Of a stretch of DNA of 45,028 nt, positions 1 to 45,028 are shown in pieces; the first letter of the stretch is position 1, and each line of letters begins with the position of its first letter. The DNA is from a virus. The stretch lies in IMG/VR virus record IMGVR_UViG_3300042691_014397, positions 1 through 45,028 of that record. One strand, given 5' to 3'. A program made the position numbers and the translations under genes. The notes under the pieces are model-generated. The model was not told the DNA's origin and did no database searches. It saw only the letters and a list, made by a program, of their open reading frames with translations.

Positions 1-147
1 ATCTATAGCAGCCAGAAACTCGACATCAACCCATTTCTCTCCACCTTCGTCCGGAAGAGGATCAGCATTGAGACGATACGCCTCCTTTAGAGAAGCAATG
101 ACAATAGCATCAGTTTGGTCATGGTCTAGTTCAATATTGTATTTCAT
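1..147 (-). CDS. Hypothetical phage protein, 3' end outside window
   Basis: Only the first 49 codons are present; the gene runs off the left edge. The protein begins MKYNIELDHDQTDAIVIAS and continues with an acidic stretch and a WVDVEFLAA segment. Short phage proteins with this kind of start (MKYNvEL...vDaIV...L) are common in large myoviruses but have no known function. The start is supported by a GTGAGAAAG ribosome-binding region just upstream, which overlaps the stop of the preceding mini-gene. Confidence 0.7.
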   Translation of the reverse strand, partial: MKYNIELDHDQTDAIVIASLKEAYRLNADPLPDEGGEKWVDVEFLAAID

Positions 148-155
148 TATCTTTC

Positions 156-254
156 TCACCAGTTCTCTGTCACAAACTGTTTGTCCCAACAATGAGCATA
201 TCGATCATTGTGAAACACTAGAACTATCCCGTCATACATGAAGCAGTAGTTCAT
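156..254 (-). CDS. 32-residue hypothetical mini-protein
   Basis: A short gene coding MNYCFMYDGIVLVFHNDRYA and twelve more residues. Its ATG overlaps the TGA of the upstream gene (TGATG), and an AAAGGTGAG Shine-Dalgarno lies in that gene's last codons. Its own TGA lies in the ribosome-binding region of the next gene. The tight packing on both sides is the main evidence that it is real. No function recognised. Confidence 0.5.
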   Translation of the reverse strand: MNYCFMYDGIVLVFHNDRYAHCWDKQFVTENW

Positions 255-532
255 CACTCACCTTTTGGTTCTGGGAACATTTCTTTCGCTTGTTCGTAAG
301 CCTTATCTACCAGATGATTTTTTTCTATAACATAGTTACTTGCTACATACCAAAGTTGTTTTTCAACAATGATCTTACCGTTCTTTATTAGCTTCTCAGG
401 AATAGCCGAAGAACTGCAACTATGTCTCCAAGCGCTTTCTGCTTGGATAAGAATATCATACCAGTTGTATGATGGTGGAACGTTCTCTGCTCTACCATTC
501 GAAAGAATAATCACATATACATCGTCAGTCAT
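254..532 (-). CDS. Hypothetical protein, 92 aa
   Basis: Soluble, mildly acidic protein starting MTDDVYVIILSNG. No family recognised. Two starts are possible. The ATG chosen has GGAGGAG six bases upstream. A GTG fifteen bases earlier has its own AGGAGGT and would add five residues (MEEIE). It is in a run of overlapping small minus-strand genes, and its stop overlaps the start of the next one. Confidence 0.65.
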   Translation of the reverse strand: MTDDVYVIILSNGRAENVPPSYNWYDILIQAESAWRHSCSSSAIPEKLIKNGKIIVEKQLWYVASNYVIEKNHLVDKAYEQAKEMFPEPKGE

Positions 533-575
533 TTCTATCTCCTCCACGTTGACCTCCTCTATATTTGTCTGGCCA

Positions 576-854
576 TCAGAAAATATCCTTTACGTCTTTG
601 AGACCCTCAAGGTATTCATCAAATATCTTTACCATATCTTCCTTAACCAACTCTCGGCACTTCTTTATGATAAGAAGATATTCATTTTGAACCTTATCAT
701 GCGAGAGTTCAACATAGTCCGTAGCAATGAAATTGACTAGTTGTTCATACTTACGAAGACGCTCGATTTCATCAGCGGCTTCTTCAGAAGTTTGCTGATC
801 GTATCCATTGAAAAAGCATGGTTCACGCAGTCGCTTCACAATATCTTCACTCAT
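576..854 (-). CDS. Hypothetical protein, 92 aa, EIERLR type
   Basis: Starts MSEDIVKRLREP, then has an EEAADEIERLRKYE helix and a long charged C-terminal helix. This resembles the many short phage proteins with an 'AADEIERLR' motif, which have no assigned function. The chosen ATG overlaps the stop of the upstream gene as ATGA, the usual arrangement in this genome. A longer reading from an earlier ATG would overlap that gene more heavily. Confidence 0.6.
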   Translation of the reverse strand: MSEDIVKRLREPCFFNGYDQQTSEEAADEIERLRKYEQLVNFIATDYVELSHDKVQNEYLLIIKKCRELVKEDMVKIFDEYLEGLKDVKDIF

Positions 855-1105
855 TCCAAGAAACTCCCTATGTCTGGCGTTACCAAATCTAAACAAGGAA
901 CATAGAACTTCGCATACGTCTTATCTACATATCCTATAACTTTAGGTTCTATACCTCTTCTCCACCCGATCCACTCGTCTGCGGAAGTATTATAGTATAT
1001 CGCTTTGTAAAAACAATCATTCATTTCGTTATTGAAATAGTATGTGTAATAGTATCCAGATCGGTTAGGTTTGGCATCAGGATACTTACTCCACGTATAG
1101 GTCAT
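851..1105 (-). CDS. Hypothetical protein, 84 aa, DUF551-like pattern
   Basis: Tyr- and Trp-rich protein. It has a W-x3-P...SGYYYTYY segment near the start, a central DEWIGWRRG and a VIGYVDKTYAKFYVP end. The order (W..P..G.Y......Y....W.....VigW..) recalls the phage/bacterial DUF551 family, but the match is by eye and weak. It overlaps the next gene by ATGA and abuts the previous one. Function unknown. Confidence 0.6.
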   Translation of the reverse strand: MTYTWSKYPDAKPNRSGYYYTYYFNNEMNDCFYKAIYYNTSADEWIGWRRGIEPKVIGYVDKTYAKFYVPCLDLVTPDIGSFLE

Positions 1106-1410
1106 CAGTCTTTCGCCTTCATCCTCAAGAAAGTGGTGACAGCCTTTTCTTCACACGGTTCACTTATATATGATAGTATCGCACCATGCCTCATCATCAG
1201 ACCATTGAATTTGCGATACTCTTCATAGAAATGCTCGTATTCATCTTTATGAACCCATTCCTCTGTGGTCTCTGAAAACATTCGGATACACCTATAATCT
1301 GTCAGGTCAAGTTTTTCGTTATTCTTAGCGAATGTTAACTCTGCCATATCCGAATCTTCACACTTTCGCCTTATCATAACATACTCCGATTCTGCTTTAT
1401 TCTTGGTCAT
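1105..1410 (-). CDS. Hypothetical protein, 101 aa
   Basis: Begins MTKNKAESEYVMIRRKC. Charged protein rich in Glu and Lys with a central TTEEWVHKDEYEHFYEEYR segment; no family recognised. The start was chosen because AAGGAG sits nine bases upstream. An in-frame TTG 51 bases earlier has a weaker context. Confidence 0.6.
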   Translation of the reverse strand: MTKNKAESEYVMIRRKCEDSDMAELTFAKNNEKLDLTDYRCIRMFSETTEEWVHKDEYEHFYEEYRKFNGLMMRHGAILSYISEPCEEKAVTTFLRMKAKD

Positions 1411-1453
1411 GTGTAGGCTCCTTTCCACTAAAAATATACACAATGCTTCGTCA

Positions 1454-2098
1454 TTAGTCAAGAACCTCTAGAATACGCTGGCGCTTTTCTTCAAACTGTT
1501 GACAGGTCATCTGAAACAGTTTTTCAAGAGCATCTAGTTTAGATTGAGTTTCTGCTTGATTACGCAAGGCTTCGTCACGCTCTTTAGCCACATGCTTCAA
1601 TGTAGCGTAATGGCCATTACGCTCTGAAATGGCGGCATCGAGGTCGGCTTCGGCTTTGTCAGCCCGCAAAGCATCGGGGCGACTACGCCACTCTACGACT
1701 TCCTTTGTCAGCATCTCACATCGCTCATTGGCTACGGCAAGGTCGGTACGGAGGCGGGTGATTTCGTCGGCAACTTTCTCAGACACGTAATGCCCCGTCT
1801 TGTCTATGTCTACGACGACTAGTCCATGTGGACCAAGGCGTTCCCGTAATTTTTCGACTTCCTCATTAGCGGCATCGAGGTCGGCACGAAGTTTCTTTAC
1901 AAGTTTCTCTATTTGAACTACTGAGTCTGTAATCGATCCGTCATTAGGTGCTCCCATTAGTTCAGCATTGACTGAAATCAAATCAGTGTAATGCTTCTTA
2001 AACTCATTGGCTGCGGCGAGTTCGGCACGAAGCCGCAGATTTTCCTCATATACGCTTTCTCTTACTTGCTTCAATTGCTGCTGATGAATGTCATTCAT
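1454..2098 (-). CDS. Coiled-coil protein with internal repeats, 214 aa
   Basis: Almost entirely predicted coiled coil. A heptad-like module of the form LRAELAAANE / LRADLDAANEEVEKLRE / LRTDLAVANERCEMLTKE occurs three times, and the DNA under it is visibly repeated (variants of 'ctcattgg-ctgcggcgag-ttcggcacg'). This part is GC-richer than its neighbours, which may reflect repeat expansion or later acquisition. The start ATG follows a GGGGGAAC element and overlaps the end of the 34-residue membrane mini-gene. Similar proteins occur in many phages without known function; a structural or scaffolding role is only a guess. Confidence 0.6.
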   Translation of the reverse strand: MNDIHQQQLKQVRESVYEENLRLRAELAAANEFKKHYTDLISVNAELMGAPNDGSITDSVVQIEKLVKKLRADLDAANEEVEKLRERLGPHGLVVVDIDKTGHYVSEKVADEITRLRTDLAVANERCEMLTKEVVEWRSRPDALRADKAEADLDAAISERNGHYATLKHVAKERDEALRNQAETQSKLDALEKLFQMTCQQFEEKRQRILEVLD

Positions 2099-2195
2099 CA
2101 CTGTTCCCCCATAATCCAAACATATCCATCACTATTAAGATCAGAAATACACAGCCAAAAACAACATAACATTTGACAAACTGTTCTTCGCTCAT
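2091..2195 (-). CDS. 34-residue single-span membrane mini-protein
   Basis: Reads MSEEQFVKCYVVFGCVFLIL and then IVMDMFGLWGNSDE. An N-terminal acidic head is followed by one hydrophobic span (about residues 9-27) and an acidic tail. The stop overlaps the start of the downstream coiled-coil gene. The Shine-Dalgarno is weak (GTGAGAC). One of several tiny membrane proteins in this genome; such proteins in T4-like phages sometimes act on host membrane functions, but nothing specific can be said here. Confidence 0.45.
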   Translation of the reverse strand: MSEEQFVKCYVVFGCVFLILIVMDMFGLWGNSDE

Positions 2196-2203
2196 TAATT
2201 GTC

Positions 2204-2374
2204 TCACAATTTAACTTTTATTCCCAAAAGTTCTTTTGCATGTTCAATTGCTTCTTCAATTGCTTCTTCAATTGCTTCTGAGTATGCAAGCTTGCGTTCA
2301 TCAGATTCTTTATTTTTAATAAGAGTTAAGACAAAAAGAATCTTCTTTAGCTTATTTGTTTCTTCATCGGTCAT
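2204..2374 (-). CDS. Hypothetical protein, 56 aa, AIEE repeat
   Basis: Charged, mostly helical small protein starting MTDEETNKLKKILFVLTLIK. Near the C-terminus the codons for AIEE occur three times in tandem (DNA repeat gcaattgaagaa), so the copy number could vary by slippage. A GGAG ribosome-binding site lies eight bases before the ATG. No family recognised. Confidence 0.55.
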   Translation of the reverse strand: MTDEETNKLKKILFVLTLIKNKESDERKLAYSEAIEEAIEEAIEHAKELLGIKVKL

Positions 2375-2384
2375 GTTTTTCTCC

Positions 2385-2546
2385 TCATAATTTATGAAAC
2401 TCTTTTTTAAAAAGAGTAATGTCAGGACTAATCTCTATCATAAAATCTTCTTCAAAATACCATGGGCAATAATTTTCTTTTTGTTCGTTTGAAGAACAGT
2501 CAAAATATTCCTGAAATCTTTCTTTCCATACGTTTCTGTCGTTCAT
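2385..2546 (-). CDS. Hypothetical protein, 53 aa
   Basis: Begins MNDRNVWKERFQEYFDCSS and is acidic and aromatic-rich. Its ATG overlaps the TGA of the upstream gene (ATGA), indicating translational coupling. No family recognised. Confidence 0.55.
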   Translation of the reverse strand: MNDRNVWKERFQEYFDCSSNEQKENYCPWYFEEDFMIEISPDITLFKKEFHKL

Positions 2547-2797
2547 AATTCAATTACCTCATATGTCTGTTCAAAAATAGCAGGAGCCACAGGATAAAAC
2601 TCGCCATACACTCCTTTAATTATATAATCTCGTAGTCGTGCAGTCATAACACCTTCTAGTGTTATAATCTGAATAGAAGGTTCTGCATTATCTTCTCTCC
2701 TAAGAGACAATCCATTACACCATTTTGCTACAATATCTGCATTAGAATCAAGAAGTTGCATTGCTTCAACTTCAACTGGTTTCTTTCGAACTCTCAT
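2543..2797 (-). CDS. Conserved phage protein of the 'RVRKKPVEVEAMQ...GEFYP' type
   Basis: Starts MRVRKKPVEVEAMQLL and ends with RDYIIKGVYGEFYPVAP..FEQTYEVI. This combination is a very widespread small phage protein pattern (MkvRKKPvvVeA.q ... GD.IikGvkGEfYP..p.iF..TYe) found in phages of many hosts. It is recognised from memory and its function is unknown. It overlaps the stop of the primase-side neighbour and the start of the next gene by four bases each, so it is part of the primase transcription unit. Confidence 0.8.
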   Translation of the reverse strand: MRVRKKPVEVEAMQLLDSNADIVAKWCNGLSLRREDNAEPSIQIITLEGVMTARLRDYIIKGVYGEFYPVAPAIFEQTYEVIEL

Positions 2798-3819
2798 ACT
2801 TTACTCCATTTTTGTAGTGCTAGTTTTGCTGCAAGATCTTTATATGTATTCTGATCAATTATATACTGAATGAAGTCAGAAGTCAACCCTGCTAATACCA
2901 TATCATTAACATCTTTGTGTTCTAGATTCTCTGGCCAGATACAAACACTATATCCTTGCATAATTGCCTTGTCCAGTTTCTTTACAGTTTCTTTGCTTCT
3001 TGGTTCATTATCATACACAATTACCAGGTTTGGCTTGTTGAGACTGCCGCATGCAGATACCAAGTCGCCGCCAGCAGTAGCAACAGAGTTTGGAATAAAC
3101 ATAGAATCGATCGGACCCTCCAGGACATATATGCGCTTTGAACTATCCAAAGTGTCCAAACCATAAAGTTTAGGTACATCATCCCTAAGTATAATTGTAA
3201 TGTATTTAACTTTCGAAGATCCCCGAAGAGATCTTCCTTGGAGGGCATGAACGGACTTATCACCATCCAGAAAAGGAATAAGCAATCTTGTCTCATCCTT
3301 AGCCAGAGCTTCAACTGAAAACTTGTCGGGAACAAGACTATTGACATAATGCATAAAATTAGGACAAGAAAATAGTTTGGCATGATATTCATTAGGTATC
3401 TTTCTGTTCATAACGAATTTTTTTATAGGATTCTCCGGAGAAAGTTGACTGACTTTCTTCAATCCTTTTAAAGGCCCTGATTTCATGAAGACAGGTTTCT
3501 TCATCTTCTCAACAAACTTTTCTAAGTTGATTTGTTCAGGAGTCTTTGAATCTTTTAGTTTTTCTAGTTGATAGTCATTATATATATTTTCGTCAATTAT
3601 CTTCAAAAACTTAGGAATACCCATTGTTGCACTGCAATTATGACAGTGAAACATTAGTTTACCTTCTTTTTGATAGATATAGCCTCTGGCTTTGTTCTTA
3701 TGGGTATTAGAATCACCACATAAAGGACACCTAAAGTTATATAGGCTAGGTCCCTTACGTTTGAATTTTTCTAATCTTGATGAAATAATACCAATATATT
3801 TTTGTGCTAACCAATCCAT
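2794..3819 (-). CDS. 61: DNA primase, T4 gp61-like
   Basis: DnaG-type primase that makes RNA primers for lagging-strand synthesis together with the gp41 helicase encoded at 15.8-17.2 kb. An N-terminal zinc-binding site is visible as C31-x2-C34 and C59-x2-C62. The TOPRIM catalytic core is also present: YVLEG at 231-235 (E234) and IVYDNEPR at 267-274 (D270). At 341 aa it is almost exactly the length of T4 gp61, and it shares the T4 strings CPxCGDS, NKARG, VLEGPIDS and DNEPR. The ATG is preceded by AAGGAT. It has its own near-perfect sigma70-type promoter about 35-60 bases upstream. Confidence 0.95.
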   Translation of the reverse strand: MDWLAQKYIGIISSRLEKFKRKGPSLYNFRCPLCGDSNTHKNKARGYIYQKEGKLMFHCHNCSATMGIPKFLKIIDENIYNDYQLEKLKDSKTPEQINLEKFVEKMKKPVFMKSGPLKGLKKVSQLSPENPIKKFVMNRKIPNEYHAKLFSCPNFMHYVNSLVPDKFSVEALAKDETRLLIPFLDGDKSVHALQGRSLRGSSKVKYITIILRDDVPKLYGLDTLDSSKRIYVLEGPIDSMFIPNSVATAGGDLVSACGSLNKPNLVIVYDNEPRSKETVKKLDKAIMQGYSVCIWPENLEHKDVNDMVLAGLTSDFIQYIIDQNTYKDLAAKLALQKWSKV

Positions 3820-3853
3820 TATATATCCTTAATATCTTCATGACCACAGCACA

Positions 3854-3881
3854 ATTATACACCGAACTAGAATAATGTCAA
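3854..3881 (-). promoter_or_regulatory. Sigma70-like promoter for primase
   Basis: On the minus strand TTGACA is followed after 16 bases by TATAAT, both perfect consensus. It lies in the short gap between the coiled-coil/TM gene and the primase start, the place expected for a promoter of the primase operon. Confidence 0.8.
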
Positions 3882-3882
3882 G

Positions 3883-4281
3883 TTAAATCTTACGAACCAG
3901 TTCTAAAATTTTATCACCATAGGCTAAAAAAAATGCAATAACACTGAAACCGCCCATGTATGTCCACATCATTTTTTCCATGTCACTGATTTTTTTAGAA
4001 ATTTTGTCATATTGTTCTTTAAAATCTTCACGCATGTTTTCTAATTCTTCTAAAATATTTTTATCTTCTGATCTCATTGTATTGTATACGTTGTTAAGTT
4101 TACCATCAACCTCGTCTCTACGTCTTTCTAATACGTCAACGAGACTATCCATTGTTTTTTCTTGCTGAGAAATTCTTAATTCGTGGACAGCAATCATTTT
4201 GTTCAAATCGGCTGAAATTTCTGTTAATTTCGTTATGGCATCTTCTAGTTTTGATTGACGGTAATCGTCATAGTCTGCCAT
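3883..4281 (-). CDS. Coiled-coil protein with C-terminal membrane anchor
   Basis: 132 aa. Residues 1-105 form a long charged coiled coil (KLEDAITKLTEISADLNKM...). They are followed by one hydrophobic span (MWTYMGGFSVIAFFLAYG) and a short basic tail. This layout resembles XhlA-type/haemolysin-like phage membrane proteins and similar T4-like proteins, but there is no decisive motif. It starts on the TAATG stop of the metalloprotease-like gene, so it belongs to the virion-type operon. A lysis or membrane-association role is possible; function unproven. Confidence 0.7.
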   Translation of the reverse strand: MADYDDYRQSKLEDAITKLTEISADLNKMIAVHELRISQQEKTMDSLVDVLERRRDEVDGKLNNVYNTMRSEDKNILEELENMREDFKEQYDKISKKISDMEKMMWTYMGGFSVIAFFLAYGDKILELVRKI

Positions 4282-4799
4282 TATTTGTCATCCTTCTTTT
4301 CTTTTTTTAGGATATCAGACAATCTCTTTCTTCTTACAAAACCCATAATGTGACTTTTTCCACCTGGTTCGCCTTTTGGACCAACTCCAATACCTTCAAT
4401 ACCACCAGCACCGGCTAGATTGGCGGCAACAGGTGATTCTGATTCGGCAACATGTGATGGGATTGTTCTTAATTTAAATACGCTAGTGAATGTAGTATTA
4501 TATTTTCTCATTATTCTACCAGCTATTGCGTTTGCTTCATCTTCTTTTTGGATTTCTGAATTTTTTACACCCATAAGATTTTGCTTGAAATGAAACAATT
4601 CATGTGCTATAGTTCTCATAATATCATTTGGATGCCTATCAGTTATTCTGATATAAATCTCATGTCCTATAGAATGACCGAATGCGTTTTTTGAGTTTTC
4701 TGATTTACCGACAAAATGAATTTTTGGTAATACATTTAGACCTAATTCTTTGGCTGCAAATTTTACAAATTTTTGTAACTCTTTAATTTCTGTAGCCAT
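4281..4799 (-). CDS. HExxH zinc metalloprotease-like protein with structural C-terminal tail
   Basis: A zinc-protease signature is visible: TIAHELFHFKQNLMG around residues 63-77 (HELFH) with a downstream EDEANAIAGR that could supply the third ligand Glu. About residues 1-110 therefore look like a small gluzincin-type peptidase. The C-terminal third is different. It is low-complexity with AANLAGAGGIEGIGVGPKG followed by EPG, a Gly/Ala motif I associate with virion-type proteins of T4-like marine phages. It lies at the head of the structural block. A virion-associated or maturation peptidase is an inference; the substrate is unknown. Confidence 0.75.
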   Translation of the reverse strand: MATEIKELQKFVKFAAKELGLNVLPKIHFVGKSENSKNAFGHSIGHEIYIRITDRHPNDIMRTIAHELFHFKQNLMGVKNSEIQKEDEANAIAGRIMRKYNTTFTSVFKLRTIPSHVAESESPVAANLAGAGGIEGIGVGPKGEPGGKSHIMGFVRRKRLSDILKKEKKDDK

Positions 4800-5188
4800 T
4801 AAACTTTCCTTAGAATATTGATTATATTTTGATCCATTTCTATTAGATCAGTATCAATTATTTTTTCATCTCCAACTTCATATAATCTATCTGGTAATAC
4901 ATTCAATAAAAGTAAAAAAGGTTTTATGTATTTCATCTGCGGTTTCAATTTAAGATATAAAATCTTACATACCGCAGGTGATCCAAAACAATTATTTAAT
5001 ACAATAATATGATTGAGAATTAATCTTTCTTTTAATTCCCCATTTTCAACATATCTTGTAATTAATTTTTTTATGTATTTGATTCTATTGATGTCCTCAA
5101 TAAAATCTTCGGTCGAAGCATATCTTGCATTATCATAATGTGATGCACAGTATAATAAAAAGTTATCTTCTGTCAGTTTTTCATTCAT
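4799..5188 (-). CDS. Conserved T4-like phage protein, 129 aa
   Basis: Helical protein starting MNEKLTEDNFLLYCASHYDN, with LITRYVENGELKERLILNHI in the middle. Proteins with this 'LT.eNFllYaa.nY.n... ELkERLiLNHliv' pattern are recurrent in T4-like phages of aquatic bacteria next to virion genes. Recognised from memory; function unknown. It overlaps the metalloprotease-like gene by one base and is probably cotranscribed with the flanking structural genes. Confidence 0.75.
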   Translation of the reverse strand: MNEKLTEDNFLLYCASHYDNARYASTEDFIEDINRIKYIKKLITRYVENGELKERLILNHIIVLNNCFGSPAVCKILYLKLKPQMKYIKPFLLLLNVLPDRLYEVGDEKIIDTDLIEMDQNIINILRKV

Positions 5189-5189
5189 A

Positions 5190-5462
5190 TTACCAAGAAG
5201 TTAGAGCAGTTCTTTTCCATGTGCTGTTAGCAACACAAACATAAAGATAATCATTGTCTCTTGCAAAGGTGCCAGCTACTCCATTAGAAGATGAATTAGC
5301 TGGCACAGTGTTTGAAATGACAAGATTAGCAGCAAAAATTCCTACATTGACAGTTCTAACGGAAGCATTTCCTGAAGGGTCTCGGAGGACTAAGACCCTA
5401 TCAGTGGAAGCTACGTTAGCTGCTGTTGCTAACTGTGAAACCTTTTTGCTATTATCTGTCAT
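5190..5462 (-). CDS. Small virion-type protein, 90 aa
   Basis: Starts MTDNSKKVSQLATAANVAS and ends DYLYVCVANSTWKRTALTSW. The 'KKvSeLtTaanVasaD.lvv..dpsG...' opening and the 'YLYVatanntwKRvaLs.w' ending are typical of short structural or fibre-associated proteins in T4-like aquatic phages. It lies directly downstream of the larger virion protein gene. Function within the particle not known. Confidence 0.7.
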   Translation of the reverse strand: MTDNSKKVSQLATAANVASTDRVLVLRDPSGNASVRTVNVGIFAANLVISNTVPANSSSNGVAGTFARDNDYLYVCVANSTWKRTALTSW

Positions 5463-5473
5463 TATTTACTCTA

Positions 5474-6463
5474 TTAGTTTGAGTCAGGAAGAATAGTATC
5501 GTCAGAAGCATCAGATGTAGTTGCTGCTGTACCAAATCCAGCAGTCTGAGCACCTAGCGATCCCATTGCAACTAGTGTTTCATACTGAACACGTCCAGCA
5601 CGTCCACCAGTTCCTTCAGTACGAATTACCCAACCGGCATGTGAAACACCCTTGTTCTTTGCACCACCAACTGTTACATAACCAGTTGCTCTATCACCTG
5701 TGATAGTGTGTGTTTCGCCTGGATTGGTTGTTCTTGCGTCTGTAATATTGATATTAGCACCACCAGATGTAGCAGCCAACTTAAGTGTAGTTGTATTGGC
5801 AAATGATACATAATAATATGTATTACCTGTTAGAGGTGCAATTGGGGTATTTCCTGTTGGAACACCGTAATAAAGTCTGTCACCGGCCTGCCAGATTGAA
5901 TTAGCAGTTGATACAATCAAAGTATCGTTTGTATTGCTGAATCCAGTTGAGTTGGCGGTAATATTAATTGCTGATGGTGCAGCAATAGATAGAGTTGGAT
6001 TATTTACAATATTTGCACCAGCCTGATTGATCTTTAGTGTTGTGATCTTTCCGGCAAGTGTAGTTGAATTGGCGAATGCATTGACGGCTGTAGCATTAGT
6101 TGTACCATTAGCCCATGTCAATGTGACAACGGCATTTGCACCATATCCAGAACCTTGTGATGTTACATATGTAAGTGATAGATTACCACCAGTAACACCG
6201 GCTTCTGCTGCACTAACACCAAACACACCAACGGCAACGTTTGAAATAAATGCACCAACAGTTGTATTGTTGAACATGTTAACATCAACACCTGCACGTG
6301 AACCGGCTGATGTGTTTCCAAAATGAGCATTGGCACCATCAACACGATTTACCTGATCGCCTTTTACGAGCGCCCAAGTTCCCATTGGTGCTCCATTAGA
6401 TGTTTCTTTTGTAGTGCTGCTATTAGCAGTAACTGACTGATCGTTTCTTCCCCAAAGTGGCAT
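5474..6463 (-). CDS. Virion structural protein, 329 aa
   Basis: Starts MPLWGRNDQSVTANSSTTKE. It contains GGRAGRVQYETLVAMGSLG near the end and finishes DDTILPDSN. The central part is Ala/Asn/Thr-rich beta-type sequence. The combination MPLWG..D.avTaNS...KE....GaP.GTyalVkg...HfGNTS.GsRA is characteristic of a structural protein of T4-like cyanophages and relatives. Recognised from memory; its place in the particle is not assigned. AGGAGG precedes the ATG, and an AATAAATA late-type element lies about 30 bases upstream. Confidence 0.8.
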   Translation of the reverse strand: MPLWGRNDQSVTANSSTTKETSNGAPMGTWALVKGDQVNRVDGANAHFGNTSAGSRAGVDVNMFNNTTVGAFISNVAVGVFGVSAAEAGVTGGNLSLTYVTSQGSGYGANAVVTLTWANGTTNATAVNAFANSTTLAGKITTLKINQAGANIVNNPTLSIAAPSAINITANSTGFSNTNDTLIVSTANSIWQAGDRLYYGVPTGNTPIAPLTGNTYYYVSFANTTTLKLAATSGGANINITDARTTNPGETHTITGDRATGYVTVGGAKNKGVSHAGWVIRTEGTGGRAGRVQYETLVAMGSLGAQTAGFGTAATTSDASDDTILPDSN

Positions 6464-6489
6464 TTGTATCCTCCTAAGAATAATTTCTT

Positions 6490-6792
6490 TTATTTATTGT
6501 TTTCAAAATCTAACATATCTTTTAGATAATCAGATTTAGTGTTAATTAATTTTTGTAGATCGCCATGTGTTTCATGATGATAATGTGATGGCGGTTCTAC
6601 GGTTTCTTTTTGAACAACCTGTCTGTGAATTACTTGAATTTTCTTTGGCTCTTTAACAGACTGTTCAATTGGTTTTGGTTCTTCAACTTTAACGATTTTT
6701 TTTGTTTCAGGGTCCCATCTATATGAGCCAGCCGATGGAGAATCACTCTCCACCGTCTTGACTGTCATAGAACCTTTCAAAATAAGAGGCAT
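6490..6792 (-). CDS. Hypothetical protein in virion operon, 100 aa
   Basis: Begins MPLILKGSMTVKTVESDSPS. The middle is Pro/Lys/Glu-rich (KVEEPKPIEQSVKEPKKIQ) with a HYHHETHGD cluster, and the end is a short helix. No family recognised. It overlaps the stop of the 893-residue gene by one base (TAATG) and is probably cotranslated with it. Confidence 0.65.
   Translation of the reverse strand: MPLILKGSMTVKTVESDSPSAGSYRWDPETKKIVKVEEPKPIEQSVKEPKKIQVIHRQVVQKETVEPPSHYHHETHGDLQKLINTKSDYLKDMLDFENNK
6491..6498 (-). promoter_or_regulatory. T4-late-like promoter element AATAAATA
   Basis: One mismatch from the T4 late -10 element TATAAATA, in the right orientation and about 28-35 bases before the start of the 329-residue structural gene. 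See the companion sites at 13477, 15169, 15332, 25542, 27037 and 35621, and on the plus strand at 24278 and 34650. Confidence 0.5.
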
Positions 6793-9473
6793 TATTTTGT
6801 CTTTTTAGAATCGGTTAAAGTTTTTCTGTCCATCTTTGTTGAAGTACCATTGGACATATTTTCTTCTGGTGGTTCTGGAGCAAATGCTTCAAATACAGAA
6901 TTTAGATGTGCTAATTCTTCGTCAGAAAATGTAATATCTTCACTGACTTTTCTATTTGCTCTTTTTTCTGCATACTCACCGGCTTTATCAACATGTCTAT
7001 CTGATCTTTCATCAGACTTGCGTGCTTTATTATATCTTTCCTGTGAGGCTTCGCTATCAGCATGAAGTTTTCCTAAATGTGCTTTATGCTGAACTAAATT
7101 TTTATTTTTAGCTTTATAATCTCTTAATGTTTTAAAATATGTACCCTGTTTATCTTCTCTATTTTTTTCAGATGCTTTTAGTTCAGTTTTGGTTTTGTGC
7201 TTGGCCTTTGCTACACCAACGGCGTATTCACCAAACTTTTTATCAGAAATCTCATAGATATCGTAATTTTCTTCTAGATAGCTAATGATTTCGTTGATAT
7301 CATAACCTTCTTCTAAAGCTTCATTAATAAAAGATTCGATAACAATATCTTCTTTAACTCTTACTGGTTTTCCGCCGCTAGTAACTTCACCACTACCTTG
7401 AACAGAAGGATCTCTTGGATCTTTCATGCTTTTTGGTTTTACATTCTTTGGTTCTGATCTAGTTACAGTAACATCACCACCACCTTGTACTGATGGATCT
7501 TTAGGATCAATCATACCTTCTTTAACATTCTTTGAAACAACAGAACGACGATGCTTTAGATAAGAATCTGTTGAATTTACTTTACCATCATTATTAACAT
7601 CATCATCTTCTTTTCCAACAGGATCTAACTTCTTAGCAGCTTCAAACATATTTCCTGCTTTTATTTCCTGTAGTCTTAGGAATGAAGCGATTAATGGATT
7701 CTCAGTTCCTTCCTTAACCTTTTTCTTTCCGCCTGATTCTGTTCTACCAACAGATGAAACAGACCCAAATCCAAATTTTGATGTTGGACTTCCTACAACA
7801 TCACTTGATGATCCAGCGCCTGACATTGTTGATGGGACAGTTCTTGCTGGTGGGGTTGATGTAGTTGGTGTAGGAGTTGATGCTGGACCTGGTGCTGGAC
7901 CTTTATCAATAGTTGGAAGTTTTTCAACTTCTGGAGTAACTTTTTGTGCTGGTTTATCATATCCAGCAGATACTGGATCTTTCCATTGTGGTGCAGCGGC
8001 TTGTGGTTTCTGTAGATTTAATGAACCACCGGCACGAATCTTATTTGGATCTTTAATGCTTGGGTTTTGCTTCATGATATCAGATACAGAAAGACCTGAT
8101 CTTCTGCTAAGTGAAGATAAAGTATCTCCTCTTTGAATTAATGTACTTCCAGCAGCGCCGGGACGACTTGGTGGCATTGGAACTGCTTCATTTAGATCAT
8201 CATTGTGTTCTTCTGACATTTTTCTCTTTCCTTTTGACTTTCCGCCACTTTCTGTATCCCATGGCATTTTAATTTGAAAACTTGGTGCTTTTTCTGTTTC
8301 ACCACCGATGCTCTTTGGCATTCTCATTGGTGGTGCAGTTTCTGGTGATGTCATTGCTGGTAATGAAGTTGACTTCTTTGGTTCTTCAGCTTTTGGAGTA
8401 GATACTGTTGGTGCTGGAGTGGCTGCTTTTGGTGCACCAGTATCAACTTTTGTCTGTTTGCCCATAGAAACATACTTCTCAGCACCCTTTGCTGGTGCAA
8501 GATTTGTCTGATACTTCTTACCCTGATATTCAAACTGACCAGTAGCTTTTGCGCCTTTTTCAGATGCAGCTTTTCTTGCGGCGGCAAATGCCTGTTTAAA
8601 TGTTTGTTTAGTTTCTGGTGAAGCCTGTGTTTTTGGAACTTCTGTCGCTGGTGCTTCTGCACTTGGAGCTTCGGCTGAAGGTGCTTTTCCATCTTTTTTA
8701 GTATCAAGAGCTTTCATTACTTCTTTACCGACAACGTAGCCAACACCCCCTGCAACAGCGGTTTTTGCTAGTGGTTTAACAATAGAACCTTTTGGTGATG
8801 GTGGTGCTGAAGAGGGTGTAGCAACTCTTGAAGGAGGAATAATTGTTTGTCTTCCCTGACCAGTTGCTTTCTTCACAATCCAATCACCAAGTTGACCAAT
8901 TTTTTCACCGGCCTTTCCAATAACTTTTCCAGCAATGCCTTCATCAATATTTTCTTCGGACCAAATCTGTTCAGCTTGTTTTTCTCTACTGATATTCGCA
9001 TTTCTTTGAACTTCAGCAAGAGCTTCAGAAATACTTTTTTTCTTTTCAGACACTTTTTTCTTTCCTCCGCTTTCTTCGTCAGAAGTTTTAAATTGTTTGC
9101 TTTTGGCATAACTTGAATAATCAGGTGTTAAAGATTTAGTAACATCTGTATTTATTGGTTTTGGTGTTTCAGGTGTTTTTGGTGTTTCAGGCTCTTTTGG
9201 TGCCTCGGCTTTTGCTGGTTCATCGTCTTTCTCACCACGAGCAATATCAGCACCTACAGCGGTCCAACCAATAGGTCCTGGTACCATTGCTGCAGTAGAT
9301 AATGCAGCACCTGGGTAATCGCCTTTCTTTAATCTTTGATATGCTTGATAACCTTGATATACAGTTCCGGCTGGACCTAAAACTTTTAATGCTGTTCCCA
9401 AAAGTCCTTCATCAATTTCTGTCTCACCACTTTCAATTAATTTAACTCTTACTAAATCTTTATTTGTAATCAT
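6792..9473 (-). CDS. Large low-complexity virion-type protein with LysM domain, 893 aa
   Basis: Very Lys/Ala/Pro/Ser-rich. Residues about 20-80 form a Gly/Ala hydrophobic segment (LLGTALKVLGPAGTVYQGYQ). Residues about 285-325 carry a short module (AFAAARKAA...GQFEYQGKKYQTN) shared with the endolysin and the 284-residue protein. Residues about 440-487 are a LysM peptidoglycan-binding domain (GDTLSSLSRRSGLSVSDIMK). A DVNNDGKVNSTDSYLKHR stretch near residue 630 resembles a dockerin/EF-hand-like calcium loop. Repeated 'DPSVQG' and 'SGGKKK' linkers separate these parts. It lies in the virion operon, so a particle-borne wall-binding protein is plausible but unproven. Confidence 0.75.
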   Translation of the reverse strand: MITNKDLVRVKLIESGETEIDEGLLGTALKVLGPAGTVYQGYQAYQRLKKGDYPGAALSTAAMVPGPIGWTAVGADIARGEKDDEPAKAEAPKEPETPKTPETPKPINTDVTKSLTPDYSSYAKSKQFKTSDEESGGKKKVSEKKKSISEALAEVQRNANISREKQAEQIWSEENIDEGIAGKVIGKAGEKIGQLGDWIVKKATGQGRQTIIPPSRVATPSSAPPSPKGSIVKPLAKTAVAGGVGYVVGKEVMKALDTKKDGKAPSAEAPSAEAPATEVPKTQASPETKQTFKQAFAAARKAASEKGAKATGQFEYQGKKYQTNLAPAKGAEKYVSMGKQTKVDTGAPKAATPAPTVSTPKAEEPKKSTSLPAMTSPETAPPMRMPKSIGGETEKAPSFQIKMPWDTESGGKSKGKRKMSEEHNDDLNEAVPMPPSRPGAAGSTLIQRGDTLSSLSRRSGLSVSDIMKQNPSIKDPNKIRAGGSLNLQKPQAAAPQWKDPVSAGYDKPAQKVTPEVEKLPTIDKGPAPGPASTPTPTTSTPPARTVPSTMSGAGSSSDVVGSPTSKFGFGSVSSVGRTESGGKKKVKEGTENPLIASFLRLQEIKAGNMFEAAKKLDPVGKEDDDVNNDGKVNSTDSYLKHRRSVVSKNVKEGMIDPKDPSVQGGGDVTVTRSEPKNVKPKSMKDPRDPSVQGSGEVTSGGKPVRVKEDIVIESFINEALEEGYDINEIISYLEENYDIYEISDKKFGEYAVGVAKAKHKTKTELKASEKNREDKQGTYFKTLRDYKAKNKNLVQHKAHLGKLHADSEASQERYNKARKSDERSDRHVDKAGEYAEKRANRKVSEDITFSDEELAHLNSVFEAFAPEPPEENMSNGTSTKMDRKTLTDSKKTK

Positions 9474-10827
9474 TTGGAACTTTCCCGCTATCTACGTAAG
9501 TATTAAGATCGACTCTGTTTAAATTTGGATTGACAATGACATTAGGATATACTCTTGTCTTTCCATCTTCACGATATTCTTTTGCTTCTTTTTTAGCATC
9601 TTTATGAACTTTTTTAATCAAAGATGAAATCTTTCTTGCTTCATCAATTATCTTATGTTTGATTTCAGCATTACGTGCTGTCTTTGATCTAATTGATTTT
9701 GGATCAGCATCTTTTCTACCAACATATTCAATAGACTTACGATCATCATCTGATCTTGGCATATTCTCTATTTTCTTTCTATCTTCACTGGCGTCTTCGT
9801 GCATTCTTCTATGTTTTGCCTTGTGTGTAATAGTTGGTGGTCTATGTCTATGTTCGATATCAATATAATCGATGTCAGGATATTTTGTTGCTTTTGCTGT
9901 TGGTACTGGAACAGCAGCAGGAACAGCTTTTGGTGTTTCACCAGGAACAGGTGGTGGAGGTGGCACTGGTGTACCAGCTTTAGGAGCAACAACAGGAACA
10001 GCTTTTACATCTGGTGCTGTTTTTGCAGCAATAACTGCAGCAGGAACACCAAGAGCAGTTGCAACTTTTGTAACCATGTCTTGTTTTGGTTCTGTAGTTG
10101 TAACTGGTGTAACGGTTGGAACCTTTGCGTCTGTCTTTGTTGCTGTTGCAGTTGTTACAGGAACTTCTGTCTTTGTAGCTGTTTGTGTAGCAGTTGGAAC
10201 TTCAGTTTTTACTTCTGGTTTTGCAACTACTTTTGTTTCTGGTTTAACAATAGCTGGAAGTTGTGTTTTAACTTTTTTCTCTATCTTTTTAACTAAAGAT
10301 GGTAACTGTTCTTTACCAACAACTACTAACTGACCAAGAGATGTTGGTTGTTTTAGTTCGACACCAGCAATTTTCATTGCGTCTTTTACAATACTTTCTT
10401 TACCTTCAGCAATTTTTCCATGAATAGAAGGTGATCTAGTTACCTTTGCTATATTTCTGGCGTTAGATGCTCTTTCAGATTGTTCGTTATGACCTGGTTT
10501 TATAACTGGTGTAACAGTCTGGCGTGTAGTAAACTGGGGACCTTGAAACTTGCTTGTTCCAACAGCACCTATTTCGTCTAATTCTTTCTTCTTCTTTCCA
10601 CTTTCGGCATGTAACTTTTCTACACCAGTAGAACCACTACCCATGTATTCCATACCTTCTGTAGCCATTTTATCAAAACTAGCCACTTTGCTCATAGAAG
10701 CATCCATGTCTTCTCTTTTATGTTCTCTTTGAACTTTTCTAATTGTGTTCTCCAAAGAACTTTTCTTCTCGTCACAGCAGCATTTGCCTTCGTGAACTAG
10801 TCTGATTATATGTTCTAAAGATTTCAT
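9460..10827 (-). CDS. Low-complexity Ala/Pro/Thr/Val-rich protein, 455 aa
   Basis: The N-terminus MKSLEHIIRLVHEGKCCCDE has an unusual Cys-Cys-Cys and an amphipathic helix. Residues about 165-330 are repeats of the PEVKTEVPTATQT / TATKTEVPVTT kind ending in a proline-rich hinge (GTPVPPPPPVPGE). The C-terminal third is highly basic and ends DLNTYVDSGKVPNDYK. The start was chosen at an ATG with AAGG eight bases upstream; a longer reading would overlap dps. It probably belongs to the virion because of its position and the MKxL/F..I N-terminus shared with neighbours. No enzymatic motif. Confidence 0.7.
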   Translation of the reverse strand: MKSLEHIIRLVHEGKCCCDEKKSSLENTIRKVQREHKREDMDASMSKVASFDKMATEGMEYMGSGSTGVEKLHAESGKKKKELDEIGAVGTSKFQGPQFTTRQTVTPVIKPGHNEQSERASNARNIAKVTRSPSIHGKIAEGKESIVKDAMKIAGVELKQPTSLGQLVVVGKEQLPSLVKKIEKKVKTQLPAIVKPETKVVAKPEVKTEVPTATQTATKTEVPVTTATATKTDAKVPTVTPVTTTEPKQDMVTKVATALGVPAAVIAAKTAPDVKAVPVVAPKAGTPVPPPPPVPGETPKAVPAAVPVPTAKATKYPDIDYIDIEHRHRPPTITHKAKHRRMHEDASEDRKKIENMPRSDDDRKSIEYVGRKDADPKSIRSKTARNAEIKHKIIDEARKISSLIKKVHKDAKKEAKEYREDGKTRVYPNVIVNPNLNRVDLNTYVDSGKVPNDYK

Positions 10828-10829
10828 TT

Positions 10830-11267
10830 TTATGCCTTTTTGAAAGAACGTAACATCCAACCATGCTTCTCGTGGGCGGTGATACGATCCTGAATGTAAT
10901 TACTTATTCCATGTTTCATATTCTTTTCAGCCAACATATATGCTTTATGTAGAGACTCAAGAACCTTTTGATTGTCATCAGCCATGTTTGATAACATCTT
11001 TTCAACAGCAGGAATTTTTAACTCGTCTTCTATAGTTGTAAGTTCTTTGAAACGTGTGAATGATCCAGGTGAGAAGGCATCAAGAGTTCTAATGCCTTCT
11101 GCAATTCCATCAACACCTTCTTGAACTTCGGAATATAATTTACCAAAAAACTTATGATGTTCAGCAAAACTAATACCAGTAACATTCCAGTGATAGTTCT
11201 GTGCCTTCAATGAGAAGGCATAAGAATCGGCTAATGCTACTTTCAATGCTTCAATTAATTCGTTCAT
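10830..11267 (-). CDS. dps: Dps-like ferritin, 145 aa
   Basis: DNA-protection-during-starvation family, a four-helix ferritin that oxidises and stores iron in a dodecamer and can bind DNA. The ferroxidase ligands have the same spacing as in E. coli Dps: H26 and H38 on one side (NYHWNVTG...HHKFF), D53 and E57 on the other (GVDGIAEGIR). The C-terminal HEKHGWMLRSF helix is also typical. Full length, no truncation. It sits inside the virion-type block rather than with metabolic genes, so it could be packaged or made late. A Bfd-like [2Fe-2S] protein lies 4 kb upstream in the reading direction. Dps genes are known in T4-like cyanophages. Confidence 0.92.
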   Translation of the reverse strand: MNELIEALKVALADSYAFSLKAQNYHWNVTGISFAEHHKFFGKLYSEVQEGVDGIAEGIRTLDAFSPGSFTRFKELTTIEDELKIPAVEKMLSNMADDNQKVLESLHKAYMLAEKNMKHGISNYIQDRITAHEKHGWMLRSFKKA

Positions 11268-11269
11268 TT

Positions 11270-12124
11270 TTATTTTTTCTTTCCACCTGATTCCATATCA
11301 GTTACGCTTGTTGGTTTTGGTGCCTTGGCATATGGTTCACCACGAACATTTGTCTGGAATTCTTTACCACCATATGAGAACTTTCCACCGGCACCACCTT
11401 TTTCTGTTCTGGCAGCTTGGAATGCTTGACCACGTGAGAAATAATCTGGTCTTGATGGAGGAGTTGGAGCATCAACCTTTGGTGCTGCTACCTTTGGTGA
11501 TTCATATTTCTGTGGTGCCAATGCTGTTTTTTCATAATCAGATACTGATCTTCCAGAAGCCTTATAAGGATTATAAGACTTTAATGTTTCTTGTCTTTTC
11601 TTTTCATTTTCACCAGCACCGGCAGGAGTTGGTGACATAACTGCCATAGCAGCAGTAGCGGCTGGACCACCAGCAATTCTAGCAACAGTGCCTAGACCTT
11701 TAGCGACTGTTGGTGCTGCTTTTGTTACGAGTGTTGCGGCATCTCTACCAGCAGTTGTCATACCTTTTACAACTGGGCTGGTTTGTTTTGATGCAGCCAT
11801 TCCTTTACCAACATTAACACCACCCTGAGAATATGATGTTGATACTTTTGTTGGTGATGCTCTCATTGAACCACCTTGACCTGTAGAATATGTTGGTGCT
11901 CTTGGTGGTGCTGCTCTTTGAAGTTTAAGCTGACCAGACATAGACCCACCCTGTCCGACCATTCTACCGCCTGCTCTACCAGACATTTCTGTTGGTCTTG
12001 GTGCTTGTCTCTTTACACCGGGAACCTGTTGACCTACAACAGCAGGAGGTTGAATTGCCGGTGGCATTGCCATAGCAACTTCTTTAATAATTCTTTTGAT
12101 TGTTTCTAGATTTTCTGGTTTCAT
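11270..12124 (-). CDS. Ala/Pro/Gly-rich virion-type protein with shared AF..AR module, 284 aa
   Basis: Begins MKPENLETIKRIIKEVAMAM, then low-complexity Pro/Gly/Ala/Lys sequence with recurrent 'QGGSM' blocks. A weakly hydrophobic Ala-rich segment lies around residue 150-175. The C-terminus (about 228-260) contains GQAFQAARTEKGGAGGKFSY and then GGKEFQTN, the same module found in the 893-residue protein and at the N-terminus of the endolysin. The ATG lies one base beyond the TAA of the upstream gene, with GGAAC upstream. Structural or packaged role inferred from location only. Confidence 0.7.
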   Translation of the reverse strand: MKPENLETIKRIIKEVAMAMPPAIQPPAVVGQQVPGVKRQAPRPTEMSGRAGGRMVGQGGSMSGQLKLQRAAPPRAPTYSTGQGGSMRASPTKVSTSYSQGGVNVGKGMAASKQTSPVVKGMTTAGRDAATLVTKAAPTVAKGLGTVARIAGGPAATAAMAVMSPTPAGAGENEKKRQETLKSYNPYKASGRSVSDYEKTALAPQKYESPKVAAPKVDAPTPPSRPDYFSRGQAFQAARTEKGGAGGKFSYGGKEFQTNVRGEPYAKAPKPTSVTDMESGGKKK

Positions 12125-12125
12125 A

Positions 12126-13412
12126 TTAGCAGTTCCATGCTCGTAGTGATTTGTTGATTCTTGAATTTGGATCATTAGCAGTCTTGGCTGAAGTTAATTT
12201 AGCCTTCATACCTTTCATTCTTGAGCAGAATGATTTACGGCGTTTCCATGACTTACTTCCCTTCTTTAATTTAGAAGGTTCTGTTGTGACGGCTGTTTTA
12301 AGTTTTGAACCAGGATTTTCTCTACGATAAGATTCAACACCCTTTTGGTTCAATCCACCTGTCTCACGCTTGCCTTCTTTTCTCTGCCAAGCGGGAGACT
12401 TTGCTTCTTCAATATATTCACGGACAATTTCTTTTACGATCTGTCCTGGAGTTCTTTCTCTATAATTTTTTACCAATTCATCTGTTCCTATAAATCTGTT
12501 AGCTGATTTGTTGGGGTCTTTTGAAGGTTTTTCGTAGTTAATTTCTTGTATTGGTGACTTTTCGAGTCTGTCCAATTTTTCGTAATAATCTGGACGTTCT
12601 GACAAGTGATCTCTTGCAATTTGTGCAGCGTCTCTAGAATTTTTTGTATGTTCTCTTTCAACTTTAACGCCTTTCTTCAACGCCTTTTCTATTTCAGAAA
12701 CAGGTCTACTATGTTTTTGTGCAATTTTTTCTAATGAAGGAGTAGGAACATCTAGTTCTTCATTGGTAGTTGTTTTCCAACCACCGCCCTTTGACTTATA
12801 CCACTTAGCAGCCCAACCATTTGCATATGCGGAAGGATAAACATCAAACTTTGATCTGGCCATTGACTTGGCTCTTGCCCAAAGTGATGGATTGGTTGGA
12901 ACGTTCTTTTCTGTTAAAATTTCTTCGTTTGTTTTTACGAATACAGGCTTTTCGCCTTTGCCCGGTCTATCAGCAACTGGGTCTTCTCTTCTTTTTCTTC
13001 TTGCGGCTTTTGCTCTATCCTCTTTACTCATGGCTCTTGCTGATGCAAGAGGACGGCATTTTGGCTTACCTTCACCGGGGTCTCTGGCACATTGTCCTTT
13101 AATGTTGCCTTTTGTATCAAAACGGACCCATTTTTCTTTGAACCATTTACGAAGGTCTTCGGTTAATAAATCTTCATCTAATTGTGCTGCAAATCCACCA
13201 GAAATGAAGGAATTTACTCTATCAAATGCAAAAGACTCTGGTGTACCACCAAAGGATTCGTTCCAAATACGATAGCCTCTGGCATATACTTCTTCAAGTA
13301 TATCCACAGAAATGCCTGAATTTGATGATTTTTTATATAGAGATAGCTTGGCTTTGTCAGATAGGTCTACGGCAGATGTATCTAGCCCATTAAAATTATT
13401 AAATGTTTTCAT
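12126..13412 (-). CDS. Multi-domain phage protein joining several small conserved phage domains, 428 aa
   Basis: At least five recognisable pieces follow one another. Residues 33-75: 'SVDILEEVYARGYRIWNES', a pattern seen in T4-like phage proteins. Residues 88-155: KEKWVRFDTKGNIKGQCARD plus KPKCRP...DRAKAARRKR. Residues 176-213: SKFDVYPSAYANGWAAKWYK, DUF5872-like. Residues 224-283: KKGVKVEREHTKNSRDAA followed by IARDHLSERPDYYEKL, DUF5661-like. Residues 338-428: AWQRKEGKRETGGLNQKG to the RRKSFCSRMKGMK...RAWNC end, DUF6321-like. Family names are from memory. All are functionally obscure, but several recur together in phage genomes. An ACTAAATA late-type element lies about 65 bases upstream of the ATG. 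Confidence 0.8.
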   Translation of the reverse strand: MKTFNNFNGLDTSAVDLSDKAKLSLYKKSSNSGISVDILEEVYARGYRIWNESFGGTPESFAFDRVNSFISGGFAAQLDEDLLTEDLRKWFKEKWVRFDTKGNIKGQCARDPGEGKPKCRPLASARAMSKEDRAKAARRKRREDPVADRPGKGEKPVFVKTNEEILTEKNVPTNPSLWARAKSMARSKFDVYPSAYANGWAAKWYKSKGGGWKTTTNEELDVPTPSLEKIAQKHSRPVSEIEKALKKGVKVEREHTKNSRDAAQIARDHLSERPDYYEKLDRLEKSPIQEINYEKPSKDPNKSANRFIGTDELVKNYRERTPGQIVKEIVREYIEEAKSPAWQRKEGKRETGGLNQKGVESYRRENPGSKLKTAVTTEPSKLKKGSKSWKRRKSFCSRMKGMKAKLTSAKTANDPNSRINKSLRAWNC

Positions 13413-13476
13413 ATGGAGTTCCCCTTGGGTTTTCCTTATTTTGTGAGTCTGCCGTAGCCTTATCACACTGACTTCT

Positions 13477-13484
13477 TATTTAGT
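13477..13484 (-). promoter_or_regulatory. T4-late-like promoter element ACTAAATA
   Basis: Located between the 439-residue virion gene and the multi-domain gene, in the minus orientation. It matches the (T/A)(A/C)TAAATA element found before other virion, lysis and AMG genes in this window. Confidence 0.45.
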
Positions 13485-14804
13485 TTATGTGATTTCTTGC
13501 CAAGTAATTGATCCGGCAACATTACAGGTGGCAGTTCCAGAAGTAACAGCTAATGTGAAAGTCTGTTGAGTGTTAGCAAAAGTATCTCTCTCTAACTGAT
13601 ATTTAAATAACCCATCACCAAGAGATATTGACCCACCAGACTGAACGGTTGATGTTAGATAACCAGAATCAATTTCAGTTCCACCAGACATAGTAGCTGT
13701 AGCATTTGTATTCCATTGAACAGCAGAATCGGAAGCGGTATTAGCCCAAACTGCACCAGCTATAGTGGCTCCGGTTACAATTTTCCATCTATAGTTTGCT
13801 TGGTTTAATGGAAGAACACCAATCTGTTTTGGAATAGCAATTGCATCCATTCTATCTGGATGTAGTTTTATTGATACAACTGGATAGTATGTACCGGCAG
13901 AGGACAAAGCAATTGTATTAGATCCTATTGGATCTTGACCAATTGTTAATTGTCTACCAAAAGGTTCAATACCACCTTCAGAAATAACAGTAGCACAAAT
14001 TTGTTTATAAGTGCTTGATGAAGCTGTTGTTCCAATATTTTCGACTTCCATTCTCATTGGCAAACATGCTGTTTGCATATATGCACCTTTTGGTGCAGCA
14101 TCTTCATTAGCATGATGGAAAGAATGACAGTGAATAAATTCACCATTAATAACGAATCCCATTCTTCCAGTACCAACACCCAACCATTCAATATCAAGAA
14201 AGAAAATTTGTGGATCATCAAGGTTTAAAGTAAGTAATGATGGACCTGTACCGTCTAGTTTATCAATATTCCAATTCGACTGATCAACTCTAGTATCTAC
14301 AACTGAGCCTGAAACTTTTGATCTTTTAACGAAACAGACATTACTAGTAGTAGCATCTGAACGCTCAATGAAAAACCCATTATCAGTACTAAAATAACCA
14401 ACACGTTGTCTTAAATTTGTCTTATGTGGGTTCATAACAAAAGTTGTTAAAATTTGAATAGATTTACCAGGCTGATAGGCAAACACACGCTTTGATTCAC
14501 GGTAAACCTTTGCACCAGATGCAGTTGTTAAAGTACAATCAATTGATGAAGTATTAGAATTAAAAGCATAAGTTCCACCAGCAGTATTGGAGGTGTTTAC
14601 TTTACCATTGTCTTGATATCTATGAAAAGAATCAAAAAGAGTATAAGGCAAACCAACTCTGGCTCTACCAAAAGCATCTACCGCCATACCAGAGGGATTA
14701 GCAGGACCAACTAAATTTCCATATTGATCTGCAAGCATAACAACTTCAAATATTGTTTTGCCATCTTTTAAATATGAATGTGTATCTTTACGAAATTGTG
14801 CCAT
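13485..14804 (-). CDS. Virion structural protein, 439 aa
   Basis: Starts MAQFRKDTHSYLKDGKTIFE, with AFGRARVGLPYTLFDSFHRY soon after and a long beta-rich body. A segment FFLDIEWLGVGTGRMGFVIN and a HCHSFHHANE cluster lie mid-protein. These are features of a structural protein widespread in T4-like phages of aquatic bacteria (RvS.PytlFDs.hrY; lDIEWLGvGrvr.GFvidg). Recognised from memory; often placed with tail or fibre proteins but not assigned firmly. Together with the next gene it appears to be driven by the TATAAATA element at 15169. Confidence 0.8.
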   Translation of the reverse strand: MAQFRKDTHSYLKDGKTIFEVVMLADQYGNLVGPANPSGMAVDAFGRARVGLPYTLFDSFHRYQDNGKVNTSNTAGGTYAFNSNTSSIDCTLTTASGAKVYRESKRVFAYQPGKSIQILTTFVMNPHKTNLRQRVGYFSTDNGFFIERSDATTSNVCFVKRSKVSGSVVDTRVDQSNWNIDKLDGTGPSLLTLNLDDPQIFFLDIEWLGVGTGRMGFVINGEFIHCHSFHHANEDAAPKGAYMQTACLPMRMEVENIGTTASSSTYKQICATVISEGGIEPFGRQLTIGQDPIGSNTIALSSAGTYYPVVSIKLHPDRMDAIAIPKQIGVLPLNQANYRWKIVTGATIAGAVWANTASDSAVQWNTNATATMSGGTEIDSGYLTSTVQSGGSISLGDGLFKYQLERDTFANTQQTFTLAVTSGTATCNVAGSITWQEIT

Positions 14805-14810
14805 AATTCA

Positions 14811-15140
14811 TTAACCTTTGGTTACATTATTGTTTTTATTTCTGTTTCTAATCTTATCTCTCAAAAGAGGGTCAGCGTTTTCATCGTCCTCATGATATTC
14901 TATAGACTTATCTCTTGTATTTAACTTATATTCTTTAAATCCAACCAAATTCTGTTGTGTTTGTCTCATCATTTTAATTATGGCACCATTTTGTTTATCT
15001 TTAGCTAATTGATTAGTTGTTACATATTGCTGTAACGGATCAATTTGAACTGCAGGATTGCCAGAAACGTCACCCATACCACGAACACCATCACCGGCAG
15101 ACTGTGTTTCTTCTTTGATGAATTCTTTAAATGAAAGCAT
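14811..15140 (-). CDS. Small virion-type protein, 109 aa
   Basis: The N-terminus MLSFKEFIKEETQSAGDGVR is of the 'MksFkeFl.E' kind that begins many capsid/core-associated proteins of T4-like phages. GMGDVSGNPAVQIDPLQQYV follows, and the C-terminus is basic and Asn-rich. Recurrent in T4-like aquatic phages next to the structural protein encoded downstream. It is the first gene after a terminator and a perfect T4-type late element, so it heads a late operon. Exact role unknown. Confidence 0.7.
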   Translation of the reverse strand: MLSFKEFIKEETQSAGDGVRGMGDVSGNPAVQIDPLQQYVTTNQLAKDKQNGAIIKMMRQTQQNLVGFKEYKLNTRDKSIEYHEDDENADPLLRDKIRNRNKNNNVTKG

Positions 15141-15168
15141 TATTACACCTATTTTTAGTTATCTGGTG

Positions 15169-15176
15169 TATTTATA
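15169..15176 (-). promoter_or_regulatory. T4-type late promoter TATAAATA
   Basis: Perfect match to the T4 late -10 element in the minus orientation, immediately downstream of a strong terminator and about 30 bases before the ATG of the 109-residue virion gene. In T4 such elements are read by gp55-directed RNA polymerase; no gp55 gene is visible in this window. Confidence 0.75.
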
Positions 15177-15205
15177 AAAAAAAGAGGGTAGGCGAAAGCC
15201 TACCC
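15177..15205 (-). terminator. Rho-independent terminator with GGGTAGGC stem
   Basis: On the minus strand GGGTAGGC-TTTC-GCCTACCC forms an 8-bp GC-rich stem with a four-base loop, followed by TCTTTTTTTT. It ends the transcript passing through the structured region at 15.2-15.3 kb and isolates the late operon starting with TATAAATA next to it. Confidence 0.85.
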
Positions 15206-15326
15206 CCGAACTCTGTCTGACAAAAATATGGTCAGGCGGAACCCCACCGTTTGCTCCTGACTATTCCGTGGCCCTTTCTTGTTTAGGCTCGTGCCGCTGA
15301 CGCTATGCGTCCTACATATTTTCGCT
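15177..15326 (-). ncRNA. Putative structured RNA, about 150 nt
   Basis: No credible ORF, distinctly GC-richer than its surroundings and full of self-complementarity. In RNA order there is GACGC-ATA-GCGTC (15311-15299), then GGC-ACGA-GCC (15295-15286). Next comes GTCAGG...CCTGAC enclosing CGG/CCG (15261-15231), and finally the terminator hairpin. The middle CTGAC can alternatively pair with a GTCAG at 15221-15217, and CGGAA/TTCCG pairs across the GTCAGG stem, so switching or a pseudoknot is possible. An ACTAAATA element at 15332 would start transcription at about 15326. The 5' end is therefore inferred. Not tRNA-like; no known RNA family recognised. Confidence 0.5.
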
Positions 15327-15524
15327 ATTCTTATTTAGTAAAGATTTAGGCCCATTGAATAAAAAATTTGGAGAAAAACCATCAAAACCACCACCTAAAT
15401 TCAAATGTTTCATAATTTTTTTGGCCTCACTGGCAAAATGATGGGTATAAACTACGTGTCCTGTCTTCTTTTCAACAACATCAAAAAGTCCATTATTTGC
15501 AACAATCTTGTAATTAACGGCCAT
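15312..15524 (-). CDS. Hypothetical protein, 70 aa
   Basis: Starts MAVNYKIVANNGLFDVVEKK. It has a small beta-type N-terminal half ('V...GLFDVVEKKTGHVVYTHHFASEAKKIMKHLN'-like layout) and a Gly/Phe/Asn-rich tail. The layout resembles short phage proteins with a 'yeVvek.tg.vV...f..EAkk' pattern of unknown function. AAGGAG precedes the ATG, and the start overlaps the Bfd-like gene by 11 bases. Its last codons contain the ACTAAATA element proposed for the structured RNA. Confidence 0.6.
   Translation of the reverse strand: MAVNYKIVANNGLFDVVEKKTGHVVYTHHFASEAKKIMKHLNLGGGFDGFSPNFLFNGPKSLLNKNSENM
15332..15339 (-). promoter_or_regulatory. Possible late-type element ACTAAATA before the structured RNA
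   Basis: Matches the late-type element of this phage in the minus orientation. It overlaps the last codons of the 70-residue gene and is placed so that a transcript would begin just upstream of the first hairpin of the structured RNA. Confidence 0.35.
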
Positions 15525-15699
15525 CAGTCATCTCCTTGATACATTTATGTATTTCACCAGTGATTAATTCTTTACAGTAGGAACATTCAGGCGTCCATGC
15601 AAGCATATTGAGAACCTGGTCCACATTAGGTTCTGTTCCATAGTTTAGAACTGCCTTTATGTCAACAGTGTCAATATAATTACAGGAACATACGATCAT
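15514..15699 (-). CDS. Bfd-like [2Fe-2S] ferredoxin, 61 aa
   Basis: Bacterioferritin-associated-ferredoxin fold. The cluster ligands are C4-x-C6 and C39-x2-C42 (MIVCSCNYID...WTPECSYC), matching the C-x-C / C-x2-C pattern and spacing of E. coli Bfd, which carries electrons to mobilise iron from bacterioferritin. Length (61 aa) fits the stand-alone family. The start was chosen at the ATG giving MIVCSC, with GGGAG upstream; a longer reading adds 16 residues without support. A phage-encoded Bfd next to a phage Dps suggests a role in iron release, though Bfd normally partners Bfr rather than Dps. Confidence 0.8.
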   Translation of the reverse strand: MIVCSCNYIDTVDIKAVLNYGTEPNVDQVLNMLAWTPECSYCKELITGEIHKCIKEMTDGR

Positions 15700-15700
15700 T

Positions 15701-15904
15701 CTACTCTCCCTGTTTTTGTGCTGACGCTCTGTGGTAATATCTTTCAAATATACCTAGACGATCTTCTTCTGAATAACAGTCAGGAACAGGAAATCCCTTA
15801 ACAATCATCCATATTTCATCCGCCATCATAAGTCTGAATTGTTTGTCACTTAAATCCATCGAACTTTTTTCTGTCGAACTTTCGTTTTGGTTTTGATCGT
15901 TCAT
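15701..15904 (-). CDS. Hypothetical protein overlapping the helicase gene, 67 aa
   Basis: Acidic small protein starting MNDQNQNESSTEKSSMDLSD; residues 16-67 are helical and aromatic (FRLMMADEIWMIVKGFPVP). The upstream ATG has a strong GGAGGAAG site and makes the gene overlap the helicase 3' end by 59 bases. An alternative ATG at residue 16 has no good ribosome site. It abuts the Bfd-like gene. Function unknown. Confidence 0.6.
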   Translation of the reverse strand: MNDQNQNESSTEKSSMDLSDKQFRLMMADEIWMIVKGFPVPDCYSEEDRLGIFERYYHRASAQKQGE

Positions 15905-17246
15905 TTTCTTCCTCCATGAACTTGCCCTTATCCATTACTGGTCCGTCCATAATGTCTTCTTGAGCAGACTGTTCAACATCATATAGACGCATATTAGCCT
16001 TATCAATACCAACAACAAAACGACGATTCATAAAAGGATCAGAATATCTGTTTTTAAGTTGCTTTACCATTATCTGGTTTAGTTCTTGTAGAACCTCTGA
16101 ACTGATAAGAGCAAACATAAAATCAGCAGTTGCTGGCAGACCAAAAGATTCTGATGTGTCTTCCAATCCAACATCGCTACTTGAAAATCCTTTACGAGTT
16201 GTTTGTGTGGCGGAAACAATAGGAACATCATATTCAACAGCTAGACCCCTCAATTCTTCTGCAATAGCCTTAACCAAGGTATAAGAATTTGCATTAGAGC
16301 TATTCTTTAACCTTGATGACAGACAAATATTTAGATAATCAATGTAGATGATATCTGGTTTGAAGTTCTTTTTGATTCTCAACTCATTCAACAGATGACG
16401 AAAGTTCGCTGAACCGGCACATGCTGTAGGATATTCCTTGATAATGAGTTTACCAGTTATCTTTGACTTTAGTTTGTCAATCTTTTCTTTATAGTTTTGT
16501 TTTGATATAAGTTGCAATGCATCCAAATCTATGTCTAGTAAGTTTGCATCTATTCTTTCGGCAATGCGTTCTTCTGCCATTTCAAGTGTGATGTATAGGA
16601 CATTATAGCCTCTTGAGATATTGGCGGCTGCACAGTGACACATGAATAGACTTTTGCCGACTCCGGTTCCGGCCAAGGCGATGTTGAGGGTCTTGTTGGG
16701 TAAACCACCGTTCGTGATTGTATTAAAGTAGTCGAGATCAAACGGCACTCTCTTTTCTTTTCGATGGTAGAACTCATAGCGTTCGTCGGCATCAATAAGA
16801 AAATCATGACCAATATGTGAATCAAAGGATACTCCAAGAGCATCGCTGAGAATCTGTGGAATAGCACCTTTAGAGATTGAACCATTTTTTTCATCCAGTA
16901 TTTTAATAGACTTCATAAGACCAAGATAAATTGCTTTATCCTGACAAAACTTTTCAGTCTGATCAAGTAACCAATCTAGTTTTGCATCTGATGTCTGTAA
17001 AGAAGAAATGATTTCCTTGCTGGCTACAAACGTCTGTTCGTTTATTCCATCTTTATTAGATAGATCAATTGCTAATGCCTCAATCGCAGGGAAATCATTA
17101 TACTTCTTTACATAGTCGTCAATTAGATCAAAAACAACCCTCTCTGAATAATCTTGAAAATACTCACTCTTAAGAAATGGTATGACCTTTCGGCCATACT
17201 CATTATTATGTAATAGATTAGTTAGGATTGTTCTTTCTATGTTCAT
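15846..17246 (-). CDS. 41: Replicative DNA helicase, T4 gp41/DnaB-like
   Basis: Hexameric 5'-3' helicase that unwinds DNA ahead of the polymerase and works with the gp61 primase. N-terminal helical domain (1-150), then a RecA-type motor. Walker A is GTGVGKS at 193-199, the TLEM motif lies at 220-223, and the Walker B-like IIYIDYLN is at 299-306 (DIIYIDYLN in most gp41). Basic C-terminal tail KPKRKFDRKKF. At 466 aa it is close to T4 gp41 (475). The start codon lies on the stop of uvsX (TGAATG), so the two are cotranslated. No intron or frameshift. Confidence 0.95.
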   Translation of the reverse strand: MNIERTILTNLLHNNEYGRKVIPFLKSEYFQDYSERVVFDLIDDYVKKYNDFPAIEALAIDLSNKDGINEQTFVASKEIISSLQTSDAKLDWLLDQTEKFCQDKAIYLGLMKSIKILDEKNGSISKGAIPQILSDALGVSFDSHIGHDFLIDADERYEFYHRKEKRVPFDLDYFNTITNGGLPNKTLNIALAGTGVGKSLFMCHCAAANISRGYNVLYITLEMAEERIAERIDANLLDIDLDALQLISKQNYKEKIDKLKSKITGKLIIKEYPTACAGSANFRHLLNELRIKKNFKPDIIYIDYLNICLSSRLKNSSNANSYTLVKAIAEELRGLAVEYDVPIVSATQTTRKGFSSSDVGLEDTSESFGLPATADFMFALISSEVLQELNQIMVKQLKNRYSDPFMNRRFVVGIDKANMRLYDVEQSAQEDIMDGPVMDKGKFMEEENERSKPKRKFDRKKFDGFK

Positions 17247-18298
17247 TCAGCCTCCGTTTCCTCATCATTATAAACCAGTGATCCTTCAGTGTCAAGTGAA
17301 TACTTACGCTTGATATATGCAGCAAAATCAGTCTCTTTGAACATAGTCATCCAAAAGTCTGAATTATCCACGACATCCCCCGCTCTAAAGTTTCGTCCAT
17401 CCACTTCACCAGTCGTGCGATCCACTTTGGCATACCATCCCACTTTTGGCTTTGCGATATAACCTCCCTCAATGGCCACGTCAAAAAGACCGCTCCAACG
17501 ATTAATACCGCCCTCATAACTAACAGTAATTGGGATTTTAGATTTTTCACGGACGTAACGAGATTTTTCCACGTTGATAACAAAGTGATAACCTGAAATC
17601 TCATTGCCTTCTTTCTCCTGTTGTCTACCTAAAATCCAAATATTGTCTGCGCCATAATATGCGCCAGTACCACCACCAACGATATCTTTAGGAAACATAC
17701 CAATTTCTTTGTAAGTATGATTGACTGCCACAAGGGGAATGTCTTTCAATGTAAGGTGAGGGGTGATCATTCGGAATAGTGATTTAAGTTGCTTGGCACG
17801 TGACATGTCAGCAACTGACTTTTCGTTCATAGCATCTTCGACTTCTTTCTTCGAAGCAAGATTACCAATAGAGTCAATAATAATAAGAACCTGATCTTCT
17901 CTGGCAATCTCTTTTAATTGCTTCATAAGATCAAACTTCAGTTCTTCAACATCAGTAATTGGTGTATGAATAACAGAGTCAAGAGGAATCTTGAACTTAT
18001 TAAAATATGACTGTGGCGTTCCAAATTCTGAATCATAGAATAGAACAACGCCGTCAGGATACTTCTTTAGAAAAGACGACGCTAGCAGCAAAGCAAATCC
18101 AGTTTTGAAGTGCTTTGATGGACCTGCTAGCATCGTAAGTCCAGGAGTAATACCACCATCAACAGAACCAGACAATGCCACGTTAATCATTGGCACTGGC
18201 GTCTGAATCATATCCTTCTTTGTATAAACCTTAGAGTCTGTTAGAGTTGAAGTCAAATCAATTGTCGAATTCTTAATCAATCTATCTTTTAGTGACAT
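17243..18298 (-). CDS. uvsX: UvsX-like recombinase (RecA family)
   Basis: RecA-family strand-exchange ATPase for recombination-dependent replication and repair. The Walker A is the T4-type GPSKHFKT at 59-66 (T4 has GPSKSFKS), Walker B is LIIIDSIGN around 138-146, and the GGGTGAYYGADNIWILGR segment matches UvsX. 351 aa versus about 390 in T4. AAGGAAG precedes the ATG. A sigma70-type promoter lies inside the end of the upstream membrane-protein gene. Followed directly by the gp41 helicase. Confidence 0.95.
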   Translation of the reverse strand: MSLKDRLIKNSTIDLTSTLTDSKVYTKKDMIQTPVPMINVALSGSVDGGITPGLTMLAGPSKHFKTGFALLLASSFLKKYPDGVVLFYDSEFGTPQSYFNKFKIPLDSVIHTPITDVEELKFDLMKQLKEIAREDQVLIIIDSIGNLASKKEVEDAMNEKSVADMSRAKQLKSLFRMITPHLTLKDIPLVAVNHTYKEIGMFPKDIVGGGTGAYYGADNIWILGRQQEKEGNEISGYHFVINVEKSRYVREKSKIPITVSYEGGINRWSGLFDVAIEGGYIAKPKVGWYAKVDRTTGEVDGRNFRAGDVVDNSDFWMTMFKETDFAAYIKRKYSLDTEGSLVYNDEETEAE

Positions 18299-18310
18299 AC
18301 ATTCTTCCTT

Positions 18311-19105
18311 CTAAAATTTCTTATCCATGACAAGAATACTACCTTTTTTCACATTTGTCAAGTCTAATTTTCTTGATCTTATTCCTATATTCGCAGCGAT
18401 CAACAAAGAAACAGCAAGAGGATCGAATACCAATACTATTATTATAATAACAAAACGAACTGCTTTCTCTAATTGACCATTATCTGCCTGACCATATATC
18501 ATATCAGCTATGTATTTTACTGGACCAACTTCCGCTTCAAGTTTACGAACAGCAGTTTCAATCTTAACTTTTTGTAATGTTAAATCTGAGATCTTTTTGA
18601 TCTCTTCTTCCTTCTTCTTATATAATTGATCTCTATTCTTTTTTTGATTATCACTGGCTCTTAACGAATTCTCACCTTTACCTTTTTCTGTAATCTTATT
18701 AATAGCATTATCAATCTGAGATAGTTGTTTATCTATATCAGCAACATTTTGTTTTTCAAAATCTATCTTCTGATTAATAATTTGTAATTGTTCTGAATTA
18801 CCAGAATTCATATTGACAGTCTGATCAATATGTGCTTTTGAAAGAAACCCAAATGTTCCCATAGAAGATATAAACATCAAAATTAATACTATTATAGTAA
18901 GATAATATTTTAGTACTCTTGGACAGATGTTCCAGTTGTTATATAACCACGAAGCCGTTACTAGTTTACCAATTTCTAATGATCCTCCCATAAAAATAAT
19001 AGGATAAAAAGCTCCTGCAAATAATGCGGTCAAGCCATAAACTGAGTAAAACCCCGATACTCCTGAGAGTATCAGGGCTGTAATTAATGCTAGATAGTTT
19101 ATCAT
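18311..19105 (-). CDS. Multi-span membrane protein with central coiled coil, 264 aa
   Basis: Hydrophobic spans lie at about 5-25, 27-45 and 67-90 (YYLTIIVLILMFISSMGTFG). Then comes a long charged coiled coil (about 105-195) and a final pair of spans near 215-240 (FVIIIIVLVFDPLAVSLLIA). T4-like phages of aquatic bacteria often carry such a protein among the replication genes; its role is unknown. Its start overlaps the stop of the 99-residue gene as ATGA. The last codons contain the uvsX promoter. Confidence 0.75.
   Translation of the reverse strand: MINYLALITALILSGVSGFYSVYGLTALFAGAFYPIIFMGGSLEIGKLVTASWLYNNWNICPRVLKYYLTIIVLILMFISSMGTFGFLSKAHIDQTVNMNSGNSEQLQIINQKIDFEKQNVADIDKQLSQIDNAINKITEKGKGENSLRASDNQKKNRDQLYKKKEEEIKKISDLTLQKVKIETAVRKLEAEVGPVKYIADMIYGQADNGQLEKAVRFVIIIIVLVFDPLAVSLLIAANIGIRSRKLDLTNVKKGSILVMDKKF
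18333..18361 (-). promoter_or_regulatory. Sigma70-like promoter for uvsX
   Basis: TTGACA, 17 bases, TATTCT on the minus strand, inside the final codons of the membrane-protein gene and about 35 bases before the uvsX start. The -35 is perfect; the -10 matches four of six. Confidence 0.55.
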
Positions 19106-19401
19106 TCTACTATACTATTAATCTTTTCTTTGAGTTCTTTTAATTGAGGAACTCTATTCTTCCAATAGATATATTCTTTATCTGGATCGTCACAAAGTCC
19201 ATCTATCAATGGCATTATTACTTCAACTAATTTAGAAATCTTATTGTTTAATAAAGTTTCCGTATCCTTTGATGAAGTTATTAACAAAGATAATTCGTCT
19301 ACATGCCTTAAAGTATCTTCAATCTTCTTTTTAAGAACTTCTTCGTTTTGTTTAATATCTTTTTCTGATATTAATGAGAATTCAAATTCGTTGTCTGTCA
19401 T
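19102..19401 (-). CDS. Small helical protein, paralogue A of the gp43-proximal pair, 99 aa
   Basis: Begins MTDNEFEFSLISEKDIKQNE. The C-terminal half reads LVEVIMPLIDGLCDDPDKEY and then IYWKNRVPQLKELKEKI. The second half aligns by eye with the adjacent 89-residue protein (LRKMVMPLLLNLKKNPDKD-IIKW...RVKQIDAFIKK). The family 'v.pLL.nL..nPdKdyI.Wp.R..ki..f..k' is common beside gene 43 in T4-like phages, function unknown. AAGGAGG lies before the ATG. Confidence 0.7.
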   Translation of the reverse strand: MTDNEFEFSLISEKDIKQNEEVLKKKIEDTLRHVDELSLLITSSKDTETLLNNKISKLVEVIMPLIDGLCDDPDKEYIYWKNRVPQLKELKEKINSIVE

Positions 19402-19446
19402 AATATTTCCTCCTTTATTATTATTTTTTATCGGAAATTTATTATT

Positions 19447-19716
19447 TTAACTATTAATATATGCATCCATCTTTTTAATAAATGCGTCAATCTGTTTTAC
19501 TCTTTCTGTTCCTGACCACTTAATAATATCCTTGTCAGGGTTCTTCTTTAGATTAAGCAACAGTGGCATAACCATTTTACGTAGTCCCTGTAACTTAACC
19601 TGTGTTGCTCCAAGCTGATCCTGAAGTTCTAATTCACCAGCTTGAAGTTCGTCGCTACTGACCATATCAAATACGAAATCGTCAGCAGTGAAACCAAAGT
19701 CGTCTTCTGTGCTCAT
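19447..19716 (-). CDS. Small helical protein, paralogue B of the gp43-proximal pair, 89 aa
   Basis: Starts MSTEDDFGFTADDFVFDMVS, then a helix leading to MVMPLLLNLKKNPDKDIIKW and a C-terminal RVKQIDAFIKKMDAYI. Related to paralogue A immediately downstream. Its ATG is formed by the stop of the DNA polymerase (TAATG) with AGGAG upstream, so it should be translated with the polymerase. The conserved location next to gene 43 suggests a replication-linked role, not proven. Confidence 0.75.
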   Translation of the reverse strand: MSTEDDFGFTADDFVFDMVSSDELQAGELELQDQLGATQVKLQGLRKMVMPLLLNLKKNPDKDIIKWSGTERVKQIDAFIKKMDAYINS

Positions 19717-22217
19717 TAAAAGTCTCCTAATGATAGTTTTTTCTCTGTCTTCCAACCAATAATATTCGTTATAGAATGTAATGGTTCAAGAAATGTTTTC
19801 TGAAATTGTAGTTCACGGTCTACATACTTATCTATATATTTCAATTCTTCTGGTAGTTCGTCAGGAACAGCAATAACAGTTTCCTTTGTGGGATTAGGCA
19901 TTTTTAGATATGCAAACTTGATCTTATCACCATCTGAAATTGGTGGGATGGTTTTGATATCTAACTGTTTTAGCATTTTATTAAATGTCAAAGCACCCTT
20001 GACATGAATAGGTGTTCCTGATTTATAACCATCGTTCATTGTTCCAAAAAGAATAGACTTTGATGTTGTCTTATATCCTGTCATACCATTAACACCACGA
20101 GGAAATGCAATTTCATTAAATGGTAGAGTGACAAATTCATCATGAAACTCACGAACAAAGTTTTGAAGATCTTTTTCGGTCTTATTCATAATGATTTCGA
20201 AGCATGTCTTCAATCCCTGTCTGACGACATGTGGCTTATCAGAACGAACAGCTTCAATTCCTTGAATCTTGATCTTTGGCTTTTCATATTGGACACCTTC
20301 AACGTTCCACGCATTTAGAATATACATCTTCTTCTTTCGCCAAATACCTTTATTGGCGATTGTTTCACGCTTCATTTGCATCTTCTGTTGATATGCGTTC
20401 ATATATTCTGCAAGTTCTTGATAACACTTATCAATATAAGGTTGAACTTTCTGCTCACAGAATTTATCAATAACTTCAACAATCTTCAATTCGTCGTTCC
20501 GACTATCACCAAATGCAGATGTAACCAGAGAATTCATATTCATATAGATAGAATCTGTATCAGATGCAATAACATAATCAACATTATCCGTCTTTAGAAC
20601 TTTATTCATATATAGATTGATCTTACGTTCAATCCAACGAATAGACAACTGACCAGAAGATGTAATTGCTTCTGCAAGATCAAAGTTGAACCAACGAAAA
20701 TATTGATTGCCCAACGCTCCATAAGCTGAATTTAGCTGAATTTTTTTCGCCATTTGCATGTTGTGATAACGAGCAATTAGTTTTTCATCTTCCAATGATT
20801 TACTATGTTCATACCTTTGTTTGGCTTCAAGCATGAGTTTCTTATACTTCGTTCTGTCATTATACATCTTTTCCATTAGAGCAGGAAGAAATCCCTGATT
20901 TTCCCTACGAAAACTACAACCATTCGCTGCATATGAATAGATATTTTGGTCTCTGAACTCAACCTTATCAAGAAGTTGATCAACAGAAGGCGGTTTTACT
21001 GCCCTACCAACAAACATCTCTGGGCTTATGTTGTATTGCATGATAAGATGTGGATATAGACTGTTCAAGTCAAATGATACAACCCAATTATAAAGTGCGG
21101 GAATTGGATCTTTAACATGCCCACCCATTAGTTCTTTATCCATGGTGTGATTTTCCATGGGAGGCACAACAATACCTTGATCCATAAGATAATTATGGAT
21201 AATAACATCCCAAGGACGAACTGTTGTCATAGTATCATTAAAGTTAATCTTGGCGTCATAAGCAAGCGCCATGATCTGTTCAATAAACTTTAACTTATCG
21301 TCAAGCCTATCAACAAGAACAGTATCGTGAATGTTATACTCTATGAACTTCTGAAAGTTCTTTTTATAAAGTTCCAGAAGGTTTCCATATTCAGAATAAT
21401 CAATCTTATTCTCACCAAGTTCAATGTTGGCAATGAAGTCTAGTTTGTATGACTCCTGATTACCAAACGAAAACTTGCGATATAGTTGATAATAGTCAAG
21501 AACTGAAATACCCTCAATAGAATAGCTCTGATTCTCCTTACCACGAAACTCTACTGTCTTTTCTCTGATATATCCCCATGGTGATAGTTTCTTGATCTTG
21601 TCTTCACCAAGAACACTTTTAATACGATTTACAATGTAGGGAATGTCGAAGAATTCAATGTTCCATCCAGTAACAATATCAAGGTCTAGAACTTTCCAGC
21701 AGTTGAGAAACTGCTTGAGGAGTTCTGATTCGTCTTTACATTGAATGTAGAAGGTTTTAGGGTCGGTGCTGGTAAATTCCCCACAACCAAAAACGTAGTT
21801 ACGGTTACGACAGCGAAGAGTAATCGCAGTAATAGGCTTATCAGCCCTGGATATATCAGGAAATCCTTCATCAGCAGCACACTCAATATCCAGTGAACCA
21901 ATGTTAATTAGTTTAGGATCATAATCAATTTCACCGCCATAGTTTTCATAAATGTAAACATAAGAGAAATTTGTTAGACCATAGATCTTTCTGTTGACAA
22001 TCTCTTTATTATTGTCAATAAATTCTCTGGCTTCTCTCATGTTCTGAAACTGTAGCTTTTCTACTGACTTATTGTCAATAGTCTTGTATGAACCGCCCTT
22101 CTTCTCTAGAAAGACATATGGTTCATACTCAATAACTTCTTCAAATCTTAGACCTAAATCAAAACCACGAACATAGATATTTTTACCCCTTGAAAAGAAA
22201 TTCGTATAAAATTTCAT
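19716..22217 (-). CDS. 43: DNA polymerase, family B, T4 gp43-like
   Basis: Replicative polymerase with proofreading, 833 aa (T4 gp43 is 898). Exonuclease motifs: Exo I SLDIECA (D110, E112), Exo II GWNIEFFDIPYI (184-195), Exo III YNIHD (Y294, D298). Polymerase motifs: A SFDLNSLYP (381-389), B KKIQLNSAYGALGN (491-504), C ASDTDSIYM (551-559, D553 and D555), then a KKMYIL motif. The ends and all motifs are contiguous, so there is no intron or intein in this copy. GGAGG precedes the ATG, and a strong extended -10 promoter lies 30-60 bases upstream. Confidence 0.97.
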   Translation of the reverse strand: MKFYTNFFSRGKNIYVRGFDLGLRFEEVIEYEPYVFLEKKGGSYKTIDNKSVEKLQFQNMREAREFIDNNKEIVNRKIYGLTNFSYVYIYENYGGEIDYDPKLINIGSLDIECAADEGFPDISRADKPITAITLRCRNRNYVFGCGEFTSTDPKTFYIQCKDESELLKQFLNCWKVLDLDIVTGWNIEFFDIPYIVNRIKSVLGEDKIKKLSPWGYIREKTVEFRGKENQSYSIEGISVLDYYQLYRKFSFGNQESYKLDFIANIELGENKIDYSEYGNLLELYKKNFQKFIEYNIHDTVLVDRLDDKLKFIEQIMALAYDAKINFNDTMTTVRPWDVIIHNYLMDQGIVVPPMENHTMDKELMGGHVKDPIPALYNWVVSFDLNSLYPHLIMQYNISPEMFVGRAVKPPSVDQLLDKVEFRDQNIYSYAANGCSFRRENQGFLPALMEKMYNDRTKYKKLMLEAKQRYEHSKSLEDEKLIARYHNMQMAKKIQLNSAYGALGNQYFRWFNFDLAEAITSSGQLSIRWIERKINLYMNKVLKTDNVDYVIASDTDSIYMNMNSLVTSAFGDSRNDELKIVEVIDKFCEQKVQPYIDKCYQELAEYMNAYQQKMQMKRETIANKGIWRKKKMYILNAWNVEGVQYEKPKIKIQGIEAVRSDKPHVVRQGLKTCFEIIMNKTEKDLQNFVREFHDEFVTLPFNEIAFPRGVNGMTGYKTTSKSILFGTMNDGYKSGTPIHVKGALTFNKMLKQLDIKTIPPISDGDKIKFAYLKMPNPTKETVIAVPDELPEELKYIDKYVDRELQFQKTFLEPLHSITNIIGWKTEKKLSLGDF

Positions 22218-22247
22218 AAATCCTCCGAACAGACTATATTGACACAC

Positions 22248-22276
22248 ATTATAGCATACAGTGACAGTAATATCAA
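22248..22276 (-). promoter_or_regulatory. Extended -10 promoter for DNA polymerase
   Basis: Minus strand TTGATA, 17 bases, TATAAT, with TGC directly before the -10 (TGCTATAAT, extended -10). It stands 30-60 bases upstream of the gene 43 start with nothing else between. Confidence 0.75.
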
Positions 22277-22289
22277 TATGTCATTCAGT

Positions 22290-22337
22290 AGCCTTTAAGG
22301 CTCCATCTGTATACTAAAGCTAGCACTCATATACAGA
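22290..22337 (-). other. Hairpin-rich gap between ftsH and gene 43
   Basis: Within the 139-base gap after ftsH two inverted repeats stand out. TCTGTATA...TATACAGA (22306-22313 with 22330-22337) is an 8-bp stem with a 16-base loop containing GCTAGC. The 13-base near-palindrome AGCCTTTAAGGCT lies at 22290-22302. Neither is followed by a clear U-run, so a terminator is not obvious; a regulatory site or RNA-processing hairpin upstream of the polymerase promoter is possible. Only 11-13 codon ORFs occur here. Confidence 0.35.
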
Positions 22338-22388
22338 CTCCTGGTTATCCAGCGCACTCATGTAAACAGAGGAGGGAGCCGACCTTTA

Positions 22389-24179
22389 TTATTCCCTGAC
22401 TGGTATCTTTCCGTCTAGTAGATCAACAATTTCCTGACCTGAAAGTGTTTCATATTCAAGCAACCCTTTAGCAAGAGTATCAAGTTGATCTCTCTTTCTT
22501 GTCAGAATACCCTTGGCAGTAGCATATGCAGTATCAACTATCTTCTTTATTTCAAGATCAATAAGTCGCTGAGTTTCTTCTGCAACCTTTGGACCATGGA
22601 ATACATCAGCATTCGGATCAGTATATGCTACATTACCTAGTGGTGAAAATCCATACTGTGTAACCATAGCACGGGCAATCTTTGATGCCTGTTGAATATC
22701 AGCAGCAGCACCAGATGTAACATTATCTGGACCAAATACCAATTCTTCAGCAGCACGTCCACCCATTGCCATGGCAAGATAAGCAAGCATTTCCTTATAA
22801 GACTGAGAAATCTGATCACGCTCTGGAAGAGACTGAACCATACCCAATGCACGACCACGAGGAATGATTGTTGCCTTGTGAATAGGAACAGAACCTTCCA
22901 TGTTCAGAGAAACAAGAGCATGTCCACCTTCATGATAAGCAGTCATTTTCTTTTCTTCTTCTGACATTAGAAGAGATCTACGTTCTGCACCCATAAGAAT
23001 TTTATCACGTGCATCTTCAAATTCTTTCTTAGTAACAATTCTCTTAGAACGACGAGCGGCAAGCAATGCTGCTTCATTGACAAGATTTGCTAGATCAGCA
23101 CCAGAGAAACCAGGGGTTCCCTTAGCAACAGTTCTAAGATCAACGTCTGCTCCTAGTGGAACTGCTCTGCTATGAACCTTTAGAATTTTCTCTCGTCCAA
23201 CAATGTCTGGATTACTAACAGTAACCTGTCGATCAAAACGGCCAGGACGAAGCAAGGCAGGATCAAGCACATCCACACGATTTGTCGCAGCGATAATGAT
23301 GATACCTTCGTTGTCATTGAAACCGTCCATTTCTACAAGTAGAGCGTTTAGAGTCTGTTCACGTTCATCATTACCGCCACTGATACCAGCATTACGATTA
23401 CGTCCAACAGCATCAATTTCGTCAATGAAGATAATGCAAGGAGCATTCTTCTTTGCCTGTTCGAACATGTCACGCACACGAGATGCACCAACACCTACGA
23501 ACATTTCAACGAAGTCTGAACCTGATAGATGGAAGAAAGGAACACCTGCTTCACCAGCAACTGCTTTAGCAAGCAATGTCTTACCAGTTCCTGGAGGACC
23601 AACAAGCAAAACTCCCTTGGGAATTTTACCACCAACTGCTTGAAACTTATGTGGTGCTGCCAGAAATTCTACAACTTCTTCTAGATCTTCTTTGGCCTCA
23701 TCAACACCAGCAACGTCATCAAACTTAACATTAATTTCTTCTTCTGAAAGCATCTTTGCTTTTGATTTACCCATAGTCATAGGACCACGGCCAATGCCGC
23801 CATTAGTTCTTCGTGACAACCAAATCCAGATACCAAAGAACAGAATAACGGGAAGTAGATTGATTGCAAGGTTAGTGATAAATCCAGTTTCTTCTGGTGG
23901 AGTTGCAGATACTTGCAACTTCTTACCTTTGATCTGTTCCATAAAACTACCGATTGATGGAACATATGTGTTAAATGATCTATTATCAGTGAAATGACCA
24001 GTAACCTGATTTCCTGCAATAGTCAGATCATGGACTCTTCCCTCGTCAATCTGAGCAACGAGTTCGCTGAATCCAATTTCTCTTGAGTAAGTTTTGTGTG
24101 AGGTTTCGTTCCACATCTGAAACATAAAAATACCAGCAAGAACAAACAACACCCAAGGAGCAATTTTTCTCCAATCCAT
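22389..24179 (-). CDS. ftsH: FtsH-like ATP-dependent zinc metalloprotease, 596 aa
   Basis: Complete membrane AAA+ protease that extracts and degrades membrane and soluble proteins. Membrane spans at about 7-22 and 103-121 flank a periplasmic domain. Walker A GPPGTGKT is at 194-201, the MFVGVG pore loop at 226-231, Walker B IIFIDEID at 249-256, and the second region of homology has RPGRFDRQV (311-319). The M41 zinc site is HEGGH at 416-420 with a distal Asp near 494. All catalytic residues are intact; the length is slightly short of host FtsH (about 610-650) at the C-terminus. The sequence looks alphaproteobacterial. It has its own sigma70 promoter. Infrequent in phages, apart from some cyanophages. 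Confidence 0.95.
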
Positions 24180-24211
24180 AATACTATCCTTCTATTATTT
24201 ACCGCATATAC

Positions 24212-24240
24212 ATTATATATTGTTTTCTTGTATAAGTCAA
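24212..24240 (-). promoter_or_regulatory. Sigma70-like promoter for ftsH
   Basis: Minus strand TTGACT, 17 bases, TATAAT, in the gap upstream of ftsH. AAGGAT lies just before the ATG about 30 bases further on. Confidence 0.75.
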
Positions 24241-24277
24241 TTTTTTTTATAGTTACGACACACCAAAATTCAAAAAT

Positions 24278-24285
24278 ACTAAATA
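24278..24285 (+). promoter_or_regulatory. Late-type element ACTAAATA for the homing endonuclease
   Basis: Plus-strand copy of the late-type element, 58-66 bases before the endonuclease start. The predicted start site falls in the left arm of a 5' stem-loop (24289-24318: GTAGGT...ACCTAC with inner AGGA/TCCT), so the mRNA would begin with or near a hairpin. Confidence 0.4.
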
Positions 24286-24343
24286 AGTGTAGGTCACAGG
24301 ACGGGAATCCTTACCTACTCTAACGCTTATAAGGAGCATCAGC

Positions 24344-24841
24344 ATGTATTATTTATATGTCAAAACTCACAACATCACAAATCTCAAATATCTAGGTTAT
24401 ACCAAGAAAGATCCTTACAAATACAAAGGATCAGGCACTAGATGGAAAAATCATATCAAGAAACATAAATATGATGTAACTACCAAAATTATTTTTCAAT
24501 CCGAATCAAAAGAAGAAATTGCAGAAAAAGGCAGAGTATACTCTGAAATGTGGAATGTTGTTGATTCAGATAACTGGGCCAATCTTATGGTCGAATCTGG
24601 TGATGGTGGTGATACTTCTAAACATATTGATTATTCTAATATTGATAGATCAAAAGTCTCAGAAAGAATAAAACTTTTGAACGATTCACCCAATAACCCT
24701 TTCAGAAACCCAGAATTTCAGAAACAATTACAACAAAGAATGATGGCCAAGTCTAAACCATGTATCCATTGCGGAAAAATAGTAGACCCGGCCAATTACT
24801 CAAGGCATGTTAAAAAATGTGAGAAAGTTATCCCACTGTAG
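24344..24841 (+). CDS. Free-standing homing endonuclease, GIY-YIG/Seg-like, 165 aa
   Basis: The N-terminus MYYLYVKTHNITNLKYLGYT with KYKGSGTRWKNHIKKH is the variant GIY-YIG-type domain seen in T4-like phage endonucleases (yLYvKTHn.TGLKYLGyT....YkGSG..W..Hi..hG). An ESGDGGD segment and a C-terminal zinc knuckle (C-x2-C...H-x3-C: PCIHCGKIV...YSRHVKKC) follow. Such genes cut intron- or gene-less alleles and spread by repair. It is on the opposite strand to its neighbours and its end overlaps the 3' end of the endolysin by 14 bases. AAGGAG precedes the ATG; a late-type element lies upstream. Confidence 0.8.
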   Translation: MYYLYVKTHNITNLKYLGYTKKDPYKYKGSGTRWKNHIKKHKYDVTTKIIFQSESKEEIAEKGRVYSEMWNVVDSDNWANLMVESGDGGDTSKHIDYSNIDRSKVSERIKLLNDSPNNPFRNPEFQKQLQQRMMAKSKPCIHCGKIVDPANYSRHVKKCEKVIPL

Positions 24842-25493
24842 CAAATTGAAAATGCATTCCATCTGGTCGGCGTTCCCAATCACCACCCCAAACGGCACCT
24901 TCTTCCTTGAATGCTTTAACAATTAAAGAGTCTTTAGTGAATGAATACTTGTTATATCCGGGCTTCTTTCCAAGAGCATTATAAGGAGCACAAATATCAA
25001 TAGCAACACCGAAAGCGTGTGTTGAAAGAGACTTACCACCACGCATGTTGCGGATGTTCCATGAACCAGAAAAGATGTGTAACTGCTGTGCCTTAATCTT
25101 GTCATAATCTCTACCGTTCTCGTCCCAAACATAAGTTAGAACACGAACAAGAGATTCAGAACAAGACTTATTCATCCAGCATTTAGTAATCTTAAGATCG
25201 TCCATCCACATAGTATATGGAAGATTAACCTGTGTCATATGCTTCTTGAATGTTCCACCATAATCAGGAACACCAAACTTTGCTCTGAGTTGTGATTGTG
25301 CGGGCCAGTTGTTTTTCTTTAGTCTTGAAACTGTTGGGACAGCACTTTCTTTTACTGTATTAGTAACATCAAGAAACTTAGTTTCATCAGCTTCTTTTAC
25401 AGCTACTTGTGTTGTATAAAGTTTACCGTCATAAATGAATGTTTCTTTTCCTGCTTTTCTGGCAGCAGCGAATGCCTCTTTAAATGTAGCCAT
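24828..25493 (-). CDS. Endolysin, M15-type zinc peptidase (L-alanyl-D-glutamate/VanY-like), 221 aa
   Basis: The C-terminal catalytic domain shows the M15 zinc site: S157-x-H159 and D166 in SLSTHAFGVAIDIC, and H214 in DGMHFQF. A GAVWGGDW segment lies between, as in M15 phage lysins. The first 30 residues (MATFKEAFAAARKAGKETFI and YDGKLYTTQ) are a separate module shared with two virion-type proteins of this phage, which hints that the enzyme may be particle-associated. No signal peptide, so export would need the holin. A TCTAAATA late-type element lies upstream, overlapping the hsp20 terminator. Confidence 0.88.
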   Translation of the reverse strand: MATFKEAFAAARKAGKETFIYDGKLYTTQVAVKEADETKFLDVTNTVKESAVPTVSRLKKNNWPAQSQLRAKFGVPDYGGTFKKHMTQVNLPYTMWMDDLKITKCWMNKSCSESLVRVLTYVWDENGRDYDKIKAQQLHIFSGSWNIRNMRGGKSLSTHAFGVAIDICAPYNALGKKPGYNKYSFTKDSLIVKAFKEEGAVWGGDWERRPDGMHFQFATVG

Positions 25494-25510
25494 AATTTAT
25501 CTCCTATAAT

Positions 25511-25540
25511 AAAAAAGAGAGGGAAGATAAATCCCTCTCT
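25511..25540 (-). terminator. Rho-independent terminator after hsp20
   Basis: Minus strand GAGAGAGGGA ... TCCCTCTC stem followed by TTTTTT. It ends the hsp20 transcript just before the endolysin gene. Confidence 0.85.
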
Positions 25541-25541
25541 C

Positions 25542-25549
25542 TATTTAGA
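25542..25549 (-). promoter_or_regulatory. Late-type element TCTAAATA for the endolysin
   Basis: Minus strand late-type element beside the hsp20 terminator. With T4 spacing the transcript would start inside the terminator's left arm (about 25536), so late endolysin mRNA would not form the full terminator stem. Confidence 0.45.
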
Positions 25550-25563
25550 AGACTATTTTAAGA

Positions 25564-26097
25564 TTATTTCGGTGTAATTGCATCAGCTACTTTTTGTGCA
25601 ATATTACCCCATGTCTTGCCAGTTTCATCAATTAACTGTTTCGTAGCTTCTTGTACTCCGAACGGGTCATAGATGTCAATCTTCTTCGGTTTCTTTTCCT
25701 CTGGAACAAAACGTTCAAGGAAGATTTTCAACATACCATTAGTAAGTTCTGCATTTTTTACTTCTACTGTATCAGCAACATTAAATTTACGAGTGAAAGC
25801 ACGATTAGCAATACCCTTATGAAGATAGTCACCTTCTTCTGATTCTGAACTACCAGTAATAGTTAGAACACTGTCTTTCATTTCAATATCTAGATTGTGC
25901 TTTCCAAACCCTGCAACAGCCATTTCAATAATATAATGTTCATCATCAATTTTTTTCACATTGTATGGCGGATATGCAGGAATTTTTGGTAGATATTCAT
26001 TAGCTTCCGCAATTCGCTGAAACATATTATCAAACCCTACAAGATACTTTGATAGTAGTGGGTCTGCATGAAAAGCACGGAATGGATCGTTTGTCAT
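25564..26097 (-). CDS. Small heat-shock protein, Hsp20/IbpA family, 177 aa
   Basis: Alpha-crystallin-type chaperone that holds unfolding proteins. N-terminal region MTNDPFRAFHADPLL, core from YPPYNVKKIDDEHYIIEMAV (about 42-61), and the conserved NGMLKIFLERFVPEE near the end of the core. An IxI-type anchor (KKIDIYD) and a 25-residue helical tail follow. Hsp20 genes are recurrent in T4-like phages. It sits between pmoC and the endolysin, with its own TTGACT/TATTAT promoter and a strong terminator. Confidence 0.92.
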   Translation of the reverse strand: MTNDPFRAFHADPLLSKYLVGFDNMFQRIAEANEYLPKIPAYPPYNVKKIDDEHYIIEMAVAGFGKHNLDIEMKDSVLTITGSSESEEGDYLHKGIANRAFTRKFNVADTVEVKNAELTNGMLKIFLERFVPEEKKPKKIDIYDPFGVQEATKQLIDETGKTWGNIAQKVADAITPK

Positions 26098-26154
26098 TTA
26101 CATTTCTCCTATTAAGCGAGACTATAATAATACGTTCCTTTCGGCAACGTAAAC

Positions 26155-26184
26155 ATAATATGGGGGTAAAGAGGGGGAAGTCAA
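26155..26184 (-). promoter_or_regulatory. Sigma70-like promoter for hsp20
   Basis: Minus strand TTGACT, 18 bases, TATTAT. The -35 lies in the loop of the inverted repeat that follows pmoC, so terminator and promoter are interleaved. Confidence 0.5.
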
Positions 26185-26196
26185 TACCTCCCCCTC
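26171..26196 (-). terminator. G-rich inverted repeat after pmoC
   Basis: GAGGGGGA and TCCCCCTC form an 8-bp stem around a 10-base loop. In the pmoC direction the tail is only TTTACC, while on the plus strand the tail is ACTTTTTT, a better terminator. It may act in both directions or mainly stop antisense transcripts. Confidence 0.5.
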
Positions 26197-26202
26197 ACTT
26201 TT

Positions 26203-26964
26203 TTATTCTGTTAGTAGTGCTACGCCTTCACGCCCAACAAGAGCATGAACACGACCAAGGATTTGGAGAACAACACCAAATACACCAAGTGCCATCCAGC
26301 CAAAGAACACGAAGCCCCAATGTAGTGGTGCTACGAATAGTTCTTCCATGAACCAGAATGTATGACCCCATTCGTTAAGACCAACGTTTGGAATAATCAT
26401 AAATGGTCCAATAGCAACAATCAGAAATGCTAGACTGTATCCATGTGAAAAGTATGGAATACGAGTGCGAGCATAAAAAAATGCGCCAACTGCGATGATT
26501 GAGTAGATTGGATAGCTCATGTAGAATTCAATAATATGACTTGGAGTAAAGTCAGTATCACGAATTACTGTCATGTGCCAAGTTCCATCCTGTTCAGTGA
26601 AGAAGGATGCGCCCCAATAAATGGCAACGGCATACACAACTAGCCACTGAACTAAAGTAACTAAACGACGCATTTCCTCACGAGGAGCAACGGCGTCAAT
26701 ATTTCGGTCCCTTGTCTTCCAAAGATAACCAGCAAGTCCTAGTCCTGACACTAGTTCTAGTGGAATCTCTGTCCAGAGAATAGACATCCAATATGTCTGA
26801 AACTCTGGTGCAAATGAATCAAGACCGGCCCTCCAGCCATAGACCTGTTCATAAATGCGAACGATTAGATAGAAGACGTTAAGTAGACCAAGACCGATCC
26901 ACATACCACGTAGATCAACAACCTCTGCCTTTTCAGCAGTTACTGTAGTAGTTACTGTACTCAT
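26203..26964 (-). CDS. pmoC: Particulate methane monooxygenase subunit C (PmoC)
   Basis: Membrane subunit of the copper enzyme that oxidises methane to methanol. 253 aa, full length, about six hydrophobic spans. The metal site D-x3-H-x12-H is intact (D126, H130, H143 in DGTWH...DFTPSH; equivalent to D156/H160/H173 of M. capsulatus). The second site N197, H201, H215 (NEWGH...APLH) is intact too. Other hallmarks are LDSFAPEFQTYWM and EELFVAPLHWGF. It resembles type II (alphaproteobacterial) PmoC from memory. pmoA and pmoB are absent here, so the product would have to join host subunits. GGAG precedes the ATG inside a small hairpin. It has superimposed sigma70 and late promoters. Confidence 0.97.
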   Translation of the reverse strand: MSTVTTTVTAEKAEVVDLRGMWIGLGLLNVFYLIVRIYEQVYGWRAGLDSFAPEFQTYWMSILWTEIPLELVSGLGLAGYLWKTRDRNIDAVAPREEMRRLVTLVQWLVVYAVAIYWGASFFTEQDGTWHMTVIRDTDFTPSHIIEFYMSYPIYSIIAVGAFFYARTRIPYFSHGYSLAFLIVAIGPFMIIPNVGLNEWGHTFWFMEELFVAPLHWGFVFFGWMALGVFGVVLQILGRVHALVGREGVALLTE

Positions 26965-26965
26965 A

Positions 26966-27032
26966 TAACATTCTCCATTGAGAAAAAATCAAGTGGTCAG
27001 TTTCGCCTTGGTGACGGAAACCGCCACTCTTA
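26966..27032 (-). promoter_or_regulatory. Structured pmoC leader with alternative hairpins
   Basis: The predicted 67-nt leader can fold two exclusive ways. Hairpin 1 is GTGGCGG-TTT-CCGTCAC. Hairpin 2 is AGTGG-cg-GTTTC ... GAAAC-tga-CCACT, followed by TGATTTTTT, which looks like a terminator. Nearer the gene, TTCTC-AATG-GAGAA pairs over the GGAG ribosome site. This could be an attenuator, a translational switch, or simply a stabilising 5' stem. Confidence 0.45.
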
Positions 27033-27036
27033 ATGT

Positions 27037-27067
27037 TATTTATACCATAACCCTATAGGAATGTCAA
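27037..27067 (-). promoter_or_regulatory. Superimposed sigma70 and T4-late promoters for pmoC
   Basis: Minus strand TTGACA (perfect), 17 bases, then TATAAATA. The first six bases serve as a sigma70 -10 (TATAAA) and all eight are the exact T4 late element, so both polymerase forms would start at about 27031-27032. Confidence 0.75.
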
Positions 27068-27070
27068 ATA

Positions 27071-27301
27071 CTATTTTCGCATATCTTTATCAGATGCATC
27101 TGGCCAATAACATTTACCGTCTTTTGGCCAGTTCCACGGATTTTCTTTATAATTAGGGGGTTCTATATTATCATAATCTTCATGACGAATCATTTCTTTA
27201 TAATAATGACGGTAACGACGATGATCTATCTTTCTTCCTGGTTTATCACTCATTCTAGTTGTAAAACCACCACCAGGATGTTTCTTATAACTTCTAGACA
27301 T
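27071..27301 (-). CDS. Conserved phage protein of the 'MSRSYKKHP' type, 76 aa
   Basis: Starts MSRSYKKHPGGGFTTRMSDK, very basic and aromatic, with HRRYRHYYKEM and a Trp/Pro-rich tail (ENPWNWPKDGKCYWPD). Phage proteins opening with M(S/A)RSYKKnP are common and of unknown function; the basic character suggests nucleic-acid contact. The last gene before the pmoC promoter. Confidence 0.7.
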   Translation of the reverse strand: MSRSYKKHPGGGFTTRMSDKPGRKIDHRRYRHYYKEMIRHEDYDNIEPPNYKENPWNWPKDGKCYWPDASDKDMRK

Positions 27302-27313
27302 TAGACACCTCCA

Positions 27314-27535
27314 TTAATGAAGTTTCTTACCAAAAGTCTCACGAGCAACGCAATACATTTCCATATTGCTTCGGTTTAATATAAAAACAGGAGTCATATT
27401 AGCAGATTTAAATTCCAGTGATGCTCGTATCACTTTACCAAATCCACTTTCTTCATTACAATCAACCGCCTCCCATGCGGCAATTACAATTTGTTCTGGA
27501 ACTTCTACACAATTATTAAGAGTTATCTTTTTCAT
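27314..27535 (-). CDS. Hypothetical protein, 73 aa
   Basis: Starts MKKITLNNCVEVPEQIVIAA. It contains an AAWEAVDCNEESGFGKVIRA segment and a hydrophobic beta strand (MTPVFILN). No family recognised. Overlaps the 118-residue gene by 20 bases. Confidence 0.6.
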   Translation of the reverse strand: MKKITLNNCVEVPEQIVIAAWEAVDCNEESGFGKVIRASLEFKSANMTPVFILNRSNMEMYCVARETFGKKLH

Positions 27536-27872
27536 CCTTTGTCTTTCTAAAAAAAGACCAGTAATCTTTCATTGCTGATGACATAACTGTATATCCATAT
27601 ACAGAGGCAAGAACTGTATACCTATATGCTTCATAAAATGGATTACGAGACAATAGATCACTGTCTTTTTTCTTTTTCTTTTTTGATTTTTGTCTTAGAA
27701 GTTCTTTATTTTCTATCATATTTTCGAAAAATTCTATTCTAATTTTATTCTGGCGCTCTAAAGCATCCAGACCTTTATCTTTTCTTATTAATTTTTTTAG
27801 TCTCTTAATCAATTTATGTCCATTTTTTGCTGCATGTAATTGTTCTAGTAATATTTGATCTAAATCTTCCAT
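27516..27872 (-). CDS. Basic hypothetical protein, 118 aa
   Basis: Starts MEDLDQILLEQLHAAKNGHK, with a long helix and a run of seven lysines (KSKKKKKKDSD) in the middle. The C-terminal segment is more hydrophobic (FYEAYRYTVLASVYGYTVMS) and could touch a membrane. AAGGA precedes the ATG. Not recognised. Confidence 0.6.
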   Translation of the reverse strand: MEDLDQILLEQLHAAKNGHKLIKRLKKLIRKDKGLDALERQNKIRIEFFENMIENKELLRQKSKKKKKKDSDLLSRNPFYEAYRYTVLASVYGYTVMSSAMKDYWSFFRKTKDEKDNS

Positions 27873-28105
27873 TTTTTCCTTGTCAAATAGATGAACACTT
27901 TCACATTACCAACATATCTATCATATATATCTCTCAGAGACAAATACTTTTTATTTAGAGATAACCTTAATATATGGTTCTCTTCTTCAATTGCCTCAAT
28001 AGTATATGCTGCTTTACGAGGAACAGATGGACAATGAACATTATTATGTTTCTCTACCCAATCTGCTAACTCGTGTAACTGTTGTATTAATTCGCTATGA
28101 TTCAT
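27860..28105 (-). CDS. Hypothetical protein coupled to the repeat-gene array, 81 aa
   Basis: Starts MNHSELIQQLHELADWVEKH, with PRKAAYTIEAIEEENHILR in the middle and a basic C-terminus. The 'L..LA.wve.h........kAA..IE.Le.EN..L' layout is common in small phage proteins. Its ATG lies within the last codons of the first repeat gene (ATGAATCATAG), so it is probably translated with the array. Confidence 0.65.
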   Translation of the reverse strand: MNHSELIQQLHELADWVEKHNNVHCPSVPRKAAYTIEAIEEENHILRLSLNKKYLSLRDIYDRYVGNVKVFIYLTRKKWKI

Positions 28106-28358
28106 TTAGTTGATCCCAGACTTGATCCCTGACTTGATCCCTAACTTGATCCCAGACTTGAACCCGGACTTTATTACTGACTTGATCCCTGACTTGATCC
28201 CAGACTTGATTCCTGACTTGATCCCAGACTTGATTCCTGACTTTAATACTGACTTGATAGTGGACTTGATACAAGACTTGATCCTGGACTTGAACCCTGA
28301 CTTGATTCCAGACTTGATCACTGACTTGATTCCTGACTTGATCCTTAACACTATTCAT
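28095..28358 (-). CDS. Tetrapeptide (xQVx) repeat protein 1, 87 aa
   Basis: MNSVKDQVRNQVSDQVWNQV opens about twenty tandem four-residue repeats of the form x-Q-V-y (x mostly D/N/Y/H/R, y mostly W/R/S/Y), interrupted by VSIKV and VSNKV units. It ends DQLNES. Longest of six paralogues. A 12-base DNA unit with invariant CAAGT(C/A) underlies it. The spacing of Val every four residues suggests a regular helix or solenoid; no known family recognised. Confidence 0.65.
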   Translation of the reverse strand: MNSVKDQVRNQVSDQVWNQVRVQVQDQVLYQVHYQVSIKVRNQVWDQVRNQVWDQVRDQVSNKVRVQVWDQVRDQVRDQVWDQLNES

Positions 28359-28554
28359 TTTCTAGGTCTTCTTTTAGTTGATCCCAGACTTGATCAAAGA
28401 CTTGATTCCAGACTTGATCCCAGACTTGAACCCGGACTTTATTACTGACTTGATCCCTGACTTGATAGTAGACTTGATCAAAGACTTGATTCCAGACTTG
28501 ATCCCAGACTTGATCCCAGACTTGATCCCAGACTTGATACTTAACACTATTCAT
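28351..28554 (-). CDS. Tetrapeptide repeat protein 2, 67 aa
   Basis: Same architecture as its neighbours: MNSVKYQVWDQVWDQVWDQV, an SNKVRVQVWDQV landmark, and the tail KEDLENE. Overlaps the neighbouring copies by 8 bases on each side. The landmark block is identical to that of copy 3, pointing to recent duplication. Confidence 0.65.
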   Translation of the reverse strand: MNSVKYQVWDQVWDQVWDQVWNQVFDQVYYQVRDQVSNKVRVQVWDQVWNQVFDQVWDQLKEDLENE

Positions 28555-28750
28555 TTTCTATGTCTTCTTTTAGTTGATCCAAGACTTGATACAAGACTTG
28601 ATCCCAGACTTGATCAAAGACTTGATTCCAGACTTGATCCCAGACTTGAACCCGGACTTTATTACTGACTTGATAGTGGACTTGATTCCAGACTTGATAG
28701 TAGACTTGACCCAAGACTTGATCACAGACTTGTTCTTTAACACTATTCAT
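28547..28750 (-). CDS. Tetrapeptide repeat protein 3, 67 aa
   Basis: Begins MNSVKEQVCDQVLGQVYYQV, carries the SNKVRVQVWDQVWNQVFDQV block and ends LDQLKEDIENE. Contains one Cys in a repeat position. Confidence 0.65.
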   Translation of the reverse strand: MNSVKEQVCDQVLGQVYYQVWNQVHYQVSNKVRVQVWDQVWNQVFDQVWDQVLYQVLDQLKEDIENE

Positions 28751-28934
28751 TTTCTAGGTCTTCTTTTAGTTGATCACAGACTTGATCCCGGACTTTATTA
28801 CTGACTTGATCCCAGACTTGATTCCTGACTCGATGCAAGACTTGATTACTGACTTGATAGTAGACTCGATAGTGGACTTGATACATGATTTGATCACAGA
28901 CTTGTTTCCAGACTTGATACTTAACACTATTCAT
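28743..28934 (-). CDS. Tetrapeptide repeat protein 4, 63 aa
   Basis: Begins MNSVKYQVWKQVCDQIMYQV. More irregular x and y positions than other copies (H-R, Y-R, L-H). Landmark SNKVRDQV near the end, tail KEDLENE. Confidence 0.65.
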   Translation of the reverse strand: MNSVKYQVWKQVCDQIMYQVHYRVYYQVSNQVLHRVRNQVWDQVSNKVRDQVCDQLKEDLENE

Positions 28935-29118
28935 TTTCTAGGTCTTCATTTAGTTGATCCCAGATTTGACCCCTGACTTGATTCCTGACTTGATAGTGGA
29001 CTTGATTCCTGACTTGATACAAGACTTGATGCAAGACTTGACCCCTGACTTGATTCCTGACTTGATACAATACTTGATTACTGACTTGATCTTGGACTTG
29101 TTCTTTAACACTATTCAT
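28927..29118 (-). CDS. Tetrapeptide repeat protein 5, 63 aa
   Basis: Begins MNSVKEQVQDQVSNQVLYQV. Lacks the SNKV landmark found in the others and ends RGQIWDQLNEDLENE. Otherwise the same length and junctions. Confidence 0.65.
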   Translation of the reverse strand: MNSVKEQVQDQVSNQVLYQVRNQVRGQVLHQVLYQVRNQVHYQVRNQVRGQIWDQLNEDLENE

Positions 29119-29314
29119 TTTCTATGTCTTCTTTTAGTTGATCCAAGACTTGATACAAGACTTGATCCCGGACTTTATTACTGACTTGACCCCAGACTTG
29201 ACCCCTGACTTGATCCAAGACTTGATTACTGACTTGATAGTGGACTTGATTCCAGACTTGATAGTAGACTTGATCCCAGACTTGATAGTAGACTTGTTCT
29301 TTAACACTATTCAT
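29111..29314 (-). CDS. Tetrapeptide repeat protein 6, first gene of the array, 67 aa
   Basis: Begins MNSVKEQVYYQVWDQVYYQV, has the SNKVRDQV landmark, ends LDQLKEDIENE. The first translated copy; an AAGG/GGAT ribosome site lies upstream. It follows the terminator at 29346, but no convincing promoter could be seen between, so expression may come from read-through. Confidence 0.65.
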   Translation of the reverse strand: MNSVKEQVYYQVWDQVYYQVWNQVHYQVSNQVLDQVRGQVWGQVSNKVRDQVLYQVLDQLKEDIENE

Positions 29315-29339
29315 ATCCAAACCTTCTAGTCTAATATCT

Positions 29340-29369
29340 AATTAAAAAAGGCTCTTGCAAGAGCCTTTT
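29340..29369 (-). terminator. Rho-independent terminator upstream of the repeat array
   Basis: A perfect 24-base palindrome (AAAAGGCTCT-TGCA-AGAGCCTTTT core) followed on the minus strand by further T residues. Ends the DUF6745-type gene's transcript. Confidence 0.85.
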
Positions 29370-29380
29370 ATTTTGTGTTC

Positions 29381-30247
29381 TCATGTTCTCACTTCAAGTT
29401 CTCGCAACAAATTAGGATCAATATCGAACGTCCAAGCATTCGCTTCTAGTGCTGTATTGATATCAAGAGGAACTGGAATAGCAAATTCACGGCCGGTTCC
29501 ACAAAGAACTTTCAGAAACCTTTCCTTACCAACATCAGGAATTTCAACATCGACCAATGTTCCAATGTGAGGGTCGTAATCCGAATCAACAACGGTAGCA
29601 TTCAATTCTCGGATAATCCTATCCCAACCGAGAATTTCACAGGCTGCACGTCGCTGCTCCATATTCTCCCATTTGAGAGCAATCTGAGGTGTTAGTGCGC
29701 TATTCTTATTTTCAATCCATTCCTTCGGAATTCTGACACCATGCCAAGAATAGACCGAAAATCCATCACAATAACGGATAGAAGGTCCATTCTCTGAATG
29801 TAGTCTATCCTGATCATCAAACTTTATAAATTCAGGACGATCCTGGAATACAACACAGTCATCATACACAGACAACCATCCGCAATGATTGGCCAACTCA
29901 ACAAGACCATCCAACTTGTGTATGCATTCCACTTTTAGTTCATTCCGAATGAACTGATAATACGATAGCCAATAACTATCAGAATTACCATAGATCATGT
30001 TGTTAAAAATTGCTCTAGCATCCATTGACGGATCAATTTCCTTGATCAGACGGATAGCATCAATCGGACTTTTAGCCACAAAGAATTTAGTTGGATGTGG
30101 TAAACCTACTTTTTCGTATGCTAAACATACGGATTTTTTAGCATTTTCGAAATCAACAGGACCAGTGGTCAAACCAATTTTTTTCCACTTTTCAACATAA
30201 ACCGGAAACAACGCTTTCTGTTCAGGTGTCAGGTTTTCAATAACCAT
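29381..30247 (-). CDS. DUF6745-type protein, 288 aa
   Basis: Residues about 145-190 read LHSENGPSIRYCDGFSVYSW and then HGVRIPKEWIENK. A later ENMEQRRAACEILGWDRII is the 'E.N.EvRR...e..G.d..l' element of the DUF6745 family as I remember it (found in cyanobacteria, actinobacteria and phages; function unknown). The N-terminal half is helical. It is paired with the adjacent 116-residue gene, a combination that I recall recurs in phages. Confidence 0.75.
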   Translation of the reverse strand: MVIENLTPEQKALFPVYVEKWKKIGLTTGPVDFENAKKSVCLAYEKVGLPHPTKFFVAKSPIDAIRLIKEIDPSMDARAIFNNMIYGNSDSYWLSYYQFIRNELKVECIHKLDGLVELANHCGWLSVYDDCVVFQDRPEFIKFDDQDRLHSENGPSIRYCDGFSVYSWHGVRIPKEWIENKNSALTPQIALKWENMEQRRAACEILGWDRIIRELNATVVDSDYDPHIGTLVDVEIPDVGKERFLKVLCGTGREFAIPVPLDINTALEANAWTFDIDPNLLRELEVRT

Positions 30248-30271
30248 GATCTATATTTCCTCTTCTCTCTA

Positions 30272-30622
30272 TTAGTCCTGAGCTTTCCGCCAACCTTCGG
30301 AAGTCCACTCTCTCTGCCGTTTTACAACATAATCGCCCGGCTGAACCAAAATGGATTCATGTGTGTCATAGGTTCTCAAATGTTCTATTTCAGTTTCATG
30401 ATTAACTGAAAGGAAAAGCTCAAAGATATCTTTGTCGCTTAGTCCTTCTGGCTTGTATGCTAGGACATTAGCAGCATCCATAACATGATTGTGTCCTGTT
30501 TCTGAATGTGCAATAACATATTTTCCGTCTTCGGAATCGAATGGAACAATATTCTCTGGGAGTTTATTAATCCGAATGATTACGAAGTCACCTTGGGCTG
30601 CCATCTTATTGAAATGTTTCAT
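30272..30622 (-). CDS. Conserved partner of the DUF6745 gene, 116 aa
   Basis: Begins MKHFNKMAAQGDFVIIRINK. It then has GKYVIAHSETGHNHVMDA and ends DTHESILVQPGDYVVKRQRE-WTSEGWRKAQD. The 'AQGDv...r...P.....GkyivAHSETGHhHv...R.YDTHepi.l.pG.yevrRQREyTpeGWR.v.D' pattern is a recognisable family of unknown function. Start chosen seven bases after AAGG; an ATG six bases earlier is also possible. A strong sigma70 promoter lies upstream. Confidence 0.75.
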   Translation of the reverse strand: MKHFNKMAAQGDFVIIRINKLPENIVPFDSEDGKYVIAHSETGHNHVMDAANVLAYKPEGLSDKDIFELFLSVNHETEIEHLRTYDTHESILVQPGDYVVKRQREWTSEGWRKAQD

Positions 30623-30655
30623 ATTCATGCCTTTCTTTCTGCTTCCAGTATGTAT

Positions 30656-30684
30656 ATAATACTATATTTGATTCGGAATGTCAA
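30656..30684 (-). promoter_or_regulatory. Sigma70-like promoter for the DUF6745 pair
   Basis: Minus strand TTGACA (perfect), 17 bases, TATTAT, 35-60 bases before the 116-residue gene. Confidence 0.75.
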
Positions 30685-30698
30685 GCTAAAAATTTTCA

Positions 30699-30917
30699 TC
30701 ATACATTTCTCAATCTCTTTTCAATTTCTAGATACAATTCTAGATTAGGATACACAGAACCAGAATATAACTGTCTGATTGATTTTGCTGTAATTTTACT
30801 GTTTATACTACGAACTGTCTTGGCAAATAGTTTAAAATCGTGTCCATCAAACAATCTTTCAGACCGATCACCAAAGTCAAAGTTACAGAAAGTATTTAAC
30901 CAGCGATCATGGCTCAT
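30699..30917 (-). CDS. Hypothetical protein, 72 aa
   Basis: Starts MSHDRWLNTFCNFDFGDRSE. Mixed charged protein with a C-terminal helix. The start overlaps the preceding gene by 11 bases. No family recognised. Confidence 0.55.
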   Translation of the reverse strand: MSHDRWLNTFCNFDFGDRSERLFDGHDFKLFAKTVRSINSKITAKSIRQLYSGSVYPNLELYLEIEKRLRNV

Positions 30918-31110
30918 GTTTAACCCTTCTAGTATAAACTTCTGGTGGTATCTTTTGTGCTACAACTTTCCACACACCAGTTACATTTTGTTCTGTTTCA
31001 ACATAGTTCGCCACTTCATCCATGGAGGCAAATGAAATGGCGAACTCGTTTCCACTCCTCTTGGAGTGAACCACATATTTACAAATATCTTCTTTATAGT
31101 CAAAGATCAT
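30907..31110 (-). CDS. Hypothetical protein, 67 aa
   Basis: Starts MIFDYKEDICKYVVHSKRSG and contains FAISFASMDEVANYVETEQN. Start at an ATGA overlap with the upstream stop and a GGAAAGAG ribosome site. No family recognised. Confidence 0.55.
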   Translation of the reverse strand: MIFDYKEDICKYVVHSKRSGNEFAISFASMDEVANYVETEQNVTGVWKVVAQKIPPEVYTRRVKHEP

Positions 31111-31292
31111 GTCTCTTTCCACTCTAAAATGTTTTTCATATCATTGAGGCGCTGATTTCTCATTGCTTCATCTTTTTCAGATAGAACCTTTTCTAGAAGG
31201 CCAAAAAGGAACAGACAGTTCATTTTGTTTTCCACGTTTTCTTTTGGCACATCGTTAATTATAGCGTTTAGTTTTTCATTCTGTAAAATCAT
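31107..31292 (-). CDS. Hypothetical helical protein, 61 aa
   Basis: Starts MILQNEKLNAIINDVPKENV; helical, with an FLFGLLEKVL hydrophobic patch. Coupled to the downstream gene by ATGA. Not recognised. Confidence 0.5.
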   Translation of the reverse strand: MILQNEKLNAIINDVPKENVENKMNCLFLFGLLEKVLSEKDEAMRNQRLNDMKNILEWKET

Positions 31293-31293
31293 A

Positions 31294-31482
31294 TCATGCT
31301 CCCCAATAGTAGTTCAATGGCTTCCAGAAAGACCAGGGAACTTTGGTATCACGCAACACCGCTGGTGATGTTTTGCGTTCATTCTTTTCTCTAATCTCTC
31401 GCCAGTTATCTTTAAGATAAGCAACTCGCTTACCATTCTCTACAACGATTTTGACTTCATTAGGATAATAGTATTCTGTCAT
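31294..31482 (-). CDS. Hypothetical protein, 62 aa
   Basis: Starts MTEYYYPNEVKIVVENGKRV; ends with a Trp-rich VPWSFWKPLNYYWGA. Four-base overlap with the upstream gene. Not recognised. Confidence 0.5.
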   Translation of the reverse strand: MTEYYYPNEVKIVVENGKRVAYLKDNWREIREKNERKTSPAVLRDTKVPWSFWKPLNYYWGA

Positions 31483-31667
31483 AGGTCTTTATCCATTTCA
31501 TATTGAATATGATCGTGCATGGCCATCATAGCATTAGCAAACCATGTAGTCATATATGCTTCGTTACGAAACGTATCACGATCCATATCTTTTGTTGTTT
31601 CAATAAAAAACTTTGCCCATGCTACAGCATCAGGATTACGATGTATGCTCATATCATAATTATTCAT
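31479..31667 (-). CDS. Hypothetical protein, 62 aa
   Basis: Starts MNNYDMSIHRNPDAVAWAKF and continues with a helix rich in Met and Ala. The 'rdP.aWA.fF.et' opening recalls short phage proteins of unknown function. Overlaps both neighbours by four bases. Confidence 0.55.
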   Translation of the reverse strand: MNNYDMSIHRNPDAVAWAKFFIETTKDMDRDTFRNEAYMTTWFANAMMAMHDHIQYEMDKDL

Positions 31668-31897
31668 ATTATAACTCCGATATCATCTGAATCTCCATGG
31701 TTTTTATCAAAGATTCTTTTCCAACCTTTGTATTGTTGTTCAGGCACCCATTCTTCCATACCATCTTTGCGAACACCTAAACAAACATAACCTGTTAGGT
31801 CAGGTAAGGCAGATTTCTTATAGAATTGGAATCCCCAACGTGTTCCGTCCTTGTCAATTACTTGCCTCACCATAGTAAAATCACAAGATTTACTCAT
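31664..31897 (-). CDS. Hypothetical protein, 77 aa
   Basis: Starts MSKSCDFTMVRQVIDKDGTR. Beta-rich, with GYVCLGVRKDGMEEWVPEQQ. Not recognised. Overlaps the next gene by four bases. Confidence 0.5.
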   Translation of the reverse strand: MSKSCDFTMVRQVIDKDGTRWGFQFYKKSALPDLTGYVCLGVRKDGMEEWVPEQQYKGWKRIFDKNHGDSDDIGVII

Positions 31898-31905
31898 ATT
31901 ATATC

Positions 31906-32112
31906 TCAGCCTTCAACTTTATTGATTTCTTTTAGCAGTTCTTCTATATATCTTGCTGCAAGGATACAAGTTTCTTCGTATCTTTCAATAATCTCTTTTT
32001 GAGATAGAGGTGTGTGTCTGAAACCTATTTCAAGATGACAATATGTTGGTCTCCTCAAAGATTCCAAAACGACCTCCAACGTGCATTTTATCTTTTCATC
32101 CATAGTCATCAT
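31906..32112 (-). CDS. Hypothetical protein, 68 aa
   Basis: Starts MMTMDEKIKCTLEVVLESLR, with a central SQKEIIERYEETCILAARYI helix. AAGG lies seven bases before the first ATG; an ATG three codons on is the alternative. Not recognised. Confidence 0.5.
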   Translation of the reverse strand: MMTMDEKIKCTLEVVLESLRRPTYCHLEIGFRHTPLSQKEIIERYEETCILAARYIEELLKEINKVEG

Positions 32113-32125
32113 AGGTCTGCCTTCA

Positions 32126-32275
32126 TCATTGTTTCATAACAAAGTTTTGTGCTTCTTCTTCGGTATGGTAAGCAACTACAAACACCCATCCACCAGCAGA
32201 ACCAAAGTCTCGTTGATAAACGCCCCAAGCACGATTGTTTATCTTTTCAACTTTGAACAATGGTATATGTGTCAC
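32126..32275 (-). CDS. Hypothetical protein with GTG start, 49 aa
   Basis: Reads MTHIPLFKVEKINNRAWGVY and then QRDFGSAGGWVFVVAYHTEEEA. Beta-type small protein resembling 'W.vy.rd....w..v.f.TeeEA' phage proteins. The GTG overlaps the stop of the acyl-CoA dehydrogenase as GTGA, with GAAGG upstream, so it is probably translated with that enzyme. Confidence 0.5.
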   Translation of the reverse strand: MTHIPLFKVEKINNRAWGVYQRDFGSAGGWVFVVAYHTEEEAQNFVMKQ

Positions 32276-33963
32276 AGGTTCGCCTTCATCATCGTCTCAC
32301 TTCCAAAGCGCATACGCTTCAATAGCATACTTGTTTCTGGTAGAATACGGTTCATAAAGTATTCTGCGGTGTTGTGTCTATCCTTATCGTCAGTAGCAAG
32401 ACAAATCTTTATATGTGCCATACCAAGCAACACCAGTCCAAACATCTTCATATAATCATACGAAGCACCACCCGCATCATTAGGATTCTTCAAACCATTT
32501 TCTGCTAACCATTCAGTTGCTTGCTTTAGTTCATTCAATCCTACTGTTACTGGCTGGACAATATGATTGATGCCTTTATCATAAGAACTGGTCAAGAATG
32601 TTGCACTGTCCTTGAAGAACCGTGTAATAGCACGACCCATATTCTTTGGCAACTTACGACCAACCAAGTCTAGTGCCTGAATACCATTAGCACCTTCATA
32701 TACCATGGCAATACGAGCATCACGGACAATCTGCTCCATGCCATTGTCACGAACGTAACCATGGCCACCCCATACTTGCTGCATCTTGATAGCATTCTCA
32801 ACACCATAATCAGTAATAACACCTTTAAGAACAGGAGTCATTAGACCAAGACGATCCTGCGCTTCATCCGATTGATCGTCAACAAGCATTGCAGCTTCTA
32901 GAATAAGTAACCTACTAGCTTCGTTGATGCATTTAACATCAAGGAGCATACGGCGAACGTCAGGATGCAATATAATAGGAACAGTGCCACTATCACGATG
33001 AACCATAGAAGTTCCTTGCTTGCGTTCTTTAGCATATTCCAAAGCATTCTGATAAGCCAACTCCGATTGTGATAGACCTTGTACCGCACATCCAAGTCTT
33101 AGTTCATTCATCATAACAAACATGGCATTTAGACCACGGCATCTTTCACCAACAAGAATGCCAATTGCGTTATCAAAAAACATCTGGCAAGTTGGTGAAC
33201 CATGAATACCCATTTTATCTTCAATAGAACCACAAGAGACATTATTACGAATCTTCTTGTCGTCGTTCATCCAAAACTTAGGCACAGCAAACAAACTAAT
33301 ACCTTTTACACCTTCTGGATCACCTTCAACTCTTGCAAGAACAAGATGTAGAATGTTATCAGTCAAATCATGTTCACCACCAGTAATAAAAATCTTTTGA
33401 CCAGTGATTCTATAACCACCAGCAGCGTCATCTTGAATTGCTTTGGTCTTCAACAATCCAAGATCAGTTCCGCAATGTGGTTCTGTCAAACACATTGTTC
33501 CTGTCCATTCACCAGTCACTAATTTAGGAATGAACTCTGCTTTCTGATATTCTGAACCAGATACTAATAGGGTCTGTATAGCTGCACGAGTAATGCCAGG
33601 ATACAAAGAGAAAGCCATGCAAGACGAGGATACATATTCGTTGGCAGCAACCGCAAGTGTAAACGGTAAACCCTGTCCACCAAACCGTTCAGGAATTGAT
33701 AAACCAATCCATCCTCCGTCTCTAAACTTTTCCCATGGGTCATGGAAACAAACAGGAATATATATTTCAGGATAACTAGAATCTCCTACAGTATTGTGCC
33801 AATACTGACAACCGTCTTCATCACCTTCCTGATTAACAGGAGCAATAACTTCTTCACATAGTTTTGCTGCTTCATTTAGAATAGGTTCTGTTAGTTCATT
33901 ATCAAACTTTAGAACATCACGAAGAAGAAATGTTGTTGACTCTACTGGTGCTGTGTATTTCAT
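32272..33963 (-). CDS. Acyl-CoA dehydrogenase, DmdC/FadE-like with extra C-terminal domain, 563 aa
   Basis: FAD enzyme that introduces the alpha,beta double bond in acyl-CoA thioesters. N-terminal motif MKYTAPVESTTFLLRDVL, FAD/substrate loop CLTEPHCGTDLG (158-169), FITGGEHDL (192-200), QVWGGHGYVRDNG (396-408) and the catalytic base E423 in MVYEGANGIQALDLVGRK. Length and motifs match the about 590-residue family that includes 3-methylmercaptopropionyl-CoA dehydrogenase. The exact substrate cannot be told. Intact. Start chosen at ATG after TTGGAG; a TTG four codons earlier is less likely. It is embedded among small phage genes with ATGA/GTGA overlaps on both sides, so it belongs to the phage. 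Confidence 0.93.
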   Translation of the reverse strand: MKYTAPVESTTFLLRDVLKFDNELTEPILNEAAKLCEEVIAPVNQEGDEDGCQYWHNTVGDSSYPEIYIPVCFHDPWEKFRDGGWIGLSIPERFGGQGLPFTLAVAANEYVSSSCMAFSLYPGITRAAIQTLLVSGSEYQKAEFIPKLVTGEWTGTMCLTEPHCGTDLGLLKTKAIQDDAAGGYRITGQKIFITGGEHDLTDNILHLVLARVEGDPEGVKGISLFAVPKFWMNDDKKIRNNVSCGSIEDKMGIHGSPTCQMFFDNAIGILVGERCRGLNAMFVMMNELRLGCAVQGLSQSELAYQNALEYAKERKQGTSMVHRDSGTVPIILHPDVRRMLLDVKCINEASRLLILEAAMLVDDQSDEAQDRLGLMTPVLKGVITDYGVENAIKMQQVWGGHGYVRDNGMEQIVRDARIAMVYEGANGIQALDLVGRKLPKNMGRAITRFFKDSATFLTSSYDKGINHIVQPVTVGLNELKQATEWLAENGLKNPNDAGGASYDYMKMFGLVLLGMAHIKICLATDDKDRHNTAEYFMNRILPETSMLLKRMRFGSETMMKANL

Positions 33964-34109
33964 TTTGTTCTCCAATTTCTCTGGAAATTATTTGCACGAA
34001 TAACTCTCCATCTCATAGGCAATGATCTAGTCCATGCCCATTTCCAAACATGTTTAGACATCACCTTATATGGATGGCGTGGCCACTCAAGATGTTTATA
34101 CCTATGCAT
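33960..34109 (-). CDS. Arg/Trp-rich basic mini-protein, 49 aa
   Basis: Reads MHRYKHLEWPRHPYKVMSKH then VWKWAWTRSLPMRWR and a basic end. Seven Trp and ten Arg in 49 residues. Starts on the TAATG stop of the upstream gene, ends in an ATGA overlap with the acyl-CoA dehydrogenase start. Function unknown; a leader-like or nucleic-acid/membrane-binding peptide is conceivable. Confidence 0.5.
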   Translation of the reverse strand: MHRYKHLEWPRHPYKVMSKHVWKWAWTRSLPMRWRVIRANNFQRNWRTK

Positions 34110-34291
34110 TATTCTACTTCCTCATCATATTCTTCTATTGCTTCGTTAAGTTGTCTTACAAACTCTTCGCCAGAAATAACTTCTGACTCATCTTTAGCAA
34201 TTTCCATAGGAAACGCTATTGTTAGAATAAGTTCTGGTTGATACCCATCATTCATAATCATTTTTTTGTCTAAGACTCTCATAAGTTTCAC
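34109..34291 (-). CDS. Hypothetical acidic protein, 60 aa
   Basis: Probable GTG start in a GTGA overlap with the upstream gene (reads MKLMRVLDKKMIMNDGYQPE); an ATG three codons on is the alternative. Ends in a strongly acidic helix. Not recognised. Confidence 0.5.
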   Translation of the reverse strand: MKLMRVLDKKMIMNDGYQPELILTIAFPMEIAKDESEVISGEEFVRQLNEAIEEYDEEVE

Positions 34292-34482
34292 GATAGTCCC
34301 TGCTCCATATACCTTAAATATTCTTTATACCAATCCTCTTCTATTTCTATTGCTTCCATATATTTTAAATAACGAAGTGACACACTATGTTCATATAGTT
34401 TGTCACTCGAATAATGGACAGCATGGGCAATGTCAGCATTGATAAGATTTTTAATCTTCTCCCATTTGTCTCTTTTATACAT
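34288..34482 (-). CDS. Hypothetical protein, 64 aa
   Basis: Starts MYKRDKWEKIKNLINADIAH, with HSVSLRYLKYMEAIEIEEDW. Helical. Starts on the TAATG of the preceding mini-gene. Not recognised. Confidence 0.5.
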   Translation of the reverse strand: MYKRDKWEKIKNLINADIAHAVHYSSDKLYEHSVSLRYLKYMEAIEIEEDWYKEYLRYMEQGLS

Positions 34483-34637
34483 TACATACCAAACTGCTTC
34501 TTTACAATGTCAACAGCAACGTCAAATGCCTGACCAATTTCATAATCGCCAAGTTTTGCGCCATCGTCAGCCTTTAGAAAGATTTCCTTCATTGCTTCAA
34601 TAGCGGCATTACGGGTTTCTTCTGTAATCTTGAACAT
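34482..34637 (-). CDS. Hypothetical helical protein, 51 aa
   Basis: Reads MFKITEETRNAAIEAMKEIF then LKADDGAKLGDYEIGQAFDV. Amphipathic helices, no family recognised. AAGGAG lies eight bases before the ATG. Divergent from the plus-strand spanin genes. Confidence 0.55.
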   Translation of the reverse strand: MFKITEETRNAAIEAMKEIFLKADDGAKLGDYEIGQAFDVAVDIVKKQFGM

Positions 34638-34649
34638 TATCATTCTCCT

Positions 34650-34657
34650 TATAAATA
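34650..34657 (+). promoter_or_regulatory. T4-type late promoter TATAAATA for spanins
   Basis: Perfect late element on the plus strand, 24-32 bases before the i-spanin start. With T4 spacing (+1 six bases after the element) transcription begins at about 34663. Confidence 0.7.
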
Positions 34658-34675
34658 CTCCGTCTAATTACGGAG
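34658..34675 (+). promoter_or_regulatory. Hairpin sequestering the spanin ribosome-binding site
   Basis: CTCCGT-CTAATT-ACGGAG, with the right arm running into the GGAGG Shine-Dalgarno. The left arm (34658-34663) lies upstream of or at the predicted late start site, so only read-through transcripts would form it. Confidence 0.6.
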
Positions 34676-34681
34676 GTTGTC

Positions 34682-35053
34682 ATGGAAATTTTATTATCAC
34701 TTATCACATCAGGTAGCATTAATTATATAGTCATTCTGATATTATCCTTTGGTCTTGGTATTGCCATATTTAAGATTTATACCAAGTCTCTGGACAACGA
34801 AAGACAAAGAGCACTTCAAGAAAACAATATACGACAATTAGAGTTTCTTGTCAAGGAAAAAGATTTACAATTACAGCGTTTACAAGAAATTGGCGAAAAA
34901 AGAGATCAATATGTTCAAGAACTTGTAAACGAAAGAGAAAAACTTGAAACTAAACTAAAACAAATAGAAATTGATATTGAAAAGAAACCAGCATCTAAAG
35001 CATCTGATTTATTGAAAGATGTATTTAAATCATTAAAGGGACCAACACAATGA
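34682..35053 (+). CDS. i-spanin (Rz-like inner-membrane lysis protein), 123 aa
   Basis: An N-terminal membrane span (YIVILILSFGLGIAIFKIY, about 15-33) is followed by a long coiled coil in the periplasm (RQLEFLVKEKDLQLQRLQEI and on). It lacks enzymatic motifs. The next gene is a small lipoprotein overlapping it by four bases (ATGA), the standard Rz/Rz1 order. Together they are expected to fuse inner and outer membrane at lysis. Opposite strand to most genes; preceded by a TATAAATA late promoter and a Shine-Dalgarno hairpin. Confidence 0.82.
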   Translation: MEILLSLITSGSINYIVILILSFGLGIAIFKIYTKSLDNERQRALQENNIRQLEFLVKEKDLQLQRLQEIGEKRDQYVQELVNEREKLETKLKQIEIDIEKKPASKASDLLKDVFKSLKGPTQ

Positions 35054-35349
35054 CCAACTCATTGACCAAGTGGGCGACCATAACACTGACCAGCCTCCTT
35101 CTAATTAGTTGTAACGATCAAACTCAAGTATTGACAACATACAAATATATGGTGGTGCATCCAGCGGATGCAATGTATCACTGTCCTGTTTTGAAAGAAT
35201 TTCCTGATTGGAAAACATTAACAGACGCCCAAGTTGCCAAAACTATTGTTACTTTATATAAGAATAATATAACATGTAAAAGTTCCATAGAATCAATTAG
35301 AAAGTTTCTAAAAGACGCTGATGCAATTAATAAAAAAGGGGAGCACTAA
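35050..35349 (+). CDS. o-spanin (Rz1-like outer-membrane lipoprotein), 99 aa
   Basis: Signal peptide WATITLTSLLLISC with lipobox LISC (Cys at 21), then a mature region with CPVLKEFPDWKTLTDAQVAK and a helical end. Such 'P.lP....wkTl.daqva.....lY.n...C...l..i' proteins are frequent o-spanins. Coupled to the i-spanin by ATGA. Confidence 0.8.
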   Translation: MTNSLTKWATITLTSLLLISCNDQTQVLTTYKYMVVHPADAMYHCPVLKEFPDWKTLTDAQVAKTIVTLYKNNITCKSSIESIRKFLKDADAINKKGEH

Positions 35350-35356
35350 GCTCCCC
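35332..35356 (-). terminator. Convergent terminator between spanins and holin
   Basis: GGGGAGC ... GCTCCCC stem. On the minus strand it is followed by TTTTTT (terminating the holin transcript); on the plus strand the tail is TAATTCTT, weaker. It overlaps the o-spanin stop. Confidence 0.75.
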
Positions 35357-35362
35357 TAATTC

Positions 35363-35584
35363 TTATAGAACTGTTGGATCACTTGGATGCGATGCATTAG
35401 TAACATTACCATCCTTGGCAGCAGCACCAATACCAGCAAGTGAGAACAGAAATGGCCATACTTCATCAAATGGAGGAAGTGGCATAGACTCTGGCCAAAC
35501 TCCTGCATACTTTAACCCGTATGCAAACAATGGAATAAGTCCCATTACAGTAGTTTTCCAGTTGACTGAGAAATTCTTTATCAT
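35363..35584 (-). CDS. Putative holin, 73 aa
   Basis: MIKNFSVNWKTTVMGLIPLF, then a hydrophobic stretch, a Pro-rich turn (WPESMPLPPFDEVW) and a second span (PFLFSLAGIGAAAKDGNVTN). The 'nWKTtv.Gl......G........GLiaAkDgNvt' layout is a common small phage holin/holin-like family. Located opposite the spanins, with a TCTAAATA late-type element upstream. Two spans predicted. Assignment by pattern and context. Confidence 0.75.
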   Translation of the reverse strand: MIKNFSVNWKTTVMGLIPLFAYGLKYAGVWPESMPLPPFDEVWPFLFSLAGIGAAAKDGNVTNASHPSDPTVL

Positions 35585-35620
35585 TATAATCTCCTTTCAG
35601 AATTGCCTTGTAGGCATTCC

Positions 35621-35628
35621 TATTTAGA
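35621..35628 (-). promoter_or_regulatory. Late-type element TCTAAATA for the holin
   Basis: Minus strand late-type element 37-44 bases upstream of the holin start, in the last codons of the upstream exported-protein gene. The predicted 5' end carries a small TGCC/GGCA hairpin. Confidence 0.45.
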
Positions 35629-36046
35629 GATCTTCGCATATTGGAAGTCCAGTCAGTTCATGTATCTGTTCACCATTTAATTCAGTCATAGGATATGCCT
35701 TAGTAAAGGCACCGGATTCTTCAAGATATTTGGTAAGACGTGGATATTGTTCTAACATATCAATCTGTGGTTGATTGTTAGCTAATTGTCTTACATGGTA
35801 TACATCTTCACCATAAAATGCTGAATGAAAACGAAAAACGGTGAACTTTGATACACAACCAGCATCTTTTAGGATAAAAGTCCCCCCAGAGCTATAAGCC
35901 CCAGGGGGAATACGATGACCTGGTGGCATATCATTTGCCCTACGAATACAGTCAGGCAAATCACCACCGTCATCATTACAAGATGTGTATATTATACTAC
36001 TGTTTGCTATTACAGATGCAATTATTATTGTTGTTATTGGTAGCAT
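35624..36046 (-). CDS. Exported protein resembling periplasmic ClpP/SDH-like hydrolases, 140 aa
   Basis: N-terminal signal-like hydrophobic segment (MLPITTIIIASVIANSSIIY). A core then reads SGGTFILKDAGCVSKFTVFR and HSAFYG, and it ends YLEESGAFTKAYPMTELNGE-..HELTGLPICEDL. The order (Ser-containing turn, AgC/Sac motif, FHsa, then 'yp....yle.sGA.......lt..ei..Lg...C') matches by eye small exported proteins of Alphaproteobacteria and their phages distantly related to ClpP-fold proteases. Active-site status unsure. Role unknown. Confidence 0.5.
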   Translation of the reverse strand: MLPITTIIIASVIANSSIIYTSCNDDGGDLPDCIRRANDMPPGHRIPPGAYSSGGTFILKDAGCVSKFTVFRFHSAFYGEDVYHVRQLANNQPQIDMLEQYPRLTKYLEESGAFTKAYPMTELNGEQIHELTGLPICEDL

Positions 36047-36059
36047 CTTTTTTTCCTTT

Positions 36060-36161
36060 TTAGTTCTTTACTTCTGTTACGATATAAAACCGTGAGTTAT
36101 AATAATAACCATACTCCCACTTACCAGTGGTAGAGTTAAAACGACCAACGATGTTCTTCAT
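36060..36161 (-). CDS. Hypothetical mini-protein, 33 aa
   Basis: Reads MKNIVGRFNSTTGKWEYGYY then YNSRFYIVTEVKN. Perfect AGGAGG ribosome site in front. Tyr-rich beta hairpin-like. Function unknown. Confidence 0.5.
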   Translation of the reverse strand: MKNIVGRFNSTTGKWEYGYYYNSRFYIVTEVKN

Positions 36162-36162
36162 G

Positions 36163-36330
36163 TCATCCTCCTAGTTCAGGTTTGCCTACCAATTTACCAG
36201 AGTATTTTAACTCTTGTATAAACGCATACGCTTCTGTGAATGTAGAGAACCTACGTGACATATCCACAATAAATCCTCTATTAGTCTTTACCGTGTATAT
36301 TACCTTATATATTTGTCTACGATATCTCAT
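36163..36330 (-). CDS. Hypothetical protein, 55 aa
   Basis: Begins MRYRRQIYKVIYTVKTNRGF. Strand-strand-helix layout (VDMSRRFSTFTEAYAFIQEL) typical of small phage proteins; no name. GGAGG lies before this ATG; an upstream ATG five codons earlier is less well placed. A sigma70 promoter lies directly upstream. Confidence 0.55.
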   Translation of the reverse strand: MRYRRQIYKVIYTVKTNRGFIVDMSRRFSTFTEAYAFIQELKYSGKLVGKPELGG

Positions 36331-36347
36331 GATGACCTCCATCAATC

Positions 36348-36376
36348 AGTATATCAAATATATAGTCTGAAATCAA
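36348..36376 (-). promoter_or_regulatory. Sigma70-like promoter upstream of the 55-aa gene
   Basis: Minus strand TTGATT, 17 bases, TATACT, 18 bases or more before the start region of the 55-residue gene. Confidence 0.55.
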
Positions 36377-36415
36377 TAGTTTTTTATCTACTACAGAAAA
36401 AATTATTCATAATTA

Positions 36416-36715
36416 CTACGTCCTATAAAGAGCAAGACGGGTTGTGTATCTAGAATGATTACAAGACCAAACATCCCAATCCCCTTCCAGAAAGACTTCA
36501 GTTACACCGTCTCCATCACTATTAGTATAATTGAGAGTATCTTCATCAATATCATAGTGAAGAAAGATACCTTTCATACCTTGAAACTGACCTATAGAAT
36601 ACCACATTACAGCATGTTTGGCAACAGTATCAATCTCCATCAGAGTAATACCAGCCGACTGTTTGAAGACAAGGATATCTCTTACTTTAACAATTCCTTG
36701 ATGAATGACCTTCAT
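36416..36715 (-). CDS. Hypothetical protein, 99 aa
   Basis: Begins MKVIHQGIVKVRDILVFKQS and ends YTTRLALYRT. Mixed beta protein with an acidic DIDEDTLNYTNSDGDGVTEV loop. Start chosen at the ATG seven bases after TTGGAG. Not recognised. Confidence 0.55.
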   Translation of the reverse strand: MKVIHQGIVKVRDILVFKQSAGITLMEIDTVAKHAVMWYSIGQFQGMKGIFLHYDIDEDTLNYTNSDGDGVTEVFLEGDWDVWSCNHSRYTTRLALYRT

Positions 36716-36716
36716 T

Positions 36717-36950
36717 TCACAACTCCAAGATTTCATCAGCCATTATAAATGCTTCATTGATCTTGCCAATATTATATTCAACTACACTGACATTATCACT
36801 ATACATATCATGTCGTAAATTTTCTAATCTTTTCTCCAAAATAATATTAGCAATTTTCCATACCTTGGTATCTTCATCATAGACACGATCATCTGCTTCA
36901 AATACTACTTTTTCTTTTCTGGTGACTTCATATTCACATTCGATCTTCAT
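36717..36950 (-). CDS. Hypothetical protein, 77 aa
   Basis: Begins MKIECEYEVTRKEKVVFEAD and ends in an acidic helix FIMADEILEL. ATG overlaps the stop of the membrane mini-gene (TGATG). Not recognised. Confidence 0.55.
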   Translation of the reverse strand: MKIECEYEVTRKEKVVFEADDRVYDEDTKVWKIANIILEKRLENLRHDMYSDNVSVVEYNIGKINEAFIMADEILEL

Positions 36951-37087
36951 CAGTTAACCCTCACAGTTCCATATTTGACCAACAGCATAACATAGGCACT
37001 GACCAACGTCAATACCAGAATGATGACCCATTCTGGCACGAAAGCATATAAAGGATATCCTCTAGGTATTGTTATCCTTATATTCAT
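36950..37087 (-). CDS. Single-span membrane mini-protein, 45 aa
   Basis: Reads MNIRITIPRGYPLYAFVPEW then VIILVLTLVSAYVMLLVKYG. Basic head, one span (about 19-38), short basic tail. Starts two bases beyond the methylase stop and overlaps the downstream ATG. Function unknown. Confidence 0.5.
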   Translation of the reverse strand: MNIRITIPRGYPLYAFVPEWVIILVLTLVSAYVMLLVKYGTVRVN

Positions 37088-37088
37088 G

Positions 37089-37967
37089 CTATTCTGTTTC
37101 CATGAAAGACTTGACTACTTGGGCTGCGAGTTGCGGGACGATGGCATTACCATAGGAGCGCAATCGTCCCACTCTTGAGGGAACCCCATCAACCAACAAG
37201 CGAATGCCGGATTTAGTGCGCCTGATTTTTCCGTCTGTTGATTGTCGCCATTCCATACCGTCCGTCCAAGTAGAGAATTCTCTGGAACATTCGGACAATA
37301 GCTCCCGTCCTTCCAATCCCTGGTCGTCGGGGTTGGCCATGTTGTCTTCACCAAATCCGACAGATTGGCTCCGTAAGTCTGCGTTCCAGCCTTGTTCGTT
37401 CTCTGCCCCTTCTCGTTCAAAATCCGCCCGTCGTTTACATCCGTCGTCCTTGGTGTCGGCCATGTTGACTTTCGCATACCAGTAGAGTCTTTGTCTGATG
37501 TGCGGAGCGTTGATGCTGCCAGCCGGAATATCAACCCCTTCGCAGGTGTAGTTTTCGCTTTCCAGGTCAGCTTTAACTCCATCGAACCAACCATAGCCAG
37601 CCTCTCCTGCAACCTGTTCACCCATGACGACTTGTGGGCGACAAGATACGATGAGTCGAAAAAAGTGGGGCCAAAGATGCCGTTCGTCACTGACCCCTTT
37701 GCCTTTTCCTGCTTGGCTGAAGGGCTGGCAGGGACATGATCCCGTGAATACTTGTCTGTCATCATTCCATCCTGCTAATTTTAGAGCATATGACCAACCA
37801 CCAATGCCAGCAAAAAAGTGGCACTGTGTAAACTCTTTTAGGTCTTCTGGTTGAACGTCAACAATAGATCGTGTGTCTACATACCCATCAGGTATATGAC
37901 CTTTGTCTATAAGATTTCTCAACCATTGAGCGGCATATGGTTCTATTTCGTTATAATAATTCGCCAT
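37089..37967 (-). CDS. DNA (cytosine-5) methyltransferase, 292 aa
   Basis: Dcm-type enzyme that transfers a methyl group from SAM to cytosine C5. Motif I FAGIGG (52-57), motif IV SCPCQPFSQAG with catalytic Cys80, a divergent motif VI GEQVAG in place of ENV (116-121), HIRQRLYW at motif VIII, and motif X YGNAIVPQLA near the end. Target-recognition part is short. From about residue 160 the frame reads MADTKDDG..., MANPDDQG..., while another same-strand frame encodes a second protein-like sequence. GC-richer than its surroundings. Probably protects phage DNA or regulates; GGAG before the ATG. Confidence 0.88.
   Translation of the reverse strand: MANYYNEIEPYAAQWLRNLIDKGHIPDGYVDTRSIVDVQPEDLKEFTQCHFFAGIGGWSYALKLAGWNDDRQVFTGSCPCQPFSQAGKGKGVSDERHLWPHFFRLIVSCRPQVVMGEQVAGEAGYGWFDGVKADLESENYTCEGVDIPAGSINAPHIRQRLYWYAKVNMADTKDDGCKRRADFEREGAENEQGWNADLRSQSVGFGEDNMANPDDQGLEGRELLSECSREFSTWTDGMEWRQSTDGKIRRTKSGIRLLVDGVPSRVGRLRSYGNAIVPQLAAQVVKSFMETE
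37115..37765 (-). CDS. Overlapping second-frame protein inside the methylase gene (WPTP type), 216 aa
   Basis: Fully nested in the methylase coding region in another frame of the same strand. It carries repeated (T)WPTPxTxD motifs (TWPTPRTTDVNDGRI; TWPTPTTRDWKDGSY) and a C-terminal NPAFACWLMGFPQEWDDCAP followed by MVMPSSR. This layout matches a protein type I have often seen beside phage/bacterial cytosine methylases (WPTPTA.D...NP.f..WLMGfP..W). AGGATGG lies just before a double ATG. Either a true overlapping gene or a shadow of the conserved methylase; cannot be settled from one sequence. Confidence 0.4.
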   Translation of the reverse strand: MMTDKYSRDHVPASPSAKQEKAKGSVTNGIFGPTFFDSSYLVAHKSSWVNRLQERLAMVGSMELKLTWKAKTTPAKGLIFRLAASTLRTSDKDSTGMRKSTWPTPRTTDVNDGRILNEKGQRTNKAGTQTYGANLSDLVKTTWPTPTTRDWKDGSYCPNVPENSLLGRTVWNGDNQQTEKSGALNPAFACWLMGFPQEWDDCAPMVMPSSRNSQPK

Positions 37968-37984
37968 TAAAATCTCCAAATGAA

Positions 37985-38008
37985 GGTGGCTGGACTTAAC
38001 CAGCCACC
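37985..38008 (-). other. Strong 9-bp hairpin in the methylase 5' leader
   Basis: GGTGGCTGG-TTAAGT-CCAGCCACC, perfect 9-bp stem, between the methylase promoter and its start. Followed on the minus strand by TTCATTT, too weak to be a clear terminator for the AAA gene. Could be an attenuator-like or stabilising stem. Confidence 0.5.
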
Positions 38009-38009
38009 T

Positions 38010-38039
38010 ACTATATCACCGATTGACACAACAAGTCAA
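38010..38039 (-). promoter_or_regulatory. Sigma70-like promoter for the methylase
   Basis: Minus strand TTGACT, 18 bases, TATAGT, overlapping the end of the AAA ATPase gene. Confidence 0.45.
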
Positions 38040-38993
38040 CTTGCAAATGCGTTCCCAATTATTGGGATTGTTGCGTCGAACCTTGGCGATCTTGATCGCA
38101 GTCCGAATAGAAATTTCTTGAAGCTTCATATAGTTGTCTTCAATGAAATCCATAACGTCCTGCTGCTCGTGGTCCTTCATACCGTCCAGCATACCCTGCT
38201 GGATGACCTGACGAATACGGACCAGATAGTCCCGCTTGCTCTTGATGGACAGGTCCACATAATAGCCACGAGACATCAGGGCTTCCCAATGAGCAGCCAT
38301 CTTGTGGCTGGACTTGGCCATAGCCGCCAGATCAAGGTTCGTCAGAAAGATCGTGGAACCACAGAATTCGAACTGGCGAGGAATATTCTCACCAGTTTCT
38401 TCGTCCACCAGCTTACCTTCTGACAACCAAGACACAACCCGGCTTTCTGACGTGTCACAGACCGCCTTAAGAATATTCATGGACAGTTCGTCCTTGAACA
38501 GGTTGTCGCAATCGTCAAACACCAGAACCGTGTTAGCCTGACGGTAGGCATAGAGCATCTTCACAAGACCCGTGGCACGGGCATAACCCTTGACGAAGAC
38601 ATGGCGCTCTGCTTCCTTGTCCCACTCCTTGAGAACCTTGGTAACGGTATGGGACTTGCCAAGACCAGGACCGCCAGAGATGATAACAGCCGTGGCGTCA
38701 CCAGCAATAGACGACTCTACAAGCGTTTCAGTGATTTCAAAACGCTCATTGATACGAGCAGCAATGTCTTCGTCCGTTTCCTTGATCGTGAAATTCACAT
38801 GGTTCACAGGTGCTTCACGAGGCTGTTCGACAGGATTGAAGGCATTGGGATCATACTTGGCAGTAGGATCAACCAGAGGATCGGCCAAAGGCAGACCAGC
38901 ATAGTTGACAATAACATCATAGGGAATACCAAGAGCCTCACGACGACGACGAGTCAACCGCCAAGGATGTTTAGCGACACGAATAGCGCCCAT
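38016..38993 (-). CDS. AAA+ ATPase, phage type, 325 aa
   Basis: Walker A GGPGLGKS at 107-114, Walker B VLVFDDCD at 156-163, then a sensor-like FCGSTIFLTNLDL (about 210-222). N-terminal 70 residues are basic and Pro-rich, a helical lid follows. Proteins of this build occur in many large phages next to early genes and are usually called ATP-binding or AAA proteins; the substrate is unknown. GC-richer than flanking genes. Own promoter with inverted repeats at 39026-39061. Confidence 0.85.
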   Translation of the reverse strand: MGAIRVAKHPWRLTRRRREALGIPYDVIVNYAGLPLADPLVDPTAKYDPNAFNPVEQPREAPVNHVNFTIKETDEDIAARINERFEITETLVESSIAGDATAVIISGGPGLGKSHTVTKVLKEWDKEAERHVFVKGYARATGLVKMLYAYRQANTVLVFDDCDNLFKDELSMNILKAVCDTSESRVVSWLSEGKLVDEETGENIPRQFEFCGSTIFLTNLDLAAMAKSSHKMAAHWEALMSRGYYVDLSIKSKRDYLVRIRQVIQQGMLDGMKDHEQQDVMDFIEDNYMKLQEISIRTAIKIAKVRRNNPNNWERICKLTCCVNR

Positions 38994-39025
38994 AGTGTTT
39001 TCCTCTGTTTGAAGACTATGACTGG

Positions 39026-39061
39026 ATAATACTCTAATATATTATTAGTGTCAATACACTA
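39026..39061 (-). promoter_or_regulatory. Promoter of the AAA ATPase with two overlapping inverted repeats
   Basis: Minus strand TTGACA, 17 bases, TATTAT. The spacer is filled by CTAATA-ATA-TATTAG (39034-39048), and TAGTGT-ATTG-ACACTA (39046-39061) covers the -35. Such palindromes over promoter elements are what a repressor operator looks like; no repressor gene recognised here. Confidence 0.65.
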
Positions 39062-39062
39062 A

Positions 39063-39093
39063 AAGAAAAAAGTGGCAGTTTCCTGCCACTTTA
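39063..39093 (-). terminator. Rho-independent terminator after the YubB-like gene
   Basis: Minus strand AAAGTGGCAG-GAAA-CTGCCACTTTTTT, 8- to 10-bp stem with tetraloop and U-run. Confidence 0.85.
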
Positions 39094-39096
39094 AAT

Positions 39097-39633
39097 TTAT
39101 TCTTTGTTCTCTTCCTCTTGCCACATCAGCCAGTTCTCATACTCTGGCATGAGCATACTTACCAAATCTTCTGACAAACCTTCATGCCAATTTTCATCAG
39201 AGAAATCATATTCCACTGATTCATCACCATCTTCGTCTGTCCAAACACCAGCAAAGTCATACTCAAAATATGTTGCCCTTACAGTATATCCAAGTTCCTT
39301 AAGATGCTCATAGAATTCAATCGGCGGCCACCATGCAGTATCAAAAGATGTGGTAACAGTTTCACCAAACACTTCATGACCTGGATTGTCTACATCCCAC
39401 TTTGTTCCCCAATTGTTGACATTCCAGTCATACCAATCAGAAGAACCATACTTTTTGATGTTTTCTGCTGAGATATTCGGATCAGAAACCGGAGAAGACA
39501 TTTCAGTAAGTTCTACAGGGGTAGGAAGGAAAGCACCAAAAAGACCATTGCTTTCACAAGCCTTGACGAACTTCTGAACCATAAGAGGGTCAGAATGAGA
39601 AACCGTGAGATTGTTATGGCACCAATTAGGCAT
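39097..39633 (-). CDS. DUF1281/YubB-like protein, 178 aa
   Basis: Starts MPNWCHNNLTVSHSDPLMVQ. It contains NNWGTKWDVDN and TTSFDTAWWPPIEFYEHLKE, then an acidic AGVWTDEDGD segment. MPNWC.N.l.v.G...NWGTKWd...v....F.TAW.PP is the signature of the DUF1281 / YubB ferredoxin-like family found on phages and plasmids, function unknown. Monocistronic: promoter upstream and terminator downstream. Confidence 0.85.
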   Translation of the reverse strand: MPNWCHNNLTVSHSDPLMVQKFVKACESNGLFGAFLPTPVELTEMSSPVSDPNISAENIKKYGSSDWYDWNVNNWGTKWDVDNPGHEVFGETVTTSFDTAWWPPIEFYEHLKELGYTVRATYFEYDFAGVWTDEDGDESVEYDFSDENWHEGLSEDLVSMLMPEYENWLMWQEEENKE

Positions 39634-39659
39634 TTGTCTTCTCCTTTATCTGATAATAG

Positions 39660-39687
39660 ATCATACCATTACTGTAATGGTTGTCAA
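39660..39687 (-). promoter_or_regulatory. Promoter of the YubB-like gene with palindromic spacer
   Basis: Minus strand TTGACA, 16 bases, TATGAT. The spacer is almost entirely the palindrome CCATTA-CAG-TAATGG (39666-39680), a likely operator. Confidence 0.65.
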
Positions 39688-39691
39688 GCGT

Positions 39692-39868
39692 TTATTGCTC
39701 TACCCAGACACCTTTTCGAGCCAGATTATTGATTTGTCCGTTTGTCAACCACATGATAACCCATTCACCACGAATAGAGTTATCACGGACTTTCTGCCAT
39801 CCAATGATGTCCTGCACATTCTTTAGATCGTCACGGTGAACCATGACCTTCTGGCGCTTGTCATACAT
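39692..39868 (-). CDS. Hypothetical protein, 58 aa
   Basis: Begins MYDKRQKVMVHRDDLKNVQD and ends NNLARKGVWVEQ. GGAG six bases before this ATG; overlaps the upstream gene by 8 bases. Longer in-frame readings lack a ribosome site. Not recognised. Confidence 0.55.
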   Translation of the reverse strand: MYDKRQKVMVHRDDLKNVQDIIGWQKVRDNSIRGEWVIMWLTNGQINNLARKGVWVEQ

Positions 39869-40019
39869 TGTCGTCTCCATTAACAACAATATACTCATAC
39901 TTGTCACAGTAGTCAAGCACAGAGTCATAATCAGGAAAGATCATTGGGCTGACGATATTGAAGAACTGGTCGATCAGGTAGAAACCAATGTCTTCTGCAT
40001 AGGCGATGGCTACTTCCAT
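39861..40019 (-). CDS. Hypothetical protein, 52 aa
   Basis: Begins MEVAIAYAEDIGFYLIDQFF and ends YEYIVVNGDDNV. Start set by AGGAG in front of this ATG; the longer open frame upstream runs through a hairpin and has no good site. Not recognised. Confidence 0.55.
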   Translation of the reverse strand: MEVAIAYAEDIGFYLIDQFFNIVSPMIFPDYDSVLDYCDKYEYIVVNGDDNV

Positions 40020-40037
40020 TGTCTTTCTCCTATTTGT

Positions 40038-40071
40038 GGTCTGGTATGTCAGAAAGGAAACATACCAAACC
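40038..40071 (-). other. 12-bp hairpin upstream of the 52-aa gene
   Basis: GGTTTGGTATGT ... ACATACCAGACC on the minus strand, 12 pairs (one G-U), 10-base loop, no U-run on either strand. Candidate RNase processing or translation-control stem within an operon. Confidence 0.5.
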
Positions 40072-40083
40072 ACCGCCCCAACA

Positions 40084-40491
40084 TCAACCCGGCATCTTAT
40101 TCTTTTTAATACGACGAAGCGGCTTGATTGCACCAGCATCAATCTGCCACTGGATATTATCTTCGTTGATAATCACTGTCTTGGCGCAAACCTTCTGCAC
40201 CACACCAAAACGACGTTCACCTTCTTCCTTGAAGGAAACCCACATACCAGGAACAACCATTCGCAAAATCTGTGCAGACTTCTTGTTATAATAATGAGTG
40301 AAATTATAACGACGCTGCATTTGTCTCTGACGCTCTGCCTTAATAATAGCCATAGTCTGCTTGAGATCAAAAAAGTCAACATTGATCTTCTTGCCATCAA
40401 GCTTGGCATTATACATATCCACATACTTGTTGTAGATTTCGGTCAGCTTGTCTTCGTTGAGGTTCTTGAGGTCAGAGCGATAAAGAGTCAT
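40084..40491 (-). CDS. Hypothetical protein, 135 aa
   Basis: N-terminal half helical and basic (MTLYRSDLKNLNEDKLTEIY; KAERQRQMQRRYNFTHYYNK). The C-terminal half looks like a small beta barrel (VPGMWVSFKEEGERRFGVVQ-KVCAKTVIINED) with a basic tail. The layout suggests nucleic-acid binding, not proven. Not recognised. Confidence 0.6.
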   Translation of the reverse strand: MTLYRSDLKNLNEDKLTEIYNKYVDMYNAKLDGKKINVDFFDLKQTMAIIKAERQRQMQRRYNFTHYYNKKSAQILRMVVPGMWVSFKEEGERRFGVVQKVCAKTVIINEDNIQWQIDAGAIKPLRRIKKNKMPG

Positions 40492-40522
40492 AGTCGTTGT
40501 TCCTGTTGAGTTTCAGTTAGAG

Positions 40523-41026
40523 TTAGACAGTTTCGAACTTGTTCTTCAACCTTACATATTCAACATACTCTGGATCAGTAGTCCTGTCAAGCAGTTTGTG
40601 GGGCGAACGATCCAATTCATCCCACATTTTTTTCGTAACACGATTTCCATACTTGGCAACGAAATCCTTGAGACGACCATAGAAGATTTCATCTTTCTTT
40701 TTTTCATGTTCAGACCAATAATCTACACTATAGGCACGAACAATCATCTGCCCATTATTTGCCTGAAAAATCTCATAGATATATTCAATGTCACCATGAT
40801 CTTCTGGTGCATTAGTCATACGAATGTCGCCAGCATTTACCTTGTTTGCGGCAATAAATGCAGCCGCAAATTCATCATTCTCATAACGTGGCAGGTCCCA
40901 CGCATTGGCTAGTGTCTTGGTCAGAACATCAGCAGCACCCTCTGGATATCCATCCCAATGTTTATAGACACAGAAACCTTTCTCATTCATGTTGTCACGA
41001 AAGTCAAATACAGCACGAGTTCCCAT
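40523..41026 (-). CDS. Conserved phage protein of the 'MGTRAVFDF..HWDGYP' type, 167 aa
   Basis: Starts MGTRAVFDFRDNMNEKGFCV. It contains YKHWDGYPEGAADVLTKTLA, PRYENDEFAAAFIAANK and EYIYEI. This 'MGtRA.y.f.d.....yvYkHwDGYP.gAa..l..al..Aw.lPR.E.dEfaAAF.aaNK' pattern is common in phages and bacteria, function unknown. GGAG before the ATG; longer reading is unsupported. Promoter upstream. Confidence 0.8.
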   Translation of the reverse strand: MGTRAVFDFRDNMNEKGFCVYKHWDGYPEGAADVLTKTLANAWDLPRYENDEFAAAFIAANKVNAGDIRMTNAPEDHGDIEYIYEIFQANNGQMIVRAYSVDYWSEHEKKKDEIFYGRLKDFVAKYGNRVTKKMWDELDRSPHKLLDRTTDPEYVEYVRLKNKFETV

Positions 41027-41052
41027 TTTATTCTCCGTTTGTTTATTTTTAG

Positions 41053-41080
41053 AGCCTACCACATATTTTTCTTATGTCAA
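41053..41080 (-). promoter_or_regulatory. Sigma70-like promoter before the MGTRA gene
   Basis: Minus strand TTGACA (perfect), 16 bases, TAGGCT (three of six). Correctly placed between two genes. Confidence 0.45.
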
Positions 41081-41092
41081 AACTTTTTAGGA

Positions 41093-41383
41093 TCAGGTAT
41101 CTTTCTCTTCCTTTTCCATTCCGGCTTCAATTAACTGTTTCCAGTAGATAGCAATTTTCATATTACCGTTCTTGTCAAGAATGCGCCAATATGAAATCTG
41201 TTTTGGAGACAGATAACCCCGTTGATTGTAATAATTAGCCATAGAAGTTCCCATACGAACGTGACAAGGACGAAACCCCTTGCCATTCAAAGAATTATTA
41301 TTTTTGAGAACAACCAAAGCACGGGCAACAGCTTCATCATTCGTGGCCAGAAGGTCAATCATAATTTCTTTTGTCATTTCCAT
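41093..41383 (-). CDS. Conserved phage protein, 96 aa
   Basis: Begins MEMTKEIMIDLLATNDEAVA. Central NSLNGKGFRPCHVRMGTSMA followed by RGYLSPKQISYWR. The 'ld.Nd.AV.rALvvLy..Qt...k...Gfn..da....s.a.....g.LSpKQ....rk.i.kY..qL' layout is a recurrent phage/bacterial protein with unknown function. GGTAAGGA lies upstream of the ATG. Confidence 0.65.
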   Translation of the reverse strand: MEMTKEIMIDLLATNDEAVARALVVLKNNNSLNGKGFRPCHVRMGTSMANYYNQRGYLSPKQISYWRILDKNGNMKIAIYWKQLIEAGMEKEEKDT

Positions 41384-41394
41384 GACATTTGTCC

Positions 41395-41817
41395 TTACCA
41401 CGATCCCTGATAGATGATAGAACGAAGATCACCCATTTCCTTAGCCTTGTCAAGCCAATTCTTGGCTTCACGGAAAAACTTTAGATCAATTTCTTTTTGT
41501 TCTTCATATGATCCATATTCATCTGCTTCACCGAGATGATATGACCTTCCAAAGAAAAATCCTGTCACATTCTCTGGAAGACCATCATTCTCAATAGTTT
41601 CAATGATGGTATCAATATCGTCACTGTCAAGATAAATGTCCTGACATTCGTCATTTCCATCTGCAAATTCGTTTACAATAAAACTATGTAGATTAGGATG
41701 TTTGCGCCAATAGGCAAGTTCAATCCTTTTATATTTAACATGATAACCTTCATCCATGACGGGTTCTTTACCCCAAGCAGGGGACTTTTCACCGTAAAGC
41801 ATCATATCAAGACCCAT
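41395..41817 (-). CDS. Conserved 'MGLDMxL' protein, 140 aa
   Basis: Starts MGLDMMLYGEKSPAWGKEPV, with ELAYWRKHPNLHSFIVNEFA, a DCxD-like DECQDIYLDSDD and TGFFFGRSYHLGE. This is a widespread phage/bacterial family (MGLDMyL......YWRKaN.IH.wFv......DdC....v....l..l........lP...GFFFG) of unknown function. GGAGAG lies before this ATG. Confidence 0.8.
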   Translation of the reverse strand: MGLDMMLYGEKSPAWGKEPVMDEGYHVKYKRIELAYWRKHPNLHSFIVNEFADGNDECQDIYLDSDDIDTIIETIENDGLPENVTGFFFGRSYHLGEADEYGSYEEQKEIDLKFFREAKNWLDKAKEMGDLRSIIYQGSW

Positions 41818-41842
41818 AACACTCTCCATCAGTTGATAATCT

Positions 41843-41871
41843 AATCTACTACGACCGTTCTATCATGTCAA
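41843..41871 (-). promoter_or_regulatory. Sigma70-like promoter before the MGLDM gene
   Basis: Minus strand TTGACA (perfect), 17 bases, TAGATT, inside the end of the preceding gene. Confidence 0.5.
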
Positions 41872-42046
41872 GTAGATTTTGAAGAAATTCTACCTCTGAT
41901 AAAGCACCTTTTTGTAACCCTTTAAAGTAAACATCCTTTAGAGGGTCTTGTGCTGCATAGTTTTCTCTACTACGCATCCTTTCATAAAGCCTCTGTTTTA
42001 CTTCGTCAAGAGCCTTTTGTGGGTCTTTGGAAAGAAATTCTGTCAT
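41849..42046 (-). CDS. Hypothetical protein, 65 aa
   Basis: Begins MTEFLSKDPQKALDEVKQRL. Two charged helices. An ATG five codons earlier is the alternative start. Its last codons contain the promoter for the MGLDM gene. Not recognised. Confidence 0.5.
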   Translation of the reverse strand: MTEFLSKDPQKALDEVKQRLYERMRSRENYAAQDPLKDVYFKGLQKGALSEVEFLQNLLDMIERS

Positions 42047-42064
42047 AATCATTTCCATTTACTA

Positions 42065-42271
42065 TTAGATTATAGTAGAGTTAAAAGAGGCGTTTCGGAG
42101 CCGCTCAGCTTCTTCTAAATCCACCAGAGCTAAAGCATCACACCCACGATTGAAACCAGCGATCCAGTAGGCATTTACTTCTTCCCAACCATCTCCACGA
42201 TTGGTATCGTCATTCTCAATGAACCAGTGAAGCGCCTCATATAAAGCCTTAATTTTTTCTTCCTGTGTCAT
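42065..42271 (-). CDS. Hypothetical protein, 68 aa
   Basis: Begins MTQEEKIKALYEALHWFIEN, with EVNAYWIAGFNRGCDALALV. GGAGGAC precedes the ATG, located in the last codons of the 39-residue gene. Not recognised. Confidence 0.55.
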   Translation of the reverse strand: MTQEEKIKALYEALHWFIENDDTNRGDGWEEVNAYWIAGFNRGCDALALVDLEEAERLRNASFNSTII

Positions 42272-42272
42272 C

Positions 42273-42392
42273 TTAGTCCTCCAGCATTCCTGGAATGATC
42301 CACCAGGATATGTCAAAATTTTGTGGCTTAGATAGATAAGCCCATTGATACTTGTATTTGCCATTAATGGGGCAGATATAATAGAACACCAT
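42273..42392 (-). CDS. Hypothetical mini-protein, 39 aa
   Basis: Reads MVFYYICPINGKYKYQWAYL then SKPQNFDISWWIIPGMLED. GGAG precedes the ATG, within the last codons of a 14-codon ORF. Aromatic-rich; function unknown. Confidence 0.45.
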   Translation of the reverse strand: MVFYYICPINGKYKYQWAYLSKPQNFDISWWIIPGMLED

Positions 42393-42393
42393 A

Positions 42394-42438
42394 TCAAATC
42401 TCCTCATATAATTCAACGATCAGTTCAGCTACAGTCAT
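42394..42438 (-). CDS. 14-codon ORF, possible remnant or leader
   Basis: Codes MTVAELIVELYEEI. It starts in an ATGA overlap with the 89-residue gene and contains the ribosome site of the next gene. The sequence looks like the opening of a longer 'MTVaELIe.L' phage protein, so it may be a truncated remnant kept as a coupling peptide. Confidence 0.3.
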   Translation of the reverse strand: MTVAELIVELYEEI

Positions 42439-42704
42439 ATTAGTGATCCTGTATAAAAAGCACCGTATAGTGCGTTCTGTGCTTGTTTGGTCACTTTTTT
42501 GCCATGTTTCAGTGGACCTTTATAAATGTAACCGAACATTCGCCCACGCTCATAGCCCTCTCTGTCAACAATAGAGTTGCAATAAGCGTCATAATCCATA
42601 GGAATACCATCTTGGACCTCCTTGAACCCTCGCACAAATGGGGCTTTGTGAATGATCTGGTTTGCGGTAACTGTCTTGCCCGTATATCCTTGCGAAGTTG
42701 TCAT
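42435..42704 (-). CDS. Hypothetical protein, 89 aa
   Basis: Starts MTTSQGYTGKTVTANQIIHK. Contains GYERGRMFGYIYKGPLKHGK and ALYGAFYTGSLI; basic and Gly/Tyr-rich. Not recognised. A weak TTGACT/TAAAAC promoter may lie at 42726-42754. Confidence 0.6.
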   Translation of the reverse strand: MTTSQGYTGKTVTANQIIHKAPFVRGFKEVQDGIPMDYDAYCNSIVDREGYERGRMFGYIYKGPLKHGKKVTKQAQNALYGAFYTGSLI

Positions 42705-42728
42705 ATCATCCTCCGTTGATGATTTGTT

Positions 42729-43019
42729 TTACACTGGATCAGTTGCTGAGTCAAGCTTCTTTTTCATTTTGTTGAGAAATTCTTCTACAAGAGAAGCAGA
42801 CACAGATGCTCTTATATGACGCTCTCCATCAGAACCAGTGAATGACGACAGAACAAATCCACCAGTAGAACAAGTGCTATTCTTATCGTGAAGATACTGA
42901 TAAGCCATAGACTTCATAAAGTTGATAAGACCTTCCTTGTCATAAAGATCAACCATAGACTTGTTCATCTTTAGAACGACTTCTGCCGTATGTTCAAAGT
43001 CATATTCGTCAAAGATCAT
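42729..43019 (-). CDS. Hypothetical protein, 96 aa
   Basis: Starts MIFDEYDFEHTAEVVLKMNK; central SMAYQYLHDKNSTCSTGGFV and a basic C-terminal helix. Similar 'hTA..vl........l......m...g......TGGF..s' proteins occur in phages, unknown role. Overlaps the ArfA-like mini-gene by 11 bases. Confidence 0.6.
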   Translation of the reverse strand: MIFDEYDFEHTAEVVLKMNKSMVDLYDKEGLINFMKSMAYQYLHDKNSTCSTGGFVLSSFTGSDGERHIRASVSASLVEEFLNKMKKKLDSATDPV

Positions 43020-43122
43020 GATGTTTCTCCTTGCGATTATAAGAGCCTTTACCCTTTTTGGACCGAACTATTCTCTGTCTAAACTTAGCAGATTTTAGTT
43101 CTTTTGCAACAAGATTTTTCAT
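43009..43122 (-). CDS. ArfA-like ribosome-rescue peptide, 37 aa
   Basis: Reads MKNLVAKELKSAKFRQRIVR then SKKGKGSYNRKEKHHDL. The block FRQRIVRSKKGKGSYNRKEKH closely matches the core of E. coli ArfA ([21 protein letters not shown], quoted from memory). That core reads an empty mRNA channel and recruits RF2 to free stalled ribosomes. Only the core is present, as in several phage homologues. GAGGAAC before the ATG; TGATG overlap with the upstream stop. Confidence 0.65.
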   Translation of the reverse strand: MKNLVAKELKSAKFRQRIVRSKKGKGSYNRKEKHHDL

Positions 43123-43409
43123 CACCGTTCCTCATTTTCTCTAATAATATCGTATGCTTCCTGGCTTTCTAGGAGCATTTCATGTAGGATTTCATACAAC
43201 CAGTCAGGAATTGGAACCTGCTCTAGTTCTCCACCTTCGTCTATATACAAATCAATTCCATCAATCTTATATTCAATATCTTCTGCTGGATAGCAATCTT
43301 CTGCTGGTCCATATGTTCTGGCAGCACATCCACCATAGGTTACTGTATAGTCAAACTCAACAAGAAAATCCTTGTCAAGAATTGTCACATTTGTCTTTGC
43401 TCTGGACAT
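43122..43409 (-). CDS. Hypothetical protein, 95 aa
   Basis: Begins MSRAKTNVTILDKDFLVEFD. It contains YTVTYGGCAARTYGPAEDCY and then PAEDIEYKIDGIDLY with an acidic helical C-terminus. Resembles 'v.v....v.yd..pg...d...yg.PaEp.E..i..i.l.' phage proteins of unknown role. AAGGAG before the ATG. Confidence 0.6.
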   Translation of the reverse strand: MSRAKTNVTILDKDFLVEFDYTVTYGGCAARTYGPAEDCYPAEDIEYKIDGIDLYIDEGGELEQVPIPDWLYEILHEMLLESQEAYDIIRENEER

Positions 43410-43431
43410 GATCTTTCTCCTTGTTGAGTTT

Positions 43432-43460
43432 GTTATCTCATAGATAGATTGTAGTGTCAA
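43432..43460 (-). promoter_or_regulatory. Sigma70-like promoter before the 95-aa gene
   Basis: Minus strand TTGACA (perfect), 17 bases, GATAAC (four of six). The -35 overlaps the stop codon of the broken gene upstream. Confidence 0.45.
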
Positions 43461-43762
43461 TCCTCTATTTCACGTTCCTCACCAAAAAAGTTGGAATATT
43501 CTGCATCTGTCATCAGTTCTTCACAGTATGCCCATAGATCACCGTCCTGCCATAAGCGCCAGACATGCCCATTGTCATCTTTCAGTGTAGCATAGTCAAG
43601 AACATTAGACCAGGTATCTCAATAATATTCATTATCAGGCCCTTCACTCAATTCAAGCTTATCATCCTCTGATAGACCCCAGATTTCGCCACAATCTTCT
43701 ACAAACAGCTTGGGAATATATACGCCATGATGGTCAGAAAACAGCAGTTCAATACCAGACAT
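43457..43762 (-). pseudogene. Conserved phage protein interrupted by an in-frame TGA
   Basis: Good ATG with GGAGAAAG and 101 codons, of which codon 48 (43619-43621) is TGA. Before it: MSGIELLFSDHHGVYIPKLF ... SEGPDNEYY. After it: DTWSNVLDYATLKDDNGHVW-RLWQDGDLWAYCEELMTD. In the widespread family this resembles (GiyiPq.fa......gls.eD...l..GPdhE.YWdtW.dVL..a...d.nG..w.L.QDGDLWl) the interrupted position is Trp (TGG). A single G-to-A change explains it. Either a recent nonsense mutation, population variation, or stop readthrough. Confidence 0.75.
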
Positions 43763-43773
43763 GATCTTTCTCC

Positions 43774-44001
43774 TTATTCCACTTCACAGATTTCCACAGT
43801 GAACCATTCGTCTTCTACACCATCCCAATAAATTTCAGTGACTTCTTGAAGGTTGTCAGGTTTTTCTACTAGTCCTTTAAATTCATGTTCGAAGTATTCA
43901 TTAGCGATTTCTGATTTCCATGCCTCTACTTTGTCAATGTTATCAAAGACACGGACATCCTGTCCATAACGATGTTCATAGATAGCAACATATACTTTCA
44001 T
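43774..44001 (-). CDS. Conserved phage protein of the 'MKVYVAIYEHRYG' type, 75 aa
   Basis: Starts MKVYVAIYEHRYGQDVRVFD; later KVEAWKSEIANEYFEHEFKG and EWFTVEICEVE. The pattern 'vyv.vydHryG.Dv.v......a...r..iA.ew.e.E........ey.....EwF.iee.eve' is recurrent in phages; function unknown. Confidence 0.7.
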   Translation of the reverse strand: MKVYVAIYEHRYGQDVRVFDNIDKVEAWKSEIANEYFEHEFKGLVEKPDNLQEVTEIYWDGVEDEWFTVEICEVE

Positions 44002-44213
44002 TGATCTATTTCCTTATCATTGTAGAATGATGTTCCTGTCATATAAGACACATCATCTTTCTCCACGATCTTAGGCATATCACACACAAATTCATGTGTC
44101 AATAGAAGAGTGTAGGGAGAAAGGTATGTATTTCGTTTTTTCTTTCCTTTACTCTCAATGCCCAATCTTTGTGCAACTTCTTTGAGCTTTCTCAGATTTA
44201 CTTCACCGGCCAT
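43998..44213 (-). CDS. Hypothetical protein, 71 aa
   Basis: Begins MAGEVNLRKLKEVAQRLGIE, then a basic GKKKRNT and a strand-rich part. GGAGG precedes this ATG. Four-base overlap with the next gene. Not recognised. Confidence 0.55.
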   Translation of the reverse strand: MAGEVNLRKLKEVAQRLGIESKGKKKRNTYLSPYTLLLTHEFVCDMPKIVEKDDVSYMTGTSFYNDKEIDQ

Positions 44214-44214
44214 A

Positions 44215-44316
44215 TTAACCTCCATATAGATATAGTAAACAATACATGAATAGTGATACAGTAGACGCTGCTACACAGAAAAGATAGTTTAGTTCTTTTT
44301 CCCAATCCTGATACAT
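44215..44316 (-). CDS. Single-span membrane mini-protein, 33 aa
   Basis: Reads MYQDWEKELNYLFCVAASTV then SLFMYCLLYLYGG. Charged head, one span, no tail. AGGAG before the ATG; stop abuts the next gene. First gene after a consensus promoter. Confidence 0.5.
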   Translation of the reverse strand: MYQDWEKELNYLFCVAASTVSLFMYCLLYLYGG

Positions 44317-44351
44317 AGTGATCTCCTATTGTATTTCATCCCCACAACAGT

Positions 44352-44379
44352 ATTATACACTCAACAGAAATTCTGTCAA
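44352..44379 (-). promoter_or_regulatory. Consensus sigma70 promoter
   Basis: Minus strand TTGACA, 16 bases, TATAAT, both perfect, 36 or more bases before the 33-residue membrane gene. Confidence 0.8.
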
Positions 44380-44380
44380 G

Positions 44381-44470
44381 TTAATTCTGTGTAATGTGGT
44401 GAATTATTATGAACGCTGTGACAGTAAGCATAAATGCTGAAACTATCATAGCTCTGATATATACATCCAT
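44381..44470 (-). CDS. Single-span membrane mini-protein, 29 aa
   Basis: Reads MDVYIRAMIVSAFMLTVTAF then IIIHHITQN. One span. CGGAGAC before the ATG, 27 bases after the -10 of a minus-strand promoter. First gene of the leftward operon. Confidence 0.45.
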   Translation of the reverse strand: MDVYIRAMIVSAFMLTVTAFIIIHHITQN

Positions 44471-44496
44471 GGTTTGTCTCCGTGTTCGATCCTTGG

Positions 44497-44525
44497 ACAG
44501 TAATGGATAAAAAAAGTTTCGTCAA
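44497..44525 (-). promoter_or_regulatory. Leftward promoter of a divergent pair
   Basis: Minus strand TTGACG, 17 bases, TACTGT. Its -35 is one arm of the inverted repeat CGTCAAG ... CTTGACG, whose other arm is the -35 of the rightward promoter. Confidence 0.6.
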
Positions 44526-44539
44526 GGGTCTTTTTTCGC

Positions 44540-44567
44540 TTGACGATCCGAAATATTCCTGTATATT
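44540..44567 (+). promoter_or_regulatory. Rightward promoter of a divergent pair
   Basis: Plus strand TTGACG, 16 bases, TATATT, 27 bases before the start of the 69-residue gene. Confidence 0.65.
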
Positions 44568-44593
44568 GTTCATATCAACTACGGAGAACGACG

Positions 44594-44803
44594 ATGAAAT
44601 TCATGAAGGCTTTCGACATTTGGCAGTATGGTGATATGGTTCGCACGGGTCAGATTAAGCTTCAGAAGGGACAGTGGGTTCGCCTTGGTCCTGATGGAAC
44701 GCTTTCCCGTTATCATAGTTCTACAAAGCACCATATTACTGCTTTCCACTATCCCAATGCAACGAAAAAGTTCCTCACCTATAATGATCGTGTAAAGGGT
44801 TAA
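44594..44803 (+). CDS. Conserved phage protein, 69 aa
   Basis: Starts MKFMKAFDIWQYGDMVRTGQ, with KLQKGQWVRLGPDGTLSRYH. The 'mk...AFD.Wqy....r.....LqpGQWV......rsRf.g......vaf..na' pattern is a recurrent small phage protein of unknown role. GGAG before this ATG; an in-frame upstream extension would start inside the promoter. First gene of a rightward operon. Confidence 0.7.
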   Translation: MKFMKAFDIWQYGDMVRTGQIKLQKGQWVRLGPDGTLSRYHSSTKHHITAFHYPNATKKFLTYNDRVKG

Positions 44804-44805
44804 TC

Positions 44806-44973
44806 ATGAAAGTCAAGACCTACAATCTGGAAATTATATTTCCGAACGCACATATTTTTCATGATAATATATCGAGGGTGGCTTTACAACGCTATTTGAT
44901 GTGGTATAGTAAGAACTACGGTGACAGTTCATATGAAATCCTCACGACAAATGGAGAGACAAAATGCAGATGA
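44806..44973 (+). CDS. Hypothetical protein, 55 aa
   Basis: Reads MKVKTYNLEIIFPNAHIFHD and on to EILTTNGETKCR. Follows the 69-residue gene after two bases. AAAGGG lies just upstream. Not recognised. Confidence 0.55.
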   Translation: MKVKTYNLEIIFPNAHIFHDNISRVALQRYLMWYSKNYGDSSYEILTTNGETKCR

Positions 44974-45028
44974 ATGGCGACGACATCAAGATTGCGGTGC
45001 AGCAGCTCACTGTTGCATTGCGTGAGAA
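44964..45028 (+). CDS. Hypothetical protein, 5' end only
   Basis: First 21 codons (MQMNGDDIKIAVQQLTVALR and on), cut by the right edge. GGAG before the ATG and a 10-base overlap with the previous gene. Confidence 0.5.
   Translation, partial: MQMNGDDIKIAVQQLTVALRE

Follow-up and report, generated by a model that had tools for sequence, protein, structure and literature searches.

Short, strictly periodic repeats are known from pentapeptide-repeat proteins, which are made of A(D/N)LXX units. Periscope proteins are long surface proteins whose repeats are folded domains. PMC9704523 describes periscope proteins as bacterial surface proteins with repeat-number variation, in which the repeat copy number changes by recombination. 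A third point of comparison is the family DUF6745 (PF20530), found in many viral contigs and in bacteria, some members of which carry a block of tetrapeptide repeats (tetrads) within the protein; a Deinococcus DUF6745 protein (L248) likewise combines the DUF6745 core with a repeat region.

The phage locus described here shares its tetrads and its lineages with the internal-block DUF6745 proteins and adjoins a DUF6745 gene, but its repeat is distributed over six separate coupled genes outside the DUF6745 ORF. The Deinococcus protein differs in having LRR instead of tetrads, in being cellular and in that no mini-gene array was seen with it. Compared with periscope proteins, the changes in this locus involve whole mini-genes of tetrads. 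The DUF6745 tetrads xANL and xANI resemble the A-N-L-X of pentapeptide repeats, whereas the repeat of this locus has a period of 4 rather than 5, and AF2 gives a helix for one of its proteins. The initial annotation knew of no described system with this layout; this holds for the open-access literature (subscription papers were outside the scope), where no paper mentioning DUF6745 or the tetrad motif was found, but the array appears to be a detached part of the wider DUF6745 family, not an isolated invention.

Throughout, "the window" denotes the whole stretch of DNA analysed. This 45-kb virus record from IMG/VR encodes DNA polymerase, UvsX, helicase and primase, and also contains pmoC at 26203-26964 (AmoC Pfam match, 7.5e-109), HSP20 at 25564-26097 and acyl-CoA dehydrogenase at 32272-33975. 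This gene content agrees with that of the pmoC-phages (PMC7674155), and the window is a fragment of a phage of this kind, with a methanotroph as its likely host. A megablast search against named phages gave just a 2% match. The features of the locus are as follows.

30272..30628, minus strand: PHROG_27831-family partner of DUF6745, 118 aa, His-rich; conserved neighbour, upstream of the array
29381..30247, minus strand: DUF6745 protein without internal repeat block, 288 aa; PF20530 E=3.8e-30, 105.2 bits (cut-off 27); directly upstream of the array
29346..29369, no strand assigned: perfect, terminator-like palindrome, flanked by a T-run on either side and located between the DUF6745 gene and the array; T6 tract on the minus strand
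29111..29314, minus strand: tetrad mini-gene 1 of 6, 67 aa; transcribed first; AGAAGG Shine-Dalgarno sequence 7 nt 5' of the ATG
28927..29118, minus strand: tetrad mini-gene 2 of 6, 63 aa; overlaps mini-gene 1 by ATGAATAG
28743..28934, minus strand: tetrad mini-gene 3 of 6, 63 aa
28547..28750, minus strand: tetrad mini-gene 4 of 6, 67 aa; its first part contributes to the hybrid gene of contig L036
28351..28554, minus strand: tetrad mini-gene 5 of 6, 67 aa; its last part contributes to the L036 hybrid gene
28095..28358, minus strand: tetrad mini-gene 6 of 6, 87 aa; without the RBS-encoding tail; predicted single long alpha helix
27860..28105, minus strand: non-repeat gene, 81 aa; 11-nt overlap with the last mini-gene

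The six tandem, translationally coupled genes noticed in the initial annotation were borne out as minus-strand ORFs running from 29314 to 28095 and consisting of pure xxQV tetrads. Its 12-bp unit was also recovered, with TRF scores of 478-1183 at periods 12, 184 and 196, far from chance. All 94 tetrads of the six mini-proteins lie in one register, with no frameshift, and the common head supplies the first of a protein's tetrads, MNSV (xxSV). The overlap said to be the same at every junction is an 8-nt ATGAATAG at the five internal junctions, while at the sixth junction the last mini-gene overlaps the 27860-28105 gene by the 11-nt ATGAATCATAG. Similarly, the near-identical tail is present in five proteins as KEDLENE, NEDLENE or KEDIENE, but the last, 87-aa protein ends in LNES. 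The tail is encoded by AAAGAAGACCTAGAAAATGAATAG, in which AGAAGA resembles a Shine-Dalgarno sequence and precedes the following ATG by about 8 nt. Only the last QV gene, behind which there is no further QV gene, lacks this tail. Its conservation is therefore attributed largely to its service as a ribosome-binding site for the next gene, and that of head and tail together to the repeat register and translational coupling. The 11-nt overlap agrees with the proposed coupling of the 27860 gene to the array; in the neighbour survey this gene was not met again beside DUF6745 in other lineages, and it is probably incidental.

Within the array, variation is concentrated in nucleotides 1-4 of the unit (entropy 1.3-1.6 bits) and nucleotides 5-12 are almost fixed, including the silent sites at positions 6, 9 and 12 (0.27, 0.00 and 0.49 bits), from which recent homogenisation follows. 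Taken alone, constancy inside the array reflects homogenisation and not protein selection, and it is other lineages that supply the protein-level evidence. Across them the QV pair is kept in differing codons (CAA or CAG with GTC, GTT, GTA or GTG), each array being near-homogeneous. The first residue of the tetrads is for the most part W, R, G, M, S or Y, and the second D, N, A, S or G.

This homogenisation could be expected of a minisatellite, selfish or neutral, that grows by slippage and recombination of a 12-bp unit without stops in most frames and has ORFs as by-products; the repeat block is indeed also open in a second sense frame and in antisense frames. Such an origin is nevertheless very unlikely in view of 94 tetrads with zero frameshifts, overlapping starts and stops with Shine-Dalgarno-encoding tails, the use of different codons for QV across lineages, where it is also fused in frame to DUF6745, the repeated linkage to DUF6745, and the adherence of alternative dipeptides to one tetrad pattern. 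Arrays of mini-genes in which QV is replaced were observed at L233:6189-9939 (xNAT tetrads) and L202:7483-8989 (xxRV tetrads).

Searches with the mini-proteins gave no match to PF20530, and tblastn with one of them against phages gave no matches. Pfam and NCBIfam hits of the mini-proteins to DUF4816, Cas2, trigger factor and GvpQ (E from 1e-4 to 1) were below cut-off and were dismissed as low-complexity matches, and QV pattern matches in unrelated ORFs were discounted as simple repeats, since they consist of a single unit copied exactly (QVLAQVLA etc.).

The initial annotation had not taken in the neighbouring DUF6745 gene, which lies beyond the positions it gave. Searches based on DUF6745 revealed homologues carrying the same tetrads internally, as ORFs of 380-580 aa with E-values down to 1e-122. 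The internal block occupies one fixed site, after the SPxxA helix and before the YGxxDAxWLxFY helix, and its fixed pair differs by lineage, being QV, QL, SL, SV, AV, NL, NI or AT. The mini-proteins are composed of in-register x-x-[QNSA]-[VLIT] tetrads, the pattern by which this segment, which is not a named family, is recognised. In L015-type phages the ORF of the first mini-gene starts at the DUF6745 stop. Homology of the mini-proteins to the DUF6745 internal repeat is thus well supported at the level of sequence. In a Robiginitomaculum MAG contig (L154:2-2249), two DUF6745 ORFs lie one after the other and carry long inserts that are not repeats.

The distribution of the two arrangements was analysed on DUF6745 loci pooled by DUF6745 sequence alone, without regard to repeats, and clustered into 76 non-redundant groups; a set of 30 divergent DUF6745 proteins was too diverse for collection scans, and a closer subset was used instead. 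Each group was scored for an internal block (5 of 8 tetrads) and for same-strand mini-genes within 5 kb, both thresholds being set by the authors. The internal block alone was present in 33 clusters and separate mini-genes alone in 24, none had both, and 19 had neither (Fisher p=2.6e-8); some of these 19 have cut flanks, one (L202) in fact carries the xxRV mini-genes, and short internal blocks (L208, L215) were counted as absent.

On the DUF6745-core tree the separate state is polyphyletic and requires 10 changes, the starred branches forcing at least 6, and a single origin in one clade is rejected (p-AU 7e-44). The locus with xNAT mini-genes (L233) is nested in the internal-AT clade (100/98), and L210 and L212, with separate QV mini-genes, group with L224 and L227, which have internal QL blocks (98/96). 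The mini-gene state is accordingly reconstructed as having arisen several times next to DUF6745. A phylogeny-aware paired test found 0 same and about 3 opposite pairs (p about 0.25), which is in the right direction with too few informative pairs.

The mini-proteins could instead be derived from the DUF6745 repeat and now be independent, as a self-assembling helical scaffold, decoy or toxin-like peptides, their proximity to DUF6745 being historical. Consistent with this, arrays at times occur in records without detectable DUF6745: among 14 loci with QV tetrads and no DUF6745 nearby, the parent record encodes DUF6745 elsewhere in five and has none detectable in nine, most of which are short, one being 103 kb. 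In addition, the protein at L114:1191-2387 (minus strand), which by eye looks like a macro-domain protein, has an internal QV tetrad block with no DUF6745 in its 25.6-kb record, suggesting that tetrads are not exclusive to DUF6745. The terminator-like palindrome, which splits the DUF6745 gene from the array in the window and also counts against the reading favoured below, points the same way, as does the stand-alone helix modelled by AF2. The complete cis/trans exclusivity argues against independence, as do the repeated independent splits beside DUF6745, in one case with the lineage's own dipeptide (AT), and we regard it as a serious but rather unlikely alternative.

The AF2 model of the 87-aa window protein is one helix (pLDDT 92.8, pTM 0.41). 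Since AF2 tends to give helices for low-complexity sequence, this prediction, suggested by the initial annotation, is weak evidence on the fold. For DUF6745, pLDDT exceeds 90 along most of the modelled core but is mostly 44-55 in the repeat; a Foldseek search of this model against the PDB gave nothing at E<=0.001, and PDB sequence matches fell mainly on the repeat region of the profile used. A beta-solenoid, equivalent to a pentapeptide repeat minus one residue, was considered for the NI, NL and AT variants, but AF2 gives a helix for the window protein. Membership of the pentapeptide-repeat family was rejected on the period of 4 throughout and the lack of a Pfam pentapeptide match, and a left-handed heptad coiled coil (heptad a/d) was ruled out by the strict period of the 94 tetrads.

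The PHROG_27831-type protein is the sole family recurring widely beside DUF6745 in the neighbour survey. It was found near 143 of 161 DUF6745 ORFs, and near 118 of the 124 with room upstream, and the pair ranges from Ma-LMM01 gp175/gp174 to Streptomyces and Deinococcus. An alignment of nine diverse members has eight invariant columns, three of them His, and a cupin-like metal site might be guessed at. No Pfam or NCBIfam model scored above cut-off for this protein, and no solved relative was found.

At L247 and L248, DUF6745 and its partner adjoin STM4011-4015 genes (two radical SAM enzymes, a hydrolase, STM4014 and STM4015), a linkage seen in Streptomyces fungicidicus and Deinococcus psychrotolerans, on Streptomyces and Deinococcus plasmids. 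It could be taken to mean that the repeats are substrates of a modifying pathway, either RiPP-like precursors or cross-linked repeats. We give this little credence, as the DUF6745 proteins linked to STM4011-4015 lack tetrads, the scan of window proteins identified no radical SAM gene, and beside DUF6745 only the partner recurs widely. No RiPP modifying enzyme was identified among the window genes scanned, and no reverse transcriptase indicating a DGR among the scanned proteins of the window, which is a fragment.

Comparison of related genomes for copy number and unit order confirmed that the number and content of mini-genes differ among near-identical phages, through in-frame unequal crossovers, as expected of the "modular, recombining repeat-protein cassette" originally proposed. 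Five contigs (L171-L175) look like one phage population, with long flanks 97.9-99.99% identical and different mini-gene content on either side of DUF6745. In L175, one flank of which has 99.99% identity over 7.8 kb, a block of 25 residues shared by two mini-genes is where they have merged into a single intact ORF, and the region is 110 nt shorter as a result, and L172 has 146 extra nt and one additional mini-gene. L036, 98.2% identical to the window, carries a hybrid gene built from those at 28547 and 28351, joined in 77 nt of common sequence, and a copy of the 28095 gene identical to that of the window. L009 and L166 represent the same phage as the window, with an identical array. Since these rearrangements are read from contigs assembled from metagenomes, a number of which stop within the array, assembly error is possible, more so for L036, which is one of them.

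We lean towards the view that the six mini-genes are a detached and multiplied DUF6745 repeat segment, acting in trans with DUF6745 as interchangeable binding modules. The repeat segment would be needed for DUF6745 function and supplied either in cis or in trans; free repeats would pair with the block-less DUF6745 core, and perhaps also with the PHROG_27831-type protein. One core could then be served by many variants, giving interchangeable complexes that differ in their exposed x residues and whose role may be to bind a variable target belonging to the host or to a competitor. We infer the physical complex, its binding role and the nature of its target. The common 12-bp register, head and RBS tail would let in-register crossovers keep the ORFs open, and for this reason the repertoire may change quickly. 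Multiplication, rapid change and variation limited to two residues per tetrad would fit a recognition surface. The earlier idea of a binding scaffold with selectable surface residues is plausible, while for the "filament" or "decoy" roles suggested earlier no support was found. More tentatively, the DUF6745 and PHROG_27831 core completed in trans by recombining mini-proteins could form a combinatorial recognition device in phage-host or phage-phage conflict, one that evolves by in-register crossover and owes its specificity to the two variable positions of each tetrad.

For annotation, open frames in such arrays are real candidates, not noise. The DUF6745 and PHROG_27831 module is widespread in phages, Proteobacteria, Actinobacteria, Deinococcus and cyanophages, and was previously uncharacterised. 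Its tetrapeptide-repeat segment, which is either part of the protein or moved out into mini-gene arrays and which is rearranged even among near-identical phages, now gives it a feature open to testing. That such parts change fast and have been outsourced repeatedly is suggestive of an arms race, and the partner of the repeats could therefore reveal a new host-phage interface.
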